From Clostridiales bacterium (lineage in GTDB: Bacteria > Bacillota > Clostridia > Peptostreptococcales > Anaerovoracaceae): a stretch of DNA of 64,000 bases. The translations under genes were made by a program, and so were the position numbers. This document shows, in pieces, positions 1-64,000 of this stretch. A model generated the notes under the pieces. It ran no database searches. It was not told the origin of the DNA and saw only the letters and a list, made by a program, of their open reading frames with translations. The stretch lies in assembly GCA_015058145.1 (NCBI GenBank), contig SVCX01000004.1, forward strand, positions 1-64,000. Reading direction: 5' to 3'. Each line of letters begins with the position of its first letter. Position 1 is the first letter of the stretch.

Positions 1-619
1 CGACAAAGGTAAAGTCCTTTCCAAGTTCCAGAATAAAGTCCCGCATGCCTTTTACCAGAGCTCTCCGCAGATCGTTTTCATGAAAGCTGTCCGGGAGATC
101 GAGAAACTCAATGATGTAGGAATCCAAAAAAGGATTCTGTTCAGCTGGAATAGACTCCGGCAGGAGTTTTTCCTTCGAGAGCATGTATCGTTCGTAATAT
201 CCACTGTCAATCTGTCGTTCAAGCTGTCGTTTAGAATAGTGCTCTTTGATTGCAAGTTTAATATAAAATTCTCGCTCTTCATTACTCTTGCAGCTGGACA
301 TGATAATAAGATGATTGGTCCAACTCAATTGTGTCACCAGTGGTGACACAATGTCATTGTCAGCATATAACTCGTAGAACTGCTTCATGCGATATAAGCC
401 TCTGCGGGTAAAGCCTTTGATGCCCGGAAAACGCTCCTGTATGTGCTTTGACAGAGAGTCGATATAAGAATCACCGTATGACGCATTCTGCGAATGATCA
501 GACAGATATTTCCCGATTCTCTGATACATCAAAATCAGTTCTTCATTTACCTTCTGATACGCATTAGAGCGGGATGTCTCAATAATTTGTATTACTTCAT
601 CAAATGAATTGGTATCCAT
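1..619 (-). CDS. DUF1016 (YhcG) family protein, N-terminal part, cut by window edge
   Basis: The reading frame starts at an ATG at 619 and stays open to base 1, giving about 206 residues without a stop, so the gene continues outside the window. The translation (NSFDEVIQIIETSRSNAYQ, then RRGLYRMKQFYELY and SPLVTQLSWTNHLIIM) matches the N-terminal helical domain of the DUF1016/YhcG family. Its C-terminal half is a PDDEXK-type nuclease domain; that part is only just beginning here (LGKDFTFV), so catalytic residues cannot be checked. Family members are often linked to restriction or mobile loci. A promoter lies upstream at 649-676. The ribosome site is weak. The family call is fairly secure; the function is not. 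Confidence 0.75.
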   Translation of the reverse strand, partial: MDTNSFDEVIQIIETSRSNAYQKVNEELILMYQRIGKYLSDHSQNASYGDSYIDSLSKHIQERFPGIKGFTRRGLYRMKQFYELYADNDIVSPLVTQLSWTNHLIIMSSCKSNEEREFYIKLAIKEHYSKRQLERQIDSGYYERYMLSKEKLLPESIPAEQNPFLDSYIIEFLDLPDSFHENDLRRALVKGMRDFILELGKDFTFV

Positions 620-648
620 GCTGTTAAGTCTCTTTTCAATTATGGTAT

Positions 649-676
649 ATTATAGCATAAATGGAAATAATTACAA
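649..676 (-). promoter_or_regulatory. Promoter of the DUF1016 gene
   Basis: On the minus strand TTGTAA (671-676) and a perfect TATAAT (649-654) are separated by 16 bases. The start codon at 619 follows about 30 bases downstream of the -10 box. Confidence 0.5.
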
Positions 677-710
677 TGCTACGTTTGATGTGTTTTTTAT
701 TAGCAAAAAA

Positions 711-733
711 CGAGACACCTTTTGGATGTCTCG
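711..733 (-). terminator. Terminator left with the outermost tRNA 3'-end copy
   Basis: CGAGACA (711-717) pairs with TGTCTCG (727-733). Read on minus it is followed by TTTTTTGC. It sits just beyond a copy of the tRNA-Ala 3' end, in the same relation as the terminator beside the intact tRNA at 25,456, so it is probably a terminator that once served that position. Confidence 0.6.
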
Positions 734-742
734 CTTTGTTCA

Positions 743-761
743 TGGTGGAGCATAGGGGGAT
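743..761 (-). repeat. tRNA-Ala 3'-end copy, outermost att remnant (site A)
   Basis: TGGTGGAGCATAGGGGGAT is identical to the last 19 bases, with CCA, of the tRNA-Ala at 25,481. Identity stops after base 761. It is the leftmost of four copies in the window and marks the left end of a third, mostly lost insertion or the original chromosome junction. The 160 bases between it and the next copy are G+C-rich, hold no gene, and contain an inverted copy of the same tRNA arm. Confidence 0.8.
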
Positions 762-880
762 TACGCGGCGGGGCCCCTACCCCTCCGCCGTCCTGCGCGC
801 GGCCAAGCCGTGCTCGGACCGTGAAGGTCCACCGGACCTTCACGCCCTTGCGGGTTCGATCCCCCTATGTACGTTCTGCG
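762..880. other. Non-coding G+C-rich remnant between two tRNA-end copies
   Basis: No gene is supported in the stretch from 620 to 1133 and this is its least ordinary part. It contains GTGAAGGTCCACCGGACCTTCAC, a 23-base inverted repeat at about 820-842. At about 852-869 it has GGGTTCGATCCCCCTATG, the T-arm of the tRNA-Ala in the opposite orientation to the other copies. It looks like debris of an earlier integration. Confidence 0.5.
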
Positions 881-922
881 AAGACAACAAAAGAGGGCCT
901 GTTGGCCCTCTTTTGTTGTCTT
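881..922. terminator. Perfect 19-bp hairpin next to att site B
   Basis: The stem 881-899 pairs perfectly with 904-922 around the loop TGTT; the core is AGAGGGCC/GGCCCTCT. T-runs lie within the stem on both strands. It abuts the tRNA 3'-end copy that starts at 922, like the terminators beside the other copies, but is much longer and perfect. It probably acts in both directions, insulating IME1 from the left flank. Confidence 0.6.
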
Positions 923-945
923 GGTGGAGCATAGGGGGATCGAAC
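922..945 (-). repeat. Left attachment site of IME1 (site B)
   Basis: These 24 bases are identical to the 3' end of the tRNA-Ala at 25,481-25,504. The sequence diverges at 946. The same core at 12,776 forms the other boundary of IME1. This arrangement is what a tyrosine recombinase that uses a tRNA 3' end leaves behind. Confidence 0.85.
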
Positions 946-1027
946 ACTCAAATTGAGTTTGACTGATTTCAAAAACGTGCATTTTCCAACGGTTACAGCG
1001 TTTGAAAGTCCTGTGTCAAATCAAAAA

Positions 1028-1044
1028 GTGTTACCAGTGTTACC
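1028..1044 (+). repeat. Left arm-type integrase sites of IME1
   Basis: GTGTTACC occurs twice, at 1028-1035 and 1037-1044. The same octamer occurs at the right end at 12,641 and 12,683, with CTGTTACC at 12,695. Pairs of short direct repeats about 100 bases inside the core att site are typical arm-type binding sites of tyrosine integrases. IME2 has a different repeat, matching its different integrase. Confidence 0.65.
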
Positions 1045-1067
1045 TGCTGGGCACTATTTCAGAAAAT

Positions 1068-1090
1068 CCGGTCCTGATTCTTCGGACCGG
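1068..1090 (-). terminator. Terminator of the membrane-protein operon
   Basis: CCGGTCC (1068-1074) pairs with GGACCGG (1084-1090), flanked by AAAA and TTTTT. It lies 44 bases past the stop of the lipoprotein gene at 1134 and can serve that operon on minus. Confidence 0.65.
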
Positions 1091-1133
1091 GTTTTTGTAA
1101 GCAAAAACTAAAGAGGGCACGTATCTGGCACCA

Positions 1134-1787
1134 CTACTTGAAGATTGCATAGAAGACAAAACACTTGTCATAACTTGAAAGCAATTTTTTGTCCTCCATA
1201 AGCGTCGAGATATCAGCAACCTCGAGGTCATCATCGTTATCGCCAATCGTTGCATAGATATATATTTTTTTGTTTTTCTCAATGTTAACAGGACTTTCAA
1301 GCATACATTCAGAATAGGTGTTCATATCATCTAACGTCAGATGTTCATTCGAAAGCGGTTCTTTGCTTCCAAGTCCGTCTGCCTCAGCCGGTTTACCATC
1401 TTTATCATATACTTTGCCATAAATGTTGACTACTATATCGTCATTATCTACGAACGTACAGATTTTTCCGTAGGAATCTTTTGGCCCACTGTCATATGTG
1501 AAAGGAAACTCACTTTTGACCTTATTCTTCTTCACCAGTTCTCCCTGCTCGTAATAATCATAACCTACACAAACTCTTTTATACGTTTCATCAACGGCAA
1601 ACTGAGTAATAGCATCTTCTGCCCCTGGCGCCACAAGGCTAACCATCTCACTGTCTTCATCAGAAAGAGAATACGGCTGAATGGTGTTCATCGCGGCTTC
1701 ATTTTGAACCAGCGAACTATCTCCGCATGCTGTCATAAGAAATCCCATAAATAATACAAGCCCTGTTATCAACAGTTTCTTATTCAT
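1134..1787 (-). CDS. Predicted lipoprotein of unknown function
   Basis: The 217-residue product starts with a lysine-containing N-region, a hydrophobic stretch and the lipobox LMTAC at residues 17-21, so it should be processed by signal peptidase II and anchored outside the membrane at Cys21. The rest is hydrophilic and acidic and matches no family I recognise. The ATG overlaps the stop of the upstream gene by four bases, indicating translational coupling. It is the last gene of a run of small membrane proteins in IME1, ahead of the terminator at 1068-1090. The lipoprotein call is secure; the role is unknown. Confidence 0.75.
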   Translation of the reverse strand: MNKKLLITGLVLFMGFLMTACGDSSLVQNEAAMNTIQPYSLSDEDSEMVSLVAPGAEDAITQFAVDETYKRVCVGYDYYEQGELVKKNKVKSEFPFTYDSGPKDSYGKICTFVDNDDIVVNIYGKVYDKDGKPAEADGLGSKEPLSNEHLTLDDMNTYSECMLESPVNIEKNKKIYIYATIGDNDDDLEVADISTLMEDKKLLSSYDKCFVFYAIFK

Positions 1788-2239
1788 TTCTGTCCATTCC
1801 TTTCCGTATCAGATGCTTTATCATTTTCCTCATAGTCATTTCCGTTGCCTGTTAATCTCCCTTGTCTCTTTCCCTTGATCATTTTATAGAAAAAGTCAGG
1901 AACGCTGTTCCAGGACTTATCCTTTCTTGCCAGATTGTTTGTACTGACTCCCCCTATAGTATTGATCGCTTCAATGCTGCTTTTTCCTTTCTCTTTTAAC
2001 TCCCGATTAACTTCTTCGTGCAGCTTGCTGCTATTAACAATTTCACTGTCTGTTCTGGATGCATTTGTTCTGTTGATGGCTCTATTGCCGTCAACCAGAA
2101 CAGATATGCCAATCCCCAACATTACGAGAAACAGCAAAACCAGTAATAATGGCGTGTCCAATCCCATGAAAGAAAATGCGCCGATACCAGCCAGTACCGC
2201 CATAGCAATTATGATAATTCCCTCAATTCGTTTTTTCAC
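1784..2239 (-). CDS. Small membrane protein with soluble C-terminal part
   Basis: The product has 151 residues. Residues 7-22 and 28-48 form two membrane helices, followed by a polar region of about 100 residues with a short helix (KLHEEVNRELKEKGKSS) and a basic end. It is not a family I can name. It is coupled to the lipoprotein gene by a four-base overlap, and 26 bases separate it from the preceding gene. All genes from 4267 down to 1134 lie on the same strand and nearly all are membrane proteins, so they may form one envelope-associated unit. Confidence 0.65.
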   Translation of the reverse strand: MKKRIEGIIIIAMAVLAGIGAFSFMGLDTPLLLVLLFLVMLGIGISVLVDGNRAINRTNASRTDSEIVNSSKLHEEVNRELKEKGKSSIEAINTIGGVSTNNLARKDKSWNSVPDFFYKMIKGKRQGRLTGNGNDYEENDKASDTERNGQK

Positions 2240-2265
2240 TGTTCATTCTCCTCAAATTGCTATTC

Positions 2266-2793
2266 TTATGCCCAATACCCGTCGGTTACCATCCGCTCTA
2301 TGACCGCCACCATCGCAGTGGTAACGATGTTAGAACCCACTATTACCCATAGAAGTTTTTTCTTGCTGTCCACATGTTTCTTTAAGAGATTATATATGAC
2401 TGGAATCTCGATAAGCAGCGTCAGCACCACAAATCCAAACCCAACGATGTAATTGGGCCCTGCATTCAAAACATCATCAAATCTGGGATATACAGGATCC
2501 TCCAGCAACAATGCATACGGAAGAAGAAATGATGCGGCATTTGCAAGGATCACAGCAACAGCAGTTTTAATGAGTTTTCCAGTATGCGGGATCAGCCAGA
2601 TGGACAACACTTCTATCACAACTGTAACCAATGCAACTGGAGGTAAGATATCGAATGGTCTGTAATCCGTTAGCCATATCCATGACGAATCTGCGAATGC
2701 AGTTTGTGGTATTACAGACAATACGAGGCCTGCAATCATTACTACTCGGGTTATGTTAAATCGTATGCGATACTCTGATTGCCTGATACTCAC
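2266..2793 (-). CDS. Polytopic membrane protein, unknown function
   Basis: The 175-residue product has about five hydrophobic segments, near residues 15-34, 48-68, 75-96, 112-135 and 147-163. The first could be a signal-like segment, since it ends in TAFADSS. No catalytic motif is apparent. It starts one base after the stop of the preceding gene, so it is almost certainly co-transcribed with it. I do not recognise the family. Confidence 0.65.
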   Translation of the reverse strand: MSIRQSEYRIRFNITRVVMIAGLVLSVIPQTAFADSSWIWLTDYRPFDILPPVALVTVVIEVLSIWLIPHTGKLIKTAVAVILANAASFLLPYALLLEDPVYPRFDDVLNAGPNYIVGFGFVVLTLLIEIPVIYNLLKKHVDSKKKLLWVIVGSNIVTTAMVAVIERMVTDGYWA

Positions 2794-2794
2794 T

Positions 2795-3241
2795 CTACTC
2801 TCCTGAGACAGTCTTTCTTATCCTCGATTCCGCCTCCGGATGCTTTTGCAGCAGTTCTTCGACAGAATGCACTTCATCCATATTATATTTCCGGGCATAA
2901 TAGTAATCTGGAAGCAACCTGATGAACACAAGGACAATCACCATCCATGCAACTCCGTTATCTGTCACGAAAGCACCGATAACCAGCACTGCCAATAATA
3001 ATACAAAAGCAACAATGGCGGCTGGAGGCATTTTCCAGAGCCTGTCCCACTGCGGGTATTTCCGGTTGCATTTGTGTTCAAGAATGAACAGCGGTATAAC
3101 GAGCATAATCAGTATTACAATCAAGGTGACCATCCAACTGGTTGATCGAGCAGGAATTCGCAAGGTCATCGCGATCCCAAATACAATAATGATGACCGCT
3201 GCATTGATTATTTCAAGTAGTTTTATTGTTGAATAATTCAT
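2795..3241 (-). CDS. Membrane protein, unknown function
   Basis: The product has 148 residues with four predicted membrane helices (about 9-26, 33-53, 71-89 and 93-110), then a cytoplasmic tail rich in Glu and His (EVHSVEELLQKHPEAESR). No known domain is evident. The start has a plausible ribosome site (GAAAGGCAA upstream). It heads the tightly packed part of the operon; the stretch immediately upstream holds a broken ankyrin gene. Confidence 0.6.
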   Translation of the reverse strand: MNYSTIKLLEIINAAVIIIVFGIAMTLRIPARSTSWMVTLIVILIMLVIPLFILEHKCNRKYPQWDRLWKMPPAAIVAFVLLLAVLVIGAFVTDNGVAWMVIVLVFIRLLPDYYYARKYNMDEVHSVEELLQKHPEAESRIRKTVSGE

Positions 3242-3259
3242 TTGCCTTTCTGCATAGTG

Positions 3260-3442
3260 CTATTTAATTTCATCCCTTGAGTTCGTGTTATGAATTAAAT
3301 CAAGGACCCTGGAATCTCCAAACTGATCCGCAGCTCTTTGAGCTAAGTCTTCAATGCTTCTTCCATTCGATTGGGTACTTAAATCAGCGCCGTTAGAAAT
3401 AAGATATTTTACTAATTCATATTCTCCAAGCGAAACTGAGTG
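3260..3442 (-). pseudogene. 5'-truncated ankyrin-repeat gene fragment
   Basis: On minus an open stretch of about 60 codons ends at a TAG at 3260-3262. It reads GEYELVKYLISNGADLSTQS, a typical ankyrin helix-loop, then a C-terminal tail. A TAA lies directly upstream in frame and there is no start codon, so only the last part of the gene survives. It probably entered with the IME cargo and was broken there. The next 90 bases to 3531 show no gene. Confidence 0.6.
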
Positions 3443-3531
3443 TTATGATCTTTATTACGGGTTTTGCTTTCATTCTATCCCACTGTTTTATCTGATGATT
3501 TACTGCTTGAGGCTTTCTTGATTATGTTTGA

Positions 3532-3870
3532 TCATATCTTATTCTTTCTTTTTTTCTCCTCTACCGCGCCGATATCATCAAAGGCGCTCCTGTAACTTTC
3601 TGTCGTTCTGTTGTACATATTTCCTTGAGTCACCGCCGGCTTTGTGTCCAGTTTTTTCGCCGCCTTCCTGAAGACCAGCAGTTCCAGCGGTACGAGAATT
3701 GCAACCGCAATAAGCGAAACAACCAAAGCAACCGGCACACCGTTTGTACTTACGGAAACGCTTACGTTATACCATAATCTGAGCGGTACTCCGATGCATA
3801 CGATCCATATAAGGGTTCTTGCAATGTTATAAATGTCCGCCTTCCAGGCTTTCTTATTGTTCTCGGCCAT
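3532..3870 (-). CDS. Small membrane protein, unknown function
   Basis: I place the start at the ATG at 3870 (MAENNKKAWK) because GGGGGTG stands at the right distance before it; a longer frame upstream lacks a ribosome site and overlaps the previous gene. The 112-residue product has two membrane helices (about 17-34 and 43-65) and a polar C-terminal third. No family is recognised. It lies 19 bases after the stop of the preceding membrane protein gene. Confidence 0.6.
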   Translation of the reverse strand: MAENNKKAWKADIYNIARTLIWIVCIGVPLRLWYNVSVSVSTNGVPVALVVSLIAVAILVPLELLVFRKAAKKLDTKPAVTQGNMYNRTTESYRSAFDDIGAVEEKKRKNKI

Positions 3871-3889
3871 ATCACACCCCCAAAACGTG

Positions 3890-4267
3890 CTATTTTTGTT
3901 TCTGCTTCTTCCTCCTGTAAATTGCAGCAATACACGCGGCAACGACAAGGATCGGATGCAGATACCACAAGAGATCATATCCGCTGGTCACTACCATTAA
4001 TCCAACCAGCGATACAAATGCCGTAATCAGATAGCATGCTAGCAGCACAATGCCCAAAACCAGACTTGTCCTGCCTTTGCCCCAAAGGCAGGTAACAAGG
4101 AATCCGATTCCCATGATCCACGCACCGGTCTGATAAGGATTGATGATCGTAAATACAGGCATCATCTGATCCTGCGCTCCTTCGGGCAGAGCAAATATAT
4201 AGATGCCCATGAATACAAATAATACAATGCAAATTGCATCAATAACCTTCACAGCCTTCATAGTCAT
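3890..4267 (-). CDS. Four-helix membrane protein, unknown function
   Basis: The 125-residue product has four regularly spaced hydrophobic helices (about 9-26, 43-60, 67-92 and 97-116) and a strongly basic end (RRKKQKQK), suggesting a cytoplasmic C-terminus. It has no charged catalytic motif. It is the first membrane protein gene after the XRE regulator at 4478. The 210 bases between them hold no gene and may contain the promoter; I see no clear -35/-10 pair. Confidence 0.6.
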   Translation of the reverse strand: MTMKAVKVIDAICIVLFVFMGIYIFALPEGAQDQMMPVFTIINPYQTGAWIMGIGFLVTCLWGKGRTSLVLGIVLLACYLITAFVSLVGLMVVTSGYDLLWYLHPILVVAACIAAIYRRKKQKQK

Positions 4268-4477
4268 AAGTTTTTTGCTCCCTCAGTCGCTTCAATTGCC
4301 GCCTTTTGACGGCGATTCATAAGAAACTCCGTATTGCTAAAACAAGGTCTGCCTGATTAAGATTACCCCTTTTATACTAACACATAGGACATGCAAGCTC
4401 AATGACGCGGAAATGAATTAAAAGACCGTTAATGATTCTTAATATATCGTCATTCCAGATTCATTTCAAAGGCAGAT

Positions 4478-5176
4478 TCATGGCGTCGAATATTGTTCTC
4501 CAGAGCCATTGTATATCCAGAATTGATCAATTTCCGTTACCCCATCCTTCTTAAATACTGGAATTACAATATAATAATTATCGCCTTTGCGTTGGTCTTT
4601 GCGCTTCATGTATTTCACAGCCTCTTCGGGTGAATTGACAAGGTTATCACCTTCTGCATCCTCCAAATCAGCGCGTTTTACATATCCGTTTCGCCCATTG
4701 ACACCTTCTGCTGCGATAAGATCGGGTGCGTGCTCTTCATAATCTTCTCCTATCCAATCCGGGCCATATGTTTGTCCGCTCGCATTAACAGCGTACTTGT
4801 AATCTTTTCCGTTTTCTCCCGGTAAAATGACGCTGTCATTTGAGCCTGTCTTGCTTTGATGAATTATAATCACGGCACCCGCAATAAGCAACAGTATTAC
4901 AAGTGGTATCAGTATCTTAAGTCCTCTCGTTGCTTTGACTGCCTGATTTGTAGTTTTATCAATACGAGAAACATATTCTCGATCCTCTTTAAGCAGGATA
5001 TCAAACGATACATTGTATTCATCACTGATCTTGCATAAGGTGTCCAAATCGGGATAGTGCTTATTGTTTTCCCAGTTTGAAACTGATTGGCGGGTGACAT
5101 TGAATTTCTCTGCAAATTCCGCCTGGGTCATCCCATTATTTGTTCTGATAGTCTGAATTTTATTCCCTATGTCCAT
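4478..5176 (-). CDS. Membrane-anchored XRE-type regulator
   Basis: The start is the ATG at 5176, preceded by AGGAGGTG. Residues 3-60 form a Cro/C1-type helix-turn-helix (MTQAEFAEKFNVTRQSVSNW). A single membrane helix at about 87-107 follows, then an extracytoplasmic domain of some 120 residues containing APDLIAAEGVNGRNGYVKR and SPEEAVKYMK, a pattern also seen at the C-terminus of surface-anchored BlaR1-like proteins in Firmicutes. This suggests a one-component sensor that reads an external signal and regulates the adjacent membrane-protein genes. The ligand is unknown. Confidence 0.75.
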   Translation of the reverse strand: MDIGNKIQTIRTNNGMTQAEFAEKFNVTRQSVSNWENNKHYPDLDTLCKISDEYNVSFDILLKEDREYVSRIDKTTNQAVKATRGLKILIPLVILLLIAGAVIIIHQSKTGSNDSVILPGENGKDYKYAVNASGQTYGPDWIGEDYEEHAPDLIAAEGVNGRNGYVKRADLEDAEGDNLVNSPEEAVKYMKRKDQRKGDNYYIVIPVFKKDGVTEIDQFWIYNGSGEQYSTP

Positions 5177-5286
5177 GGTACACCTCCTACTATTGCTTAC
5201 AATTGTAGTGCCGCCCACGGCTCAGGTAAAGCAAGAAACGTTTTACATTTGAAAAATGATGAGGCAGATGAAGCATTATTTATAAC

Positions 5287-5319
5287 AAAGGCACGAGAAA
5301 CGACAATTCTCGTGCCTTT
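5287..5319 (-). terminator. Terminator of the sigma/anti-sigma operon
   Basis: AAAGGCACGAGAA (5287-5299) pairs with TTCTCGTGCCTTT (5307-5319), a 13-bp perfect stem with a 7-base loop. It lies 35 bases after the stop of the anti-sigma gene. The remaining bases between 5177 and 5353 show no gene. Confidence 0.75.
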
Positions 5320-5353
5320 GCATTAATGTTTATAATACTGCTTTTCGCCCAAC

Positions 5354-5905
5354 TCACAGCTGGATGCTCGGGCAGTACATGCCATCCGGCACGACCAAAG
5401 TCTCCATTGCTTTTGCATAATCCTCCGGTGCATAGAGCCGCAGTTGTCCATGCGTCATATTGTCTGCAGTACCCTCATCCACATCCAGTAATAAGATCAC
5501 ATGGTAGACGGTTCCATCGATTTCACATGTCTGGGATTCTATGTCGAACGAGATATCATCTGCATCTGCCTTGTTCAGATCTGTGACCAGATTCTGATCC
5601 GAATCATAAATTCCGATATCTAAATCGCTCATATGAATCGTTACCGGTTCTTTTCCTTCCTCTGTGATCTGCATGGTCTGCTCTACGCCCAAAAGCTTAT
5701 CAAAGTAATTCGCGATCGCTCCGCCAGTCGCCGCATTGACGGTAATTCCCATGGCCAAAACCAGAATCACCATAGCGAAAACCGTAACGAGCCGCCTGCT
5801 TGCACGCAGCGTTTTTTTCTTCCTGTTCATGATGCCCTCCATTGTTATTTCTCCGGAGGCATGAACCCTCGAAAATGTATTTCTATATAAATCTCTGTTA
5901 TTCAT
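5354..5905 (-). CDS. Probable membrane-bound anti-sigma factor
   Basis: The product has 183 residues. A short cytoplasmic part of about 40 residues with a basic patch (NRKKKTLRASRR) is followed by one membrane helix (about 41-57) and an extracytoplasmic domain of about 120 residues. The gene overlaps the end of the sigma factor gene by eight bases and has AGGAGG nine bases before its ATG. Size, topology and coupling fit the Firmicutes proteins that follow ECF sigma genes and hold them inactive at the membrane. The external domain has no family name I can give. Confidence 0.65.
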   Translation of the reverse strand: MNNRDLYRNTFSRVHASGEITMEGIMNRKKKTLRASRRLVTVFAMVILVLAMGITVNAATGGAIANYFDKLLGVEQTMQITEEGKEPVTIHMSDLDIGIYDSDQNLVTDLNKADADDISFDIESQTCEIDGTVYHVILLLDVDEGTADNMTHGQLRLYAPEDYAKAMETLVVPDGMYCPSIQL

Positions 5906-6377
5906 CGTGCCATACCTCCTGCAAGTTTTCCTTCAACTGGTGCCTTGCCCGGGCGAGTCTCGTTGTGACAGTGGACTGAGAAATGTGAAGAATGTCTGCG
6001 ATTTCTGCCGTAGAATACCCCTCGTAATAGAACAAATGGATGACCTGACGGTACTTCGGTTTCAGCTTCATAACCTCCGAAAACAGCTCGCTTTCTTCCG
6101 CCGTTTCAAACGAAATCGTTTCCAGGTACTCTTCCAAAGGCTGACGTTTTCTCCACCAAAACGACAGAGAAATCCTCTTGCATTCGTTCACAGCGACACG
6201 GATCAGCCAGTTTCTGATATGCTCTTCACTGTCAAAATCCGTCCTGCTTTTGCTCAGTTTGTAGAAGGTTTCCTGAACGATATCATCCGCATCGGATGGA
6301 TTTCCGAAGTAGTTCAATCCGATGGCGAAGATATTATCCCGGTACTTTGTATATAGTTGTTCGAGATCCAGTTCCAT
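5898..6377 (-). CDS. ECF-type RNA polymerase sigma factor
   Basis: The 159-residue product has a sigma-70 region 2 (about 8-75, with NPSDADDIVQETFYKL and RNWLIRVAVNECKR) and region 4 (about 100-155, with YYEGYSTAEIADILHISQST forming the DNA-binding helix-turn-helix). Regions 1 and 3 are absent, as is usual for ECF factors. It is co-transcribed with the anti-sigma gene. Its regulon is unknown; such pairs normally autoregulate and answer envelope signals. It is one of the better-defined cargo genes of IME1. Confidence 0.85.
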   Translation of the reverse strand: MELDLEQLYTKYRDNIFAIGLNYFGNPSDADDIVQETFYKLSKSRTDFDSEEHIRNWLIRVAVNECKRISLSFWWRKRQPLEEYLETISFETAEESELFSEVMKLKPKYRQVIHLFYYEGYSTAEIADILHISQSTVTTRLARARHQLKENLQEVWHDE

Positions 6378-6425
6378 TCAGTTTCCTTTTCCGCTTGTCT
6401 GTCTCAACATGAAAATGCACTTTCA

Positions 6426-6701
6426 TTAACTATACATTTCAGCATGCTGATTTGTCACATAATCCAACAAAAAAACTGATATGTATTCGTTTAATGTACG
6501 GATCCTGCTGCTGCAGGATCTCTTAAATTCATCGTTCACAGATATCTGAGCGCATGTTGCTGCAGATCTGATCCATGAGCCCATTTGCTTTGAAGCTGAA
6601 TACTTCACCAGATCCGCCTGCGATGATGCAGTGATCCAGGAGCGGGATGTCTCAATAATTTGTATTACTTCTTCAAATGAATTATTCCCCAGTTCTTTCA
6701 T
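6426..6701 (-). pseudogene. Chimeric ORF carrying a DUF1016 gene start
   Basis: The first 21 residues (NSFEEVIQIIETSRS) are nearly identical to the start of the DUF1016 gene at 619, and about 40 bases are almost unchanged between 567-606 and 6642-6682. After that the sequences have nothing in common: the remaining 70 residues resemble no known protein and include an inverted repeat (GATCCTGCAGCAGCAGGATC). I read this as a gene fragment left by recombination rather than a working gene. Confidence 0.55.
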
Positions 6702-6791
6702 ACTCGAATCCTTTCATAATCTTTTCTGATTATAGGAATTGTGTCACCAGTGTTGACACTTTTTGCTACACGAAAAATCTCGTGTTCTCAT

Positions 6792-7469
6792 TTATTCCTC
6801 ATCCTCTTCGTCCCCTTCATATTCTCCCCATATCGCTTCTTGCTCTTCTTCTGACAAATCGAGTGGGAACAGCGACTGATTCTCATCAAAGATCACGGCA
6901 ACGTCGTTCTCATCGAATCCTGCAAAGGCCGGATATTTGAATTTCCAGTCCTCATACGTATCCTGATCGATTAGGCCTTCCCGGTAATCAGTATATGCAT
7001 CATACCAGTTCCCGATATTGTTCTCCAAATCGATCGCGGCTGCGGGTGCCGGTATCTTTTCGAAAAGTTCATTCAGTTCCTGTTTTTCTGCTTCTGTCAG
7101 CTTCGGCTCCTCACTGGTGAAAGGATCGTCGCCGATCAGTTCCCTGAGCCTCTTAGTATCAAACCTGAGCACCAGTTCTCCATCGATCACATCAGGCTTC
7201 AGCTGATACATCTCCTCCATTTCAAAGAGGAAGTGCAGCGTCCGATTGATTTCTGACATGTCATACATAGACAGCGCATAATAGCTGACCTGCAGCGCAT
7301 CTGCGATACAGGTCAGTGTGTCCCTGTCCGGTTTGCGATTACCCAGTTCATAGTTCCTAAGCGCGGAGTCACTCAGGCCGATCTTCTCCGCCAGTTCCTT
7401 CTGCGTCAGACCTGCCTTCTTCCGGAAATAACGTATTCTCATACCTGTTGAATATCCTAAAAACAGCAT
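6792..7469 (-). CDS. XRE-family repressor of the IME1 backbone
   Basis: The 225-residue product has an N-terminal helix-turn-helix (about 10-65; GLTQKELAEKIGLSDSALRN) and a C-terminal domain of unknown fold with an acidic tail. The start MLFLGY is shared with its IME2 paralogue at 19,727 and has GGAGGG before it. It is divergent from the structured RNA, and three GTTCA-N4-TGAAC sites lie between them, one over the RNA promoter, so it is the obvious candidate to repress the RNA and replication module and itself. Assignment to the operators is inference. Confidence 0.8.
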   Translation of the reverse strand: MLFLGYSTGMRIRYFRKKAGLTQKELAEKIGLSDSALRNYELGNRKPDRDTLTCIADALQVSYYALSMYDMSEINRTLHFLFEMEEMYQLKPDVIDGELVLRFDTKRLRELIGDDPFTSEEPKLTEAEKQELNELFEKIPAPAAAIDLENNIGNWYDAYTDYREGLIDQDTYEDWKFKYPAFAGFDENDVAVIFDENQSLFPLDLSEEEQEAIWGEYEGDEEDEE

Positions 7470-7514
7470 TTCTTACCCTCCAGGTCTATATTTTTCTCCA
7501 TTTTAACAAAAACC

Positions 7515-7605
7515 GTTCAAAAATGAAATATTTTTTGCGAAAATGTATTGACAGTTCATTTCTGAACTGTTAGTATGGCCTCAGAACAACCGTTCAATAA
7601 CGAAC
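7515..7605. promoter_or_regulatory. Three operators and promoter of the IME1 RNA
   Basis: GTTCA-N4-TGAAC-type sites lie at 7515-7528 (GTTCAAAAATGAAA), 7554-7567 (GTTCATTTCTGAAC) and 7592-7605 (GTTCAATAACGAAC), with start-to-start spacing of 39 and 38 bases. A plus-strand promoter TTGACA (7548-7553), 17 bases, TAGTAT (7571-7576) has the middle operator exactly in its spacer. Repressor bound there would block the RNA. The outer sites, almost four helical turns apart, could allow cooperative binding. Confidence 0.75.
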
Positions 7606-8079
7606 GGAATGCACTTTGACAATTGAATATCCCTTCATCAGGTACTTTCGTTTTGACTGCGAGCATGCGATGACCGGCGCGCCATGATCCTGTGTTCAGG
7701 GGAGCGAGAAACGCAATGAGGATCCAAAAGGCAGGTTGCACCTGCAATTGTGCCATGACCAGCGAAGCGGACAATGATACTTCCGTCCGGCAGCACTAAG
7801 GTGCGGGGCGGCCCGTGGAGATCCTTCGGGGGAGTTCGATTCCCATGAGAGAGCCCAGCAACCTCTCGCCTGATGACAGACCCGGGATGGCCCGGGAAGC
7901 GGACGGAGCGCTGCGAATACTCCGCACATGATACGTCAAGATACTATCGGGGATCAGATCCTTCATTTGATACTGATCTGATCCCCCTGATTCTGAAAAA
8001 ACAGAGTCGGCATACATAGTTGTTTCAAGCACACCTATTTTGTTGTGCAGAGAAACGGCTGTGTATGCCGGCTTTTTTT
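7580..8079 (+). ncRNA. Structured non-coding RNA of IME1
   Basis: Transcription from the promoter at 7548 should start near 7583 and end at the terminator at 8006-8079, about 500 bases. Recognisable hairpins: 7689-7700 (CCTG/CAGG), 7731-7745 (GCAGGT/ACCTGC), 7793-7804 (GCAC/GTGC), 7881-7896 (CCCGGG/CCCGGG) and 7904-7924. A short stem at 7830-7844 closes a seven-base GTTCGAT loop like a tRNA T-loop. The IME2 copy keeps the hairpins with compensating base changes. No reading frame is conserved. It may be a regulatory RNA, a long leader of the ATPase gene, or part of a replication or transfer origin. Confidence 0.65.
8006..8079 (+). terminator. Terminator between the IME1 RNA and the ATPase gene
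   Basis: A 14-bp stem (8006-8019 with 8059-8072, two G-T pairs) is followed by seven T. A nested stem GTTTC/GAAAC lies inside. In IME2 the outer stem is nearly unchanged and the nested one is GTTTG/CAAAC, a compensating change. Transcripts must read through it to express the ATPase, unless that gene has its own promoter. Confidence 0.8.
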
Positions 8080-8099
8080 CGTGGTCTGAAAGCCGGCAG

Positions 8100-8170
8100 T
8101 GACGGTCATGACGCAGATGACGATGCTTTTGCCCTGGGCAAAATGACCGTCACAATCGTCATCATCGTCA
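8100..8170. repeat. 3+3 iteron array, candidate replication origin of IME1
   Basis: TGACG occurs at 8100, 8109 and 8118 and the inverse CGTCA at 8148, 8157 and 8166, each with an exact 9-base period, facing one another around the palindrome TTTTGCCCTGGGCAAAA (about 8127-8143). IME2 has the same 3+3 array with the same period. The position directly before a RepA-like helicase gene suggests an initiator-binding site or origin; a transfer origin is the alternative. Confidence 0.65.
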
Positions 8171-8212
8171 TTCGAAGAGACCACAGGAGCCAAAACAACA
8201 GGAGGTATTATT

Positions 8213-9295
8213 ATGGCTTTCAAACTAATTAGTGCGGAGGAGCTGTTCTATCAGCCGCTGGATCCTGCAAAGGCAGAGATGATCATAGAGGATATGATCC
8301 CGCAGGGCCTGACGCTGATAGCCGGCGCTCCCAAGTCAGGCAAAAGCTGGATGATGCTGGACATGTGCCTTGCCGTATCATCCGGGAGGTCTTTTCTGGG
8401 AAGGAAGACGCTTCACTGCGAGGTCGCATACTTTCCCCTTGAGGATCAGGAAGAACGGGTGAAAAGCAGGATGCTCGATCTGGGTGAGGCGCCGACGCCA
8501 AACCTGCACATCTGCACGGAACGCAAAGACCTGGAGCACGGCTTTCTGAAAGAGCTCCGGGAAACGTTGCAGGAGCATCCGGGGATTCGGATGGTAGTCA
8601 TCGACACGCTGCAGAAGATCCGCGATGACGGCAGCGGCACATCCACGGCGAATCAGTACAGCAAAGACGACGCAGAGGTCTCAAAGCTCAAATCTTTTGC
8701 GGACAATCACGGCATTGCCATCGTCTGTGTACACCACCTGCGGAAGATGCCGGATAAGCGCGACCCTGTCAATGAGATCCTTGGCTCTGCCGCCATGAGC
8801 AGCGTGCCTGACCAGATCCTGCTTTTGAAGAAAGATCGGAGACAGACGCATGGTGAACTGTCTGCCATCGGTCGCGACAGCCCGCAGTGGAGGATGATTC
8901 TGGAGCTCGAGAATGTTCGGTGGAAGCTGATCAAAGAGGAGACTGAACAGGAGATCGCACAGGAAGAGATCCCGGAGGTGCTCTACCGGATCACGGACTT
9001 TATCAGAGAACGCGGCGAGTGGACCGGGACCGCCAGCCAGCTGCTTGAGGCAGCAGGCGAAAAAGAGATGCAGCCGAATATGCTCAGCGCGAAGATATCG
9101 AAGTTCTACTACACGGTCTTCTACCCAGCAGGCATCACCATGACACAGAAGCGTACGGCCAGCGAACGCCTGATGACACTGACGTACCAACCAGAGCCCG
9201 AGAACAATGCTCCGGTTGAAGAGCCGCAGGAGACCTGGGATGAATCCGTTACGAAGGCGAAGCAGATTCTCGCAAAGGGCGGTGAGCGCACATGA
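8213..9295 (+). CDS. RepA-like AAA/RecA-fold ATPase (helicase), IME1
   Basis: The 360-residue product has a Walker A motif GAPKSGKSW (residues 38-46), a Walker B strand MVVIDTLQKI near residue 130 and VCVHHLRK near 175, the pattern of RSF1010 RepA-type hexameric replicative helicases and their AAA_25 relatives. The C-terminal third (about 245-330) is probably a winged-helix-like domain. It likely unwinds element DNA for replication or processing after transfer, from the adjacent iterons. A perfect GGAGG precedes the ATG. The stop overlaps the start of the candidate oriT region. The paralogue in IME2 has lost the Walker A glycine. Confidence 0.8.
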   Translation: MAFKLISAEELFYQPLDPAKAEMIIEDMIPQGLTLIAGAPKSGKSWMMLDMCLAVSSGRSFLGRKTLHCEVAYFPLEDQEERVKSRMLDLGEAPTPNLHICTERKDLEHGFLKELRETLQEHPGIRMVVIDTLQKIRDDGSGTSTANQYSKDDAEVSKLKSFADNHGIAIVCVHHLRKMPDKRDPVNEILGSAAMSSVPDQILLLKKDRRQTHGELSAIGRDSPQWRMILELENVRWKLIKEETEQEIAQEEIPEVLYRITDFIRERGEWTGTASQLLEAAGEKEMQPNMLSAKISKFYYTVFYPAGITMTQKRTASERLMTLTYQPEPENNAPVEEPQETWDESVTKAKQILAKGGERT

Positions 9296-9340
9296 GGTAT
9301 GGCCATGAAATGTATTGCCGTGAGAAGTATGTCTACGAAT

Positions 9341-9440
9341 GTAGCGAGCATAGGCGATGTATCGCCGCCGGTGTAGCCGGCCCGGTAAACCGGCCCCGGC
9401 CATACACCGGATTGGGGCCTCCCGCCCCTATGACCCCGGG
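9341..9440 (+). other. Hairpin-rich candidate oriT of IME1
   Basis: Between the ATPase gene and mobC lie GGCGATGTATCGCC (9353-9366), a long hairpin CCGGTGTA-GCCGG / CCGGC-CA-TACACCGG (9368-9410), and GGGGC/GCCCC (9414-9428). IME2 keeps all three; the inner stem has changed to GCCATG/CATGGC with pairing preserved. A short frame runs through it, but its phase relative to the shared bases differs between the two elements in the second half, so conservation is at nucleotide level. Placement just before mobC and the relaxase fits an origin of transfer. The nick site is not identified. Confidence 0.55.
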
Positions 9441-9501
9441 AACTTTCCGGCAGAAATTGATTCGATCACACAACAAATTAACAGGAAAGGCAGGTTAAAA
9501 A

Positions 9502-9864
9502 ATGAGGGAACGAAATACAGGGATCAACATCAGAGTAACGGAATCAGAGAAGAAAACGATCACCGAAAACGCCGGACGATGCAACCTGACAGTATCAGAA
9601 TATCTCCGGAAACTGGCGATGGAGCATGAGCCAAAAGAGCTTCCGAAGAGAGAAATCTATGAAGAAATGGTCAGTCTTGACCGGAAATTCCGCCGGCTGT
9701 TGAGCGAACTGGTGCCAAGTGAAGACGCTGCACTGCAGGAAAAATATATCCATGAGCTGCAGGAACTCAGAGACATCATGAACCGGATCTGGCTGCTTCT
9801 GATGGCAAACTACGATGTCAAAAAGGCAGGAAAGAAAGGAGTATCATTAGATGGCAACGACTAA
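9502..9864 (+). CDS. mobC: MobC-like relaxosome protein, IME1
   Basis: The 120-residue product opens with NTGINIRVTESEKKTI, a ribbon-helix-helix DNA-binding start, followed by the LTVSEYLRKLA helix and a helical C-terminal half, the pattern of MobC accessory proteins that help the relaxase bind and melt oriT. It overlaps the relaxase gene by 14 bases. The IME2 homologue at 22,311 is clearly related but divergent in the C-terminal half. The ribosome site is modest (GGCAGG six bases before the ATG). Confidence 0.8.
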   Translation: MRERNTGINIRVTESEKKTITENAGRCNLTVSEYLRKLAMEHEPKELPKREIYEEMVSLDRKFRRLLSELVPSEDAALQEKYIHELQELRDIMNRIWLLLMANYDVKKAGKKGVSLDGND

Positions 9865-11218
9865 GATATGGCCGATCAAGGACAGTCTGAGACGGGTCAC
9901 GGAATATGCTTCGAATCCGGAGAAAACAGAATATGATGACCTGAAAGCCTCCATCGGCTACGCAGTCAACGGAGAAAAAACGGGATTCGGTGATGAAAAA
10001 GTCTATCTCACCACCGGCATCCGGTGCGATGCAGACACCGCCTTTGAAGAGATGATGGCAGTTAAGGAGTCTTTCGGAAAGACCGGAGGCAATGTAGCCT
10101 ATCATGCGTATCAGAGCTTCAAACCGGGCGAGGTCACGCCGCAGATGTGTCATCAGATCGGCGTCGAACTTGCCGAAAAGCTCTGGGGCGACCGGTATCA
10201 GGTGCTGGTCGCGACACATCTTGACAAAGAGCATCTGCACAATCATTTCATCGTAAATTCTGTCTCCTTCGTTGACGGAAAGAAGTTCAATGACAACAAA
10301 GCTGCTTACCGGAAGCTGCGGCAGACTTCCGATGAACTATGCAGGGAGCACGAACTGTCCGTGATTGAACGACCGGGAGGCAGAACGCCGCGGCAGATCT
10401 ATTTCGCGGAGAAAAACGGCGAAGCGACCAGATACAATCTGATGCGATGGGCAATCGATGATGCAGTCTCCGCGAGTACAAATATTGAGATGTTCGAGGC
10501 TGTTCTCCGGAAGAAGGGCTACCGGATCCGGGCGGACGCAAACCGGAAATACCCGGTGATCTGTTCTGTTTATGGCGGCAGACCTACAAGACTTTATCAG
10601 CTCGGCGCAGAGTATGAACCGCAGAAGATCTATGCGAGGGTCTGTGAAAATGACCTCAGCACCAGAGAAAACTATTACCGGTTCATGTATGGGAACGGCA
10701 TGAGATTTCAGCCAAAGAGGATCCATACACGAAGCCCGAAACCAAAGCAGAAGATCACAGGATTGTTCGCTTTGTATCTGCACTATCTGTATCTTCTCGG
10801 CTACCGGCCGAAGCGAAATCATTATCAGCCGATGACACCTGAAATGAAAGCGGCGATGCGCAAATGCGACGAATATTCCCGGCATGCACGGCTCCTGGCC
10901 AGAGAACATCTCAGCACAGAAGATGACGTGAAAGCACTGATCGACAGATGCGATGAACGCATCACCAGCCTTTGCGATGAACGGCAGAAGATCCGCAACA
11001 GGATGCGAAGATGTCATGACCAGGATGAGCTCACCGGGCTTCGGCAAATGCGGGACAGCCTGACGGCGGAAATCAAAACGCTTCGAACGGATAAGAAAAC
11101 CGCCGGTCAGATCCTGGACCGGGCGGAGCAGATCCGGGAGGATGTGACCAGAGAATACGCCGCTCGGGGCGAGGATCAGAGGCGGAAAACAAAGAAGCAG
11201 GAGCACGAAACAAGATAA
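9851..11218 (+). CDS. MobA/VirD2-type relaxase, IME1
   Basis: The 455-residue product has an N-terminal relaxase domain (about 1-200). YASNPEKT near residue 19 holds the likely nicking tyrosine, and HLDKEHLHNHFIVNSV (about residues 122-137) is the three-histidine metal-binding motif. The remainder, to about 445, is basic and helical, with a coiled-coil-like end (LRQMRDSLTAEIKTLRTDKK). It should cut and covalently bind one strand at oriT and lead it into a helper's transfer channel. No coupling protein or type IV genes accompany it. AAAGGAG precedes the start. Its IME2 counterpart is highly similar. Confidence 0.9.
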   Translation: MATTKIWPIKDSLRRVTEYASNPEKTEYDDLKASIGYAVNGEKTGFGDEKVYLTTGIRCDADTAFEEMMAVKESFGKTGGNVAYHAYQSFKPGEVTPQMCHQIGVELAEKLWGDRYQVLVATHLDKEHLHNHFIVNSVSFVDGKKFNDNKAAYRKLRQTSDELCREHELSVIERPGGRTPRQIYFAEKNGEATRYNLMRWAIDDAVSASTNIEMFEAVLRKKGYRIRADANRKYPVICSVYGGRPTRLYQLGAEYEPQKIYARVCENDLSTRENYYRFMYGNGMRFQPKRIHTRSPKPKQKITGLFALYLHYLYLLGYRPKRNHYQPMTPEMKAAMRKCDEYSRHARLLAREHLSTEDDVKALIDRCDERITSLCDERQKIRNRMRRCHDQDELTGLRQMRDSLTAEIKTLRTDKKTAGQILDRAEQIREDVTREYAARGEDQRRKTKKQEHETR

Positions 11219-11238
11219 AAAGAATACGGTATCGAGAC

Positions 11239-11274
11239 ACCCTTGTGGGAATCCATTTCTCACAGGGGTTTTGA
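11239..11274 (+). terminator. Terminator of the IME1 mobilization operon
   Basis: ACCCTTGTGGGA (11,239-11,250) pairs with TCTCACAGGGGT (11,258-11,269), 12 bp with two G-T pairs, followed by TTTTG. It separates the relaxase gene from the integrase gene. IME2 has no counterpart; there the two genes overlap. Confidence 0.75.
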
Positions 11275-11292
11275 ATTTTAAAGGGGAAAGCT

Positions 11293-12672
11293 ATGAAAAA
11301 AATAGATTGGAGTTTAAGACCGGAGTTACAGGGAATGGTTGAAGATGGTATAATTACGGAGACACAGGCAAGGGAGGTGATAATGAAAGCGAAAAAAACT
11401 GAAGAAGAAAAGAAACGGGATGAACTGCAGGCAATGTTCAGCAAAGTCCATACAGCGCCGATCACGCAGAGCTCCGACGGCAGATGGCGTACGAAAATCA
11501 CAACACCAGATGGGAAGAAGAAAGCGATTGCGAAGACCTATCTTGAAGACATGGAGCGTGCTCTGAATCTGAACTATTTCGGAGTCGAAGGCACGAAAAA
11601 GGTCCTCGAAACCGTAACCATCAGGTCGCTGTATCCGATCTGGCTTGAGGAGAAAAAGCAGCTTCAGGAGGCAAGTACGATCATATCGATCGAATCAAAA
11701 TGGCGCAACGACATCGAACCTTGTGAGCAGCTTGTAGATACGCCGATCAAGGAACTGAACGTCGATATTATCAAAACATGGGCATTGCGGTTGCTCAATG
11801 GGACCGACGGAAAGCCAGGATGCAAGGTTGGACATTTCTACAATGTCAAGGCTATCGTGAATGAGATACTGGACAAGGCTATCGCGCGCGATATCGTGCA
11901 GTATAACGTGTCCAGAAACACAAAGATCGAGGGAATGAAAGCCAGAAAGGCAAAGGAAAAGGCAGCAAACTCGGAAGAGGACGAAGACGATAATCAGGAA
12001 GGAATCATCACTCTGACAGATGAGGAACTGGCAAAGATAGAAGTCGCTGCAAGAGATCTGATGAATGACAAGCAGACCGAACGTCCGCTGACATATCTGA
12101 TGTTCCTCTTTGAGAGGGAAGTCGGACTGAGGATCGGTGAGCTGCTTGAACTGAAGCACAAGGATGTCATGAAAGACGGCCTGCATGTGAGAAGATTCTA
12201 TGCTTATTCAGAAGACTCGATAGACCCGGAAACCGGGGAGAAGGTCTATAAGATTAAGAACTGGCTGAAGAATTACAAGATCTCACGAGTGGTTCCACTG
12301 ACGGATGAAGCTCTTGCCATCCTTGATGAAGTGAAGCGTGTCAAGAAAGAACTTGGCATAGAATCGGACCATCTGTTTTCTATCAATAATCATCCTGTGG
12401 ATTACAGCCATGCGAACCGCTGCATGAAAAAAATGTGCAGAAAAGCAGGTCTTCCCGACCATCGCATGTATGTGTTCCGCAAAACCTGGATCACTGCGAT
12501 GGTAGATCATTCCGATCTTACACTGGCCCAGATCGCGAATCTGGCCGGAAATACGCCGGCAGTCATTATGAAATCCTACTACGGAAGACGGGACGGACTG
12601 CCTGATCCATCAACCATTTCTGCCGCACTCAGAGGCGGCAGTGTTACCAAAAAGTCGCAAGAAATTGCGTAA
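11293..12672 (+). CDS. Tyrosine recombinase (integrase) of IME1
   Basis: The 459-residue product has an N-terminal arm-binding region (about 45-95, SSDGRWRTKITTPDGKKK), a SAM-like core-binding domain (about 105-210) and a C-terminal catalytic domain (about 235-440). The first catalytic Arg lies in EVGLRIGELLELK, the second in YVFRKTW, and the nucleophilic Tyr in MKSYYGRR. Two usual positions deviate: Tyr replaces His in the HxxR box, and AGN stands where AGH is normal. It lies about 100 bases from the right att site, as expected. AAAGGGGAAAG precedes the start. It should catalyse integration at the tRNA-Ala 3' end. Confidence 0.88.
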   Translation: MKKIDWSLRPELQGMVEDGIITETQAREVIMKAKKTEEEKKRDELQAMFSKVHTAPITQSSDGRWRTKITTPDGKKKAIAKTYLEDMERALNLNYFGVEGTKKVLETVTIRSLYPIWLEEKKQLQEASTIISIESKWRNDIEPCEQLVDTPIKELNVDIIKTWALRLLNGTDGKPGCKVGHFYNVKAIVNEILDKAIARDIVQYNVSRNTKIEGMKARKAKEKAANSEEDEDDNQEGIITLTDEELAKIEVAARDLMNDKQTERPLTYLMFLFEREVGLRIGELLELKHKDVMKDGLHVRRFYAYSEDSIDPETGEKVYKIKNWLKNYKISRVVPLTDEALAILDEVKRVKKELGIESDHLFSINNHPVDYSHANRCMKKMCRKAGLPDHRMYVFRKTWITAMVDHSDLTLAQIANLAGNTPAVIMKSYYGRRDGLPDPSTISAALRGGSVTKKSQEIA

Positions 12673-12716
12673 AAAACAAAAAGTGTTACCAAAACTGTTA
12701 CCAAAATGCAGTAACC
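12641..12716 (+). repeat. Right arm-type integrase sites of IME1
   Basis: GTGTTACC at 12,641 (inside the integrase end) and 12,683, CTGTTACC at 12,695, and GTAACC, a partial inverse, at 12,711. They match the pair at 1028-1044 inside the left end. Confidence 0.6.
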
Positions 12717-12746
12717 TATCTGAAAAACCATTCCAAAAAAGACGAA

Positions 12747-12770
12747 GGAACGTTGAAATTTCAACGTTCC
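12747..12770. terminator. Perfect 24-base palindrome beside att site C
   Basis: GGAACGTTGAAA is followed directly by its inverse complement. On minus it lies just after the tRNA 3'-end copy and is followed by TTCGTCTTTTTT, so it corresponds to the terminators next to the other tRNA-end copies, now at the right end of IME1. Confidence 0.55.
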
Positions 12771-12775
12771 GTACA

Positions 12776-12798
12776 TGGTGGAGCATAGGGGGATCGAA
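12776..12798 (-). repeat. Shared att site between IME1 and IME2 (site C)
   Basis: These 23 bases are identical to the tRNA-Ala 3' end. They serve as the right boundary of IME1 and the left boundary of IME2, showing two successive insertions at the same tRNA. The stretch to 12,922 holds a 16-base palindrome CCTTGATATATCAAGG (12,820-12,835) and the IME2 arm repeats, but no gene. Confidence 0.85.
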
Positions 12799-12858
12799 GT
12801 TACTCGCAAGACCTTGAATCCTTGATATATCAAGGAGGTCAGACACGCCGTCCCTATT

Positions 12859-12877
12859 AGTATCCAATAAAGTATCC
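12859..12877 (+). repeat. Left arm-type integrase sites of IME2
   Basis: AGTATCC occurs at 12,859 and 12,871. The same heptamer is repeated at 25,344 and 25,354, inside the right end. IME1 ends lack it. Confidence 0.65.
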
Positions 12878-12924
12878 AAAAACACCTTTCGATTCATCAC
12901 AGTCTCTAAGCGGAGTGTTTTTTT
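12878..12924 (-). terminator. Possible terminator after the TetR gene
   Basis: AAAACACC near 12,878 and GGAGTGTTTTTTT near 12,911 can pair as AAAACAC/GTGTTTT with a long loop. Read on minus it follows directly after the TetR stop and ends in TTTTTGG. The loop is long, so this is a weak call. Confidence 0.35.
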
Positions 12925-13510
12925 ACCTCTCCAGCATTACACTCTCCTGCACTAGATGAATCACGCCCTGGTCAGCGACCCGCCCGATGCTCTCTGCGGT
13001 CTGATCGATGGTCCACGGCAGTACGCCCTGTTCGATGGCATTCAGGGCGGAAATCACACCGGCGAAATGATAGTGCATGCAGAAAGTGAACTGTTCCTTT
13101 GATGACTGGGACATTTCCCCGAACATGTCTTCCATGAAGGATGTAACATAGTTTATGAGCCTGCTGATGAAAATGCCGTTGCTCCTGCGGATGATCAGAA
13201 GCGGGATGTCGTCATGTTCATGAAACGTCCGTATCATCGTCTTGACCAGCCGGTTCGCGTCGAAAGGATGCTCCGGATCCATTAGAACCGGCGCAAGCCG
13301 CTCACTCATCAGATCCATCAGGTTCCCTTCGATCTCTTCCTGCAGACAGTAGATGTCTTCATAGTAGTCATAAAATGTTGAACGGTTGATGGATGCCGCC
13401 TCGCAGATGTCCCGGACATTTATTTTCGTGATGTCTCTCTCCTTATACAGAGAGAGAAAGGCATTTGTGATTTTCTGCTTTGTCTGTTTTCTCTTATTCT
13501 GGTATGGCAT
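12923..13510 (-). CDS. TetR/AcrR-family transcriptional regulator
   Basis: The 195-residue product has an N-terminal TetR helix-turn-helix (about 10-55; ITKINVRDICEAASINRSTF) and a divergent ligand-binding C-terminal domain resembling TetR_C_7 regulators of Firmicutes. It overlaps the end of the YhgE/Pip gene by 17 bases and is transcribed after it, so it probably controls the pair. Such regulators commonly govern YhgE/Pip-type membrane protein genes. The inducer is unknown. Confidence 0.85.
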   Translation of the reverse strand: MPYQNKRKQTKQKITNAFLSLYKERDITKINVRDICEAASINRSTFYDYYEDIYCLQEEIEGNLMDLMSERLAPVLMDPEHPFDANRLVKTMIRTFHEHDDIPLLIIRRSNGIFISRLINYVTSFMEDMFGEMSQSSKEQFTFCMHYHFAGVISALNAIEQGVLPWTIDQTAESIGRVADQGVIHLVQESVMLER

Positions 13511-15341
13511 AAGCTTGTTCCTCTGTCCCTTTCACTTTATCCTTCTTTATTAAAGAGAGTATCATGAAACAGAGGCCGATGACAACAAGGACCAGCATGC
13601 CTTTGCTGTATTCGCTCCACCAGCTTCCACCCCAGTACAGTATGTTCCTGATTCCGTCCGCAATGAAACGCAGCGGTTCCCACGGGTAGATGTACTTCTG
13701 CCAGAACTGTGGCAGATACTCATACGGGAGATTGGCGACTGCCGTGCCGCAGAACATGATGATGGCCGGAAACGCAACGCCCGGAAGGCCCAACAGATCG
13801 ACTGCTCCGATAATCAGCATCAGAAGACCGAAGCTCGATATGGCAACGAACCGTCCGAGCTCATCCAAAGGCAGATCGACACCTGCCATCCACTGGATGA
13901 CACGCGGCAGTACGAATCCCAGACAAAGAGCAATGGCCGCTGCAAGGATAATCTGGAACGCGAGGCCTTTGACCTTCGCGGACCTTGGTCCCTTCGGCTG
14001 GAGGGTTATGCCGGTCAGAATACCCGGAATCATGGATGTGAACATGGTCAGCATCATGAAGACCACGGCGAAGAACATAGAGTTCAACTCAGTCGGTATT
14101 TCGTTCTGATATTCTATATCGACCTGCATTCCTGATTTCGCCGATAATCCGTTTATGGCTGATGTAAGCGTGCTTGTCACAAGAACATGTCTGCTCTGAT
14201 CTATCGTGAAATGAAGCTTTACCGTCTCTTCGTCTGTATCACTGTCTGTTTCTTCTCCGTTCATTGCCTTGATAACATCAGAGACCCGATTATCCAGTTC
14301 ACCTGACATCGTCCCAAGACCATCGGAGATGCCGCCGACCGCTTCAGACATCTTCTGCGCGCCGGCGCCTGCCTTACCCATGTTGGAAGCCATTGTTCCG
14401 AAACCGTCGGACATTTTTGTTTCTGCCTTTTTGATGCCGGAAAGACCTTCATCAACTTTTCCGGACTGAGCCGCGATCATTGCTGAATTCGTTCCGATTG
14501 TCTGCAGGCCGTCCGCACTGCTTACGCCCTTGGCGCTATCCAGCGCTGCCTGCACTGCGGCAATGTCTTCTTCTGTGATTTCAGAAGGGTCTTTATCGGA
14601 GAGCGCCTTTAGAGCATCCTCAGCGTCGGTCAGATAGCCCTGCAGATCCACCTGATCCTGCTGAACAGCAGCTGTGGCGCCGCTGATTGCCTGTGCTTCC
14701 TTACCCATCATCCCATTAGCTGTCTGAAGTCCCTCTGCTGCCTTTGCGAGATTTGAGGTGGCCTGCCGCATCTTATTGAATGCCGCAGGAAGCTTGCCCA
14801 GTCTGGACCCCATTGTGTCCACTGCATCACCCAGTTTGCCGGTTCCCTCGGACATCTTGTCGAGAGCCTCCGCCAACGTGTTGAACGCTTCCAGCTGAGC
14901 AGTCTGTTTCTCAGAAAAGTCCTTCGGAATTACCAGAAAGGCATAAATGTCCTTATTGTCCAAGGCATTCTGCGCATCCTCTGTATCTCTATATACTTCC
15001 CAGATGATCGGGGACTCCTCATTCGAGTCCGCATCCTCCGCCACATCTGAATCCGCGTCCTCGTCTTCCTCCGGGTTCAATATTCCGTCCAGAATCTTGC
15101 TGCCCAGATTGACGGACCCCTGATCGAACTCGGCGCCCTTATCTAAGTTGATGATTCCCACATGAATGTCCCGCGGCTCCATGTTGACCATGGGGTACAT
15201 CATGAAAGTAATGACAGGAACCAGAATAATCAGAACAAGAAGCGGACGCAGTTTTTTGACAATCGCTCTCCGCCGCTGCATGGTGTTCAGATTATCTACA
15301 TGCCGATTCTCTGGCTCTTTTCTTCGCATCTTCCCCAGCAA
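13494..15341 (-). CDS. YhgE/Pip-family membrane protein
   Basis: The likely start is the TTG at 15,341 (LLGKMRRKEP), eight bases after a perfect AGGAGG; the ATG at 15,329 is the alternative, and a longer frame upstream lacks a ribosome site. Of about 615 residues, one membrane helix near 30-50 is followed by an external region with helical segments rich in Gly, Ala, Lys and Met (about 180-370, coiled-coil-like), then five or six helices in the last 220 residues. This is the layout of the YhgE/Pip (phage infection protein) family, related to the ABC-2 membrane fold. Known members are phage receptors or efflux-like proteins. It is IME2 cargo. Confidence 0.8.
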   Translation of the reverse strand: MLGKMRRKEPENRHVDNLNTMQRRRAIVKKLRPLLVLIILVPVITFMMYPMVNMEPRDIHVGIINLDKGAEFDQGSVNLGSKILDGILNPEEDEDADSDVAEDADSNEESPIIWEVYRDTEDAQNALDNKDIYAFLVIPKDFSEKQTAQLEAFNTLAEALDKMSEGTGKLGDAVDTMGSRLGKLPAAFNKMRQATSNLAKAAEGLQTANGMMGKEAQAISGATAAVQQDQVDLQGYLTDAEDALKALSDKDPSEITEEDIAAVQAALDSAKGVSSADGLQTIGTNSAMIAAQSGKVDEGLSGIKKAETKMSDGFGTMASNMGKAGAGAQKMSEAVGGISDGLGTMSGELDNRVSDVIKAMNGEETDSDTDEETVKLHFTIDQSRHVLVTSTLTSAINGLSAKSGMQVDIEYQNEIPTELNSMFFAVVFMMLTMFTSMIPGILTGITLQPKGPRSAKVKGLAFQIILAAAIALCLGFVLPRVIQWMAGVDLPLDELGRFVAISSFGLLMLIIGAVDLLGLPGVAFPAIIMFCGTAVANLPYEYLPQFWQKYIYPWEPLRFIADGIRNILYWGGSWWSEYSKGMLVLVVIGLCFMILSLIKKDKVKGTEEQAYAIPE

Positions 15342-15476
15342 AGAAAACACCTCCTCACAAATTTCAACAGTGTGTTGTTTTCTACTGTAATGGTACATTT
15401 TTGAGAAGGTCTGTTTCAACCATCAATTATCCACTTAGTGTTGGATATTCACTGCGTCGATATGGGGCAGCGGTTA

Positions 15477-16337
15477 TCAGGAACGTTCCCGTGCAAACTC
15501 GGCAAACCGTCTGGCTGCCGGCGACATTTCTGTTTTCTTTGGAAGGGCGATCCCGATCTCAACCGGCTGTCTTGGCGAGAGTGGCAGATAGCGAACTCCC
15601 TGCACGAATGATTCCCCGATAATGGCATTCGTACATGTCACACCAAGCCCCGCGGCAACCATTGCATAAGCAGCATAGTTGTCTGATGTGGAGTATTTCA
15701 CGTTCGGAACAACACCGTTTCGACGGAGCATCTGGGAGTTGTCGGTTTCCTTGCCCGGGTAGAGTTCAATGAAATCTTCCGTTCCAAAGGCTTTGACCGG
15801 AAACGATTTCTTTTTTGCCAGCGGATGGGATTCCGGAAGGCATGCGAGCAGTTCATCCTTTATCAATGGTATCCAGTCATAACTGCCCTGCCGGCGGCTG
15901 ATGATACACAGATCTGCCCGGTGTTCCTCCATTGCGGCCACCAGTTCCGTACTGGTACCTTCGATGATTTGCACATCGATTCGAGGGTAAGCTTTCTCAA
16001 AATCCGCAATCAGACCGGCAAACCAGTTGTAATACGCATAGTAGGATGTGCCGATCCGGATCGTGCCGCGCGAAAGCCCCGCCAGTTCTCCTGAGATCTG
16101 GTGATACCGGTCTGCCTGCAAAAGCAATTCCTGCATGACCGGCAAAAGCTGCCGGCACTCTTCTGTGGGAACCACACCGCTGCGGCTTCTGAACAATAGC
16201 GGAAATCCAGTTTCCTCTTCCAGCGCCGCCATCATCCTGCTGATCCCTGATGTCGTATATCCAAGTTTCTCCGCCGCGGCGGTGAGACTTCCTGTTTCAA
16301 TGGTGCATATCAGCGCGTTTATACGTTCCGTATCCAT
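15477..16337 (-). CDS. LysR-family transcriptional regulator
   Basis: The 286-residue product has an N-terminal winged helix (about 1-60; TGSLTAAAEKLGYTTSGISR) and a periplasmic-binding-like effector domain (about 88-285, IRIGTSYYAYYNWFAGLI onward). It is divergent from the EamA exporter gene at 16,458, with 120 bases between that must contain both promoters and the LysR site. The usual role is activation of the divergent gene by a small ligand, probably the exporter substrate. Confidence 0.88.
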   Translation of the reverse strand: MDTERINALICTIETGSLTAAAEKLGYTTSGISRMMAALEEETGFPLLFRSRSGVVPTEECRQLLPVMQELLLQADRYHQISGELAGLSRGTIRIGTSYYAYYNWFAGLIADFEKAYPRIDVQIIEGTSTELVAAMEEHRADLCIISRRQGSYDWIPLIKDELLACLPESHPLAKKKSFPVKAFGTEDFIELYPGKETDNSQMLRRNGVVPNVKYSTSDNYAAYAMVAAGLGVTCTNAIIGESFVQGVRYLPLSPRQPVEIGIALPKKTEMSPAARRFAEFARERS

Positions 16338-16457
16338 ATATACTTTCGTCTCTTTCTTGACTATTCATCAACTATATCTTGATTTATTCTCGTTTTACTC
16401 AATATTAAAACTGGAATACAATCATGTCAAGAAGTGACAATCGTTGAGGTGATTTAA

Positions 16458-17429
16458 ATGCTGAACATTTCCGGAAACAAAATAGATATCAGTTTTAAGA
16501 CCGGTTGCCTGCTGATGGCGGCGCTGAGCATAGCCCGCGGTTCATCGTTCCTGTTTTCCAAGCATCTGCTTGGAAGTATGGAGCCTTTGAATCTATTGGG
16601 AATTCGTTTCCTGCTAGCGTTCCTCATTCTCTTTTTGCTGTTTTCGCGTAAGGTTATTGCAGACATCAAAGATAATCCCCGCGTCATCAGTGTCTCGCTT
16701 TTGCTTGGAGGCGTTTATTTCCTGTGCATGGCAGCAGAACTGACCGGTCTCCAGTATACGACGGCCTCCACATGCTCTTTTCTGGAAAACAGCGCCATCG
16801 TGATCGTTCCTGTGATCGAAGCGTTTCTCCTTCGAAGATTTCCGAAACCGGTCATCATCGCCAGCACGATCATCACATTCCTTGGCATCGGCCTCATCGT
16901 GTTTCACGGCAGCACAGGAGCGGCAGCAGCAGGAGGCTCACTGCTGACCGGAAGCCACTTGGGCCTCGGTGAAATCCTTTGCATGATCGCAGCCCTGACT
17001 TATGCCGCGGCAATCATCATCACGGACCGGATCTCAAAAAAATATGACCCGATGACCCTCGGTATTCTCTACGTCGGGTTCATGGGTCTGATGGGAATAC
17101 TTGCATCCTTCTTCGTTGAAACGCCGCACCTTCCTGACGGCGGATCTCAGTGGATCATGCTCCTTGCATTGGCAATCCTGTGTACTGCATTTGGGTTTAC
17201 GATCCAGCCGGTGGCGCAGAGACCGCTTTCCTCGGAAACCGCAGGTATCATCTGCGCGGTCAATCCGCTGACCACCGCGATCCTTGGCTGGCTGCTGATG
17301 GGCGATGCACTGGGTATCTTGGGTATTACCGGTGCGATTCTCATTCTTGCGGGAATAATATTGCCGAATGTGGATTTGAAGAAATATGTTCCGGAAAAGA
17401 AGTTCGCAAACCAGTGTGCTCTCAAATAA
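16458..17429 (+). CDS. EamA/DMT-family transporter
   Basis: The 323-residue product has ten hydrophobic helices in two EamA repeats (about 15-150 and 170-310), as in drug/metabolite exporters such as RhaT and YdcZ relatives. GAGGTGATTTA gives a good ribosome site. Pairing with a divergent LysR regulator suggests substrate-induced efflux, for example of an amino acid or purine-like compound; the substrate cannot be told from sequence. Confidence 0.85.
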   Translation: MLNISGNKIDISFKTGCLLMAALSIARGSSFLFSKHLLGSMEPLNLLGIRFLLAFLILFLLFSRKVIADIKDNPRVISVSLLLGGVYFLCMAAELTGLQYTTASTCSFLENSAIVIVPVIEAFLLRRFPKPVIIASTIITFLGIGLIVFHGSTGAAAAGGSLLTGSHLGLGEILCMIAALTYAAAIIITDRISKKYDPMTLGILYVGFMGLMGILASFFVETPHLPDGGSQWIMLLALAILCTAFGFTIQPVAQRPLSSETAGIICAVNPLTTAILGWLLMGDALGILGITGAILILAGIILPNVDLKKYVPEKKFANQCALK

Positions 17430-17462
17430 AGTAACATGATTGTTTCTTTAGGCTAAAACAAT

Positions 17463-18059
17463 CTACTCCCAGTCTTTCCACTGCGTCCGATGTGCAATGT
17501 CAGCAACAAGTTCTCCGTTATATGTGAAAAACGATGGACCTGCGACAGAACCTCCCTTAATCGCACCCGCAATTGCTGATAAGGAAGTGATTTCATCATT
17601 ATATTGAACTTTCCGATCACTGACTACAATAGCTTTTACCGACGGATCGTCCACATAGATAAGTTCCGCTCCCTTTGGAATCCCACACTTTGTGAAATTG
17701 ACCGGCGGACGTTTGACTGTCTGTTTGCTTTGAACATTCTTTACGCGCTTTAGTTTATCCTTGGTGCCGCTGATCGTAGCGATAGCTTCAAGCAGTTCGA
17801 AAGCATCTTCGGGTGATAGAATATAAAACTCCCGCTTTGGTGTGACACGAAGATCCGGATTAAGATTATCTATCATTTTATGAAGCTTTTTGTCTTCGAG
17901 TTTGCCTGGTGTTTCATAGATGGCATATATCTCGTAGCCATAAGGCAGCGCTGTAGTACTTAGCTGCTGACGTCTTGTTTCCACATCCGCGGCATATCCG
18001 ATTTTGACCATATCCTTTAAAGCAGGATTGGTCATAATGTAAATATATCCCTTGGCCAT
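17463..18059 (-). CDS. GIY-YIG (T5orf172-type) protein with DUF4357 end
   Basis: The start is the ATG at 18,059, which has AGGAGG before it. Residues 3-95 carry the T5orf172 form of the GIY-YIG nuclease fold: GYIYIMTNPALKDMVKIGYA, then a conserved Arg in ADVETRRQQL and the Glu in PKREFYIL. The last 55 residues fit a DUF4357-like domain (DDEITSLSAIAGAIKG-type pattern). Such proteins are frequent in phages and integrated elements; a DNA-cutting role is plausible but unproven. It follows the AlbA_2 gene on the same strand. Confidence 0.75.
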   Translation of the reverse strand: MAKGYIYIMTNPALKDMVKIGYAADVETRRQQLSTTALPYGYEIYAIYETPGKLEDKKLHKMIDNLNPDLRVTPKREFYILSPEDAFELLEAIATISGTKDKLKRVKNVQSKQTVKRPPVNFTKCGIPKGAELIYVDDPSVKAIVVSDRKVQYNDEITSLSAIAGAIKGGSVAGPSFFTYNGELVADIAHRTQWKDWE

Positions 18060-18118
18060 GTTGTTATCCTCCTCACGCTGTACTGTAACATTTCTTCTCC
18101 GCAATTATTATGAATTCT

Positions 18119-19693
18119 CTACTTATCCATGCTTATTTTCCAATAGCCGCCTTTGTCACCGCCAACGTGCTCTATGATTCCCTCATTCCGCAGTTTTTTG
18201 ATGTGGTATTTTACACCGTCAGCAGTAATTCCCAGTTCCTTTGCCATTAATTCTCGTGTGATGTTTGGATCTTTTCTCATCAGTTCAAGAACTCGGTCTC
18301 TGGTTTTCTGGGTAGTTTTCTGGGTAGTTTTCTGGGTAGTTTTCTGGGTAGTTTTCTGGGTAGTTTCTTTATTTGTTCCCGTCTTTTCCTCCTCAATGCG
18401 AATTTGTGCAAACTCTTCGTTGATGTACGCCGTAACCATTGTATAATCGTCTGACTCATTTTCCGGCTCAAACACCAGATTCGGCGAATGATTGTCTGCC
18501 ATCGCCTGTTTGGCCCTGCGGATGCCGGAGCCATAAGACTGGATCAAATCCAGACTGAAGAACATCTCCTTCAGCTCCGCATTCAGGTACTGCCGATCAT
18601 TGAACTCTGTTTTCTCATTCAGATCTTCAATGGTCACAGGCGGAAGAGGACGATTGTGATTGATAAACACAAGATGATCCTGATACCAATAGATACCGAT
18701 ATAATTCCTGCGGGAGTATTCTTTGTGCAGGATGCAGTTTACCGCCAACTCGTTGAACATGGTTTCCGGCCAGTTATAGACGACATGAGTGTCATTTGTG
18801 ATACTGTCACGCACATTGTATGAGGCTTGAATCATATCTCTGAAATATCGAATCACCTGTTGCGCCTGGATCCAGATCGGTCCGTCAAAGTTCTTTGATT
18901 CCATTTTATCTGTTCCGATCGCTTCCCGGATGATCACCACTCTTGCCTCAGGGATGAAATCTGCCGGACGTTCAGCAAACATCAAAACTGCAAAATTCTT
19001 CGCCCTGTGTCCGCCGTACTCACTATCGCTGATCAGATTCATTGCCCGCGCCATGTCCAGTTTCGATAATGCTCTGATATCTGGTGCTGCATTTGTACGC
19101 ACAAGATATTCCTTCATGTATTCATAGCTGAGATCATCCAGTGTTGCCGTTTCATTCAATTCCGAAGAAAAATGATAGTCCGCAAACTTCTTAAGCAGCT
19201 CAAACTCTTCCCGCCTGTTCGGTATGCGGGTATCTCTCCTGACCCGGATATACCGGCCGGCTTTAAGCTTGATCTCTTTGATCTCTTCAGCTTTCTCACT
19301 TGTTTCATAAGGACCGTCGTTGCCCGGCTCAACTGCGAGGATAATGTACTTCCTGTCATCGATGTCATCCTGGATCAGATGATATGTGATCTTCGGATGG
19401 ACATGGGCGAGCAGAGATTTCAGCTCATTCTCTGTTTTCTCGATCATGGATTCCTTGATCCCTGAGATCGGTCTCACCGGAATCGCCTTCTGTCCTGACT
19501 CATCATTCACTTCTTCAACACCTATGAACAGCAGCCCTATCTCACGGTTCATATAGTTGTTCGCATAAGCGCACGCCGTCTTCAGGATCCGATCCTTGAA
19601 TCGTGCTGACTTTTTATACTCGATATAGTCATCTTCAACAGCCTGACGTTCAATAATGTCATGTGCCATTGTTCTGATATCTTCTAATCTCAT
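18119..19693 (-). CDS. AlbA_2-domain ATP-binding transcriptional regulator
   Basis: The 524-residue product has an N-terminal AlbA_2 (Schlafen-type) domain (about 10-150; EYKKSARFKDRILKTACAYAN), a middle region, and a GHKL-like ATP-binding module (about 310-405; FNELAVNCILHKEYSRR and NRPLPP). A TTQK tandem repeat linker (about 441-464) joins this to a C-terminal winged helix (about 470-515; ITRELMAKELGITADGVKYHI). Related proteins are stress or phage-linked regulators widespread in mobile elements. The linker is encoded by five perfect 12-base units, so its length may vary between strains. Confidence 0.8.
   Translation of the reverse strand: MRLEDIRTMAHDIIERQAVEDDYIEYKKSARFKDRILKTACAYANNYMNREIGLLFIGVEEVNDESGQKAIPVRPISGIKESMIEKTENELKSLLAHVHPKITYHLIQDDIDDRKYIILAVEPGNDGPYETSEKAEEIKEIKLKAGRYIRVRRDTRIPNRREEFELLKKFADYHFSSELNETATLDDLSYEYMKEYLVRTNAAPDIRALSKLDMARAMNLISDSEYGGHRAKNFAVLMFAERPADFIPEARVVIIREAIGTDKMESKNFDGPIWIQAQQVIRYFRDMIQASYNVRDSITNDTHVVYNWPETMFNELAVNCILHKEYSRRNYIGIYWYQDHLVFINHNRPLPPVTIEDLNEKTEFNDRQYLNAELKEMFFSLDLIQSYGSGIRRAKQAMADNHSPNLVFEPENESDDYTMVTAYINEEFAQIRIEEEKTGTNKETTQKTTQKTTQKTTQKTTQKTRDRVLELMRKDPNITRELMAKELGITADGVKYHIKKLRNEGIIEHVGGDKGGYWKISMDK
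18303..18362. repeat. Five-copy 12-base tandem repeat inside the AlbA_2 gene
   Basis: GTTTTCTGGGTA is repeated five times without change, with a partial sixth. On the coding strand it encodes TTQK units. Because the unit is a multiple of three, slippage changes only linker length and never the frame. Confidence 0.9.
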
Positions 19694-19726
19694 TGCTCGG
19701 TTCTCCTTCTAAGTATATCTGTGATG

Positions 19727-20419
19727 TCACTTATTATCCTCTTCATAAACCGTTCGCAGGTTCTCTATTTCTTCTTCCGTAAGGTTATCCCAGAACTCGT
19801 CCGGCAGTTTGATTGAAGCCAGCGACTGGTTCTGATCGTAGATCACTGCATTCCCTTTCTTATCAAACCCGGAGAACGCCGGATATTTGAACTTCCAGTC
19901 TTCATACGTTTTCTGATCCATCAGTCCTTTCTGGTAGTCCATATATGCTTCATACCAGTTTCCAACCTGATTCTCCAGATCGAGCGCAGCTCCGGGCGCC
20001 GGGATCTTCTCAAAGAGTTCATCCAGTTCCTGCTTCTCTTCCTCCGTCAGTTCCGGCTCCTCATCTGCGAATGGATCATCGCCGATCAGCTCTCTGAGCC
20101 GCCCGGTATCAAACCTGAGGACCAGCTGGTCATCGATCACGTCCGGCTTCAGCTGATACATTTCCTCCATTTCGAAGAGAAAATGCAGCGTCCGGTTGAT
20201 CTCAGACATGCCGTACATATCCAGCGCATAATAGCTGATCTTCAGCGCATCCGCAATCATGGTCAATGTAGTCCTGCCCGGCGTGCGGTTATCCAGTTCA
20301 TAATTTCTAAGAGCGGATTCGCTCAAATCGAGCATCTCCGCCAGTTCCTTCTGCGTAAGGCCCGCTCTCTTGCGGAAATACCGGATCCTCTGACCAAGTG
20401 TATATCCTAAAAACAGCAT
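19727..20419 (-). CDS. XRE-family repressor of the IME2 backbone
   Basis: The 230-residue product is a close paralogue of the IME1 repressor: same MLFLGY start, the same helix-turn-helix (GLTQKELAEMLDLSESALRN), and a shared middle block (EINRTLHFLFEMEEMYQLKP). The C-terminal ends differ. GGAGGG precedes the ATG. The same three GTTCA-N4-TGAAC operators lie upstream. Since the operators in both elements are nearly identical, each repressor may act on both. Confidence 0.8.
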   Translation of the reverse strand: MLFLGYTLGQRIRYFRKRAGLTQKELAEMLDLSESALRNYELDNRTPGRTTLTMIADALKISYYALDMYGMSEINRTLHFLFEMEEMYQLKPDVIDDQLVLRFDTGRLRELIGDDPFADEEPELTEEEKQELDELFEKIPAPGAALDLENQVGNWYEAYMDYQKGLMDQKTYEDWKFKYPAFSGFDKKGNAVIYDQNQSLASIKLPDEFWDNLTEEEIENLRTVYEEDNK

Positions 20420-20465
20420 GATTTGTCCCTCCGTGTCTTATTCTGCATTCATTATAACAAAAACC

Positions 20466-20555
20466 GTTCGAAAATGAAATATTTTTGTGAAAATGTATTG
20501 ACAGTTCATTTTTGAACTGTTATGATGGCATCAGATAATCCGTTCACTATTGAAC
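20466..20555. promoter_or_regulatory. Three operators and promoter of the IME2 RNA
   Basis: Sites at 20,466-20,479 (GTTCGAAAATGAAA), 20,504-20,517 (GTTCATTTTTGAAC) and 20,542-20,555 (GTTCACTATTGAAC) have 38-base spacing. The plus-strand promoter is TTGACA (20,498-20,503), 17 bases, TATGAT (20,521-20,526), with the middle operator filling the spacer exactly as in IME1. Confidence 0.78.
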
Positions 20556-20993
20556 GGAACAAACCTTGACAACTGAATACCCATCATCAGGAACTTTCGT
20601 TTCGACTGCGAGCATGCGATGACCGGCGCGCCATGATCCCGGACCTTCCGGGGGAGCGAGAAACGCTATGAGGATCCAAAAGGGCAGATGGCATCTGCAA
20701 ATGTGCCACGACCAGCGGAGCGGACAATGATACTTCCGTCCGGCCATTTCGGTGGGGGCGGCCCGTGGAGATCCTTCGGGGGGTTCGATTCCCATGAGAG
20801 TGCTGCCCAGTCCAGCAGCCGCCTGATGACAGAGCCGGGAAGGCCCGGCAGCGCAGGTGGATGCGCTTCGAATGGATCCACCTATTACATTACATCAAAG
20901 CCCTGTTATACACATTACAGCTGGCATACATAGTCGTTTGGTAACACCTTTTTTGTGGTGCCATCAAACCGGCTGTGTATGCCGGCTTTTTTT
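20530..20993 (+). ncRNA. Structured non-coding RNA of IME2
   Basis: It is the counterpart of the IME1 RNA, about 460 bases. Hairpins: 20,638-20,652 (CCCGGA/TCCGGG), 20,684-20,698 (GCAGAT/ATCTGC), 20,834-20,849 (GCCGGG/CCCGGC) and 20,855-20,883 (AGGTGGAT/ATCCACCT). The GTTCGAT seven-base loop is at 20,83 x to the left of these, at 20,783-20,789. Relative to IME1 the stems show paired changes (GC to AT, CG to GC) while loops and linkers such as GCGAGCATGCGATGACCGG stay the same. That pattern argues for a functional RNA or single-strand DNA fold. Confidence 0.65.
20920..20993 (+). terminator. Terminator between the IME2 RNA and the ATPase gene
   Basis: The 14-base stem 20,920-20,933 with 20,973-20,986 is followed by seven T. 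The nested GTTTG/CAAAC stem differs from IME1 with pairing kept. Confidence 0.8.
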
Positions 20994-21016
20994 CGTGGCC
21001 GAAATGCCCGGCATCG

Positions 21017-21087
21017 TGACGATCGTGACGCAGATGACGATGTTTTCGCCTTGTGTGTCATCACCGTCATTACCGTCATCATCGTCA
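21017..21087. repeat. 3+3 iteron array, candidate replication origin of IME2
   Basis: TGACG at 21,017, 21,026 and 21,035 and CGTCA at 21,065, 21,074 and 21,083, each with a 9-base period and facing one another. Number, period and orientation equal those in IME1, while the central spacer differs. Confidence 0.65.
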
Positions 21088-21133
21088 TCCGACAGTGCCA
21101 CATATGCCAACACACATCAAGGAGGTAAATGAT

Positions 21134-22138
21134 ATGGCATTCAAACTAACACGGGCAGAAGACTTCTTTTACGAACCGATGGCGCATGAGAAGTCCGACA
21201 TGATCGTAGAAGACCTGATCCCGAAAGGCCTCACGATCCTCGCAGGCGCGCCCAAGTCATGCAAAAGCTGGATGGCTCTGGATCTGAGCCTGGCGGTATC
21301 ATCCGGAAGACCGTTTCTGGGGAAGGAAACAAAGGCATGCGGCGTGATCTACTTCGCCTTTGAAGACGGCGAAATGCGTGTCAGGCGAAGAGCTCTGGAT
21401 CTGGCAGAGATCCCTGACCACCGCCTTTGTATCTGCACCGAGCAGAAAACTCTTGATCAGGATTTCATCAAAGAACTGGATGAAACTCTGGGCGACGGTG
21501 GGGAGTTCGGACTTGTGATCATCGACACGCTGCAAAAGATCAGGGGCGGCAGCACTAATGCGTCTGCTGCAAATCAGTACGGGAATGAATACGCCGAGAT
21601 CTCGCAGCTAAAAACCTATGCCGAACGCAAAGGCATCGCTATCGTCTGTATCCATCATCTGCGTAAGATGCGGGACAAGCTGGATCCGGTCAATGAGATA
21701 CTCGGCTCTGCAGCCATGAGCGGCGTACCGGATCAGATCCTGCTTCTGAAGAAAGACCGGCTGCAGACATGCGGCGAGTTATCAATCGTCGGACGTGACG
21801 GACCGCAGTGGAAGATGCTGCTTCATTTCGAAGAGCTGCGATGGCAGCTTGTGAAGGTCGAGACCGAAGAAGAACTGATGCGTGAGGAGATCCCTGAGAT
21901 CCTTTACCGCATCGCGGAGATGGTCGAGGCAAGCGGCAGCTGGACCGGTACAGCATCCAGGCTGCTGGAGGAAATGGCCGAGACTGACATGCCGCCGAAC
22001 GTTCTGAGCGCGAAGATGTCCAAATATTTCTATGAGGTCTTCTACCCTGCCGGGATCACGATGGCATCCCGCCGGACGGCAAGAGAAAGGCAGTTCGTCC
22101 TCAGCTGCGAAAGAACGCAGGAGGTCACCGATGCATGA
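21134..22138 (+). CDS. RepA-like ATPase of IME2 with altered Walker A
   Basis: The start is the ATG at 21,134, which has AAGGAGG before it; the frame runs further upstream through the iterons but those codons are repeats. The 334-residue product matches the IME1 ATPase throughout: LVIIDTLQKI as Walker B and VCIHHLRK. The Walker A motif reads GAPKSCKSW: residue 43 is Cys (TGC, 21,260-21,262) where IME1 has Gly (GGC). That glycine is almost invariant in P-loops, so ATPase activity may be weakened or lost. The rest of the gene is intact, without stops or frameshifts. Confidence 0.78.
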   Translation: MAFKLTRAEDFFYEPMAHEKSDMIVEDLIPKGLTILAGAPKSCKSWMALDLSLAVSSGRPFLGKETKACGVIYFAFEDGEMRVRRRALDLAEIPDHRLCICTEQKTLDQDFIKELDETLGDGGEFGLVIIDTLQKIRGGSTNASAANQYGNEYAEISQLKTYAERKGIAIVCIHHLRKMRDKLDPVNEILGSAAMSGVPDQILLLKKDRLQTCGELSIVGRDGPQWKMLLHFEELRWQLVKVETEEELMREEIPEILYRIAEMVEASGSWTGTASRLLEEMAETDMPPNVLSAKMSKYFYEVFYPAGITMASRRTARERQFVLSCERTQEVTDA

Positions 22139-22176
22139 GCATGTCATGTATCGCCACGAAAAGTATGTCTCCGGGG

Positions 22177-22278
22177 TTAGCGAGCATAGGCGATGTATCG
22201 CCGCCGGTGTAGCCATGCCGGAAAAACCCGTCATGGCAATACACCGAAGTCAGGGGCTCAGCCCCTATCACCCCGGGA
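22177..22278 (+). other. Hairpin-rich candidate oriT of IME2
   Basis: GGCGATGTATCGCC (22,189-22,202) is identical to IME1. The long hairpin is CCGGTGTA-GCCATG / CATGGC-AA-TACACCG (22,204-22,246), whose inner stem has changed with pairing kept. GGGGC/GCCCC (22,253-22,265) follows. An open frame continues from here into mobC, so an extended MobC cannot be excluded, but the matching region of IME1 has a stop codon just before mobC. Confidence 0.55.
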
Positions 22279-22310
22279 CTTTGCATCGAAAAATGAAAGG
22301 GTATGGTGTA

Positions 22311-22667
22311 ATGAGAATGAGAAACAGAAACACAGGAATCAACATACGCGTGACCGATAAAGAGAAAGAGATCATCGCTGCAAACGCATCCAAATGCGGA
22401 CTGACCATATCAGAATATCTTCGTCAGCTTGCGACAAAACACGATCCGAAGGAGCTTCCGAAAAAGAAGATCTATGACGATATGATCAAAATGGATCATC
22501 AAATTGATCTCATGCAAAGGCTGACCGACTCAGAATCCGGCACGAAAAACAAACAGAATTATGAGATCGTATTCCGGAATATGCGCAGGCTGCAGCAGCA
22601 CATCTGGCATCTTCTGCTCTCCAATTTTGACAGCGGGAAAGGAGGTGCGCAGGATGGCAACGACTAA
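22311..22667 (+). CDS. mobC: MobC-like relaxosome protein, IME2
   Basis: I use the ATG at 22,311, nine bases after AAAGGG; the ATG at 22,317 is also possible and aligns better with IME1 (MRNRNTGINIRV). The 118-residue product has the same ribbon-helix-helix start and LTISEYLRQLA helix. It overlaps the relaxase gene by 14 bases and contains that gene's AGGAGGT ribosome site. It should assist the relaxase at the hairpin region just upstream. Confidence 0.8.
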   Translation: MRMRNRNTGINIRVTDKEKEIIAANASKCGLTISEYLRQLATKHDPKELPKKKIYDDMIKMDHQIDLMQRLTDSESGTKNKQNYEIVFRNMRRLQQHIWHLLLSNFDSGKGGAQDGND

Positions 22668-24012
22668 GATATGGCCGGTCAAAGGCAGACTGAAAGACGT
22701 GACCGACTATGCGGCAAATCCTCAGAAAACAGAATGGGATGATCTCAGAAATTCGATCGAATATGCGGTAAACGGAGAGAAAACTTCGCCTGGACCAGAT
22801 GAAAAAGCGTTCCTTACAAGCGGCATCCACTGCGATGCCGCTTGTGCGTATGAGGACATGATGGCGGTGAAAAAAGCCTTTGGAAAGACAGGAGGAAATG
22901 TTGCTTACCACGCCTATCAAAGCTTCAGGCCGGGAGAAGTGACGCCGGAGGAATGTCACAGGATAGGGCTGGAACTTGCCGAAAAACTCTGGGGAGACAA
23001 CTATCAGGTTCTGGTTGCGACTCATCTGGATCGGGAACATCTGCACAATCATTTCGTCATCAATTCCGTTTCATACGTGGACGGAAAAAAGTTCAATGAC
23101 AACAAAGCGGCTTACCGCCTGCTGCGGGAAACTTCCGATGAGATATGCAGCGAACATGGCCTGTCCGTCATCGAACATCCCAGAGGCAGAACACCGCGCC
23201 AGATCTATCTGGCGGAAAAAAACGGTGAGCCGACGAAGTATAATCTCATGCGCTGGGCCATCGATGAATCCGTCGCGATGAGCACCAATCAGCAGATGTT
23301 TGAAGCTGTGCTGAAGAAAAAGGGCTATGTCATCCGAATGGACCCTCGCAGAAAATATCCCGTCATCCGTTCGATCTACGGCGGCAGATCTGTCAGGTTA
23401 TATCATCTGGGAGAGGAGTATGAGCCTCAGCGGATCATTGCAAGAGTCAGTGAAAATGACGAACGTGTCTGGGAAAAATATTACGGGTTCATGCATGATA
23501 CGGGCGTCATCATTCGGCCCGGTAAAATCAGGATCCATGCCGCAAGGCCAAAGCATAAGATCACCGGTATCTTCGCATTATATATCCATTATCTCTACCT
23601 GTTGGGGTATCGTCTGAAGAGGCCGAACTACCAGCCTCTGACGCCGGAAATGAAATCCGCGCTGCGTAAATGTGATGAATATTCCAGACACGCCAGGCTT
23701 CTCGCCAGAGAGCATCTGCACACAGAATCCGACGTTCACTGCTTCATCGAACGGACGGAAGATAAGATCGGCAGCCTTTGCACACAGCGTCAAAAGATTG
23801 CAAACAAACTGCGCCGCTGTAAAGATCCGGTTCAGATCCGGCAGCTGAAGGCACAGCGAACCTCTCTGACCTGTGAGATCACAGATCTGCGCCAGGACAG
23901 AAAAACAGCCGGCAGGATCCTCGACCGTGCAGAGACGATACGTGCTGATATTGCCAGAGAAACAGCCGCCCTGCAGCAGCAAAAGCAAAGAAAGAAGGTG
24001 CTGGAGAGATGA
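22654..24012 (+). CDS. MobA/VirD2-type relaxase, IME2
   Basis: The start is the ATG at 22,654 (MATTKIWPVKG), with GGAGGTG upstream and the same N-terminus as IME1. The 452-residue product has the likely nicking tyrosine in YAANPQKT and the metal motif HLDREHLHNHFVINSV. It is collinear with the IME1 relaxase to its end, diverging mainly in the C-terminal coiled coil. Its last four bases overlap the integrase start, a coupling absent in IME1. Confidence 0.9.
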   Translation: MATTKIWPVKGRLKDVTDYAANPQKTEWDDLRNSIEYAVNGEKTSPGPDEKAFLTSGIHCDAACAYEDMMAVKKAFGKTGGNVAYHAYQSFRPGEVTPEECHRIGLELAEKLWGDNYQVLVATHLDREHLHNHFVINSVSYVDGKKFNDNKAAYRLLRETSDEICSEHGLSVIEHPRGRTPRQIYLAEKNGEPTKYNLMRWAIDESVAMSTNQQMFEAVLKKKGYVIRMDPRRKYPVIRSIYGGRSVRLYHLGEEYEPQRIIARVSENDERVWEKYYGFMHDTGVIIRPGKIRIHAARPKHKITGIFALYIHYLYLLGYRLKRPNYQPLTPEMKSALRKCDEYSRHARLLAREHLHTESDVHCFIERTEDKIGSLCTQRQKIANKLRRCKDPVQIRQLKAQRTSLTCEITDLRQDRKTAGRILDRAETIRADIARETAALQQQKQRKKVLER

Positions 24013-25313
24013 CTGTAAAGCGTAACACCAGTATCCTGACAGAGCAGGAACCTTCTGATGCGGACATTCTGGATTTTATCGCCAAACACCCTGAAGAATG
24101 TTTACACCTTCGCAGAGATGATGGTAGTATAGATATGGACGGCGTGGAAACGCAAATGAAAAAAACAAGGAGGAAACAAGTTCTTGAGTCACATCCATAC
24201 TCCATCTATCAGGGCAGTGATGGACGGTGGCGCACACATATTAAAGACGAAGAAAAGGCAGAAGGAAGAAAGCTTATTGTCAGAAAATCCCGTGATGATC
24301 TGGAGGATATCCTTTGCGATTTCTATCTGACGGATCATGAAGCACAGAGGCGTCTCAGTCATACAATGGAGTCGCTTTATGAGGAATGGCTGGAATACAA
24401 GGCACTTCATGTCGCCAGCACGACCATCGATCGAACGAAGCGGTGCTGGAACAAATACTATGCCGGTGAAGACATTATCAGAAAGCCGATCGTCCAAATC
24501 ACCAAACTGGATCTGGACATATGGATCCATGAAATGATACGCCGACACGAAATGAAGAAGCATCAGTTCGATAATTTCAAGTCGGTCGTCAGGCAGGAGC
24601 TTGACTACGCAGTGGATCTCGAAATCATTGAATCCAACCCGTTCCTCAGTGTAAGGATCAATACCAGACGGATGCTTCAGCCTGAACGAAAGAAGTCTGA
24701 CAAGACACAGATCTATTTCAAAGATGAATTGACTAAACTGCAGGAAATGGCCTGGGATGAATATTATAAAGGTGTCTATCCCACGCATCAACTGACGCCT
24801 CTGGCAGTCATGTTCATGTTTCTGACAGGTATTCGTGTCGGTGAGGTATGTGGTCTGCGGTATGAGGATATTGATGATCGGGAGCTTACGATTCGAAGGT
24901 TCATCCGGTATCCTGGCAATGAAGTTGTGAACCATACGAAAGGTACTTACGGAGACCGAACCATTCCTTTGATTCCGCAGGCGATCCATCTGATCGAAAC
25001 TGCCAGAACCAGACAGCGGGAGAAAGGCACACCCGATGATGGATATATATTCTCCATGCGGGAGGACCCAATTCTGTACACATCCGTTACAAAAGCATTC
25101 ACCAAGTACTGCGAAAAAATGGGGATCATTACTAAGAGTTCGCACAAAGCCAGAAAGACATTTATTTCAAGTCTGATCGAAGGCAATGTCAACATTAACA
25201 CCGTTCGTCAGTACGCAGGCCATGTGGATGAGAGGACGACTCTGAACAACTACTGTTTTGACCGCAGCACGGACGAAGAAAAGTATGTGAAGATGGAAAA
25301 AGCCCTCGCCTGA
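24009..25313 (+). CDS. Tyrosine recombinase (integrase) of IME2
   Basis: The 434-residue product has an N-terminal arm-binding region (about 58-90, YQGSDGRWRTHIKDEEK), a core-binding domain (about 115-215) and a catalytic domain (about 235-430). The catalytic set looks complete: Arg in LTGIRVGEVCGLRY, HKAR as the HxxR box, AGHVDERTTLNNY with the second His and the nucleophilic Tyr. It overlaps the relaxase gene. It ends about 170 bases from the tRNA att site. It belongs to a different subgroup from the IME1 integrase, matching the different arm repeats. Confidence 0.9.
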   Translation: MTVKRNTSILTEQEPSDADILDFIAKHPEECLHLRRDDGSIDMDGVETQMKKTRRKQVLESHPYSIYQGSDGRWRTHIKDEEKAEGRKLIVRKSRDDLEDILCDFYLTDHEAQRRLSHTMESLYEEWLEYKALHVASTTIDRTKRCWNKYYAGEDIIRKPIVQITKLDLDIWIHEMIRRHEMKKHQFDNFKSVVRQELDYAVDLEIIESNPFLSVRINTRRMLQPERKKSDKTQIYFKDELTKLQEMAWDEYYKGVYPTHQLTPLAVMFMFLTGIRVGEVCGLRYEDIDDRELTIRRFIRYPGNEVVNHTKGTYGDRTIPLIPQAIHLIETARTRQREKGTPDDGYIFSMREDPILYTSVTKAFTKYCEKMGIITKSSHKARKTFISSLIEGNVNINTVRQYAGHVDERTTLNNYCFDRSTDEEKYVKMEKALA

Positions 25314-25343
25314 CTGCCTGAACAAGTCAAAAAACTTCAGAAA

Positions 25344-25360
25344 AGTATCCATGAGTATCC
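25344..25360 (+). repeat. Right arm-type integrase sites of IME2
   Basis: AGTATCC at 25,344 and 25,354, matching the pair at 12,859 and 12,871. Confidence 0.6.
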
Positions 25361-25455
25361 GAAAATCCGTTATTTCATATTAACTATTACACGTTATAGC
25401 ATGAAGGATTCAGGGGTCGAAAACCCAGTCACACCAACGCTTAAGAATAGCAAAA

Positions 25456-25473
25456 GAGACGCTTTCGCGTCTC
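25456..25473 (-). terminator. Terminator of tRNA-Ala
   Basis: On minus GAGACGC, loop GAAA, GCGTCTC is followed by TTTTG. It begins eight bases after the encoded CCA. It comes from the IME2 right end, so the tRNA has received its present terminator from the element. Confidence 0.8.
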
Positions 25474-25480
25474 CCTGAAT

Positions 25481-25556
25481 TGGTGGAGCATAGGGGGATC
25501 GAACCCCTGACCTCGTGATTGCGAACCACGCGCTCTCCCAGCTGAGCTAATGCCCC
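25481..25556 (-). tRNA. tRNA-Ala, anticodon CGC
   Basis: The acceptor stem GGGGCAT/ATGCTCC contains the G3-U70 pair that identifies alanine tRNAs. The anticodon loop is TTCGCAA (anticodon CGC, reading GCG). D-arm GCTC/GAGC and T-arm AGGGG-TTCGATC-CCCCT are complete, and CCA is encoded. Its last 24 bases are the integration core used by both IMEs, so each insertion regenerates a full gene. Confidence 0.95.
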
Positions 25557-25572
25557 AAGCCCTGCGGGACTT

Positions 25573-25578
25573 ATTATA
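25573..25578 (-). promoter_or_regulatory. -10 box of the tRNA-Ala promoter
   Basis: TATAAT on minus lies in the loop of an inverted repeat CCTGCGGGA (25,561-25,569) / TCCCGCAGG (25,585-25,593). The -35 is poor (TTGTTT with 16 bases). The inverted repeat may instead, or also, act on transcription coming from the alcohol dehydrogenase gene. Confidence 0.5.
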
Positions 25579-25610
25579 ACACACTCCCGCAGGAAAACAA
25601 CAACTGTTTT

Positions 25611-26789
25611 TTATAAACTCTGTTTCAGTATACCCACGACTTCTTCCCGTGTCAGGACTTTGTACCCGCCTTTCAGGATGATGGTGCTGTCGGCAATGCC
25701 ATCAACCATGTCTTCTGTCGCGCCCAGGTCCGTCAGGTTCATGACGAGTCCCAGTTCTTTCATCCACGCCTCCATAGCGTCAAGTCCGGCTGCGGCCAGT
25801 TCTTCATCGCTGCGTCCCTCCGGCACAATGTCCCAGACTTCCCTGGCGAAGCGGGCGAACTTGGCGGTGCACGCGGCGCCCGCGGTTCGAATCAGATAGC
25901 GGTAGTACGGCAGAGAGACTGCAGCCAAGGTCATGCCGTGGGTCGCGTCCGTATGAGCGCCTGCAGCCTGTCCCAGCATGTGAACCATCCAGTCTGTGGT
26001 CTTGCCCTTTCCAAGCAGAGTGTTCAGCGCCCAGGTTGCCGTCCACATCAGATTGGAACGCGCTTCGTAGTCCTCCGGATCCACGTTTGCGATTCGTGAG
26101 CTGTGTATGACGGAACGCATGAGTCCCTCACAGAGGTAATCTGTTGTGTTGTCATCCGCGCCGCTGAAGTACTGCTCGCAGATGTGATTGAAAATATCGT
26201 AGATGCCTGCTACCATCTGGTAGTGCGGAATGCTCAGTGTAAACATCGGATTCAGCACGGTGAACTTCGGCATGACGGCCTCCCCGAATACATGGCCGAT
26301 CTTCTGCTTCGTTTCATGATTCGTGATGACGGATCCTCCGTTCATCTCGGATCCGGTGCCGACCATAGTCAGCACGCATCCGACCGGAACGATCTCGCAG
26401 TCCGGCTCTTCGAAACGGACGTAGTACTTCTCCCATGGATCGTCATCGCAGTTGACAGAAACGGAAACAGCCTTGGCGTAGTCACAGCAGGAGCCGCCGC
26501 CGACCGCCAGAAGCAGATCCACATCATTGTCCCTTGCGATTTGCACTCCCTCGCGAAGTTTGTCCACCGTCGGATTCGGCATGACGCCTCCGTCTTCAAC
26601 GACAATCTTCCCGCAGTCGGTGAGCACCTCCATGACCTGATCGTAGATGCCGTTCTTCTTGATGGAACCGCCGCCGTAGATCAGCTGCACGTTAGGGCCG
26701 TATTTATAGAGTTCCCCTGCCAGCTTCTGCAGGGCGTTCTTGCCGAAGTAAAGTTTTGTCGGATTGCAGTACGTGAATGATCCTCTCAT
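25611..26789 (-). CDS. Iron-dependent alcohol dehydrogenase
   Basis: The 392-residue product is a full-length group III (iron-containing) alcohol dehydrogenase of the BdhA/YqhD type. The NAD(P)-binding Gly-rich GGGSIKK and GGGSCCDYAKA lie in the N-terminal half. Metal ligands are visible as Asp and His in YDIFNHICEQ and two His in VHMLGQAAGAHTDATHG. It would reduce aldehydes such as butanal to alcohols to dispose of reducing power in fermentation. It lies nine bases after the stop of the EamA gene and ends the operon before the tRNA. Confidence 0.9.
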   Translation of the reverse strand: MRGSFTYCNPTKLYFGKNALQKLAGELYKYGPNVQLIYGGGSIKKNGIYDQVMEVLTDCGKIVVEDGGVMPNPTVDKLREGVQIARDNDVDLLLAVGGGSCCDYAKAVSVSVNCDDDPWEKYYVRFEEPDCEIVPVGCVLTMVGTGSEMNGGSVITNHETKQKIGHVFGEAVMPKFTVLNPMFTLSIPHYQMVAGIYDIFNHICEQYFSGADDNTTDYLCEGLMRSVIHSSRIANVDPEDYEARSNLMWTATWALNTLLGKGKTTDWMVHMLGQAAGAHTDATHGMTLAAVSLPYYRYLIRTAGAACTAKFARFAREVWDIVPEGRSDEELAAAGLDAMEAWMKELGLVMNLTDLGATEDMVDGIADSTIILKGGYKVLTREEVVGILKQSL

Positions 26790-26798
26790 AATGTCCTC

Positions 26799-27764
26799 CT
26801 ATTTCTTCCAGTCATCTTCCAGCGACTTGCCGGCGTTTTCTGCCTTTGCAGGAGCCAGCATCAGACCTACGACGCCCGCCAGAATGATGGCGCCGCAGAT
26901 GAAGTGATACCACCGCAGCGGCTCCCCGAGTATGAGGGCCCCCGCAATGATTGATACGAGCGTCGACGCGCTGCTGAAGACGGTCGACTGTATGATTTCC
27001 ATATGCGCCAGCATATATGCCATGAACTGAGCGGAAAGCAGGATGCAGAACACGCCCAGAAATGATACCCAGATAACGAAACTCGGGTGTCTCAGCGGCT
27101 CGATCAGTGCCTCCCAGTCCCCTGTGTATGCTGCCCTCGCGAAAGACGCGCCGATGAAGACGATGGAACCGCCGATGGCGATGGTCGCCGTAATCTCGAT
27201 CGGACGGAAGACACCCCGGATATATCTTGCCGATACATTCTGACATCCCATGAAAATCGTAGCGATCGTCATCATAATGAGTCCTGTTACGTTCAGCGTG
27301 ATATCCGTGGCGTTCAGAATAATCAGCACGATGAGAGCGGTTACTGTCATGACGATAAAGAGCATCTGCAGCCTGGTGGACCGCTCGCCCAGAACGATTC
27401 TACCGATGATTTTGGCAAAAATCGGCGACATGGCGAAGACGATTGCGCCTTCAATGGACGTCGCGAAGAACATCGACAGAATCTGCAGAATCATGAACGC
27501 GATGTAGAAGGCGGCTGTCATGTACAGCTTCCCTCTCGGCCTGCCCGGCTCCGCCTTCGGGTACTTTCCCATGGCCTTTGCAATACCGATCCACAGTGCC
27601 ACGCTGATGAGAGCGGCTACGTACCGGTAGCAGAGAATTGTCAGGGTATCCGCATAGGGAACACACTGTTTGATTCCGAAGAAGGAAAAGCCGATCGACA
27701 GCGTGAACGCGATACCTGCCGCGTATAAACTTATTTTGGGAACATCATATTCCGCTTTTGACAT
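26799..27764 (-). CDS. EamA/DMT-family transporter
   Basis: I take the ATG at 27,764 (MSKAEYDVPK), which has GAGGAGTG before it; a longer frame upstream lacks a ribosome site. The 321-residue product has about ten hydrophobic helices in two EamA repeats and an acidic and basic tail (AENAGKSLEDDWKK). It overlaps or abuts MntP on the 5' side (two bases apart) and the alcohol dehydrogenase on the 3' side, so all belong to one transcription unit. The substrate is unknown. Confidence 0.8.
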   Translation of the reverse strand: MSKAEYDVPKISLYAAGIAFTLSIGFSFFGIKQCVPYADTLTILCYRYVAALISVALWIGIAKAMGKYPKAEPGRPRGKLYMTAAFYIAFMILQILSMFFATSIEGAIVFAMSPIFAKIIGRIVLGERSTRLQMLFIVMTVTALIVLIILNATDITLNVTGLIMMTIATIFMGCQNVSARYIRGVFRPIEITATIAIGGSIVFIGASFARAAYTGDWEALIEPLRHPSFVIWVSFLGVFCILLSAQFMAYMLAHMEIIQSTVFSSASTLVSIIAGALILGEPLRWYHFICGAIILAGVVGLMLAPAKAENAGKSLEDDWKK

Positions 27765-27765
27765 C

Positions 27766-28353
27766 TTAAAGCACTCCTCTGACGAATATCTCGATTCCAA
27801 TGAAAATGAGAATACATCCGCCAAGTATCCCAGCCTTGCCGGTCAGTTTCTCGCCCGCTTTCTTCCCAAGCCTGAGACCGAACTTGCTGATGAAATATGT
27901 TACAACGCCTATGATCAGTGCGCAGACCGCAGCCTGCATCCAATCGTAGGCGGATATTGCAAAACCTACAGACAGGGCGTCAATGGATGTTGCAATGCCC
28001 TGCACCAGAAGCGCCGGTCCGGACAGCCGCACGGTCTCGACTTCCTCTGCCTTATGACTGCGAAGTCCCTCGATGAGCATCTTCCCTCCAATAAAGAGAA
28101 GCAATATCAGCGCAATCCAAGGAACCGCTTTCTGGAAGGCCTCGAACCGTTCCGCGATGGCATGCACGCACACCCAACCTGCCATAGGCATGAAGAACTG
28201 AAAGAAGCCGAAGGTTCCGGCGATGATCCGCCGCTTTCTCTCCCGCATCTCGGGTTCCATAAGGCCGTTTGCCACGGATACGCTGAAAGCGTCCATAGCC
28301 AGCCCTACTCCCAGCAGTATGCTGTTAAAAAAGAATATCAGGCTCCAGTTCAT
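27766..28353 (-). CDS. mntP: MntP-family manganese exporter
   Basis: The 195-residue product has six membrane helices and the two repeated acidic signatures of the family: GLAMDAFSVSVANG in helix 1 and GIATSIDALSVGFA in helix 4. Asp residues within them are needed for Mn(II) export in studied members. It overlaps the TerC gene by four bases. Since TerC proteins are now also linked to Mn export, the pair probably deals with manganese excess. No yybP-ykoY manganese riboswitch was recognised upstream. Confidence 0.88.
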   Translation of the reverse strand: MNWSLIFFFNSILLGVGLAMDAFSVSVANGLMEPEMRERKRRIIAGTFGFFQFFMPMAGWVCVHAIAERFEAFQKAVPWIALILLLFIGGKMLIEGLRSHKAEEVETVRLSGPALLVQGIATSIDALSVGFAISAYDWMQAAVCALIIGVVTYFISKFGLRLGKKAGEKLTGKAGILGGCILIFIGIEIFVRGVL

Positions 28354-29330
28354 TCTTCTTTTTCCGCCTCTTCGAAGGCGTCCTCGATTTCTTTTTTCTT
28401 CTCCAGTCGGTCGGCCAAATCACTCGCTTTGGTGCGGCTTGATACAATGACCGAAGCGATGACGCTCGCGATGAGCAGCACCAGAATCACTGCGATGGAG
28501 ACCAGATTCGGTATCTGGATATCGAATATGTCGAGGAGCATCTTGACGCCTGTGAAGATCAAAATCACAGCGACCCCATACTTGACGTACTGGAATCTTT
28601 CATGCATGTGCTCCAGAACGAAGAACATCTGTCTGAGGCCCATGACCGCGAACATATTCGACGTGTATACGATGAACAGATCCCTTGTCATGGAGATGAC
28701 TGCGGGAACCGAATCGATGGCGAAGATAATATCTGAGAACAGAAGCAGCACCATGACCACCATAAGCGGAGTGCACAGCGTCTTCGCCCTCTTAGAGAGC
28801 AGGCTGGACTTGTCGTAATTTGTCCCGTCGTTCTTTACGATAAACTTCTCACCCTCAAAATCCGCGCTCATCGGCAGAAACTTGGCGATGATTTTATACA
28901 GAACACCGTCGCGCGGATCGTCCTCCTCATCCTCTTTGCGGAACATCTTGACGCCGCTGAACACGAGCAGCGCGCCGAACACCCAGAGCAGCCACTCGAA
29001 CATATTGATCAGCGAAATGCCCACGAAGATAAACAGGAATCTCAGTACGATGGTTCCTGCGATTCCGTAGTTGAGCACCTTGTGCTGGGCGTGTTCCTTG
29101 ATTCCAAAGCTGATGAAGATCAGCAGGAATACGAACAGATTGTCCACAGATAGACTCAGCTCAATCAGGTATCCGCTGAAGTAATCGATGGCCTGAGACG
29201 CCCCCTGCCAGAAGTAGATGAACACACCAAAAAGACATGCCATGAGCATCCAGAAATACAGCCACTTATACTGCCAGATGGCCTTCCATATTCTCTTGCC
29301 GCCTGATTCAGAATCCTGTCTAGATTCCAT
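28350..29330 (-). CDS. TerC/Alx-family integral membrane protein
   Basis: The 326-residue product has about nine helices with the TerC signatures (YLIELSLSVDNLFVFLLIF near residue 55 and DIIFAIDSVPAVISM near residue 200), each with conserved acidic residues. A charged loop (about 150-190) and a C-terminal charged helix (KKKEIEDAFEEAEKEE) lie in the cytoplasm. TerC proteins take part in metal homeostasis, including Mn export and metalation of secreted enzymes. Overlap with mntP supports that role. The start overlaps the end of the Sir2 gene by 11 bases. Confidence 0.88.
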   Translation of the reverse strand: MESRQDSESGGKRIWKAIWQYKWLYFWMLMACLFGVFIYFWQGASQAIDYFSGYLIELSLSVDNLFVFLLIFISFGIKEHAQHKVLNYGIAGTIVLRFLFIFVGISLINMFEWLLWVFGALLVFSGVKMFRKEDEEDDPRDGVLYKIIAKFLPMSADFEGEKFIVKNDGTNYDKSSLLSKRAKTLCTPLMVVMVLLLFSDIIFAIDSVPAVISMTRDLFIVYTSNMFAVMGLRQMFFVLEHMHERFQYVKYGVAVILIFTGVKMLLDIFDIQIPNLVSIAVILVLLIASVIASVIVSSRTKASDLADRLEKKKEIEDAFEEAEKEE

Positions 29331-30060
29331 TCACCGCCTCTTTCATTACCTTGCCGATTGCATCGTGGATCACCAGATCCGCTCTGCTGTCGAAGGACGT
29401 GCTGCTCTTGTTGATAAGCACCAGCTTGCTCCCCCGGAAGTAGTTCACGAAGCCCGCAGCCGGATATACGACCAGAGATGTTCCGCCGATAATCAGAACA
29501 TCAGCCGCACGAATTGCATCCACTGCGCCTGAAATCTGGAAATCGTCGAGAGCTTCCTCGTAAAGCACCACGTCAGGTTTTACCACGCCGCCGCACTTCT
29601 CACACTTTGGAATCATGCCGTCGCAGTGAGCCGGGTCCAGAATGTAGTCCAGATCGTAGAACTCACCACAATGCATGCAGTTGTTTCGGAGCACTGACCC
29701 GTGCAGTTCATAGACCGTTTTGCTCCCCGCCTTCTGGTGGAGACCGTCTATGTTCTGCGTTACGACGGCTTTCAGCTTGCCCATCTCCTCCAGCTTCGCC
29801 AGAGCCTTGTGAGCATCGTTCGGCTCCGCTTCCGTATATATCAGATTGTTTTTGTAATAATCGAAGAAGGTCTCCGTATCTCTGACGAAGAAACTGTGAG
29901 ACAGCATCTGTTCTGGTGACATGCCGTAATTGGATTGGGCGCTATAGAGCCCAGCTTCCGATCTGAAATCAGGAATGTTACTTTCGGTGGAGACGCCTGC
30001 TCCGCCAAAGAATACGATGTTGTCGCTTCCTCTCAGTATTTCTGTAAGTTCTTCGTACAT
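29320..30060 (-). CDS. Sir2-family NAD-dependent protein deacylase
   Basis: The 246-residue product has the NAD-binding motifs GAGVSTESNIPDFRS (about 21-35) and TQNIDGLHQKAG (about 97-108) with catalytic His, followed by two Cys pairs (CMHCG and CEKCGG) that bind zinc. It removes acyl groups from lysines and releases O-acyl-ADP-ribose and nicotinamide. Length and motifs are typical. AAGGAGG precedes the ATG. It is part of the run of minus-strand genes from glnA to the alcohol dehydrogenase. Confidence 0.92.
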   Translation of the reverse strand: MYEELTEILRGSDNIVFFGGAGVSTESNIPDFRSEAGLYSAQSNYGMSPEQMLSHSFFVRDTETFFDYYKNNLIYTEAEPNDAHKALAKLEEMGKLKAVVTQNIDGLHQKAGSKTVYELHGSVLRNNCMHCGEFYDLDYILDPAHCDGMIPKCEKCGGVVKPDVVLYEEALDDFQISGAVDAIRAADVLIIGGTSLVVYPAAGFVNYFRGSKLVLINKSSTSFDSRADLVIHDAIGKVMKEAVNGI

Positions 30061-30103
30061 ACCGAACCTCCTTCTTCTTAATAGCTCTGTGAAAGAGCCC
30101 TGC

Positions 30104-31339
30104 CTAAGCGTTCTTATTGCTCTTCACTCTGTCAATCGCGAAAATGATAATGAGGGCGCCAGCCGCCGTTGCCAGAGTAGAGATAAAAGTAAGCATCTTC
30201 GGTCCGCTAGCATCCAGAATCATCCCTCCGAACAGCGTTGCGAAGATTGTTGTTATAGTGATCATCGTAGTGAAAAGAGCCTGTCCCTTGACGGCCTCTC
30301 CCCTGCTCATCATCTCATCGGAAAAATACACCATTCCAGGCAGGAACAACGCGAAGGACACCGGCTGAAACAGCTGTCCGATGTAGAGCATCACAACAGA
30401 ATTTGCCAGCCAGCAGATAGCGATTTTCACCGTGAATCCGATGGCCGCCGCCTTCAGGAGGAGCTGACAGGAGAATTTGTTCCTGAGCTGCTTGAAGAAC
30501 ACCATCGCCGGTATCTCCAGGAAAGCCATCACGCCCAGTATTCTCCCCATATCCTCCGTGGTTCCGCCGACGCCGGTGCAGATCTGCGCCATGTAGTTGT
30601 TCAAAACCGCGTTGCTGAAGAACAGTCCCAGCACTCCCAGATTCATGACGAAGAACATCCTGTTTCTCTTGATGAACTGGATGAGATTGATATTCTCAAC
30701 TTCTTCTGATGCTTTTGCATCTTCTTCGTGAGACTTGCCGTAAACTGCTTCTCTCCCCTTCTGTGACTGCGCCTTTCCTTTTTTGAAATAGTGCGCCGTG
30801 AACAGGAGGCTCGCAATGAGCATCAGGCAGGCCAGTTCACTGGCAACCGGCATCACATTGATACCCAGATGTTCGACAATCGTGCCGAACACAGCGACGA
30901 AGATGGAGTAAGCCAGAGATCCGACGGATCTGGCGATGCCGAAGTTGATGGCAACGCCGGCGTCCTCCAGCCGGAAGGCCAGCGAGTTGAACAGAGGCTG
31001 CAGCACCGTATGGAACGCGATCAGCAGCACAAATACAACGCAGAGCCCGAGGCTTCCGCCCTTGAACGTGAACATGCCGACGGTGAACACCATCATGCAT
31101 ACCGTCATGATTCCCGTTGTTCCCATGACGTCAAGGCGTTTGGAGCGGTCCACAAAGTCCGCGATCAGCGGCTGCATAACAACCGCCAGCACGTTTGCCG
31201 CCGCCAGTGTGATTCCGATTTGTGAATTTGTATAGCCCTTCGCAAGCATAAACACAGATGCGAAGCTGCTGACTACCGCGTAGATGACCCAGTAGGAGCC
31301 GAATATCGCTCCGTATCCGCTATTGAGTATTTTCCCCAT
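30104..31339 (-). CDS. MFS transporter (MFS_1-like)
   Basis: The 411-residue product has 12 predicted helices in two halves with a charged central loop (about 190-230; KKGKAQSQKGREAVYGKSHE). The conserved loop 2-3 signature is degenerate (DFVDRSKRLD). General shape and GYTNSQIGITLAAANVLA resemble the LacY/nucleoside-type branch (MFS_1_like). The substrate cannot be deduced. It starts 12 bases after the stop of glutamine synthetase, so the two are probably co-transcribed. Confidence 0.8.
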   Translation of the reverse strand: MGKILNSGYGAIFGSYWVIYAVVSSFASVFMLAKGYTNSQIGITLAAANVLAVVMQPLIADFVDRSKRLDVMGTTGIMTVCMMVFTVGMFTFKGGSLGLCVVFVLLIAFHTVLQPLFNSLAFRLEDAGVAINFGIARSVGSLAYSIFVAVFGTIVEHLGINVMPVASELACLMLIASLLFTAHYFKKGKAQSQKGREAVYGKSHEEDAKASEEVENINLIQFIKRNRMFFVMNLGVLGLFFSNAVLNNYMAQICTGVGGTTEDMGRILGVMAFLEIPAMVFFKQLRNKFSCQLLLKAAAIGFTVKIAICWLANSVVMLYIGQLFQPVSFALFLPGMVYFSDEMMSRGEAVKGQALFTTMITITTIFATLFGGMILDASGPKMLTFISTLATAAGALIIIFAIDRVKSNKNA

Positions 31340-31351
31340 GTTTGCCTTTCC

Positions 31352-32788
31352 TTACAGGTCGTAGTAGAGCGAGAATTCCGCCGGATGTGGAATGGAGTGA
31401 ACCTTCTGGTAATCCGCCTTTTTCTTCTCGATCCACAGATCGATCAGTTCCTGCGGGAACACGCCGCCGGCTGTCAGATAATCGTGATCTTCTTTCAGCG
31501 CATCCAGCGCGTCCATGAGGCTCCTAGGCAGGGCCTTGATTTCCTTTTTCTGCTCATCCGTCAGATCATAGAGGTTGAAGTCATACGGACCCCATCCGCC
31601 GTCCATGGCGTTGATCTTGTTCTTGACGCCGTCGATGCCGGCCATGAGGATGGCCGCAAAAGCATAGTATGGATTGGCTGTGCCATCAGGATTTCTCAAT
31701 TCGAAACGCTTCTTGTCCGGCGCCTTGGCGTAAGCAGGAATTCTGATGACGGAGCTTCTGTTTGCCGTCGCAAAACCGATGGTAACCGGTGCCTCAAATC
31801 CCGGAACCAGTCTCTTGTATGAATTCGTCGACGGATTGGTGAACGCGCAAAGGCTTTTTGCGTGCTTCAGAATACCGCCCATGAAGTGCAGCGCCAGTTC
31901 TGAAAGGCCGGAATATCCGTTTTTATCATAGAAGAGCGGCTTGCCGTCCTTGAACAGATGCATGTGCACGTGTAGTCCTGATCCGGCTTCATCATAGATT
32001 GGCTTCGGCAGGAATGTCGCCGTTCTGTCATCTTCGACCGCCGTATTCTTGATGATGTATTTGGTCGCCATTACAGCGTCGGCCATCTCTGTCATCTCTC
32101 CCAGCTCAACTTCGATCTCGACCTGACCTGGTCCGCCGACCTCGTGGTGGTGGTATTTGACCTTAATTCCCCAGTCCTCCATGGTCATGCACATCTTCGC
32201 TCTGGAGTTATATGTGATATCCTGCGGAATATCGGCGTGGTAGCCCTTCTTGCGGCCAACCTGATATCCCTTGTTTCTGATGTCATCTTCCATTGCGGAG
32301 TTCCACTCGGCCTGCTTGGTGTCGACCTCACAGAATACGGACTCCTCTCTGACCTGATACGCGACTCTGTCGAAGAGATAGAACTCGAATTCCGGCCCTA
32401 CGATCATCTGATCCGCGATTCCCAGATCTCTCATGTACTTCTCCGCCGCCAGGGAGACGTTCCTCGGATACTGATCAAATGGTCTGTTCTCCGGTTCGTC
32501 GATGACGAAGACATCGCCCATCATTGTAATCGTCGGAATTTCCGAGAACTTATCGAAGATCGCTGTCTTCAGATTCGGGATAAACACCATATCGGACTTT
32601 TCGATTGGCGCGTATCCGTAGTTGGATCCGTCAAAACCAATGCCTTCGACCATGGTGTCCTCTGTAAAACGTTCTACCGGAATCGACAGATGTCTCCATC
32701 TTCCCTCCAGGTCGACCATCTTAAAGTCTACCATCTTAATGTCGTATTCCTTGATGAACTCCTGAACTTCCGCAACTGAATTAAACAT
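31352..32788 (-). CDS. glnA: Glutamine synthetase, type I
   Basis: The 478-residue product has the beta-grasp N-domain (about 15-100) and catalytic domain (about 110-475). Metal and substrate motifs are present: GPEFEFYLFD, HHHEVGGPGQVEIE, GSGLHVHMHLF, and the ATP-binding loop region KRLVPGFEAPV. It joins ammonia to glutamate using ATP. The C-terminal adenylation loop characteristic of the type I-beta group is not evident, which suggests the I-alpha or an archaeal-like subgroup regulated by feedback. AAAGGAG precedes the ATG. Confidence 0.93.
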   Translation of the reverse strand: MFNSVAEVQEFIKEYDIKMVDFKMVDLEGRWRHLSIPVERFTEDTMVEGIGFDGSNYGYAPIEKSDMVFIPNLKTAIFDKFSEIPTITMMGDVFVIDEPENRPFDQYPRNVSLAAEKYMRDLGIADQMIVGPEFEFYLFDRVAYQVREESVFCEVDTKQAEWNSAMEDDIRNKGYQVGRKKGYHADIPQDITYNSRAKMCMTMEDWGIKVKYHHHEVGGPGQVEIEVELGEMTEMADAVMATKYIIKNTAVEDDRTATFLPKPIYDEAGSGLHVHMHLFKDGKPLFYDKNGYSGLSELALHFMGGILKHAKSLCAFTNPSTNSYKRLVPGFEAPVTIGFATANRSSVIRIPAYAKAPDKKRFELRNPDGTANPYYAFAAILMAGIDGVKNKINAMDGGWGPYDFNLYDLTDEQKKEIKALPRSLMDALDALKEDHDYLTAGGVFPQELIDLWIEKKKADYQKVHSIPHPAEFSLYYDL

Positions 32789-32819
32789 ATTATTCTCCTT
32801 TCAGCTATACAAACTGTTC

Positions 32820-33209
32820 CTAAACCGTTTCTTCAAACTGCTTATGGCAGTGCGGGCAGTTGATTTTGATCGTTCCCGCCCCAACAGGAACTCTCAGTTT
32901 TTCCTTGCAGTACGGGCAGATGAGAACGCGTTTGCCATCGTTCTTCGGTCTTGAAGTCGGCTTGCTGAATCCGCCGTTTCCATTTCTGCCGCCTGTGAAT
33001 CTGCTCTTCATCTCCAGATACTTCATATTCTCGGCTCTGCGCTTGTCATAGAACCGCGAGAATGCTCTGCTGTAGACGAGGATGAGCAGAATGACCGCTG
33101 CCACCCAAAGTGCTCTGATTCCCACAAATATATTCAGCACCATAAGCACTGCTGATACGATGAGCATGAATCTGCCCAGTTCATCCATTCCGTATCTTCC
33201 GTTGAACAT
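32820..33209 (-). CDS. Membrane protein with C-terminal zinc ribbon
   Basis: The 129-residue product has two membrane helices (about 9-28 and 32-48), a basic linker, and a zinc ribbon with CPYCKEKLRVP and CPHCHKQFE. Small zinc-ribbon membrane proteins like this are common in Firmicutes and of unknown role. Its ATG starts on the base right after the MetH stop codon, with GGAGGAG inside the end of metH, so translation is coupled. Confidence 0.75.
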   Translation of the reverse strand: MFNGRYGMDELGRFMLIVSAVLMVLNIFVGIRALWVAAVILLILVYSRAFSRFYDKRRAENMKYLEMKSRFTGGRNGNGGFSKPTSRPKNDGKRVLICPYCKEKLRVPVGAGTIKINCPHCHKQFEETV

Positions 33210-35804
33210 CTATTGCTCCTCCATTCCTAGTAACATCTCCGCGAACACCTGCTGCGCCGCTTCCACGGATTTCATCGCGTCGCTGCAGTAAAAATCCGCG
33301 CCCATCTTATATGCATATTCTTCCGTGAGCACAGCTCCGCCGACCATGACTTTGACCGTCGGGTCCTCGGCCTTGATGGCTTTGATTGTTTCCTCCATGC
33401 TTCCCAGTGTCGTAGTCATGAGGGCAGAGAGACCGACAAGCCGTATTCCTTCGGTGCGGACTTTATCCACCACGTCTTCCACGGGCACGTCTCTGCCCAG
33501 ATCGATCATGTTGAAACCGTAGTTCTCCATGATGACCTTGACGATGTTCTTGCCGATATCGTGGATATCTCCCCTTACGGTAGCGATGATCACGTCGCCG
33601 GCGTTTTCACCGCGCAGCCCGTCCTCTTCCATTCGCTTTTTGATCACGTCGAAGCCGACCTGGGCCGCCTGAGCGGACTGCAGCATGGAAGGCAAAAACA
33701 CCTCACCCCGTTCAAAACCCTTTCCCACTCTGTCAAGGGCCGGAATCAGGTCCTGGTTGACGATATCCATCGGATCCTTAGTCTTGAGCAGCTCTTCGAT
33801 TGCCTTTGCAGCCTCTCCTTCGAGGCCGTTTTCGATGGCGTGAGCCACTGACGCCTCACTGCTAGCAACCGCCGCGGCAGGATCAGTCGTTTCAGGTGTC
33901 CCTGCAGTTTTTGCTGCTTTTGCATCTGCTTTCTTATCCGGTCCGCCGGTTGGCAAAGCCGCGTCTTTATATCTCTCAATGTAGGCCGCCGCGCTTTCAT
34001 CCCGATTCTTGAGGACGTTGAACGCATAGATGGAAGCCATCATATCTTCGTCGTTTGGATTGATAATCGGCAGATCCAGGCCATTCTCCAGAGCCATGGT
34101 CATGAAGGTTCTGTTGATAATCGGTCTGAGCGGAAGTCCGAAGCTGACGTTGGAAACGCCAAGGGCCGTCGCCAGACCCAGTTTCTCTTTGACCATGCGC
34201 ACGGTCTTGAGTGTCTCATCCACTTCCTTCTGCTGGGCTGATGCCGTCAGCGTCAGACAGTCGATGATGATGTTCTCACGCGGAATGCCGTATTCCCCGG
34301 CCCGGTGCACAATGCGCTCCGCAATGGCGAACCGCTCCTCGCAGGTCGCCGGAATGCCGCCCGCGTCCAGAGTCAGTCCGATGACCGCTGCGCCGTACTT
34401 CTTCACGATCGGCAGGATGCGATCCATGACCTCTTCGTCGCCGTTGACGGAGTTGACGATCGGCTTGCCGTTGTAAACACGCAGCGCTGCCTCGATGGCG
34501 TCCGCGTTTGAGGAGTCGATCTGCAAAGGCACGTTGGTGACCGCCTGCAGTTTTTTCACGAGCTCCGGCATGAGCGCCGCTTCGTCGATTCCCGGTACGC
34601 CGACGTTGACGTCCAGAATCTCCGCACCCGCTTCAATCTGGCTCATGGCCTGATTGATGACATAATCAAAATCCCTGTTGAGAAGGGCATTCTTCATTTT
34701 TTTCTTTCCCGTTGGATTGAGTCGCTCGCCGATGACCGTCACGTGATCCACTGTGACCACCTTGCTGCCGCTACAGACTTTGAGCGGCCTGCGCGGTTTC
34801 TCCAGGCCGAACAGACTGTTAAGCGTGAAGTCCTGCGGTCTGTGAGCCGCCTCGATGGCGCCTGTGAGAGGCCCTTTCGGTCGGCGGAAATGTTCTCCCG
34901 TATACAGTCCAACCCCTTCTTCCGTCGTCTCCTGTTCTCTGCGATCTGAAGCAACGTACTCGGCAACACCCCTGATGTAGTCCGGCGTGGTACCGCAGCA
35001 ACCGCCGACCATGGCGACGCCAGCGTCCACGTACTGTTTCATAATCTCAATGAACTCATCGGCGTCAATGTCGTACTCTCCTGTGGATGGATTCGGAAGC
35101 CCTGCGTTCGGCTTGGCGATGACAGGCAAATCCGTATACGTCATGAGTTCCTTGATGAGCGGCAGAATCTGCGCCGGTCCAAGAGAACAGTTGATGCCGA
35201 TGGCGTCGGCGCCCAATCCCTCCAGAACCATGGCCATGTTCTCAAGACCTGTTCCAAGGAAGGTGCGTCCGTTTTGCTCGAAGGTCATCGTGACCATGAG
35301 AGGAAGTTCCGTATTCTCCTTAACAGCAAGCACTGCGGCCTTAACATCGTAGATATCCGTCATGGTCTCGATGGCAACGACATCCGCGCCGCATGTTACA
35401 GCTGCTTTCGCCTGAAGGGCGTAGAAATCATAGGCGTCTTCGAAGGTCAGCCTTCCGAGTGGTTCCACCAGTTCCCCCTGCGGTCCCATATCAAAGGCAA
35501 TCAGAAGGTTTCTGCCTTTGCTTTCGTATTCTTCGCGAAGCCGGCGAGCCGGTTCGGTCAATTTGAGGCACAGAGACTCCACGGTTTCACCCAGCCCTGC
35601 CACTTTGTCACGCGTCAGGTTGAACGTAGGCGTATAGATCATCTGGGACCCTGCTTCGATGTACTGACGCGCCACGTCCTCGATCACATCCTGATGGTTG
35701 AGTGCGAAAGCGGTAGAGTCCTCCCCCGCTTTCATTCCTCTGGACTGCAGCATGGTGCCCGTGCCGCCGTCCAGTATGATTGTTCTGGTTTCTTTGTTGT
35801 TCAT
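33210..35804 (-). CDS. metH: Cobalamin-dependent methionine synthase, short form
   Basis: The 864-residue product has a homocysteine-binding domain (about 5-290, zinc Cys in GINCSLGP and GGCCGTTP), a pterin-binding domain (about 320-590, GERLNPTGKKKMK), a B12 cap (about 650-730) and the B12 Rossmann domain with DIHDIGKN (about 755-762). It transfers methyl from methyl-tetrahydrofolate to homocysteine. The C-terminal SAM-dependent reactivation domain of the classical 1,200-residue enzyme is absent; in anaerobes a separate protein usually reactivates the cobalamin. MetF, which supplies its substrate, is encoded at 38,053. Confidence 0.92.
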   Translation of the reverse strand: MNNKETRTIILDGGTGTMLQSRGMKAGEDSTAFALNHQDVIEDVARQYIEAGSQMIYTPTFNLTRDKVAGLGETVESLCLKLTEPARRLREEYESKGRNLLIAFDMGPQGELVEPLGRLTFEDAYDFYALQAKAAVTCGADVVAIETMTDIYDVKAAVLAVKENTELPLMVTMTFEQNGRTFLGTGLENMAMVLEGLGADAIGINCSLGPAQILPLIKELMTYTDLPVIAKPNAGLPNPSTGEYDIDADEFIEIMKQYVDAGVAMVGGCCGTTPDYIRGVAEYVASDRREQETTEEGVGLYTGEHFRRPKGPLTGAIEAAHRPQDFTLNSLFGLEKPRRPLKVCSGSKVVTVDHVTVIGERLNPTGKKKMKNALLNRDFDYVINQAMSQIEAGAEILDVNVGVPGIDEAALMPELVKKLQAVTNVPLQIDSSNADAIEAALRVYNGKPIVNSVNGDEEVMDRILPIVKKYGAAVIGLTLDAGGIPATCEERFAIAERIVHRAGEYGIPRENIIIDCLTLTASAQQKEVDETLKTVRMVKEKLGLATALGVSNVSFGLPLRPIINRTFMTMALENGLDLPIINPNDEDMMASIYAFNVLKNRDESAAAYIERYKDAALPTGGPDKKADAKAAKTAGTPETTDPAAAVASSEASVAHAIENGLEGEAAKAIEELLKTKDPMDIVNQDLIPALDRVGKGFERGEVFLPSMLQSAQAAQVGFDVIKKRMEEDGLRGENAGDVIIATVRGDIHDIGKNIVKVIMENYGFNMIDLGRDVPVEDVVDKVRTEGIRLVGLSALMTTTLGSMEETIKAIKAEDPTVKVMVGGAVLTEEYAYKMGADFYCSDAMKSVEAAQQVFAEMLLGMEEQ

Positions 35805-35831
35805 TCTATCTATGCGCTTGGCCTTAGCGGC

Positions 35832-37424
35832 TTACTTCCTCTTGGCCAGCGTTCCCATAATATTTCTTCCGATGGTCGACCCGATGTTGCCGAAGATCGT
35901 CCTGCCTTTGCGGCCGAACACAGCTTCACCGACGACTTTTCCCACTTCTCTTCCGACAGAGCTTCCCGTTGTCTTGGCGACATTGGTCTTGATTCTGTCC
36001 GCTTCGGTCTGCTTCTTCTTTTCTGCCTTTGCCGCTTCTTTTTCTGCAGCCTTTGCTTCCTTTTCGGCCTGTGCCTGCTGGGCTGCCTGCGCCGCCTCCT
36101 GCTCCTGCGCCTCCGTGACCTGTGCTTTCATTCGTGCCAGGATTTCATAGGCGGAGTCAGCATCCACCATGGTTCCATACTTCGTGTAGAGCAGTGATTC
36201 TTTGACCATTCTGTCTCTCGTCTCATCCGAGATGGCTCCCATGCAGCTTTCCGGCGGCAGGATGTAGGCATACTCCGCCATGGAAGGCGCGCCGTTCTCA
36301 TCCAGTGTCGACACAACAGCTTCGCCAGTACCGAGATTCTGAAGAACGTCCTCTGTCTTGAAGTCAGGATTTTCTCGAAAGGAATCCGCAGCCGCCTTTA
36401 CGACCTTCTGTTCCGCCGGCGTGTAGGCGTGCAGACCGTGCTCGATCTTATTGCCCAGCTGCGCCATGACGGCACTCGGGATATCTCCCGGGCTCTGGGT
36501 GATGAAGAACAGGCCGATGCCCTTGGATCGTATCAGTTTAACCACTTGCTCGATCTTCTCCAGAAGCGGTTTCGATGCATTATTGAAGAGACAGTGGGCT
36601 TCATCAAAGAAGAACACCATCTTAGGCTTTTCCAGATCGCCCACCTCAGGCAGGATCTCGAAGAGCTCGCTGAGCAGGTAAAGCATGAAGGCCGAGTAGA
36701 GCTTCGGCTTGCTGATCAGCGTCTCCGCATCCAGGATGTTGACCATCCCTCTGCCGTCCGGACCCAGTGTGAAGAAGTCTGTGATGTTGATGGCCGGCTC
36801 TCCGAAGAATTTGTCCGCGCCCTCTGCCTCCAGTGCTACGATGGAGCGGATGATAGTCGCCATGGACGTCTTCGTGATGTGACCATACTCTGTCTCGAAC
36901 TGATCCGCGTTCTCGGAAACGTAGGTGAGCATGGATTTCAGGTCCTTGGTATCGATGAGGATCATCTGCTGATCATCCGCAATCTTATATGTTACGGTCA
37001 GAAGGTCCGTCTGGGTGTCGTTCAGGTCCAAAATCTGCGACATGAGCTGTGGGCCCATCTCCGTCACTGTCGTTCTGAGCGGGATGCCCTTCTCCCCATA
37101 GATGTCGTAGATGGTTACCGGAAAACCTCTGTACTCGAACTGATCTCTGATATCGAAGCGGTCCAGGCGCTTCTGCATACCTTCATTGTCCTCTCCTGGG
37201 ACAGCGATTCCCGCCATATCTCCCTTAACATCAGAGAAAAATGTCGGCACGCCCAGCTGCGAAAAAGACTCTGCCAGAACCTTCAGTGTGACAGACTTGC
37301 CGGTACCTGTCGCGCCTCCGATGAATCCGTGCCGGTTGGCCATGGATGGATTCAGATATATCTTCTCCTCAGGTCTCTCTTCCAGGCCTTTTTTCGCGAA
37401 GTAGATTTTCCCATTATCGATCAT
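35832..37424 (-). CDS. DUF853 (HerA/YjgR-like) ATPase
   Basis: The 530-residue product has a Walker A motif GATGTGKSVTLK near residue 36, Walker B as MVFFFDEAHCLF near residue 275, and HerA/FtsK-type spacing. The C-terminal 90 residues are a charged Ala, Lys and Glu helix (EQEAAQAAQQAQAEKEAKAA), then a short Gly- and Arg-rich end. This is the DUF853 family, found as a predicted DNA-pumping ATPase with no settled cellular role. It lies 27 bases before metH on the same strand. Confidence 0.85.
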   Translation of the reverse strand: MIDNGKIYFAKKGLEERPEEKIYLNPSMANRHGFIGGATGTGKSVTLKVLAESFSQLGVPTFFSDVKGDMAGIAVPGEDNEGMQKRLDRFDIRDQFEYRGFPVTIYDIYGEKGIPLRTTVTEMGPQLMSQILDLNDTQTDLLTVTYKIADDQQMILIDTKDLKSMLTYVSENADQFETEYGHITKTSMATIIRSIVALEAEGADKFFGEPAINITDFFTLGPDGRGMVNILDAETLISKPKLYSAFMLYLLSELFEILPEVGDLEKPKMVFFFDEAHCLFNNASKPLLEKIEQVVKLIRSKGIGLFFITQSPGDIPSAVMAQLGNKIEHGLHAYTPAEQKVVKAAADSFRENPDFKTEDVLQNLGTGEAVVSTLDENGAPSMAEYAYILPPESCMGAISDETRDRMVKESLLYTKYGTMVDADSAYEILARMKAQVTEAQEQEAAQAAQQAQAEKEAKAAEKEAAKAEKKKQTEADRIKTNVAKTTGSSVGREVGKVVGEAVFGRKGRTIFGNIGSTIGRNIMGTLAKRK

Positions 37425-37519
37425 AACAGTACCTCCTGCTTTAAATACAAAAATACGTATATATTATACTACATGTTGGGCCTTTCTGCGCTTTAATTTA
37501 CTGAAAAACACAAAAAAAG

Positions 37520-37548
37520 ACAGCCCTTCCCCAGTGGTTGACCGTCTT
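37520..37548 (-). terminator. Terminator of the phosphodiesterase operon
   Basis: On minus, AAGAC and GTCTT close an imperfect hairpin followed by TTTTTTT just after the stop at 37,552. Confidence 0.45.
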
Positions 37549-37551
37549 GTT

Positions 37552-38031
37552 TTACAGATACAGAATCGATGCGGCAAATCCGCTTTCCTCCGCCGTTACG
37601 ATGGCCGCGGAACCCCCGTCCAGACTGCGCGGCCGACGGGTGCTGCCCGGGTTGACGAACAGGATTCCGTTGTGTTCTTTGATGACCGCCTTGTGCGTAT
37701 GGCCGAAGCAGACCATGGCGCATTTCTCACGCCGCGCCAAATACGCTGCGTTGTCCAAGGAGAAGTCCACATCCTCATTATGCCCGTGGATGACCAGAAT
37801 CTTCCCTGCCGGCGTTTCGACGACTTTGAACTCTTCGCCCCAGCCGCCGTCGCAGTTGCCGTGCACAGCATAAATTCTCTGACTGTACAACTGCGCCAGC
37901 CGAACGCCGTCACTGTAGAAATCTCCGCAGTGAATGATGAAATCAAGGGGCCCTCCAGTCAGGGCCCTGTCATATAATTCGATTGCTTTTTTCAGATCCC
38001 CGTGAGTATCGCTCACGACAAATATCCGCAT
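37552..38031 (-). CDS. YfcE/MJ0936-type metallophosphoesterase
   Basis: The 159-residue product has the calcineurin-like metal motifs in order: SDTHGD (7-12), HCGDFYSDG (about 34-42), VHGNCDG (about 55-61), HGHNED and GHTHKA. Length matches the small phosphodiesterase family of YfcE and MJ0936, which hydrolyse simple or cyclic phosphodiesters in vitro. It follows metF by 21 bases. Confidence 0.88.
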   Translation of the reverse strand: MRIFVVSDTHGDLKKAIELYDRALTGGPLDFIIHCGDFYSDGVRLAQLYSQRIYAVHGNCDGGWGEEFKVVETPAGKILVIHGHNEDVDFSLDNAAYLARREKCAMVCFGHTHKAVIKEHNGILFVNPGSTRRPRSLDGGSAAIVTAEESGFAASILYL

Positions 38032-38052
38032 ATTGCTTTCCTTCTTCCGGAT

Positions 38053-38931
38053 CTACAGTAAGTCTTTGATTCCTTCATGCACACGGACCGCGACCTTCGG
38101 ATCGTTCATGGTGTAGATGTGCACGCCGTCCACGCCGCGGGCGATCAAATCGCGGCACTGTCCGACAGCGTACTCGATACCGGCCTCGTAGAGCGCCTTC
38201 GGCTCGTGCTGGTAACGGGCAATCAACTCGGTGAAATCATGCGGCATGCTGGCGCCGGATAGCTGCACCGTCTTCTCGATCTGGCTAGCCTTGACGATCG
38301 GCATGATTCCCGCCGAAATCGGAACTCGGATTCCGGATTCTCTGGCCTTATCCAGGAAGGCGCAGAACTTGTAGTTGTCAAAGAAGAGCTGTGAAATAAG
38401 AACTCTGACACCTGCGCCGATCTTGTACTTCAAGTTCTGAATATCCTCATCGAGAGAATCCGACTCGTAGTGCCCTTCCGGATAACAGGCTCCCAGAATC
38501 TCCAGCTCTCCTCTGGACTTCCGCTGTATCTCAATGGCCAGTTCGTTGGCGTGGGCGAACTCCCGCTTGATATCCTCTCCTGGTATGATGTCGCCCCGCA
38601 GCGCCATGATATTCTCGATTTTTGAGTCCTTCAGCATCTGGATCATCGTCTTGACGTCTTCCAGGCTGGAGTTGATGCAGGTCAGGTGCGCCAGCGTCTC
38701 GATGCCATACTCTTTCTTGATGTTCGCCGCAATCTCGCAGGTGGAAAAATCCGCGACGCTGCCGCCGGCTCCGTAGGTCACGCTGATGAAATCCGGCTCC
38801 GTCACCTTGAGGATCTCCACCGCTTCGTAAATCGAATCTCTGTTGCTTTTGCGCTTCGGCGGAAACACTTCCAATGAGAAAACCGGCTTTCCCTCCGCCT
38901 TCTTTTTCTTGTAAATCTCAGGTATCTTCAT
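38053..38931 (-). CDS. metF: Methylenetetrahydrofolate reductase
   Basis: I place the start at the ATG at 38,931 (MKIPEIYKKK); an upstream extension overlaps the YlmH gene in another frame and has low-complexity Arg-rich sequence. The 292-residue TIM-barrel product has the catalytic Glu in FSLEVFPPKR, ALRGD for the folate and flavin site, and GACYPEGH. It reduces methylene-tetrahydrofolate to methyl-tetrahydrofolate for MetH. There is no MetV partner next to it. Confidence 0.92.
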   Translation of the reverse strand: MKIPEIYKKKKAEGKPVFSLEVFPPKRKSNRDSIYEAVEILKVTEPDFISVTYGAGGSVADFSTCEIAANIKKEYGIETLAHLTCINSSLEDVKTMIQMLKDSKIENIMALRGDIIPGEDIKREFAHANELAIEIQRKSRGELEILGACYPEGHYESDSLDEDIQNLKYKIGAGVRVLISQLFFDNYKFCAFLDKARESGIRVPISAGIMPIVKASQIEKTVQLSGASMPHDFTELIARYQHEPKALYEAGIEYAVGQCRDLIARGVDGVHIYTMNDPKVAVRVHEGIKDLL

Positions 38932-38935
38932 CTCT

Positions 38936-39709
38936 TCACCTATATATGTTGAATGTGATAATCGTCCTATCCTTGCGGCTCTTGCCGCCCACTTCCGCCA
39001 ACACGGCCTTGCCTTTGCCGCGCAGGACGATCCGGTCGCCCTCGCCGATCTCCTGGTCAACCTTCAGGGCTTCCATGCTGTTGACCGAGACCACGCCCCG
39101 CCGGATGGCTTCCGCCGCCTTCGCTCTGGACAACGCAAAGGCAGACGCAACGATATTGTCCAATCGAAGGGACGCCACCGTGTCATGCTTCTGGACGATG
39201 TTCTGCGTTCCTGTCTCCAGTTTGTCGATCGGCAGTATTTCCACGCTCAGATTCGTCCGTCCGGCCTTATCATAATTCATTCCGATGAATTCGGCAACGC
39301 CTGTTTCCACGATGATGTCAGCACCGCCGCCGGTTTTCCCATCGGGCTGCCGAACGAGGATGTCCCCCGTCACTTCCCGGTCGAGTCCGAGAGCCAGCAG
39401 CGATCCCAGATAATCCCGGTGCGTCAGCGCGCGGCCGCCTTTCGGGACCGTCACCCGGATGACGCGCACCAGATCCGCAACGTCCTCTCTGGTTGCGTAG
39501 TCAGGCAAAAACACCGGCATGCACCGTTCCGCCTCTTCGTAGCCCCCGTAGAAGAGGAACTCCACCGGAAGCTTCCTGCTTTTGCAGTAGTCAGAAGCGA
39601 TCTTTCTCTGATGCATGTCGAGGAAATCTCCAGCCGCCAGCATGTAGTTGTCCGCGGCCTGATTGATCTTGTCCTCCAGGCGCGCCAGGAGCAGTTCGTC
39701 GCTATGCAT
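38936..39709 (-). CDS. YlmH-family S4-domain RNA-binding protein
   Basis: The ATG at 39,709 (MHSDELLLARLEDK) has GGAGGCTGCCG before it and overlaps the stop of the acetyltransferase gene. The 257-residue product has a YlmH N-terminal domain (about 55-165; FYGGYEEAERCMPVFLP) and an S4 RNA-binding domain (about 180-240; LRLDNIVASAFALSRAKA). YlmH-type proteins act on stalled large ribosomal subunits and are usually in the cell-division gene region, so its place beside metF is a local difference. Confidence 0.85.
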   Translation of the reverse strand: MHSDELLLARLEDKINQAADNYMLAAGDFLDMHQRKIASDYCKSRKLPVEFLFYGGYEEAERCMPVFLPDYATREDVADLVRVIRVTVPKGGRALTHRDYLGSLLALGLDREVTGDILVRQPDGKTGGGADIIVETGVAEFIGMNYDKAGRTNLSVEILPIDKLETGTQNIVQKHDTVASLRLDNIVASAFALSRAKAAEAIRRGVVSVNSMEALKVDQEIGEGDRIVLRGKGKAVLAEVGGKSRKDRTIITFNIYR

Positions 39710-40367
39710 CGGCAGCCTCCGCGCCGGCTTTCGGCTCATACAGCACATAGGTATTTTCAAGTCCAAAGGCCTCAGACTTCGTGACGCCGATTACCTTGAA
39801 CCCATTCTTCTTATAGAACCGGATGTCCTCCTCACCGTTGGTGAAGAGCATGATCGGAAGCCCGATTTCATCGGCGTAGCGGCATGCTGCCTGAATGATC
39901 CGGGAGCCTCTGCCCTGTCCCTGTAACTCCTCTTTGACGCACAGAAAATCCGCATAGAGATATCTGTCCGGAATGGTTGCCAGTTCCGCTTCCGTTCTAT
40001 CCACCTCGTCAAAAAAGGCCCACCATCTGCGCACGCCTTCTTCCCCGAGGCGCGCGGCAGCCGCGCGGAATGCATCGCTGTCCGATCTGGCCGCTTCAAA
40101 ACGTTCCTCTGAATATACTTCTTCTTCAGAGAACATAATCATGAGAACCTCGCTCATAGTCTCATCGAGGCTATAGGCGTATCCGTATTCGAAATCAAAG
40201 GCACCGTAGTACCGGATCACCATTTCAATTGCGGCCTGCCTGTCCTCCCAGTCAGGAAAAGAGCCAATCAGCTTCGGGTAGTTTTTGAAGGATTTCAACA
40301 TCATCTCATAGACTTCCTCGAGATCCTTCCGTTCTATTTTGTGCAGTTCTTTAATCTCCGGTTTCAT
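39702..40367 (-). CDS. GNAT-family N-acetyltransferase
   Basis: The start is the ATG at 40,367 (MKPEIKELHK). The 221-residue product has a GNAT acetyl-CoA fold with the pyrophosphate loop in CVKEELQGQGRGSRIIQA (about 152-169) and the final strand RFYKKNGFKVIG. The N-terminal half (about 10-110) is longer than in minimal GNATs. Its substrate is unknown. It is divergent from deoC, with only 31 bases between the two starts. Confidence 0.82.
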   Translation of the reverse strand: MKPEIKELHKIERKDLEEVYEMMLKSFKNYPKLIGSFPDWEDRQAAIEMVIRYYGAFDFEYGYAYSLDETMSEVLMIMFSEEEVYSEERFEAARSDSDAFRAAAARLGEEGVRRWWAFFDEVDRTEAELATIPDRYLYADFLCVKEELQGQGRGSRIIQAACRYADEIGLPIMLFTNGEEDIRFYKKNGFKVIGVTKSEAFGLENTYVLYEPKAGAEAADA

Positions 40368-40398
40368 GGTACAATTGTAACACAGGAGGTCTTTGAGA

Positions 40399-41058
40399 AT
40401 GGATAAATTCAGCAAATATTTCGACCATACTCTGTTGAAACCCGAGGCAACGCCCCAGGATATTCTGTACGTGCTGAGCGAGGCCGTGAGCCTCGATACC
40501 GCGGCGGTCTGCGTGAATGGGTGTCACGTGCGCTCGGCGCGCCGTTACATCGACGCATCCGGCGCCGACGTGAAAGTCGCCGCCGTAGCGGGATTTCCGC
40601 TGGGTGCCATGTCCACCAACGCGAAAGCTTATGAAGTGCAGCTGGCCCTCGAGGACGGCGCGGACGAAATCGATCTCGTCATGAACATCGGCCAGGCGAA
40701 GGCGGGAAACTGGGCTTACGTGGAAGACGAAGTGTACACCATTGCTGAAATGTGCCACGAGAACGGCGCCATTCTGAAACTGATCATAGAAACCTGCCTC
40801 CTGACGGATGAAGAAATAGTGCAGGCCTGTGAATCGGCGCGCACTGCCGGCGCGGATTTCGTCAAGACTTCCACTGGGTTTTCCGGCGGCGGCGCCACAG
40901 CGCACGCGGTTGCACTCATGAAAAAAACCGTCGGTGACGATCTGAAAGTGAAAGCCTCCGGCGGCATCCGCACCCTGACTGATGCCCGCGCTATGATCGA
41001 TGCAGGAGCCGACCGGCTCGGCTGCAGCGCAACCGCTGACATACTGAAGGAGATATAA
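40399..41058 (+). CDS. deoC: Deoxyribose-phosphate aldolase
   Basis: The 219-residue product is full length for the bacterial family. The Schiff-base lysine lies in GADFVKTSTGF, a second conserved Lys in LKVKASGGIR, and the conserved Asp in DHTLLKPEAT. It splits 2-deoxyribose 5-phosphate to acetaldehyde and glyceraldehyde 3-phosphate in nucleoside breakdown. Start at ATG 40,399 with CAGGAGGT. It is followed two bases later by a small membrane protein gene. Confidence 0.93.
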   Translation: MDKFSKYFDHTLLKPEATPQDILYVLSEAVSLDTAAVCVNGCHVRSARRYIDASGADVKVAAVAGFPLGAMSTNAKAYEVQLALEDGADEIDLVMNIGQAKAGNWAYVEDEVYTIAEMCHENGAILKLIIETCLLTDEEIVQACESARTAGADFVKTSTGFSGGGATAHAVALMKKTVGDDLKVKASGGIRTLTDARAMIDAGADRLGCSATADILKEI

Positions 41059-41059
41059 T

Positions 41060-41242
41060 ATGAATTATGGAAAAAGACTTGCGTATATACTGCTAGCCGG
41101 CGGCGGCATGATGATTACCATCATCGGCATCTCCTACAAGACCGGTTACTTCCCGGGACACTCTGAAATGAGCGCCTACTCCTGTATGATCATAGGCATC
41201 ATTCTCGCCATCATCGGTCTGGCCAACATGCGCAGATTCTGA
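41060..41242 (+). CDS. Small two-helix membrane protein
   Basis: The 60-residue product has hydrophobic helices at about 7-23 and 39-55 with a short external loop and basic ends (NYGKR, NMRRF). AAGGAG at the end of deoC gives its ribosome site, so it is co-translated with deoC. No family is recognised. It ends eight bases before the convergent hypE stop. Confidence 0.65.
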   Translation: MNYGKRLAYILLAGGGMMITIIGISYKTGYFPGHSEMSAYSCMIIGIILAIIGLANMRRF

Positions 41243-41250
41243 TAATAGCT

Positions 41251-42234
41251 TTAGCAGATTCTCGGCAGGCCTTCCCCGTAGAGCACGTCAAATCTGCGAG
41301 TTGCACCCAGATGGGTCTTGATAAAAGCCCCCTCACCAGTCTGCACACGCCCGATGAACGCGGCGTCTTTGCCGTGTTCCGTCCGGCGCATTGCGGCTAA
41401 CGCCGCTTCGGCCTGCTCTGCCGGTACCACTGCGATCATTTTCCCCTCGTTACCCATGTAGAGAGGGTCTAATCCCAGAATATCTGAAAATCCTTTCACC
41501 TGCGGGCTGACCGGAATGGCGTCCTCATCCAGTTCAATTCTGCAGGACGAACTTTCCGCAATCTCATTAATCACGGTTCCCAGCCCTCCGCGCGTCACGT
41601 CGCGCATGGTCCGGACATCTATGCTCGCTGCGAAGAGTGCGTCCACAATGTCGTTCAGCGCTGCGCAGTCGCTTGTAATATCATTTTCGATTTCCATCCT
41701 GTGGCTCAGAATGCAGGCGTGGTGATCGCCCAGATTACCCGAGCATAGAATCACATCACCTTCGCGGCAGTTAGCGCTGCTCACGTCGCGTCCTTCCGGT
41801 ATCAGGCCGATACCAGTCGTGTTGATGTAGAGACCGCCGTTGCCTTCGACCACCTTCGTATCTCCGGCGCAGATGATAACTCCGGCCGCGCGTGCCTGCG
41901 CCGCCATGGATGAAACAATCTGATCCAAGAGGTCTGTGTCGAGGCCTTCCTCCAGAATGAAACCGCAGGTCAGATACTTCGGCTCAGCTCCCATCATCAG
42001 CAAATCATTGACTGTACCGCAGACGCAGAGCTTACCGATATCCCCTCCCTTAAAAATGAGCGGTGTGACGACAAAGGAATCCGTGCTGCAGGCGATTCTC
42101 CCCGCTGGCAAGTCCAGCACAGCCGCGTCTTCCATCTTAGCGAGCACATCGTTTTCAAAGTGCTTCCCGAATATATCTTTCATGAGCTGGGCAGAGGATT
42201 TGCCTCCGCTGCCGTGCGCCATTGTGATCTTCAT
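41251..42234 (-). CDS. hypE: Hydrogenase maturation protein HypE
   Basis: The 327-residue product has the PurM-like fold: MAHGSGGKSSAQLM at the N-terminus, ATP-binding DAAVLD and GDTKVVEG, and the ending GEGLPRIC with the Cys as penultimate-type terminal residue that becomes thiocyanate. HypE dehydrates the carbamoyl group delivered by HypF to form the cyanide ligand of [NiFe] hydrogenase. It follows hypD by 11 bases. No hydrogenase subunits are in the window. Confidence 0.95.
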   Translation of the reverse strand: MKITMAHGSGGKSSAQLMKDIFGKHFENDVLAKMEDAAVLDLPAGRIACSTDSFVVTPLIFKGGDIGKLCVCGTVNDLLMMGAEPKYLTCGFILEEGLDTDLLDQIVSSMAAQARAAGVIICAGDTKVVEGNGGLYINTTGIGLIPEGRDVSSANCREGDVILCSGNLGDHHACILSHRMEIENDITSDCAALNDIVDALFAASIDVRTMRDVTRGGLGTVINEIAESSSCRIELDEDAIPVSPQVKGFSDILGLDPLYMGNEGKMIAVVPAEQAEAALAAMRRTEHGKDAAFIGRVQTGEGAFIKTHLGATRRFDVLYGEGLPRIC

Positions 42235-42245
42235 GATTGTCTCCC

Positions 42246-43307
42246 CTAGTGTTTATTTCTGTACCAGATGCCGCAGGATCCTTCGCTGGAAACCATGCAA
42301 GGCCCAAACGGTGCCATCGGCGTGCAGTTTCCGCCTGCGAACATCGGGCACTGATCCGGATTGATTCTGCCGGTGATGACATCACCGCATCTGCATCCCT
42401 CCGGGAGCTGCATATCTTCATCGAGTCCGCGGCTCCCGCCGTCGTAGCCTTCATATTGATCCTTCAGGTAGAGTCCCGAGCCGTCTATGAGTCCCAATCC
42501 TCTCCACATGGCCGTCCCCGGTTCAAAGACATCCTCGATTGCCTGCAGGGCCTTCGGATTTCCATCCTCTTTAACCGCGTTCGGATACATATTCTCGACG
42601 CGCCCTTCGCCTGCCTCGATCTGTTTCACGATTCGGTAGATTGCTGCCAGGATGTGTTCCGCTTCAAATCCGGAAACTACAAATGGTTTCCCGAAGTCTT
42701 CGGCCAGTTCATCGTAGACATGCACGCCTGTAATGACGCTGACGTGTCCCGGACAGATAAATCCGTCGATGTCGTTCTGATTCTCACAGATCCAGCGCAG
42801 CGCCGGTATCGCTGTCTTCAACGCTGTAACGAGACGAATATTATGAACGCCCTGGCGTTCTGCCTCCCGAACCAGCAGCGCGTAGGTCGGCGCCGTCGTC
42901 TCAAAACCGACAGCCGCGACCACGTAAGTTTTTTCCGGGTTCGCTTTCGCCTTCTCAATGGCTTCCAGCGGCGAGTACATGATTGTGATGTCCGCCTTCG
43001 CACCTTCTTCTCCCGCGGATTTGTTCTCCGAGAGGCTTCCGGCAGTACCGGGCACCTTCATCATATCGCCGAAAGTGAGCAGTTCGCAGTTTGGTGCTTT
43101 TGCATACTCCACGCACTTGTCGATGAATGCCGTCGGAGTCACGCATACCGGGCAGCCCGGACCGGAGATGAGCTTGATCTTCGGCGAAATCAGATCCCTG
43201 ATTCCATTCTTAAAAATTGCGGCAGTGTGAGTGCCGCAAACTTCCATCAGCTTAAGCTGCCTGCCGTCATATGATTTCAGATAGTCTATAACCTGTGCGA
43301 TATCCAT
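42246..43307 (-). CDS. hypD: Hydrogenase maturation protein HypD
   Basis: The 353-residue product carries the conserved motifs MEVCGTHT, GPGCPVCVTP and GFETTAP, and the C-terminal cysteines (CRCGDVITG, CPMFAGGNCTP) that hold the [4Fe-4S] cluster. With HypC it forms the scaffold on which the Fe(CN)2CO group is built. Its start shares one base with the hypC stop. Confidence 0.95.
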   Translation of the reverse strand: MDIAQVIDYLKSYDGRQLKLMEVCGTHTAAIFKNGIRDLISPKIKLISGPGCPVCVTPTAFIDKCVEYAKAPNCELLTFGDMMKVPGTAGSLSENKSAGEEGAKADITIMYSPLEAIEKAKANPEKTYVVAAVGFETTAPTYALLVREAERQGVHNIRLVTALKTAIPALRWICENQNDIDGFICPGHVSVITGVHVYDELAEDFGKPFVVSGFEAEHILAAIYRIVKQIEAGEGRVENMYPNAVKEDGNPKALQAIEDVFEPGTAMWRGLGLIDGSGLYLKDQYEGYDGGSRGLDEDMQLPEGCRCGDVITGRINPDQCPMFAGGNCTPMAPFGPCMVSSEGSCGIWYRNKH

Positions 43308-43522
43308 TACGCCATTGCCTCCAGATCGGCAAAGAGATCGATGATCTCCTGTGCCTGCTGTTTTTCCATGACTTCAATGGCGCAGCCCGCATGCACCAGA
43401 ACATACTGATCCACTTCAGGCTCCACCAGTCCGATATTCACGTTTACAAGATTTCCATTGAAATCCACCTTGGCCATGCTGCCGTTTATCTCCGTCACTC
43501 TACCGGGAATTGCCACGCACAT
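43307..43522 (-). CDS. hypC: Hydrogenase maturation chaperone HypC
   Basis: The 71-residue product begins MCVAIPGRV, with the essential Cys2, and contains the beta-barrel segment GSMAKVDFNGN and VGLVEPEVDQYVLVHAG-type end. It carries the iron group from HypD to the hydrogenase large subunit. It precedes hypD and follows the YbaK gene by three bases. Confidence 0.95.
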   Translation of the reverse strand: MCVAIPGRVTEINGSMAKVDFNGNLVNVNIGLVEPEVDQYVLVHAGCAIEVMEKQQAQEIIDLFADLEAMA

Positions 43523-43525
43523 AAT

Positions 43526-44014
43526 TTACGCCTCCTCTTCCGGCAGTTTGCAGATGTCCACCCAGCCGATTGCGTTCGAGTACTTGTAAATCTCATCGCA
43601 GGTCAACTCGATGGCGCTGTTATCGGATCCGCAGGCCGGGAACACTGTCTCAAAACGCTTCAGTGTCTCGTCGCAGTATACGTCCACGTCGCCGCGCTCT
43701 ATTGCAAAGGCACAAACGCCTCCGATTGCGTGACCTGTGTATTCCAGCACTTCTTCCGGCTTCAGCATCTTCGCTTTGAAACCAAACTGGTCCTTGAATT
43801 TCCTGTTGTTGATTCTTCCGTCTCCTGCCATCTGAACGAGGATTGCGCCTTCGCCGTTCGGCTTGAGAAAGGACATGGTCTTGCAGATGCGCGCGCCCTC
43901 CACGCCGACTGCTTCCGCAGCCAGATCCACGGTTGCGCTGGATACGTCAAATTCCATCACTCTGCCTTCCATTCCGAATTGACGGAAATACTCTCTTACT
44001 TTATCGATTGCCAT
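43526..44014 (-). CDS. YbaK/ProX-type aminoacyl-tRNA deacylase
   Basis: The 162-residue product has the YbaK/EbsC fold: GARICKTMSFL with the conserved catalytic Lys, then AGDGRINNRKFKDQF and the GHAIGGVCAFAI loop. Members hydrolyse misacylated tRNAs such as Cys- or Ala-tRNA(Pro). Its location directly before hypC is shared in some Clostridia but has no known functional link. GGAGGTAACAT precedes the start. Confidence 0.85.
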   Translation of the reverse strand: MAIDKVREYFRQFGMEGRVMEFDVSSATVDLAAEAVGVEGARICKTMSFLKPNGEGAILVQMAGDGRINNRKFKDQFGFKAKMLKPEEVLEYTGHAIGGVCAFAIERGDVDVYCDETLKRFETVFPACGSDNSAIELTCDEIYKYSNAIGWVDICKLPEEEA

Positions 44015-44070
44015 ATGTTACCTCCATACAAAGCGCATTCTAACACTTTTAGGAACGTCCGTAAAGAAAA

Positions 44071-46743
44071 CTACTTCTCAATCAGGTTCTCCAACGTCTC
44101 ATAGAGAACTTCCGGCTGGACCGGTTTTGAGAGATGCGCGTTGAGACCTGCCTGTATGCTCTTCTGCACATCTTCATCAAAGGCGTTGGCAGTCAGCGCG
44201 ATGATCGGGATGCTCCCGGCATCCGGGCGCCGGAGCGCGCGGATCGCGCGCGTTGCTTCCAGACCGTCCATTTCCGGCATGCGCATATCCATCAGTATTG
44301 CGGAGTAGTATCCCGGTTCGTGCTCTTCAAACTTCTCCACTGCGATCCTTCCGTTTACGGCCAGGTCTGCCTTCATCTGCCGCGCCTGCAGAACCATCAT
44401 CATGATTTCTGCATTTACCTCGACATCCTCCGCCAAAAGGATATGGCGTCCGGCAAGATCGGCCTTGTTCGCCTCGATGCCGATGGAGATTCCTCGCTTA
44501 CGCATGGCGGTCTTGTATTCCTCCAGGACGGTTGACGCGAACAGCGGCTTCGAGAGGAAACTATCGACACCGGCCTGCAGGGCTTCTTCGAGCACATCCT
44601 CCCACTGATAAGCGGTCAGGATGATAATTGCCGAATCCTCACCGGCGATTTCACGAATCCGGCGGGTCGTTTCGATACCGTCCAGTTCCGGCATCTTCCA
44701 GTCGACCAGGATGAGGTTGTACGGGTTCATACGCGCGCTGTGCAGTTTCACCATTTCAATCGCTTCCGCTCCGGATTCGGCAATCTCCGAAGAAATTCCC
44801 GCCTTGCCCAATACCAGACGCGCGTGTTCGCACGCGATCGAATCATCATCGACGATCAGGACACACATTTTCTGCGGGTCCACATCAAAGTTATCGGCAT
44901 CGCCCGACGACCGCTCCGAATTCGTCAGCGTAACTGTAACGGTGAACACGGTGCCCACGCCCTTCTCGCTTTCAACCTGAATGTTGCCGTTCATCATTTC
45001 CACAATGCTCTTTGTAATAGGCATACCAAGGCCGGAGCTTCCGTATTTGTTTGTCGAAGAGGAATCCTCCTGGGCGAAAACGTCAAAAATATGCGGCAGA
45101 AAATCTTCGCTCATGCCGATACCGGTATCTGAAATCCTGAACTGCAGTGTCGTCTGCCCCTTGTATTCGGCCTTCTTCTCCGCTTCCAGTTCGATTTTGC
45201 CGCCTTTCGGCGTAAACTTGACCGCATTGCCGAGGATGTTGATCAGCACCTGTTTCAATTTCGTGCCGTCACCGATATAGTACTCGTCAATCTGACCATT
45301 GATGTGGCACTGGTAGTCCTGCTCTCTTTCTACGCACTGGCTGCTGAACATCGTGTTGATTCCCTCCAGTATTTTCTGGAAGGAAAACTCCTCATTCCGC
45401 AGCACAAGACGCCCGGATTCGATGCGGGACATGTCAAGGATATCGTTGATGAGTTCCAGCAGGTGATCTGCGGAATCTCCGATCTTCCTGAGGTAGTCCT
45501 TGATCTTTTCCGGGGTTTCCGGATCGTTCAGCGCGATGTTGTCCAGCCCGATGATAGCGTTCATCGGCGTACGGATCTCATGGCTCATGTTGGACAGGAA
45601 CGCCGTCTTAGCCTTGTTCGCTTCTTCCGCCGTACGAAGGGCGTCGTTCAGCATTAGGCTCTGCTCCTCCAGCTGCTTTTGGACGGAGATTCTGTAATCC
45701 AGTTCCTCCTGACGTGTCCTGGCCTCTGCGTCGGCGGTCTCCTTCTCCAGCAGCAATTCCGTGTTCCGTCTGTTCTGCAGGAGAATGAAGCCGAAGACGG
45801 CTAACATGATCAACACCGTAAGAATGGACATCAGGATGCTTCTGCTTACGATTCCTTTTGAAAAAGAACTGATTTCTTTGCTGATCACACTTTCCCGGAC
45901 CAGATAGGTCAGGAACCAGTCCGTCCCTTCAATCGGAACATAACTCAGCGTCTCATAGATTCCATTATATGTGAAAGAGGCTTCGCCTCGTTTTAACCCG
46001 TCGAAATCCTCACAGATCTTCTCGTAAGAATAGCCGTCCGCATAATCGGCGTGTGACAGGGCTTCCCGCAGATTGTCTTCAACCGCGAGCCCGCCCAGAA
46101 CCTGATCCGTCAGCGCCACGCCGGTGTTGGTATAGATGTTTGAGAATGTCGCATCACTCGTCTGGGACTGCATGGATACTCCCGTCAGCATTTCTTTCAT
46201 GCTGATCTCCATAAAACAGACTTTCATCTTCTTTCCGTCACAAGACAGATCCACAGGTTTCGCAATGATGACTGTTTTGTTCTTCTGATTCAGATTTTTG
46301 ATCGATATCTCCGAACTGTCGAGCGTGCGATAATCGAAGCTGTAGGAATCAATGTCATACTGCTTTCCCATAGAGGTGTGGATCACGCCGCCTTCATCGA
46401 CAAAGGCGAATTTCTCCAGCCGGAAGTACTTCTTCATCGCAGCCTGGTATGCGCGCAGGTGTGCTTCATCGCTCAGATCCTCCTCTTCGATCATCTCAAG
46501 AGCGATGTTCATATCAGAGATCCGTCCCTGCAGATTGCCGGCGACAACCTGCTCGCGGCGGCCAGCCAGTTCATCCAGATACAGAGAGCTTACCCTCTCA
46601 ACGGCTTCTTCTGAATTCTTCTTCGCCGTCTGCCCCATCCAAATCGTTCCAAGCACGAGAATCGTCGTGACCAGCAGGATACCGGTCAGCGCGATCAGCA
46701 TGTTGTTTTTTCTCAGGTTCTTCCATGTGCGATTCTTTTCCAT
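44071..46743 (-). CDS. Hybrid sensor histidine kinase with two receiver domains
   Basis: The start is the ATG at 46,743 with AGGTGA before it. The 890-residue product has a membrane helix (about 16-37), a large external Cache-like domain (about 45-300), a second helix (about 310-335), a coiled coil, HisKA with HEIRTPMNAI (about 405), HATPase (about 515-630; GIGMSEDFLPHIF), receiver 1 (about 640-765; LILVDWKMPELDG) and receiver 2 (about 775-890; AILMDMRMPEMDG). Both phosphoacceptor Asp are present. There is no HPt domain and no partner response regulator nearby, so output must be elsewhere. The ligand is unknown. Confidence 0.9.
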   Translation of the reverse strand: MEKNRTWKNLRKNNMLIALTGILLVTTILVLGTIWMGQTAKKNSEEAVERVSSLYLDELAGRREQVVAGNLQGRISDMNIALEMIEEEDLSDEAHLRAYQAAMKKYFRLEKFAFVDEGGVIHTSMGKQYDIDSYSFDYRTLDSSEISIKNLNQKNKTVIIAKPVDLSCDGKKMKVCFMEISMKEMLTGVSMQSQTSDATFSNIYTNTGVALTDQVLGGLAVEDNLREALSHADYADGYSYEKICEDFDGLKRGEASFTYNGIYETLSYVPIEGTDWFLTYLVRESVISKEISSFSKGIVSRSILMSILTVLIMLAVFGFILLQNRRNTELLLEKETADAEARTRQEELDYRISVQKQLEEQSLMLNDALRTAEEANKAKTAFLSNMSHEIRTPMNAIIGLDNIALNDPETPEKIKDYLRKIGDSADHLLELINDILDMSRIESGRLVLRNEEFSFQKILEGINTMFSSQCVEREQDYQCHINGQIDEYYIGDGTKLKQVLINILGNAVKFTPKGGKIELEAEKKAEYKGQTTLQFRISDTGIGMSEDFLPHIFDVFAQEDSSSTNKYGSSGLGMPITKSIVEMMNGNIQVESEKGVGTVFTVTVTLTNSERSSGDADNFDVDPQKMCVLIVDDDSIACEHARLVLGKAGISSEIAESGAEAIEMVKLHSARMNPYNLILVDWKMPELDGIETTRRIREIAGEDSAIIILTAYQWEDVLEEALQAGVDSFLSKPLFASTVLEEYKTAMRKRGISIGIEANKADLAGRHILLAEDVEVNAEIMMMVLQARQMKADLAVNGRIAVEKFEEHEPGYYSAILMDMRMPEMDGLEATRAIRALRRPDAGSIPIIALTANAFDEDVQKSIQAGLNAHLSKPVQPEVLYETLENLIEK

Positions 46744-46820
46744 TGTTTCACCTATCGTCCATACTTTCGTCCAGCGCAGACTTTCACGGTTACTATTATA
46801 GCACAAATTTCCCACAGAAA

Positions 46821-46844
46821 AAGCGCGCCGTTTCCGGCGCGCTT
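46821..46844. terminator. Terminator of the NSS transporter operon
   Basis: GCGCGCCG (46,823-46,830), loop TTTC, CGGCGCGC (46,835-46,842), flanked by A and T runs. On minus it follows the small-subunit stop and ends in TTTTTCTG. Confidence 0.8.
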
Positions 46845-46859
46845 TCATCTTTTGACGTG

Positions 46860-47081
46860 TTATTTGCGGTCCAGTATTTTCTTTGCCTGTTCTCTTCTGC
46901 GTTCGTCTTCGTCAGGAAGCATCTCCGCATCCGTCCACTCCTGGACAAATGTTGATTCTTTGCCGCCTGCCGCCTGAGCCTTTGCTTTATTGCTCTTCAT
47001 CATGATGACGAGAGAAACAGCAATTCCGCCCCACAGTCCGATGCACGCGATCAGCATCATTACGATTGCACTTGCGCTCAT
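46860..47081 (-). CDS. MetS-like small subunit of the NSS transporter
   Basis: The 73-residue product begins MSASAIVMMLIACIGLWGG, a single membrane helix typical of the methionine/alanine import NSS small subunit (MetS in Corynebacterium). It has a longer cytoplasmic tail than usual (about 40 residues, acidic then basic). It lies 15 bases after the transporter gene, with AAGGAGG. MetS is needed for transport by its partner in known cases. Confidence 0.8.
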   Translation of the reverse strand: MSASAIVMMLIACIGLWGGIAVSLVIMMKSNKAKAQAAGGKESTFVQEWTDAEMLPDEDERRREQAKKILDRK

Positions 47082-47096
47082 TGTGTTACCTCCTTC

Positions 47097-48599
47097 TTAA
47101 TCATCATATCCGGGAGCATCGTCCGGCTTCTTGTAGAAGCTAGGCTTGCCCTTGGCGAGAGTTAAAACGATCGTTCCGACTACTAGGAACAGGATGAAGA
47201 TGACGCCGATCCAAAGCGGATACACATCATAACCATCTCTGAAGTAAGTGATCAGGTTGGAAACCGTCGTGTAGCCCAGTACGATGACGGTGACGAATTT
47301 CAGGCACCATACCCACCACTTGCCAATGCTGAAGTTGGAATACTCATTGGCAGCTGCTCTGATCTTCTCAGGTTTGAAGAACCATCCGATCAGTACAACT
47401 TCGATAACGCCGCTGGCTACGATGCCGATGTTGTTCGCAACGTAGTCCGCCAGATCCAGGAAGTACAGACCTGCTCTTGTGACGAACAGGAATGATACGA
47501 TGAATGCAGGAACCAGAACGACGGTAACCGCCTTGGTGTGTGACAGTTCCCATTTGTCCTGTACGCCTGTGATGACAGCCTGGATAATGGAGATCAGCGA
47601 AGTGATACCTGCTGTGAACAGGGATACGAAGAACAGTACTCCGAAGAGTGAGTTCAGTGCAGGCAGCGTGCTGATCGCAGTCGGGAATACGACGAACGCC
47701 AGGCCGACGCCTGCAGCAGCAACGTCTTCTACACCGCAGTTCTGAGCGTACGCCATGTAACCGATGATGGAGAAGATGCCGATTCCGGCGAAGATCTCAA
47801 ATCCGTGGTTGGTGCATGCTGTCAGGAATGCAGTATTGACAACGTCTTCTTCCTTAGGCAGGTAGGAGGAATAGCTGATCATAATCGCGAATGCGATGGA
47901 CAAGCTGAAGAATACCTGGCCATAAGCAGCTACCCATACATCCGGCTTCGCGATTGCCGACCAATCCGGTGTAAACATGTAAGCAATACCATCGATTGCG
48001 CCCGGCAGTGTGATTCCTCTGAAGAAGATAACCACTACGCAGAGCAGCAGAATCGGCAGACAGATCTTACATGCGATGTCGATACCTTTGTTGATTCCGC
48101 CGTACATGATGATTGCTACGACGATCCATACGATGAAGAACGGCGCGAGCAGTCCCGGATTGATGCCGCCGACAGTCGTAATGCTGTCAGTAATTTCCAG
48201 TGTCCCCGAGAAGAACGATGTGCTCGTGTCATCTCCCCAGGTACATCCGAAGGCCTTGCCGATGTAGCAGAGTACCCATACGACGATAGCGAAATAGTAA
48301 ACGGTGATCAGGAATGAAATCATAACCTGGAACCAGCCGAGGAACTCAAACTTCGTATTGATCCTTGCCAGTGTGCCAGGAGCGCCTGATCGGTAGGTTT
48401 TCCCTAGCGTGTATTCCAGAATCAGGATAGGAATACCAGCTGTGAGAATTGCAAACAGGTACGGGAAAATAAACGCGCCGCCGCCGTTCGTTGCTGCGAT
48501 ATACGGGAATCTCCACAGATTACCAAGACCTACAGCCGAACCGATTGCAGCGAGGATAAAACCTAGTTTGCTGTTCCATTGAGCTCTCAATTCAGTCAC
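47097..48599 (-). CDS. Sodium-dependent NSS-family amino acid transporter
   Basis: The product has about 500 residues and 11-12 helices, with the family start (IGSAVGLGNLWRFPYIAATNGGGAF) that forms the sodium and substrate site, and FFSLSIAFAIMISYSSY in helix 6. With the small subunit encoded next it resembles MetPS, importers of methionine and alanine. The listed start is a GTG almost touching GGAGA; a TTG at 48,590 has better spacing from AAGGAG and may be the true start. A near-perfect promoter precedes it. Confidence 0.88.
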   Translation of the reverse strand: MTELRAQWNSKLGFILAAIGSAVGLGNLWRFPYIAATNGGGAFIFPYLFAILTAGIPILILEYTLGKTYRSGAPGTLARINTKFEFLGWFQVMISFLITVYYFAIVVWVLCYIGKAFGCTWGDDTSTSFFSGTLEITDSITTVGGINPGLLAPFFIVWIVVAIIMYGGINKGIDIACKICLPILLLCVVVIFFRGITLPGAIDGIAYMFTPDWSAIAKPDVWVAAYGQVFFSLSIAFAIMISYSSYLPKEEDVVNTAFLTACTNHGFEIFAGIGIFSIIGYMAYAQNCGVEDVAAAGVGLAFVVFPTAISTLPALNSLFGVLFFVSLFTAGITSLISIIQAVITGVQDKWELSHTKAVTVVLVPAFIVSFLFVTRAGLYFLDLADYVANNIGIVASGVIEVVLIGWFFKPEKIRAAANEYSNFSIGKWWVWCLKFVTVIVLGYTTVSNLITYFRDGYDVYPLWIGVIFILFLVVGTIVLTLAKGKPSFYKKPDDAPGYDD

Positions 48600-48657
48600 T
48601 CTCCTTCTCTAAATAATGATATGATTCCTTCAAATGAATACAATAAATGACTGTCTC

Positions 48658-48686
48658 ATTATATCCACCACCATTTACCGTGTCAA
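48658..48686 (-). promoter_or_regulatory. Consensus promoter of the NSS transporter operon
   Basis: On minus TTGACA (48,681-48,686), 17 bases, TATAAT (48,658-48,663): a perfect match to the vegetative consensus. No leader peptide or terminator lies between it and the gene. The remaining bases to 48,812 show no gene. Confidence 0.8.
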
Positions 48687-48812
48687 GGAATATATATGTA
48701 ACTTTTGCACAAAAAATACCGCATTTTTTTGTTGTTGCGCAATATTTTTAGCCGATTTGGTGGTTTTTATCGATTTCCATAAAAAACCAACGCCATTTTG
48801 CGTCTGTTTTTG

Positions 48813-48841
48813 TTGTCGCTTACAATTATTTCCTTTATAAT
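48813..48841 (+). promoter_or_regulatory. Promoter of hypA, placed for a leaderless start
   Basis: TTGTCG (48,813-48,818), 17 bases, TATAAT (48,836-48,841). The hypA ATG is at 48,848, so the expected transcription start falls on or beside the start codon. Confidence 0.65.
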
Positions 48842-48847
48842 GAGGAC

Positions 48848-49189
48848 ATGCATGAACTGCCAATCACACAACAAATTGTTAAAATAGCGGACCAGCACTG
48901 CCGTGAAAACGGCGGGAACCGCGTTCGGAAGGTCAATATGGTCATCGGCGACTATTCCGGCTACGTGGGAGAAGCCATCCAGACCTACTTCGACGTCATA
49001 ACAGAAGGCACCCTCTGCGAGGGCGCCTCCCTTGAATTTGTCAAAGTCGAACCGAAACTCCGCTGCACCAAGTGCGGCAAACTGTTCAAAAAGCAGTTGC
49101 TCTCCTTCGAATGTCCCTTCTGCGGCGGCGATGGCGAGCCTTCTGAAATCGGCAAGGAATTCTACATCGATACCATTGAAATCGAATGA
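48848..49189 (+). CDS. hypA: Hydrogenase nickel insertion protein HypA
   Basis: The 113-residue product begins MHELPITQQIV, with the nickel-binding His2 and Glu3, and has a zinc ribbon with CTKCG and CPFCGG. It delivers nickel to the [NiFe] hydrogenase precursor, normally with HypB, which is not in this window. It stands alone, 5 kb from hypC and 14 kb from hypF. There is no separate ribosome site upstream of the likely transcription start. Confidence 0.93.
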   Translation: MHELPITQQIVKIADQHCRENGGNRVRKVNMVIGDYSGYVGEAIQTYFDVITEGTLCEGASLEFVKVEPKLRCTKCGKLFKKQLLSFECPFCGGDGEPSEIGKEFYIDTIEIE

Positions 49190-49205
49190 CAACACGAGTG
49201 ATAAC

Positions 49206-49235
49206 AAAAGAGGAGGACAGCCGTCCTCCTCTTTT
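49206..49235. terminator. Bidirectional terminator between hypA and the ACT gene
   Basis: AAAAGAGGAGGAC (49,206-49,218) pairs with GTCCTCCTCTTTT (49,223-49,235) around the loop AGCC: 13 perfect pairs with A and T runs at the ends. Confidence 0.85.
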
Positions 49236-49240
49236 TCATT

Positions 49241-49645
49241 CTATAGTACTTCAACCCCTGCTTCTCTGAGCTTTGCCTCAGCTCCTTCAATGTCGTCCAC
49301 ACGGAAGACAACGTTCGCGCTTCCAGTAACTTCACCGGTATACGCATACATATACTCGATGTTTACGTTTGCGGATTCCAGCGCCTGCAGAATATCGTAG
49401 AGCGCTCCGGCTTTGTCTTCCATAACGGCGGAAACAACTTCCGTCGTAGTGATGATGTGATCGTCTTCCAGGACCTCCATGGCCTTCTTCGCGTCGGACA
49501 CGATGATTCTCAGAATGCCGAAGTCCCTGACTTCCGCGATAGTCATAGCGCGAAGATTAATGCCTGCCTCTGAAATGCGTTTTACGACTTCGTATAACTT
49601 CCCTGGTTTATTCTCAAGAAATACTGATAACTGTGTAATAGCCAT
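49241..49645 (-). CDS. Tandem ACT-domain protein
   Basis: The 134-residue product consists of two ACT domains (about 3-66, LSVFLENKPGKLYEVVKRIS, and about 70-134, VVSAVMEDKAGALYDILQAL). ACT modules bind amino acids. Proteins of this kind regularly sit beside phenylacetate-CoA ligase and indolepyruvate oxidoreductase genes in anaerobes and archaea. The likely role is sensing an aromatic amino acid and adjusting the pathway. It is 12 bases after the ligase gene, with AAGGAGG. Confidence 0.85.
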   Translation of the reverse strand: MAITQLSVFLENKPGKLYEVVKRISEAGINLRAMTIAEVRDFGILRIIVSDAKKAMEVLEDDHIITTTEVVSAVMEDKAGALYDILQALESANVNIEYMYAYTGEVTGSANVVFRVDDIEGAEAKLREAGVEVL

Positions 49646-49657
49646 TTTTGTTCCTCC

Positions 49658-50965
49658 TTAATCATGCAGTTTACGATTATCGATAACTCTGACAGCCTTA
49701 CCCTCGCTCCTTGTAATCGTCTTAGGCGGCACGAGGTGAATCTTCGGTCCGATGCCAAGCATCGTACGCATTGCAGATGCCAGACCCTTTTCCATGTCTT
49801 GTATATCGGCAATCTTATCGGAGATTTTGGATGGATCTGCCTCAACATAGATATCCAGCGTATCGGTGTTGTTCTCACGTCCTATTTCAATCTGATAGTT
49901 CGGCGTGTATCCCTCGTTCAGGAGCACCGTTTCAATCTGGCTCGGGAATACATTGACGCCGCGGATAATCAGCATGTCATCGCTTCTGCCCATAGGCTTG
50001 CTCATCTTGACGTGGGTACGTCCGCATGGGCATTTCTCGCGGCTGAGTACGCAAATGTCACGCGTTCTGTAACGCAGGAGCGGGAACGCTTCCTTGTCGA
50101 GAGCTGTGAAAACAAGTTCACCTTTGGATCCTTCCGGCAGCACCTCGCCGGTGTCCGGATCGATGATTTCCGCGTAGAAGTGGTCCTCATTGATATGCAT
50201 ACCGGCCTGCGCTTCACATTCGAAGGAAACCCCCGGGCCACTCGTCTCTGTGAGTCCATATATGTCGTAGGCCTTTATTCCAAGGCTTTTCTGTATGCTC
50301 TGACGCATCTCCTCCGTCCACGGTTCCGCGCCGAATATGCCCGCTTTCAGCTTGTTGTCCTCCGGCTTGTATCCTCTCTCTGCGAGAGACTCTCCGATAA
50401 ACGCTGCGTAGGAAGGTGTGCAGCAGAGGATCGTCGCATCTAAATCCATCATGAACTGGATCTGCCGCTCTGTATTTCCGGATGACATCGGCAGTGTCAG
50501 GCATCCGACCTTGTGGGATCCTCCGTGAAGCCCGGCGCCTCCTGTGAACAGTCCGTATCCATAGGCGACCTGAATTACATCCTCCTCTGTTCCTCCTGCG
50601 GCCACGATGGCTCTGGCGCAGCATTCTTCCCATAAATCCACATCGTGCTGCGTGTAGAAGGCCACAACACGCTTGCCGGTAGTTCCCGAAGTGGACTGGA
50701 TGCGGACACAGTCATTAAGATCTGTTCCCAGCAGTCCGTACGGATATGCTTCTCTCAGGTCTGCCTTAGAGAGGAACGGCAACTTTTTGATATCGTCCAC
50801 AGACTGGATATCGTCTGGCGTCAGCCCCTTCTCCTCCATCAGCTTTCTATAATAGGGTACGTTTTCGTATACGTGTTTGACCTGCTTGCGGATCTTCTCG
50901 TTCTGAATACGAAGAATCTCCTCCCGCGGCGCGGTCTCGATTTCTTTCTGATAATAGTTTGTCAT
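49658..50965 (-). CDS. paaK: Phenylacetate-CoA ligase
   Basis: The 435-residue product is full length for the PaaK family: AMP-binding loop IQSTSGTTGKRV (about 90-101), YGLTETSGPGVSFECEAQAG (about 233-252), and C-terminal domain with GRSDDMLIIRGVNVFPSQIE. It activates phenylacetate, and in relatives also indoleacetate or 4-hydroxyphenylacetate, with ATP and CoA. No aerobic paaABCDE ring-oxidation genes are nearby. Between a symporter and an ACT protein, behind a Tyr/Phe attenuator, the assignment to arylacetate assimilation is an inference. The indolepyruvate oxidoreductase it would feed is not in the window. Confidence 0.9.
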   Translation of the reverse strand: MTNYYQKEIETAPREEILRIQNEKIRKQVKHVYENVPYYRKLMEEKGLTPDDIQSVDDIKKLPFLSKADLREAYPYGLLGTDLNDCVRIQSTSGTTGKRVVAFYTQHDVDLWEECCARAIVAAGGTEEDVIQVAYGYGLFTGGAGLHGGSHKVGCLTLPMSSGNTERQIQFMMDLDATILCCTPSYAAFIGESLAERGYKPEDNKLKAGIFGAEPWTEEMRQSIQKSLGIKAYDIYGLTETSGPGVSFECEAQAGMHINEDHFYAEIIDPDTGEVLPEGSKGELVFTALDKEAFPLLRYRTRDICVLSREKCPCGRTHVKMSKPMGRSDDMLIIRGVNVFPSQIETVLLNEGYTPNYQIEIGRENNTDTLDIYVEADPSKISDKIADIQDMEKGLASAMRTMLGIGPKIHLVPPKTITRSEGKAVRVIDNRKLHD

Positions 50966-51016
50966 ATTATTTGCTCCTTGTATATTATATTGACTGGTTG
51001 TTTTCTTGCAAAACCG

Positions 51017-52576
51017 TTAATCACCCAAATTGTCCATAACCTCAACGGTTCTCTGTTCATGGTAGCAGGTGAAGATCTCATCCGTATTGTCCGGGATGCC
51101 TTTGCGTGTGAGAGCCGTTACGATTGGCACAATGACCAATCCTCCAACCATTGCGAACACACCTGAGTAAAGCGAATTCCTGAACACGAAGCTCAGCAGC
51201 GGGCTTCCAGCTACACTGATCATCTCCAGAGAAATGAACAGCTGAGTAATTTCAAGGAAGCACGCCCAGATGAAGCAACATGCTACCGCCGCCTTCGAAA
51301 TGTGCTTTGAGTACAGCCCATATAAGAACGGTGCCAGGAAGGATCCTGCCAACGCTCCCCAGGAGATTCCCATCATCTGCGCGATGAACAAGCTTTTCGC
51401 ATGTGCCTGCTTAATCGCTATAATTGCTGAAATGATTACAAATATAACGATAAATGCACGCATGATGACGACTTTCTTTCTCTCATCGATTGGATTCCTC
51501 TTCAGTGGCGCGATAAAGTCCAGCGTGATCGTCGATGAACTTGTCAGAACCAGCGATGACAGTGTGGACATGGACGCGGAGAGAACCAGAACGATGATGA
51601 TTCCGATGATAACCGGTGAAACCGTGGAAAGCATGCTTGGAATGACAGCGTCGAACCCTTCCGTTTCCACATCGATATCATACAGCCTTCCGAATCCTCC
51701 AAGGAAATAACACCCGCCTGCGACAATCAGTGCGAAAAATGTCGATATGACTGTGCCCTTCTTTATCGCATCCTCATTCGTGATGGCATAGAATTTACCG
51801 ACCATCTGTGGCAGTCCCCAAGTTCCCAGAGATGTCAGCATGATGACGAAGAACAGGAATCCCGGATCGGCACCGAGGAATGATGCATACTGCCAGCCTC
51901 CGTTTTCTCCCGTAGCCAACGACTCCATCGCGGCGTTCAGGCCTCCGTTATCATGCAGTACTGCCAGAATGACCGCAACGATTCCGATTAACATGATGCA
52001 ACCCTGAATGAAGTCATTCGTTGCCGTCGCCATGTAGCCTCCAAGTACTACATAGATGCAGGTCAGCACCGCCATAACCACAACGCAGACCGCGTAATCA
52101 AGTCCTGGGAATGCGATTGCGAAGAGCCTTGAAAGTCCGTTGTACAGAGACGCCGTATACGGGATCAGAAAGATGAAGGTGATAACTGATGCCGCAATTC
52201 TGAGCTTCTGGGATCCGAATCTCGATCCGAAGAAGTCAGGCATGGTGCGGCTGTCCAGATGCTGCGTCATGATTCTCGTGCGTCTTCCCAGGATCAACCA
52301 TGCGAGGAGTGAACCGATAAAGGCGTTCCCCAAGCCGATCCATGTGGACGCGAGTCCGAAGTTCCATCCGAACTGTCCGGCATATCCAACGAAGATAACT
52401 GCCGAAAAGTAGGAGGTGCCAAATGCAAAAGCACTCAGCCAAGGCCCTACGGATCTGGAACCAAGAACGAACCCTGTCACGCTTCTGGCATGCCTTCTTG
52501 TCCTTATGCCTATCGTAATCATGATCGCGAAGAAGATGATGATAAGCACCAAGGTCAAAGCTGTAGTAGTGTTCAT
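51017..52576 (-). CDS. SSS-family sodium:solute symporter
   Basis: The 519-residue product has about 13 helices and the SSS features (GYMATATNDFIQGCIMLIG in helix 5, then STISTL-like SASMSTLSSLVLTSSSTI near residue 350). The family moves sugars, proline, pantothenate, acetate and phenylacetate-type acids with sodium. It is the first gene of the operon behind the Tyr/Phe leader, 51 bases before paaK, so an aryl acid or aromatic amino acid is the likely substrate. This is inferred from context. Confidence 0.85.
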   Translation of the reverse strand: MNTTTALTLVLIIIFFAIMITIGIRTRRHARSVTGFVLGSRSVGPWLSAFAFGTSYFSAVIFVGYAGQFGWNFGLASTWIGLGNAFIGSLLAWLILGRRTRIMTQHLDSRTMPDFFGSRFGSQKLRIAASVITFIFLIPYTASLYNGLSRLFAIAFPGLDYAVCVVVMAVLTCIYVVLGGYMATATNDFIQGCIMLIGIVAVILAVLHDNGGLNAAMESLATGENGGWQYASFLGADPGFLFFVIMLTSLGTWGLPQMVGKFYAITNEDAIKKGTVISTFFALIVAGGCYFLGGFGRLYDIDVETEGFDAVIPSMLSTVSPVIIGIIIVLVLSASMSTLSSLVLTSSSTITLDFIAPLKRNPIDERKKVVIMRAFIVIFVIISAIIAIKQAHAKSLFIAQMMGISWGALAGSFLAPFLYGLYSKHISKAAVACCFIWACFLEITQLFISLEMISVAGSPLLSFVFRNSLYSGVFAMVGGLVIVPIVTALTRKGIPDNTDEIFTCYHEQRTVEVMDNLGD

Positions 52577-52628
52577 AAAAAGTCCTTTCTTGTATAAAAT
52601 AATAATAATTGACAGTAACAGTAAAAGA

Positions 52629-52661
52629 AAAAGCGCCTCAGGTTAACCTGTGACGCTTCGA
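52629..52661 (-). terminator. Attenuator terminator of the SSS-paaK operon
   Basis: On minus, AGCGTC-A-CAGG, loop TTAA, CCTG-A-GGCGCT is followed by TTTTCTTTT. It lies between the leader peptide and the first structural gene. Its 12-base core CAGGTTAACCTG (52,639-52,650) is identical to that in the trpB attenuator. Confidence 0.85.
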
Positions 52662-52709
52662 ACTTTACTAAATTGTTTTAGCTACTCATTCTAACATCGC
52701 AAATTAACC

Positions 52710-52778
52710 TTACTGCCCCCCAGTAAAGCCGAAGTAAAAGTAGTAGTATGCATTTGCGATGTTCATTGTTTTAGCCAT
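52710..52778 (-). CDS. Leader peptide rich in Tyr and Phe codons
   Basis: ATG at 52,778, stop TAA at 52,710-52,712, 22 codons, with AGGAG upstream. Codons 9-18 read NAYYYFYFGF: four Tyr and three Phe within eight codons. Codons 6-9 (AACATCGCAAAT) are perfectly complementary to ATTTGCGATGTT just after the stop. Codons 15-19 (CTTCGGCTTTACT) are complementary to AGTAAAGTTCGAAG at the base of the terminator. These two pairings exclude each other. Slow reading of the Tyr/Phe codons would block the first and favour the second, an antiterminator. Confidence 0.85.
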   Translation of the reverse strand: MAKTMNIANAYYYFYFGFTGGQ

Positions 52779-52823
52779 TTGTATCTCCTGCGCGCTCACT
52801 TGCACGCTTTAATTACGTAAACT

Positions 52824-52852
52824 AAACTATCACACTTGCAAAGGCATGTCAA
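52824..52852 (-). promoter_or_regulatory. Promoter of the leader-SSS-paaK-ACT operon
   Basis: On minus TTGACA (52,847-52,852), 17 bases, TAGTTT (52,824-52,829), about 45 bases before the leader ATG. Confidence 0.75.
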
Positions 52853-52861
52853 CCTGTTTTC

Positions 52862-53497
52862 TCAAAAGTTTTTGATCAGCAGCACTCTGCCCTTCGCAAC
52901 GGATATCTCTGCAGTCTCTCCCGGCAGGACTTCATTGCTGACTGCGTACTGGTAATCCCAATCGATCTGTCCGTTCTCCAGAGGGAACTTCGCGTTCCGG
53001 ATGGTGATGCCTTCCGCCTCTCCGGTGAGATTCAGAACTGAGAAATACGGATAAGAATCCTCGATTCGCGCCTTGCCCGGTTTCCCGCTGCGCGCAGAGA
53101 CAACTTCTATTTCAGAATAATCGTCGATTGCTTCTGCGCTTTTACCCGCCGTATCAAGCATAAAAAGAATCGACAGGTTCCCCAACGTATGGTCCAGCCG
53201 TGCTCCAATCACGCCGACCAGCAGAAACTCCTCGTATCCGCGCCGGACCATCTCCTTCGCAGCAAAGAAGGTATCTGTGTCGTCCTTTTCACGCGGCAGT
53301 ACGATGGTCTCCACGTCCGTATCCGGCTTCTCGTGGGAATCGAAATCTCCCACAATCAAGTCTGGCTTTACGCCGAGCCCTTCCATGTGCTTCAACCCGC
53401 TGTCACAGAAGACAAAAAAATCATCTGTGCGCAGTTCGTTACGCACTTGTTCGTATTTATCTATCCCCGCTCCGCCGATGATCACACAGCGTCTCAT
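52862..53497 (-). CDS. Thiamine diphosphokinase
   Basis: The start is the ATG at 53,497 (MRRCVIIGGAG), with GGGAGG upstream. The 211-residue product has the two-domain TPK pattern: FVFCDSGLKHMEGLGVKPDL and GDFDSHEKP (active-site Asp), EKDDTDTFFAAKEM, GARLDHTLGNLS, then a beta-rich C-terminal thiamine-binding domain. It makes thiamine diphosphate from thiamine and ATP. No TPP riboswitch was recognised upstream. It sits alone between the two attenuated units. Confidence 0.9.
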   Translation of the reverse strand: MRRCVIIGGAGIDKYEQVRNELRTDDFFVFCDSGLKHMEGLGVKPDLIVGDFDSHEKPDTDVETIVLPREKDDTDTFFAAKEMVRRGYEEFLLVGVIGARLDHTLGNLSILFMLDTAGKSAEAIDDYSEIEVVSARSGKPGKARIEDSYPYFSVLNLTGEAEGITIRNAKFPLENGQIDWDYQYAVSNEVLPGETAEISVAKGRVLLIKNF

Positions 53498-53532
53498 AAC
53501 AACCTCCCGGTCCATATATTGCTTTTCTTATA

Positions 53533-54402
53533 TTATCTCGTTACCGCTCCCGCCGCAACACAAATCAGAATGATCAGCGCCCCGGCAATTCCTGCCGCTG
53601 ACAGCTGTTCCCCAAGCAGCAGCAGGGAGAAGACCGCAGTCATGACCGGGCATAGACTCTGCAGAAGCGCGACAGCACGGTCGGAGATCTTCGTGAGCGC
53701 CAGGTTTTGCATCAGATATCCCAGGAACGTGCATGTGACCGCCAAGTAGAGGATGATCAGCCAGGCCGTTCCGGTTGTCGTTTCAAGGTGTATGCCGCCT
53801 TCTATAAACGCGCACCCGAGCAGGGCGAGCACCGCCGAACAGCCCGCCTGAAGGGATGTCATGCTCGCCGCGTCCACCATCTCCAGATAGTTTTTGCTGA
53901 ACACCAGCGCGCCTGCCATCAGCGCGGCGGCGGCGAGCGCTACTACTTCACCGGCGCCAAAGCCGGACAGACCGCCTCTGACACAGAGAAGATATGTGCC
54001 CGGCAGCACCATGATCTGAATCAGGATAAGCTGCCACTTGTAATGCGTCCGATACGCGAGAAAAGCAAGCGCAGGCGTCATGACGACGGAAAGAGAACGC
54101 AGAAACGCCACTGACGTGGCGTCCGTCATGGACAGCGCAACATTGTTGAGCAGGTAACTCATCCCGATGCACACGCCCGGAATGAGCCACGCTTTGACAG
54201 GTACTGTCTTCAGCGTATGAACGATCTTCCTCCGGAATATGACAGCGCAAATGATGAAGGCAATCAAATAGCGCACCGACATCATCGTGTACACCGGCGT
54301 GACCTCAAAAGCGATTTTCGAAATGGGATCACCAAAGCCGTAAATAACGGACTGCAGGATGATCAGAGCCTCGGGCCATCTGCTGAATCGTTCGCGTTCC
54401 AT
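53533..54402 (-). CDS. EamA/DMT-family transporter
   Basis: The ATG at 54,402 (MERERFSRWPEAL) follows TATAAT (54,410-54,415) by seven bases and has no ribosome site, so the mRNA may be leaderless. The 289-residue product has ten helices in two EamA repeats. It is divergent from the trpB leader: only about 47 bases separate their promoter regions. An aromatic compound is a possible substrate, from position only. Confidence 0.8.
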   Translation of the reverse strand: MERERFSRWPEALIILQSVIYGFGDPISKIAFEVTPVYTMMSVRYLIAFIICAVIFRRKIVHTLKTVPVKAWLIPGVCIGMSYLLNNVALSMTDATSVAFLRSLSVVMTPALAFLAYRTHYKWQLILIQIMVLPGTYLLCVRGGLSGFGAGEVVALAAAALMAGALVFSKNYLEMVDAASMTSLQAGCSAVLALLGCAFIEGGIHLETTTGTAWLIILYLAVTCTFLGYLMQNLALTKISDRAVALLQSLCPVMTAVFSLLLLGEQLSAAGIAGALIILICVAAGAVTR

Positions 54403-54449
54403 GTCAGTTATTATATCACTGCTTCGGAAAACAATATAAAAACTTTTTC

Positions 54450-54478
54450 TTGACAACATCCGGATGCCGTGCTACTTT
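54450..54478 (+). promoter_or_regulatory. Promoter of the trpB attenuator
   Basis: TTGACA (54,450-54,455), 17 bases, TACTTT (54,473-54,478). The leader ATG follows 35 bases later. The architecture equals that of the SSS-paaK operon promoter. Confidence 0.75.
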
Positions 54479-54512
54479 AGTCCCATAAAGAAGACTTGTC
54501 AGGAGAAATCAA

Positions 54513-54572
54513 ATGGTCATTACAAGAGTTATGACAAATGCATACTGGTGGCGCGGCAGTTTTACAACCTAA
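54513..54572 (+). CDS. Trp leader peptide of trpB
   Basis: ATG at 54,513 with AGGAG seven bases before, 19 codons, stop TAA at 54,570. The peptide is MVITRVMTNAYWWRGSFTT with tandem Trp codons 12-13. Segment 1 (54,548-54,559, over the Trp codons) can pair with segment 2 (54,584-54,596). Segment 2 can instead pair with the left arm of the terminator (CCTGT with ACAGG, GTTGC with GCGGC). A ribosome held at the Trp codons would cover segment 1 and so favour readthrough, the classical enteric trp attenuation logic. Confidence 0.85.
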   Translation: MVITRVMTNAYWWRGSFTT

Positions 54573-54637
54573 GAGTGTAAGGCCTGTTGGCGTTGCGTAG
54601 AATCTAAACGGATAAGACACATAGAAACAGATATACA

Positions 54638-54670
54638 AGCGGCACAGGTTAACCTGGAGCCGCTGTTTTA
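54638..54670 (+). terminator. Attenuator terminator of trpB
   Basis: AGCGGC-A-CAGG, loop TTAA, CCTG-GA-GCCGCT (54,638-54,664), followed by GTTTTATT. The core CAGGTTAACCTG (54,645-54,656) is shared with the Tyr/Phe attenuator. Confidence 0.85.
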
Positions 54671-54683
54671 TTAGGAGGATGAA

Positions 54684-54728
54684 ATGAAACTATATACCAG
54701 GAGTTGGCGCACCCGCGCCGGAATATGA
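54684..54728 (+). CDS. Second short reading frame before trpB
   Basis: After the terminator, TAGGAGGATGAA precedes an ATG that opens a 14-codon frame, MKLYTRSWRTRAGI, with one Trp codon inside a hairpin GGCGC-ACCC-GCGCC. The SWRT end resembles trp leader peptides. No terminator follows. It could be a second control point or a decayed leader. The bases from 54,729 to 54,835 hold nothing else but the trpB ribosome site (AAAGGAAAC). Confidence 0.5.
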   Translation: MKLYTRSWRTRAGI

Positions 54729-54835
54729 GATTGATAAAAAACAACACACCCCATAAAAAGAAATGATTATTACACAAACACTTACTGCAGCTACAAAGCC
54801 TAGCTTTGAAACGATAAAAGAAAGGAAACAGAACA

Positions 54836-56209
54836 ATGACTAAGGAACAGATTCCATATAAGATATACCTCGAAGAAGATGAGATGCCGAAGGCATGGTA
54901 CAACCTGCGGGCGGACATGATCAACAAGCCTGCCCCGCTCATCCATCCGGGAACCCATCAGCCGATGACCCTTGAAGAACTTTCGCCAGTATTCTGCGAA
55001 GAACTCTGCAAGCAGGAACTGAACAACACGGATCCGTTCATCGAGATTCCGCAGGAAATCCGGGATTTCTACAAGATGTACAGACCGTCTCCTCTCATCA
55101 GGGCTTACTGCCTGGAAGAGAAACTGGGAACACCGGCGAAGATCTACTACAAGTTCGAGGGAAACAACACCAGCGGAAGCCACAAGCTGAACTCTGCCAT
55201 CGCCCAGGCCTACTACGCCAAGAAGCAGGGTCTGAAAGGCGTTACGACGGAGACCGGTGCCGGTCAGTGGGGAACGGCCCTTTCCATGGCCTGCTCCTAT
55301 TTCGATCTCGACTGCAAAGTCTTCATGGTCAAGGTGTCTTATGAGCAGAAGCCATTCAGAAGAGAAGTTATGCGTACCTACGGCGCTTCCGTGACACCGT
55401 CACCGTCTGAAACAACGCAGATCGGAAAGAAGATTCTCGAAGCCCATCCTGGAACCACCGGAAGCCTGGGCTGCGCTATTTCAGAAGCCGTTGAAGTCGC
55501 TACGTCAACGCCGGGCTACAGATATGTACTGGGAAGCGTTCTGAATCAGGTACTGCTTCACCAGTCCATCATCGGCCTTGAGACTAAGGCAGCTCTGGAC
55601 AAGTACGGTATCAAACCTGATATGATCATCGGCTGCGCCGGCGGCGGATCCAATTTGGGCGGACTCATTGCTCCGTTCATGGGAGAGAAGATCAAGGGCA
55701 ACGCCGACTACCGCATCATCGCAGTCGAGCCGCAGTCCTGTCCAAGCTTCACCAGAGGTAAATACGCATATGACTTCGCTGACACAGGAATGGTTTGTCC
55801 GCTGGCCAAGATGTACACTCTCGGCAGCAACTTCATCCCTGCCCCGAACCACGCAGGCGGTCTGAGATACCACGGCATGAGCCCTGTACTTTCACAGCTC
55901 TACGACGACGGTCTCATGGAAGCCATCGCTGTTCCGCAGACAGAAGTGTTCGCAGCGGCCGAGGAATTCGCCAGAGTCGAGGGAATCCTCCCTGCTCCGG
56001 AAAGTTCACACGCCATTAAGGTCGCCCTGGACGAGGCGAAGAAATGCGTTGAGACCGGCGAGGAAAAGACCATCGTATTCGGCCTGACCGGAACCGGCTA
56101 CTTCGATATGGTCGCTTACGAAAAGTACCACAACGGCGTTATGGACGATTACATTCCAACCGATGAAGAACTTGAGAAATACTTTGCAACATTGCCTCCA
56201 GTTGAATAG
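54836..56209 (+). CDS. trpB: Tryptophan synthase beta chain, TrpB2 type
   Basis: The 457-residue product is longer than classical TrpB (about 400) and has the TrpB2 N-terminal extension. The PLP lysine lies in GSHKLNSAIAQAYYAK, the phosphate loop is GCAGGGSNLGG, and ETGAGQWGTALS holds the catalytic Glu-type segment. It condenses indole with serine. No trpA or other trp genes adjoin, so indole must come from outside or another pathway. It is preceded by its own Trp-codon attenuator, which implies synthesis on Trp shortage. Confidence 0.92.
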   Translation: MTKEQIPYKIYLEEDEMPKAWYNLRADMINKPAPLIHPGTHQPMTLEELSPVFCEELCKQELNNTDPFIEIPQEIRDFYKMYRPSPLIRAYCLEEKLGTPAKIYYKFEGNNTSGSHKLNSAIAQAYYAKKQGLKGVTTETGAGQWGTALSMACSYFDLDCKVFMVKVSYEQKPFRREVMRTYGASVTPSPSETTQIGKKILEAHPGTTGSLGCAISEAVEVATSTPGYRYVLGSVLNQVLLHQSIIGLETKAALDKYGIKPDMIIGCAGGGSNLGGLIAPFMGEKIKGNADYRIIAVEPQSCPSFTRGKYAYDFADTGMVCPLAKMYTLGSNFIPAPNHAGGLRYHGMSPVLSQLYDDGLMEAIAVPQTEVFAAAEEFARVEGILPAPESSHAIKVALDEAKKCVETGEEKTIVFGLTGTGYFDMVAYEKYHNGVMDDYIPTDEELEKYFATLPPVE

Positions 56210-56224
56210 ATAGTAATAATCGTG

Positions 56225-56258
56225 CAGAAAAAAATGCGCCTCACGGCGCATTTTTTCT
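56225..56258. terminator. Bidirectional terminator between trpB and marR
   Basis: CAGAAAAAAATGCGCC, loop TCAC, GGCGCATTTTTTCTG: a strong stem with A and T runs that serves both convergent genes. Confidence 0.85.
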
Positions 56259-56264
56259 GTGCTG

Positions 56265-56729
56265 TTATTTGTGTTTTTTCTCCGACTCTTTGATCGTCTC
56301 CGCGAAGAACTGATTCAGTTTAACCAGTCCCTCGTACAGCGCGTCACGCTCCTCCGGTGAGAGATCCTCGCTTAGAGCCTTTGCCATCTCTTCCGTGTAG
56401 TTCTGCTGATACCGGGCGTAGATCCTGCCCTTTCGCGTTACCTTGACGATGGCATTCCTGTGGTTCGAAGGATCGACTTTTCTTTCTACAAGACCATTTT
56501 TTTCGAGTTTCTTAATGGTCATCGTGGCAGATGGGCGGGATATTTTGAGATAGTCCGCCACACTGCTGATGTTCGTTCCATTTCTGAATCCCATGATAAA
56601 AGTGACAGCGTTCCTGTCTCTGAACGTGAAATTTCCGCTGCTGTACTTTCTCTTGGTCTCCTCAGCAAGGAGCGCGTTATGATATGCCTCTGTAAGAATC
56701 GCATTTAGCTTGCTGCTGTAATCACTCAT
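56265..56729 (-). CDS. MarR-family regulator of the fab operon (FabT-like)
   Basis: The 154-residue product has a MarR winged helix (about 45-110; TNISSVADYLKISRPSATMT and the wing VERKVDPSNHRNAIVKVT). It is the last gene of the fatty acid operon, overlapping the second KAS gene by one base. In lactic acid bacteria and Clostridia a MarR protein, FabT or FabR-like, represses fab genes with acyl-ACP as corepressor. The palindrome at 62,639-62,659 over the operon's -10 box is its likely operator. Confidence 0.82.
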   Translation of the reverse strand: MSDYSSKLNAILTEAYHNALLAEETKRKYSSGNFTFRDRNAVTFIMGFRNGTNISSVADYLKISRPSATMTIKKLEKNGLVERKVDPSNHRNAIVKVTRKGRIYARYQQNYTEEMAKALSEDLSPEERDALYEGLVKLNQFFAETIKESEKKHK

Positions 56730-57949
56730 TACTTATACGCTCCAACGATAATACTCGAGTTCTGTCCTCCGAATCCAAAAGCATTTGACATGGCGTATTC
56801 AAATCTCTTGGCGGTGATCTTCGACACATAGTTCAGGTCGCACTCCGGATCAGGATTTTCCAGATTGAGTGTCGGCGCAATCATTCCGGTTTCAATACTC
56901 TTGATGCAAGTGATGACCTCCGTGATGCCGCCTGCCCCCATCATGTGCCCTGTGGACGCCTTCGTTGAATTCAGAACCAGATCCTTCGCCGCATCACCAA
57001 ATACGGTTTTGACCGCTTCTGTTTCAGCAACATCGCCCTTGAGCGTCGCTGTTCCATGGGTGTTGATGTATCCGATGTCTTCCGGCTTGATTCCTGCCAT
57101 CTCGATGGCCTGCTTCATGCACAGGATTTCACCTTCGCCATCCGGGCGCGGTGTGACCGGATGATAGGCGTCTGTGTTGTTTCCGCATCCGGCGAGTTCC
57201 GCATAGATGTGCGCGCCTCTCGCCTTGGCGTGCTCCTCCGTCTCGATTACAATTGCTCCGCCGCCTTCGCCCAGGACGAAACCATCACGGTCTCTGTCGA
57301 ATGGTCTGCAGGCGTGCTGCGGATCCGCATTGTTTGTACTGAGCGCTTTCGCAGCGGCGAGGGACTGGATCAGAATCGGTTCCGTTCCTGACTCGGCTCC
57401 AACTGCAACCATAACATCCGCGAAACCAGACTGCAGCATCAGGGTGGACAATGTGATAGCGTCCCCTCCCGAAGCGCACGCTGTGTTCAGCGTCATACTT
57501 GGTCCATGAATATCGTGTTCGATGGCAATCTGCGATGCGCAGACATTGCCCAGGCACTTCGGCAGAAAACGCGGTCCGACCCTCTTCAACGCAGAGCCTA
57601 AATAAGACCGTTCTGTTTCCGTAATGGTTCCGATGCCATTCAGTGCCGTTCCAACGACGATTCCTGTTCTGTACGGGTCTATTTCCGCCTCGGCGATAGC
57701 TTCATTTGCCGCAATATAAGCAAACTGCATGAACCGGTCCATTTCAGTTGCTTTTTTACGCGGGATGAAATCTTTCGCGTTAAAATTGCGGATTTCCCCG
57801 GCAAATTTAACCGGAAGGTCATCGGTGTCGATATTGCTGATATAGTCGATGCCGGTCTTAAACGACATCAGACTATCCCAGTACTCACCGACTCCTATGC
57901 CAATAGGAGTGATTGCTCCCATGCCGGTTATTACTAATTTTTTATTCAT
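56729..57949 (-). CDS. Second beta-ketoacyl-ACP synthase (KAS II-like)
   Basis: The 406-residue product has the full Cys-His-His triad: LNTACASGGDAI, INTHGTATLKGD and STKASTGHMMGAGG. It is clearly different from the FabF encoded at 58,388. Having two condensing enzymes in one operon is common when one extends ordinary chains and the other serves unsaturated or special chains. It follows fabZ by two bases. Assignment to FabB- or FabF-type chain specificity is not possible from the motifs. Confidence 0.88.
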   Translation of the reverse strand: MNKKLVITGMGAITPIGIGVGEYWDSLMSFKTGIDYISNIDTDDLPVKFAGEIRNFNAKDFIPRKKATEMDRFMQFAYIAANEAIAEAEIDPYRTGIVVGTALNGIGTITETERSYLGSALKRVGPRFLPKCLGNVCASQIAIEHDIHGPSMTLNTACASGGDAITLSTLMLQSGFADVMVAVGAESGTEPILIQSLAAAKALSTNNADPQHACRPFDRDRDGFVLGEGGGAIVIETEEHAKARGAHIYAELAGCGNNTDAYHPVTPRPDGEGEILCMKQAIEMAGIKPEDIGYINTHGTATLKGDVAETEAVKTVFGDAAKDLVLNSTKASTGHMMGAGGITEVITCIKSIETGMIAPTLNLENPDPECDLNYVSKITAKRFEYAMSNAFGFGGQNSSIIVGAYK

Positions 57950-57951
57950 TA

Positions 57952-58395
57952 CTACTCCTTCACAAGCACGAATGAAAATTCAGCTTTTACCGCCACTTTG
58001 CCGTCTACGCGACCTTCGCCCTTGGCGAAATAGAACGGCGGCTTTGCCTTGATGATCTCGCACTTTGACTCGAATGTGTCTCCCGGCTTCACAGGGCTTC
58101 TGAATTTAACGTTATTGAGTCCTGTGAACATGGTTCCCGTGCCTTCCTCAACGACATCCTGAAGAAGCACGCAGGAGGACTGTGCCATCATCTCGCAGAG
58201 GATTACGCCCGGTACGATCGGGTTCCCCGGGAAGTGTCCCTGAAGGAAAAATTCATCCCCGCGGATGTGGTACTTGCCATAGGAAACTTTCTTCTCATTT
58301 CCGTCTTTATCTGTTTCAGTAACTACTTCGGCCTCTTCAACGAGCAGCATATTGTCTCTGTGAGGCAGTATTGTCATTAATTCTTCTTTATTCAT
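57952..58395 (-). CDS. fabZ: 3-hydroxyacyl-ACP dehydratase
   Basis: The 147-residue hot-dog-fold product has the active-site His in LPHRDNMLLVEE and Glu in HFPGNPIVPGVILCEMMAQ. It removes water from 3-hydroxyacyl-ACP. It overlaps fabF by eight bases. No FabA, FabN or FabM relative is visible in the operon, so the route to unsaturated fatty acids is not shown. Confidence 0.93.
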   Translation of the reverse strand: MNKEELMTILPHRDNMLLVEEAEVVTETDKDGNEKKVSYGKYHIRGDEFFLQGHFPGNPIVPGVILCEMMAQSSCVLLQDVVEEGTGTMFTGLNNVKFRSPVKPGDTFESKCEIIKAKPPFYFAKGEGRVDGKVAVKAEFSFVLVKE

Positions 58396-59629
58396 ATTTC
58401 TTGAATCCTATACATGCATTGTGACCGCCGAATCCCAGTGACGTTGAGAGTGCGCAATCGAACTCTCCCTTCACCGCTTCATTCGGTGTGTAGTTAAGAT
58501 CGCATTCCGGATCCGGAACATCCAGATTGATAGTCGGAGGTACGATCCCGTTTTTGATGGTAAGTATGGAAGCAACGGCTTCCACTGCGCCGGTACCGCC
58601 CAGCATGTGTCCCGTCATGGACTTCGTCGAGCTAATCTGCAGTTTGTATGCATCGTCGCCGAACACTTTCTTGAGTGCGATCGTCTCAGACTTGTCATTG
58701 AGCGGAGTGCCGGTTCCGTGCGCGTTGACGTAGACCTTAGTCGGATCAATGATGCCTTCCTTGCAGCATTCATCATAAGCGTCCTTGATGGCCTTTGATC
58801 CTGCCTTTGCTTCAGGGTCCGGAGCAGTCATGTGATGCGCGTCGCATGTGGAACCGTAGCCTGCCAGTTCCGCGTAGATCTTGGCGCCTCTTGCCTTCGC
58901 GTGCTCTTCGCTCTCGACCACAAGCGCACCTGCGCCTTCGCCGATGACAAAGCCGCCTCTTTCTTTATTGAACGGGAGACTGGCTCTGTTCACATCATCC
59001 GTCATATTCAGCGCCTGCATCTTGATGAATCCTGAAAGACCGGTTCTTGTCAGTGCCGCTTCCGTTCCGCCCGTGATGACCACGTCGGCGTATCCGTGTC
59101 GGATCAGTCTCAGCGCTTCGCCGATGGCGTTGGTGCCTGATGCGCACGCTGATACGGACGGCAAAGCCGGTCCTCTCATTCCGTATCGGATGGCGATTGT
59201 TCCAGCCGCCATGTTCGGAATCATCATCGGAATGAAGTAAGGAGATACAAATCTCGGTCCCTTGTTCAAAAGCTTTTCGAAATTGTTCTCAAAAGTCTCG
59301 ATGCCGCCAATTCCGGATCCAAAGTAAACGGCCGCTCTCTCAGGATCGAAGTTGCCCTCGATGCCGCTGTCCGCAACTGCCTGTGCGGCTGCTGCCATAG
59401 CCATGTGGACGTTGTGGTCGGATCTTCTGACTTCAGCCTTCTCCATGTACTCGGTCGGATCGAAGTCCTTGACTTCTGCGCCGATCTTAACTGCGTAATC
59501 AGTCGTGTCGAATCTGGTGATTGGACCGATTCCGTTCACTCCTGAAATGATATTGTTCCAGAATGTCTCAACGTCATTGCCCACCGGCGTGATAACGCCC
59601 ATTCCGGTTACTACTACTTTTCTTTCCAT
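58388..59629 (-). CDS. fabF: Beta-ketoacyl-ACP synthase II
   Basis: The 413-residue product has the KAS triad: VSACASGTNAIGEA, VNAHGTGTPLND and STKSMTGHMLGGTGA. The thiolase fold is full length. It elongates acyl-ACP with malonyl-ACP. It lies 23 bases after fabG. Confidence 0.94.
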   Translation of the reverse strand: MERKVVVTGMGVITPVGNDVETFWNNIISGVNGIGPITRFDTTDYAVKIGAEVKDFDPTEYMEKAEVRRSDHNVHMAMAAAAQAVADSGIEGNFDPERAAVYFGSGIGGIETFENNFEKLLNKGPRFVSPYFIPMMIPNMAAGTIAIRYGMRGPALPSVSACASGTNAIGEALRLIRHGYADVVITGGTEAALTRTGLSGFIKMQALNMTDDVNRASLPFNKERGGFVIGEGAGALVVESEEHAKARGAKIYAELAGYGSTCDAHHMTAPDPEAKAGSKAIKDAYDECCKEGIIDPTKVYVNAHGTGTPLNDKSETIALKKVFGDDAYKLQISSTKSMTGHMLGGTGAVEAVASILTIKNGIVPPTINLDVPDPECDLNYTPNEAVKGEFDCALSTSLGFGGHNACIGFKKYE

Positions 59630-59652
59630 TGGTCTCTCCTACTGGATTTCTC

Positions 59653-60387
59653 CTACATTGCTATTCCGCCATCGACCTTGATGACTTCGCCTGTGATATA
59701 GCTTGCCGCGTCCGATGCCAGGAAGAAGATGAGGTCTGCGACTTCGTCCGCGGTTCCCATTCTCTTCATCGGAATCATATCGATCAGAGGATTCTTCTCA
59801 CTGAGGTTTGCCGTCATGTCGGTTGCGATAAATCCAGGCGCAACTGCGTTGCAGCGAACTCCTCTCTTAACCAGTTCCTTGGCTGTGGATTTGGTGAGGC
59901 CAACAACGCCCGCCTTGGACGTGCTGTAGTTGCCCTGACCGGCGTTTCCAATCAGACCGGAAACGGAGGATACGTTTACGATGCATCCGCTTCTCTGCTT
60001 CATGAATACCGGCGTGCAGTGGCGGATCATGTTGAAGGTTCCCTTGAGGTTGACTCCGATAACCGCGTCGAAGTCTTCTTCCTTCATCATCGCGATCAGA
60101 CCGTCTCTGGTGATTCCGGCGCAGTTGATCAGAATATCGATGCTGCCGAACTCCTTCACGATTTCGCCTACTGTTTCCTTGACCGCTTCAAAATCCGCAA
60201 CATTCATGCGAATTGCTTTCACTTTGACGCCCAGGTCTTCGATTTCCTTGACGACCTCGGCAACTTTTTCTTCCGGATCCATGTGGATGATGACGATGTT
60301 CGCGCCGTCCGCCGCCAGTTTGATAGCGGTCTTTCTGCCGATTCCGGATCCGCCGCCGGTTACGACGGCTGTTTTACCATTAAGCAT
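59653..60387 (-). CDS. fabG: 3-oxoacyl-ACP reductase
   Basis: The 244-residue short-chain dehydrogenase has the cofactor loop TGGGSGIGRKTA, NCAGITRDG, catalytic Ser in VSSVSGLIGNAGQ and YSTSK. It reduces 3-oxoacyl-ACP with NADPH. It overlaps fabD by eight bases. Confidence 0.94.
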   Translation of the reverse strand: MLNGKTAVVTGGGSGIGRKTAIKLAADGANIVIIHMDPEEKVAEVVKEIEDLGVKVKAIRMNVADFEAVKETVGEIVKEFGSIDILINCAGITRDGLIAMMKEEDFDAVIGVNLKGTFNMIRHCTPVFMKQRSGCIVNVSSVSGLIGNAGQGNYSTSKAGVVGLTKSTAKELVKRGVRCNAVAPGFIATDMTANLSEKNPLIDMIPMKRMGTADEVADLIFFLASDAASYITGEVIKVDGGIAM

Positions 60388-61300
60388 TATTCTTTACTCC
60401 TTCCACTGTCTTCTGAAGCGTTTCCATATCACTTACGCGATACATCTTCACATCTTTCGAAATTCTGGTAATCATGGAAGTCAGGGCTTTGCCTGGGCCC
60501 AGTTCGATGAAGGTATCTACGCCCTCATCGATCATATTCCTGACCAGCTTCTTCCAATATACCGGATTGATGATCTGTTCTACGAGCAGCTGCTTGTAGT
60601 CGCCTTCATAGGCGAGGGCTGTGCGGTTCGAGTAGACAGGGATATTGACTTCCCCGATCTCCGCTTCCTTCAGGAATTCCGCAAAATCAGTAGCAGCCTG
60701 ATTCATATAAGGTGAATGGAACGCACCGCTTACATCCAGAACCTTCGCAAGTCCTCTTTCAGCCTTGACGTCCTCCGCCATCTGAAGAATCTGCTCCTTA
60801 TCGCCCGCTACGGAAACCTGTCCGTCGCTGTTGTAATTGACAGGATAGAGATCAGAATACTTGCTGCAGATCTCCTCGACCTTCTCGTCCGGCAGTTTCA
60901 GAACGGCTGCCATGCCTGTTTCATGAGCTTCCGACGCAATCTGCATCAGTCTGCCTCTTTCGGCAACAACTCTCGTTCCTTCTTCCACCGTCATGGCGCC
61001 TGCATAAGTGAGCGCCGCCAGTTCGCCCAGAGAGTAACCCGCGGCCATATCGGCGTGGATTCCCTCTGCCTCCAGCGCGGCTGCCATAGCCAGGTCTACC
61101 GTGTAAACGCAAGGCTGCGTGTTCTTGGTCTGCATGAGCTCGGCTGCGTCGGCTTCGAAGCACTGTGCGCTCGTCTCAGGTCTTACGGAATCCGCTTTGG
61201 CGAATATCTCGCGAGCAGCAGGAACCGCATCATAGACGTCCTTGCCCATGCCTACGCTCTGCGCGCCCTGACCTGCAAATACAAAAGCTATTTTTCCCAT
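60380..61300 (-). CDS. fabD: Malonyl-CoA:ACP transacylase
   Basis: The start is the ATG at 61,300 (MGKIAFVFAGQGAQ), with AGGAGAG before it. The 306-residue product has the oxyanion loop GQGAQSVGMG, the nucleophilic Ser in AGYSLGEL, the malonyl-binding Arg in EGTRVVAERGRLM and the catalytic His in VSGAFHSPYM. The usual GHSLG elbow reads GYSLG, Tyr for His, a conservative oddity next to the nucleophile. It loads malonyl groups on ACP. Confidence 0.93.
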   Translation of the reverse strand: MGKIAFVFAGQGAQSVGMGKDVYDAVPAAREIFAKADSVRPETSAQCFEADAAELMQTKNTQPCVYTVDLAMAAALEAEGIHADMAAGYSLGELAALTYAGAMTVEEGTRVVAERGRLMQIASEAHETGMAAVLKLPDEKVEEICSKYSDLYPVNYNSDGQVSVAGDKEQILQMAEDVKAERGLAKVLDVSGAFHSPYMNQAATDFAEFLKEAEIGEVNIPVYSNRTALAYEGDYKQLLVEQIINPVYWKKLVRNMIDEGVDTFIELGPGKALTSMITRISKDVKMYRVSDMETLQKTVEGVKNNA

Positions 61301-62232
61301 TTTCTTAACTCTCCTAATACTCTGTCTGTATCCTGCATGAGATCCGCAATGATCTCTGCGCATGTCTGTTCCTTGGTGACCATGCCTGCGCTCTGACCTG
61401 CCAGGAAGCAGCCTTCCTTCTCGTCGCCTTCGACGACGGCCATGCGCAGTCTGCCTGCTGCGAACTGATCGAGATCCTCATCCGAAATATCCGTGTACTC
61501 GATCTTGCCGTATTCTCTGGCAAACTGGTTCTTGATGCTTCTGACCGGGTGTCCCAGTCTTCTGCCTGTGACTACGGTCGCTGTGTCACCAGCCTTGAAG
61601 ACTTTGTTCCTGTAGTTCTCGTGGATGTTGCACTCTGTCGCTGACAGGAATCTGGTTCCCAGCTGAACTGCTTCTGCGCCCAGAGACAGCGCCGCTGCGA
61701 TGCCGCGTCCGTCGGCGATGCCGCCTGCTGCGATAACAGGCAGATCGACTGCGTCGCACACCTGCGGTACCAGCGTCATGGTTGCCAGTTCCCCGATGTG
61801 GCCGCCGCTTTCACCGCCTTCTGCAATCACTGCGAACGCTCCGGTTCTTGCCGCCATCTTAGCGAATGTAACGGAAGGAACAACCGGGATGACCTTGACG
61901 TCATGCTCTTTCCACAGGCTCATGTACTTGCCTGCGTTTCCTGCGCCGGTTGTAACAACCTGTACGCCTTCGTCCACGACCATCTGCGCGATTTCATCCG
62001 CAAACGGGCTGAGCAGCATGATGTTCAGACCGAACGGCTTGCTCGTCATCTCCTTGGCCTTTCTAACCTGACCTCTTACATATTCTGTGTCTGCATTTCC
62101 TGCAGCGATGATGCCCAGTCCGCCCGCGTTGGAAACAGCGGCGGCCAGATCAGCGTCTGCGATCCATGCCATGCCTCCCTGAAAGATCGGATATTCGATT
62201 CCGAGCATTTCAGCTATTCTTCCTTTTTTCAT
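61288..62232 (-). CDS. fabK: Enoyl-ACP reductase II, FMN-dependent
   Basis: The start is the ATG at 62,232 (MKKGRIAEMLGIEYP) with GGAGAACTG. The 314-residue TIM-barrel product has the nitronate monooxygenase-like pattern: FQGGMAWIADADLAAAVSNAGGLG, then AEGGESGGHIG and AAGGIADGRGIAAAL. FabK reduces enoyl-ACP with NADH and FMN and replaces FabI in many Firmicutes. It is the first enzyme after acpP and overlaps fabD by 13 bases. Confidence 0.93.
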   Translation of the reverse strand: MKKGRIAEMLGIEYPIFQGGMAWIADADLAAAVSNAGGLGIIAAGNADTEYVRGQVRKAKEMTSKPFGLNIMLLSPFADEIAQMVVDEGVQVVTTGAGNAGKYMSLWKEHDVKVIPVVPSVTFAKMAARTGAFAVIAEGGESGGHIGELATMTLVPQVCDAVDLPVIAAGGIADGRGIAAALSLGAEAVQLGTRFLSATECNIHENYRNKVFKAGDTATVVTGRRLGHPVRSIKNQFAREYGKIEYTDISDEDLDQFAAGRLRMAVVEGDEKEGCFLAGQSAGMVTKEQTCAEIIADLMQDTDRVLGELRKWEK

Positions 62233-62317
62233 AATCAGTTCTCCATGCTTTTGCACATTGTGAATTGACGGCCGTATAAGGGCCGTCATTCATTCAAGGA
62301 TTATTTATTTCCAAAGA

Positions 62318-62539
62318 TTAGTTCATCTTTTCTTCTACGAACTTGATGAGCTCATCAACAGTTTCCAGATCTCTGTCGAGGTCCATCTGAACGCCGAGTT
62401 CCTCTTCGATCTTCATAACCAGTTCTACTGCATCCAGTGAATCGATTCCGAGTGATTCGAACGTTGACTCTCTCTTGATTTCCTCAACATCACAATCCAG
62501 GTGTTCTGCTACGATAGCTGCAATCTGATCAAATAACAT
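62318..62539 (-). CDS. acpP: Acyl carrier protein
   Basis: I prefer the ATG at 62,539 (MLFDQIAAIVAEH), eight bases from AAGGAGG; the ATG at 62,545 is only two bases from it. The 73-residue acidic product has the phosphopantetheine Ser in GIDSLDAVELVMKIEEEL. It carries the growing chain for all enzymes encoded downstream. It is the first gene of the operon. Confidence 0.95.
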   Translation of the reverse strand: MLFDQIAAIVAEHLDCDVEEIKRESTFESLGIDSLDAVELVMKIEEELGVQMDLDRDLETVDELIKFVEEKMN

Positions 62540-62638
62540 TTTCATTTCCTCCTTAACAATAAAAAATCTTCTGTTATTCAGAGACCCCTTGCGGCCTCTT
62601 ATCGACATATTGAATCAGTTAGATGCTCAAATGATTAA

Positions 62639-62685
62639 ACTATCTAACTATTAGATAGTATAACCAAAAGTGACTGAATTGTCAA
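62639..62685 (-). promoter_or_regulatory. Promoter and operator of the fab operon
   Basis: On minus TTGACA (62,680-62,685), 17 bases, TATACT (62,657-62,662). The palindrome ACTATCTAA-CTA-TTAGATAGT (62,639-62,659, 9-base perfect arms) overlaps the -10 box and transcription start. It fits a MarR dimer site, presumably for the regulator encoded at the operon's end. Confidence 0.8.
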
Positions 62686-62690
62686 CTATA

Positions 62691-64000
62691 TCATGTTTCA
62701 GCGCGCAGCTTATGCATGCCGACAAAAGCCTGCCCCAAAGCGATTCCCCCGTCGTTCGGGCTGACGCTGATATTGTAGTAAACTTCAAATCCCTTCGCGC
62801 GCAGTCTTTCCACTACGCCTTCCATCAGGATCTTGTTCTGGAAGGTGCCTCCCGTGAGGGCAACCTGCTTCGCGCCCGTGTCGCGGCCGATCTTATCGCA
62901 CTCGGTGACGATCATGTCAGTGACGCGTTCATGGAACGATAAAGCGAGATCCGACGCCCGGTCAACTCCCGGGTGCTTCTGTGCAAAGGCAGCAGCATCC
63001 TCCAGCATGATGGCGCACTGCCCTTCGTAGTCGTTGTAGTCCTTGATGCCCAGCAGTGCGGAAACGCCGTCAAAGAGCCTGCCCATGCTGGAGCTTCGGA
63101 TGGCATTCACACCCTTGTCCAGCGCTTTCATAATCAGCAGACTGTCCGGGCATCCCGCGATCTGCGCCGCGCCGAACTCTATGATATCGGATATATCCAG
63201 GCGAATCTCCCCTTCATTCCCATCGTCCAGGTAGCCTTTGCGGTAGGCGGCCATGTAACTCAGGGCGGATCTGCGAGCGTCTTTCATAGATGAGTCCCCG
63301 CCGATCATATCCACGTACTTCATGTGGGCCACGCGTTCGAATTCCCCGTCTTCACAGAGCAGGAACTCCCCTCCCCATATCGCTCCGTCCGTTCCGTATC
63401 CCGTTCCGTCAAAAGCAACGCCGATGACCTTGCCTTCCAGATTGTTTTCGGCCATGACGGAGGCCACGTGGGCGTGATGGTGCTGCACTTTAAGCAAAGG
63501 CAGCCCCTTCTCTTCCGCGTATTGCTCGGCGAATACCGTTGGCCGGTACAGGGGATGTATATCGCAGACGACAGCCTGGGGTTTGATCCGGAACAGGTCG
63601 CTCATGCGATTGATATTCTCTTCATAGATTTTCTGGTTCTCCACGGTATCCATGTCACCGAAGAACTGGCTCACGTATGCGAACGGGCCCTTAGTCAGGA
63701 CGAAGGAATTCTTTAGCTGTCCGCCGCAGGCCAGCAGACTGAACTTTGATTCATCACCGCCCGCTGATTCATCCGCGCTGCCCGCGCTCACATAGAGCGG
63801 CACCGGCGCATAGCCTTTGCTTCTCCGTATCATCTGCGGCTGGCTGTCGATGACGCGCACGACAGAATCATCCATGCGCACATTGATGCGGCGCCGGTTG
63901 GCGATGATGCCGTCGACCTTTCCTGCCCTCTCGCAAAAGCGGAGCATTTCATCGTCATCCTTGATCATCGGCATATCCGATGGATTCGCGCTGGTAAAAA
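62691..64000 (-). CDS. hypF: Carbamoyltransferase HypF, C-terminal part
   Basis: The frame stays open to the window end; the first visible residues (TSANPSDMPMIKDD) are inside the YrdC-like domain, so the acylphosphatase and zinc-finger parts lie outside. Visible are the end of YrdC (to about residue 75) and the Kae1-like carbamoyltransferase domain with HHHAHVASVMAEN (metal site), AFDGTGYGTDGAIWGGEF and TGGTFQNKILME. HypF makes the carbamoyl group for HypE. It is divergent from nothing in view and lies just upstream of the fab promoter on the same strand. Confidence 0.93.
   Translation of the reverse strand, partial: FTSANPSDMPMIKDDDEMLRFCERAGKVDGIIANRRRINVRMDDSVVRVIDSQPQMIRRSKGYAPVPLYVSAGSADESAGGDESKFSLLACGGQLKNSFVLTKGPFAYVSQFFGDMDTVENQKIYEENINRMSDLFRIKPQAVVCDIHPLYRPTVFAEQYAEEKGLPLLKVQHHHAHVASVMAENNLEGKVIGVAFDGTGYGTDGAIWGGEFLLCEDGEFERVAHMKYVDMIGGDSSMKDARRSALSYMAAYRKGYLDDGNEGEIRLDISDIIEFGAAQIAGCPDSLLIMKALDKGVNAIRSSSMGRLFDGVSALLGIKDYNDYEGQCAIMLEDAAAFAQKHPGVDRASDLALSFHERVTDMIVTECDKIGRDTGAKQVALTGGTFQNKILMEGVVERLRAKGFEVYYNISVSPNDGGIALGQAFVGMHKLRAET

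Follow-up and report, generated by a model that had tools for sequence, protein, structure and literature searches.

How two amino-acid switches that lie 1.9 kb apart, one on the minus and one on the plus strand, come to share the same terminator core is the question raised by the window, i.e. the whole 64,000-nucleotide stretch of contig SVCX01000004.1 (Clostridiales bacterium, Anaerovoracaceae) analysed here. The core, CAGGTTAACCTG, occurs in exact copies at 52639-52650 (Tyr/Phe switch) and 54645-54656 (Trp switch). With up to one mismatch the window contains just these two matches, where shuffles lead to an expectation of 0.10, and the exact count is also two across the 1.53 Mb draft genome (80% complete), both being terminator cores of complete attenuators. 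Each core is followed 3' by a T-run in the correct orientation for its terminator. The original prediction of a duplicated and re-targeted cassette was built on this core, on leader bases common to the Tyr/Phe and Trp leader ORFs (AAATGCATACT), on the peptide motif NAY and on the promoter spacing TTGACA-17-TAnTTT, all of which are exact in this window. The two elements are very probably members of a single homologous family of ribosome-mediated transcription attenuators, re-coded for new target genes.

The order within each unit is promoter, short ORF for a leader peptide containing the control codons, alternative stems, terminator and gene. The Tyr/Phe unit, located entirely on the minus strand, starts with a putative promoter, TTGACA-17-TAGTTT (52824..52852), recognised by its consensus match only, and continues with the leader peptide ORF MAKTMNIANAYYYFYFGFTGGQ (52710..52778), which is kept in relatives. 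Inside this ORF lie region 1 (ACATCGCAAAT, 52752..52762), the partner of region 2, and the conserved control codons TAC TAC TAC TTT TAC TTC (YYYFYF, 52731..52748), retained in six of the seven inner-clade species examined. The 1:2 stem is kept across nine Tyr leaders, with double changes at two of its pairs. Region 2 (AAGGTTAATTTGCGATGTTAGAAT, 52688..52711) is the antiterminator strand, assigned by its pairing with the 5' arm, loop and core of the terminator and by covariation, and regions 3:4 form the intrinsic terminator GAAGCGTCACAGGTTAACCTGAGGCGCTTTTTC (52627..52659, including the core), according to folding and relatives. Behind it follow a sodium:solute symporter (SSF, 51017..52576; Pfam PF00474, E 3e-50), a phenylacetate-CoA ligase-like gene (PaaK, 49658..50965; database match and gene order) as second gene of the SSF operon, and a paired ACT-domain protein (49241..49645; PF19571) as the last one. 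The order SSF-PaaK is constant at every Tyr-leader locus whose surroundings were covered.

The Trp unit, on the plus strand, has a putative promoter, TTGACA-17-TACTTT (54450..54478), again a consensus match only, and the leader peptide ORF MVITRVMTNAYWWRGSFTT (54513..54572) with the control codons TGG TGG (54546..54551), ORF and codons both being found in relatives; all relatives having a Trp leader carry two or three UGG codons. Its region 2 (AAGGCCTGTTGGCGTTGCGTAG, 54579..54600) forms the antiterminator strand, and regions 3:4 form the intrinsic terminator AGCGGCACAGGTTAACCTGGAGCCGCTGTTTTA (54638..54670, core included; folding, relatives). The gene behind this attenuator is a TrpB2-type tryptophan synthase beta (54836..56209; NCBIfam PRK12391, E 1.8e-206, and TIGR01415, besides TrpB2 structures). 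Between terminator and TrpB2 lies a second mini-ORF, MKLYTRSWRTRAGI (54684..54728), with the hairpin GGCGC-ACCC-GCGCC (pattern GGCGC-NNCC-GCGCC in this genome). In several Clostridia, mini-ORFs of the form M..TKRWR or M+LYTKxWRxRAG lie ahead of TrpB2, following its T-box or attenuator (window 54684-54728 and loci L142, L132, L135, L167, L182, L186 and L202), and the conserved TrpB2 mini-ORF is possibly a second control.

Both leader peptides, whose translation is predicted, are conserved and carry tandem codons for the amino acid of the pathway, YYYFYF ahead of the symporter of the SSF-PaaK-ACT operon and WW(W) ahead of TrpB2 (WW in this genome), and at both units a GC hairpin with a U-run is placed between leader ORF and gene. 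An Rfam scan of both leaders returned no known family above threshold. Neither leader shows a T-box (Stem I specifier loop plus the sequence GGTGGNACCGC), as judged by Rfam match and T-box sequence. Elsewhere in the window, two matches to pemK RNA (RF02913) exceed the gathering score (7771-7848 and 20724-20797).

Region 2 (GTAAGGTTAATTTGCGATG...) pairs either with region 1 of the leader ORF or with the 5' arm, the loop and half of the core of the terminator. The duplex with the terminator comes to -23 kcal/mol in the Tyr leader of this genome and to -17 in its Trp leader, the terminators themselves to -16 and -17, and in most sequences the antiterminator duplex is at least as stable as the terminator. 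In a joint alignment the antiterminator helix uses the same columns in both leader sets, with 84% of the cells paired (at most 42% when slid) and nine pairs with double changes; GGATAA:TTATCC of the older Tyr leaders corresponds to GGTTAA:TTAACC in the inner clade, a paired change. The mutually exclusive antiterminator of region 2 and terminator arm is thus present in both sets, but weaker for the Trp set taken alone, in which antiterminator covariation is not above shuffles; four Trp leaders possess a shifted antiterminator register (GGCCTGT).

We infer stalling and readthrough from this layout together with what is established for trp-type attenuation. A shortage of charged tRNA-Tyr/Phe or tRNA-Trp would make the ribosome stall at the control codons and mask region 1; region 2 would then bind the terminator 5' arm and loop, letting the polymerase continue into the symporter operon or, in the Trp unit, TrpB2. 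With ample amino acid, region 1 would pair with region 2, the terminator would form and transcription would end. The loop does double duty, in terminator and antiterminator, hence the palindromic look of the core.

Both units are present in eight genus-mates, six located first and then G046 and G047, and in G041 a Trp terminator is visible at the contig start. Peptide, codon run and terminator are conserved among the genus-mates for both units. In the Tyr units of the inner clade CAGGTTAACCTG is invariant; the older Tyr leaders (G015, G037) have AGGTTATCCTG, their core form also being given as CAGGTTATCCTG. Trp cores elsewhere are mostly CAGGTTgACCTG, with the variants CAGGTTGACCTG, CAGGTTGAACTG and CAGGCAGACCTG among other species, and the Trp leader peptides of relatives mostly read NGY, once SGY, in place of NAY. 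Since the relatives' Trp leaders differ at these positions, the palindrome of the Trp unit, one derived base, and its NAY are late local changes. A search for NAYWW in 120 relatives yielded five matches beyond this genome (same order, other families), mostly in unrelated frames. In G025 (L054) the Tyr leader peptide between TrpB2 and SSF is apparently lost or truncated, and the terminator GCGGAGCAGGTTATCCTG persists.

The palindrome had also been proposed as a protein site, which would make CAGGTTAACCTG the DNA target of a repressor or activator common to both operons. A perfect 12-base palindrome in exactly two places of the genome, invariant among the inner-clade Tyr leaders, would suit such a site. 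However, nine other species have Trp leaders that retain the hairpin without the palindrome, older Tyr leaders carry a different core, base changes track the RNA pairing with region 2, and the core is located in the terminator, 3' of the leader ORF. We consequently reject the protein site, which appears highly improbable, on account of the palindrome not being preserved in the relatives' Trp leaders.

Homology of the two leader types is indicated by their cross-recognition. An HMM built from nine Tyr leaders assigns up to 31.7 bits to Trp leaders, the top of 2100 dinucleotide shuffles being 11.0, and a Trp HMM assigns 25.8 bits to Tyr leaders versus 4.6 for shuffles. In a search of 428 kb of collected loci the best Trp match is full length with E 2.6e-8, and the pre-terminator portion of the G019 leader alone scores 14.4 versus 5.3. 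The 90 nt 5' of the leader ORFs show no similarity beyond shuffles; the leader ORF and the T-run therefore mark the two ends of the shared cassette, and the resemblance of the promoters is a generic one. Promoter geometry is accordingly withdrawn as evidence of kinship, and of the shared bases those counted among the likeness beyond chance, confined to leader, antiterminator and terminator, retain their value, whereas NAY and the palindrome of the Trp unit are species-specific. Convergence, by which two independent attenuators would have become alike through common needs (codon run, alternative stems, GC-rich terminator), might draw on the 12-base identity, which in this genome is partly due to one derived base, and on the separate-design Trp leaders that precede TrpB2 in other Clostridia (L164, L187), but it is improbable: cross-recognition far exceeds shuffles preserving dinucleotides or the codon run, and the antiterminator occupies the same columns in both leader sets. 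The L164 and L187 leaders follow the design FGF.SGWWFSR.F.VP, are unmatched there by the covariance model R1 described below, and probably represent an unrelated attenuator.

R1 comprises SSF and Trp leaders only, with no aroF leader, and was run against 249 Lachnospiraceae genomes, the assignment to this family being based on named TrpB2 relatives in the genome collection. It matches 21 additional Lachnospiraceae genomes, with aroF (DAHP synthase, the enzyme that opens aromatic amino-acid synthesis) downstream in 20 of 20 readable cases and leader peptides rich in Tyr/Phe at these loci. Among 38 aroF genes selected by protein, a set free of R1 selection bias, 22 possess a Tyr/Phe-type leader peptide and none a T-box. 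A second covariance model, R2, which includes aroF leaders, finds matches in 138 of 351 Lachnospiraceae genomes and, across the class, in 32 of 291 sampled genomes, most of the latter ahead of aroF and one ahead of a pheA-type gene with Phe codons; aroF is the downstream gene for 43 of the 58 fetched Lachnospiraceae R2 matches. Further targets, each with a codon run suited to its gene, are pheA (leader run FFF.SFTF), tyrA (YYYYY), a tyrosine phenol-lyase/tryptophanase-family gene (TPL-like, YYYYYY), iorA (YYFDFYF) and, in a genus-mate, PaaK (FTFNFSFFFSF), and for these leaders 0/300 shuffles with the codon run kept attain the real score. Further copies with other codon runs had been anticipated: in this genome (80% complete) the covariance models match the two known copies and no third one, while related genomes do contain copies with Phe-only, Tyr-only, Tyr/Phe and Trp runs.

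The R2 matches L311, L359 and L361 are apparently false positives, and the leader of a TrpX-type binding protein (L331) failed the shuffle test. Six-Tyr leaders precede the tyrosine phenol-lyase/tryptophanase-family gene at L286, L296, L301, L308 and L313, all in one Lachnospiraceae genus, suggesting that a tyrosine phenol-lyase-like enzyme is used there for tyrosine synthesis under scarcity. L322 (G002, same genus as the window) possesses a Phe-rich family leader immediately 5' of a PaaK-type ligase, SSF being absent. In G347, six- and four-Tyr family leaders (L274, L275) are placed before putative deoxyribonuclease IV and HD-GYP genes, which are unexpected targets.

The cassette is commonest in Clostridia as a Tyr/Phe-coded form before aroF, and copies appear to have been placed before other aromatic amino-acid genes and their run re-coded, to Phe for pheA and PaaK, to Tyr for tyrA and the TPL-like gene, and to Trp for TrpB2. 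The aroF-type family profile scores the SSF leaders at 23-56 bits (0/300 shuffles with the codon run kept reach this), and the aroF HMM scores five of seven Trp leaders, including that of this genome, at 12-27 bits (0/300 run-kept shuffles) and fails to recover the other two, both sets of scores being biased upward because the aroF leaders of that HMM were selected by R1. A tentative alternative, plausible but short of probable, is that the SSF and TrpB2 attenuators are related and were each taken independently from an aroF-type cassette, neither from the other. The SSF leaders have their best score with the aroF leader L103 (43.9 bits), and the Trp leaders match the aroF leader L100 (19.9 bits), which already contains Trp codons (WYWYY) and has GTAAGGTCAGTTTGCA in common with the G004 Trp leader; moreover, a tree constrained to SSF+Trp is no better than the free tree. 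Yet Trp leaders score up to 25.8 with SSF leaders, versus 19.9 with the best aroF leader tested, the two cassettes lie 1.3-6 kb apart in one clade, and the Trp form is exclusive to that clade. The codon-run-masked leader tree, which is poorly resolved, neither demands nor excludes an SSF+Trp grouping (AU p 0.35). Of the proposed duplication and re-targeting, one family with a codon run changed by target stands, and the Trp copy may have come from either the SSF or an aroF-type cassette. We lean towards a class-wide Clostridia cassette that spreads by copying and codon-run swaps over at least seven kinds of aromatic amino-acid genes and that displaced a tRNA-Trp T-box in this clade.

The T-box side of this history is seen in genus-mates outside the inner clade, where TrpB2 possesses a T-box with specifier UGG at 14 of 15 loci scanned; across Clostridia, a T-box is detected by sequence motif at at least 56 of 80 TrpB2 loci. 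SSF homologues in genus-mates have UAC T-boxes, the specifier position being calibrated with ileS and asnB T-boxes. Tyr (UAC) T-boxes also occur before AMP-dependent ligase genes of genus-mates (L076, L078, L079). Since most TrpB2 genes outside the clade carry Trp T-boxes, the Trp attenuator probably displaced one. G015 combines a Tyr attenuator at SSF with a UGG T-box at TrpB2, and hence the SSF cassette probably predates the TrpB2 cassette within this clade. In the TrpB2 tree the genes of the clade group weakly with L142, L148 and L182, apart from the genus-mates, and the TrpB2 gene may have an outside origin. At L142 and L182 a mini-ORF with an RWR core comes after the T-box; the inner clade retains such a mini-ORF between attenuator and TrpB2, an arrangement that fits displacement of the T-box upstream of the mini-ORF. 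The T-boxed SSF homologues, at 58-66% identity and with no PaaK neighbour, may be paralogues. Because of this, and because the clade's TrpB2 and that of the genus-mates are not sisters, a simple in-place swap of the T-box is one possible course.

The kind of mechanism, ribosome-mediated attenuation, is classical. Attenuators of trp, phe and his operons are described from Proteobacteria and Actinobacteria, with a predicted one before trpB2A of Corynebacterium diphtheriae (PMC1262725); they likewise comprise a tandem-codon leader peptide, 1:2, 2:3 and 3:4 stems and an intrinsic terminator, but belong to other phyla and another sequence family; in the present case several genes with varied runs share one cassette family. 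The uORFC-13-1 motif before aroF, known from 24 sequences of Acholeplasma and environmental samples only (PMC8632094), similarly has a predicted uORF with Phe codon(s) preceding a terminator, but its description links it neither to SSF, TrpB2, tyrA or pheA nor to re-coding. T-boxes (RF00230) serve the same genes and amino acids in genus-mates (UGG at TrpB2, UAC at SSF homologues), but sense uncharged tRNA directly, without a leader peptide, and are missing at both genes in this clade. For Firmicutes, the part of PMC9413887 drawn on here offers a precedent that concerns histidine: leader-peptide attenuators in lineages whose histidine genes lack a T-box or HisR regulation, and evolutionary changes between T-box, repressor and attenuator. 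Duplication with an altered codon run is not described in that part. A search confined to the open literature yielded no account of this Clostridia aromatic/aroF attenuator family, the Acholeplasma motif being nearest.

Leader-peptide attenuators are usually viewed as arising per operon, and T-boxes are generally assumed to control the amino-acid genes of Firmicutes. In this family a homologous cassette, its antiterminator conserved, bears varied runs in front of different genes within single genera. This natural series may indicate the minimal base changes needed for re-targeting and how a leader-peptide switch supplants a T-box. We infer the physiology, like the direction of copying: both switches would raise aromatic amino-acid salvage upon shortage, SSF-PaaK by uptake and activation of aromatic precursors and TrpB2 by conversion of indole to tryptophan. 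If the class-wide re-coded cassette is true, the evolution of a new amino-acid switch can be read off. The family also marks a broad, apparently undescribed control layer that, in Clostridia of gut and rumen, acts on aroF and on genes of aromatic salvage.
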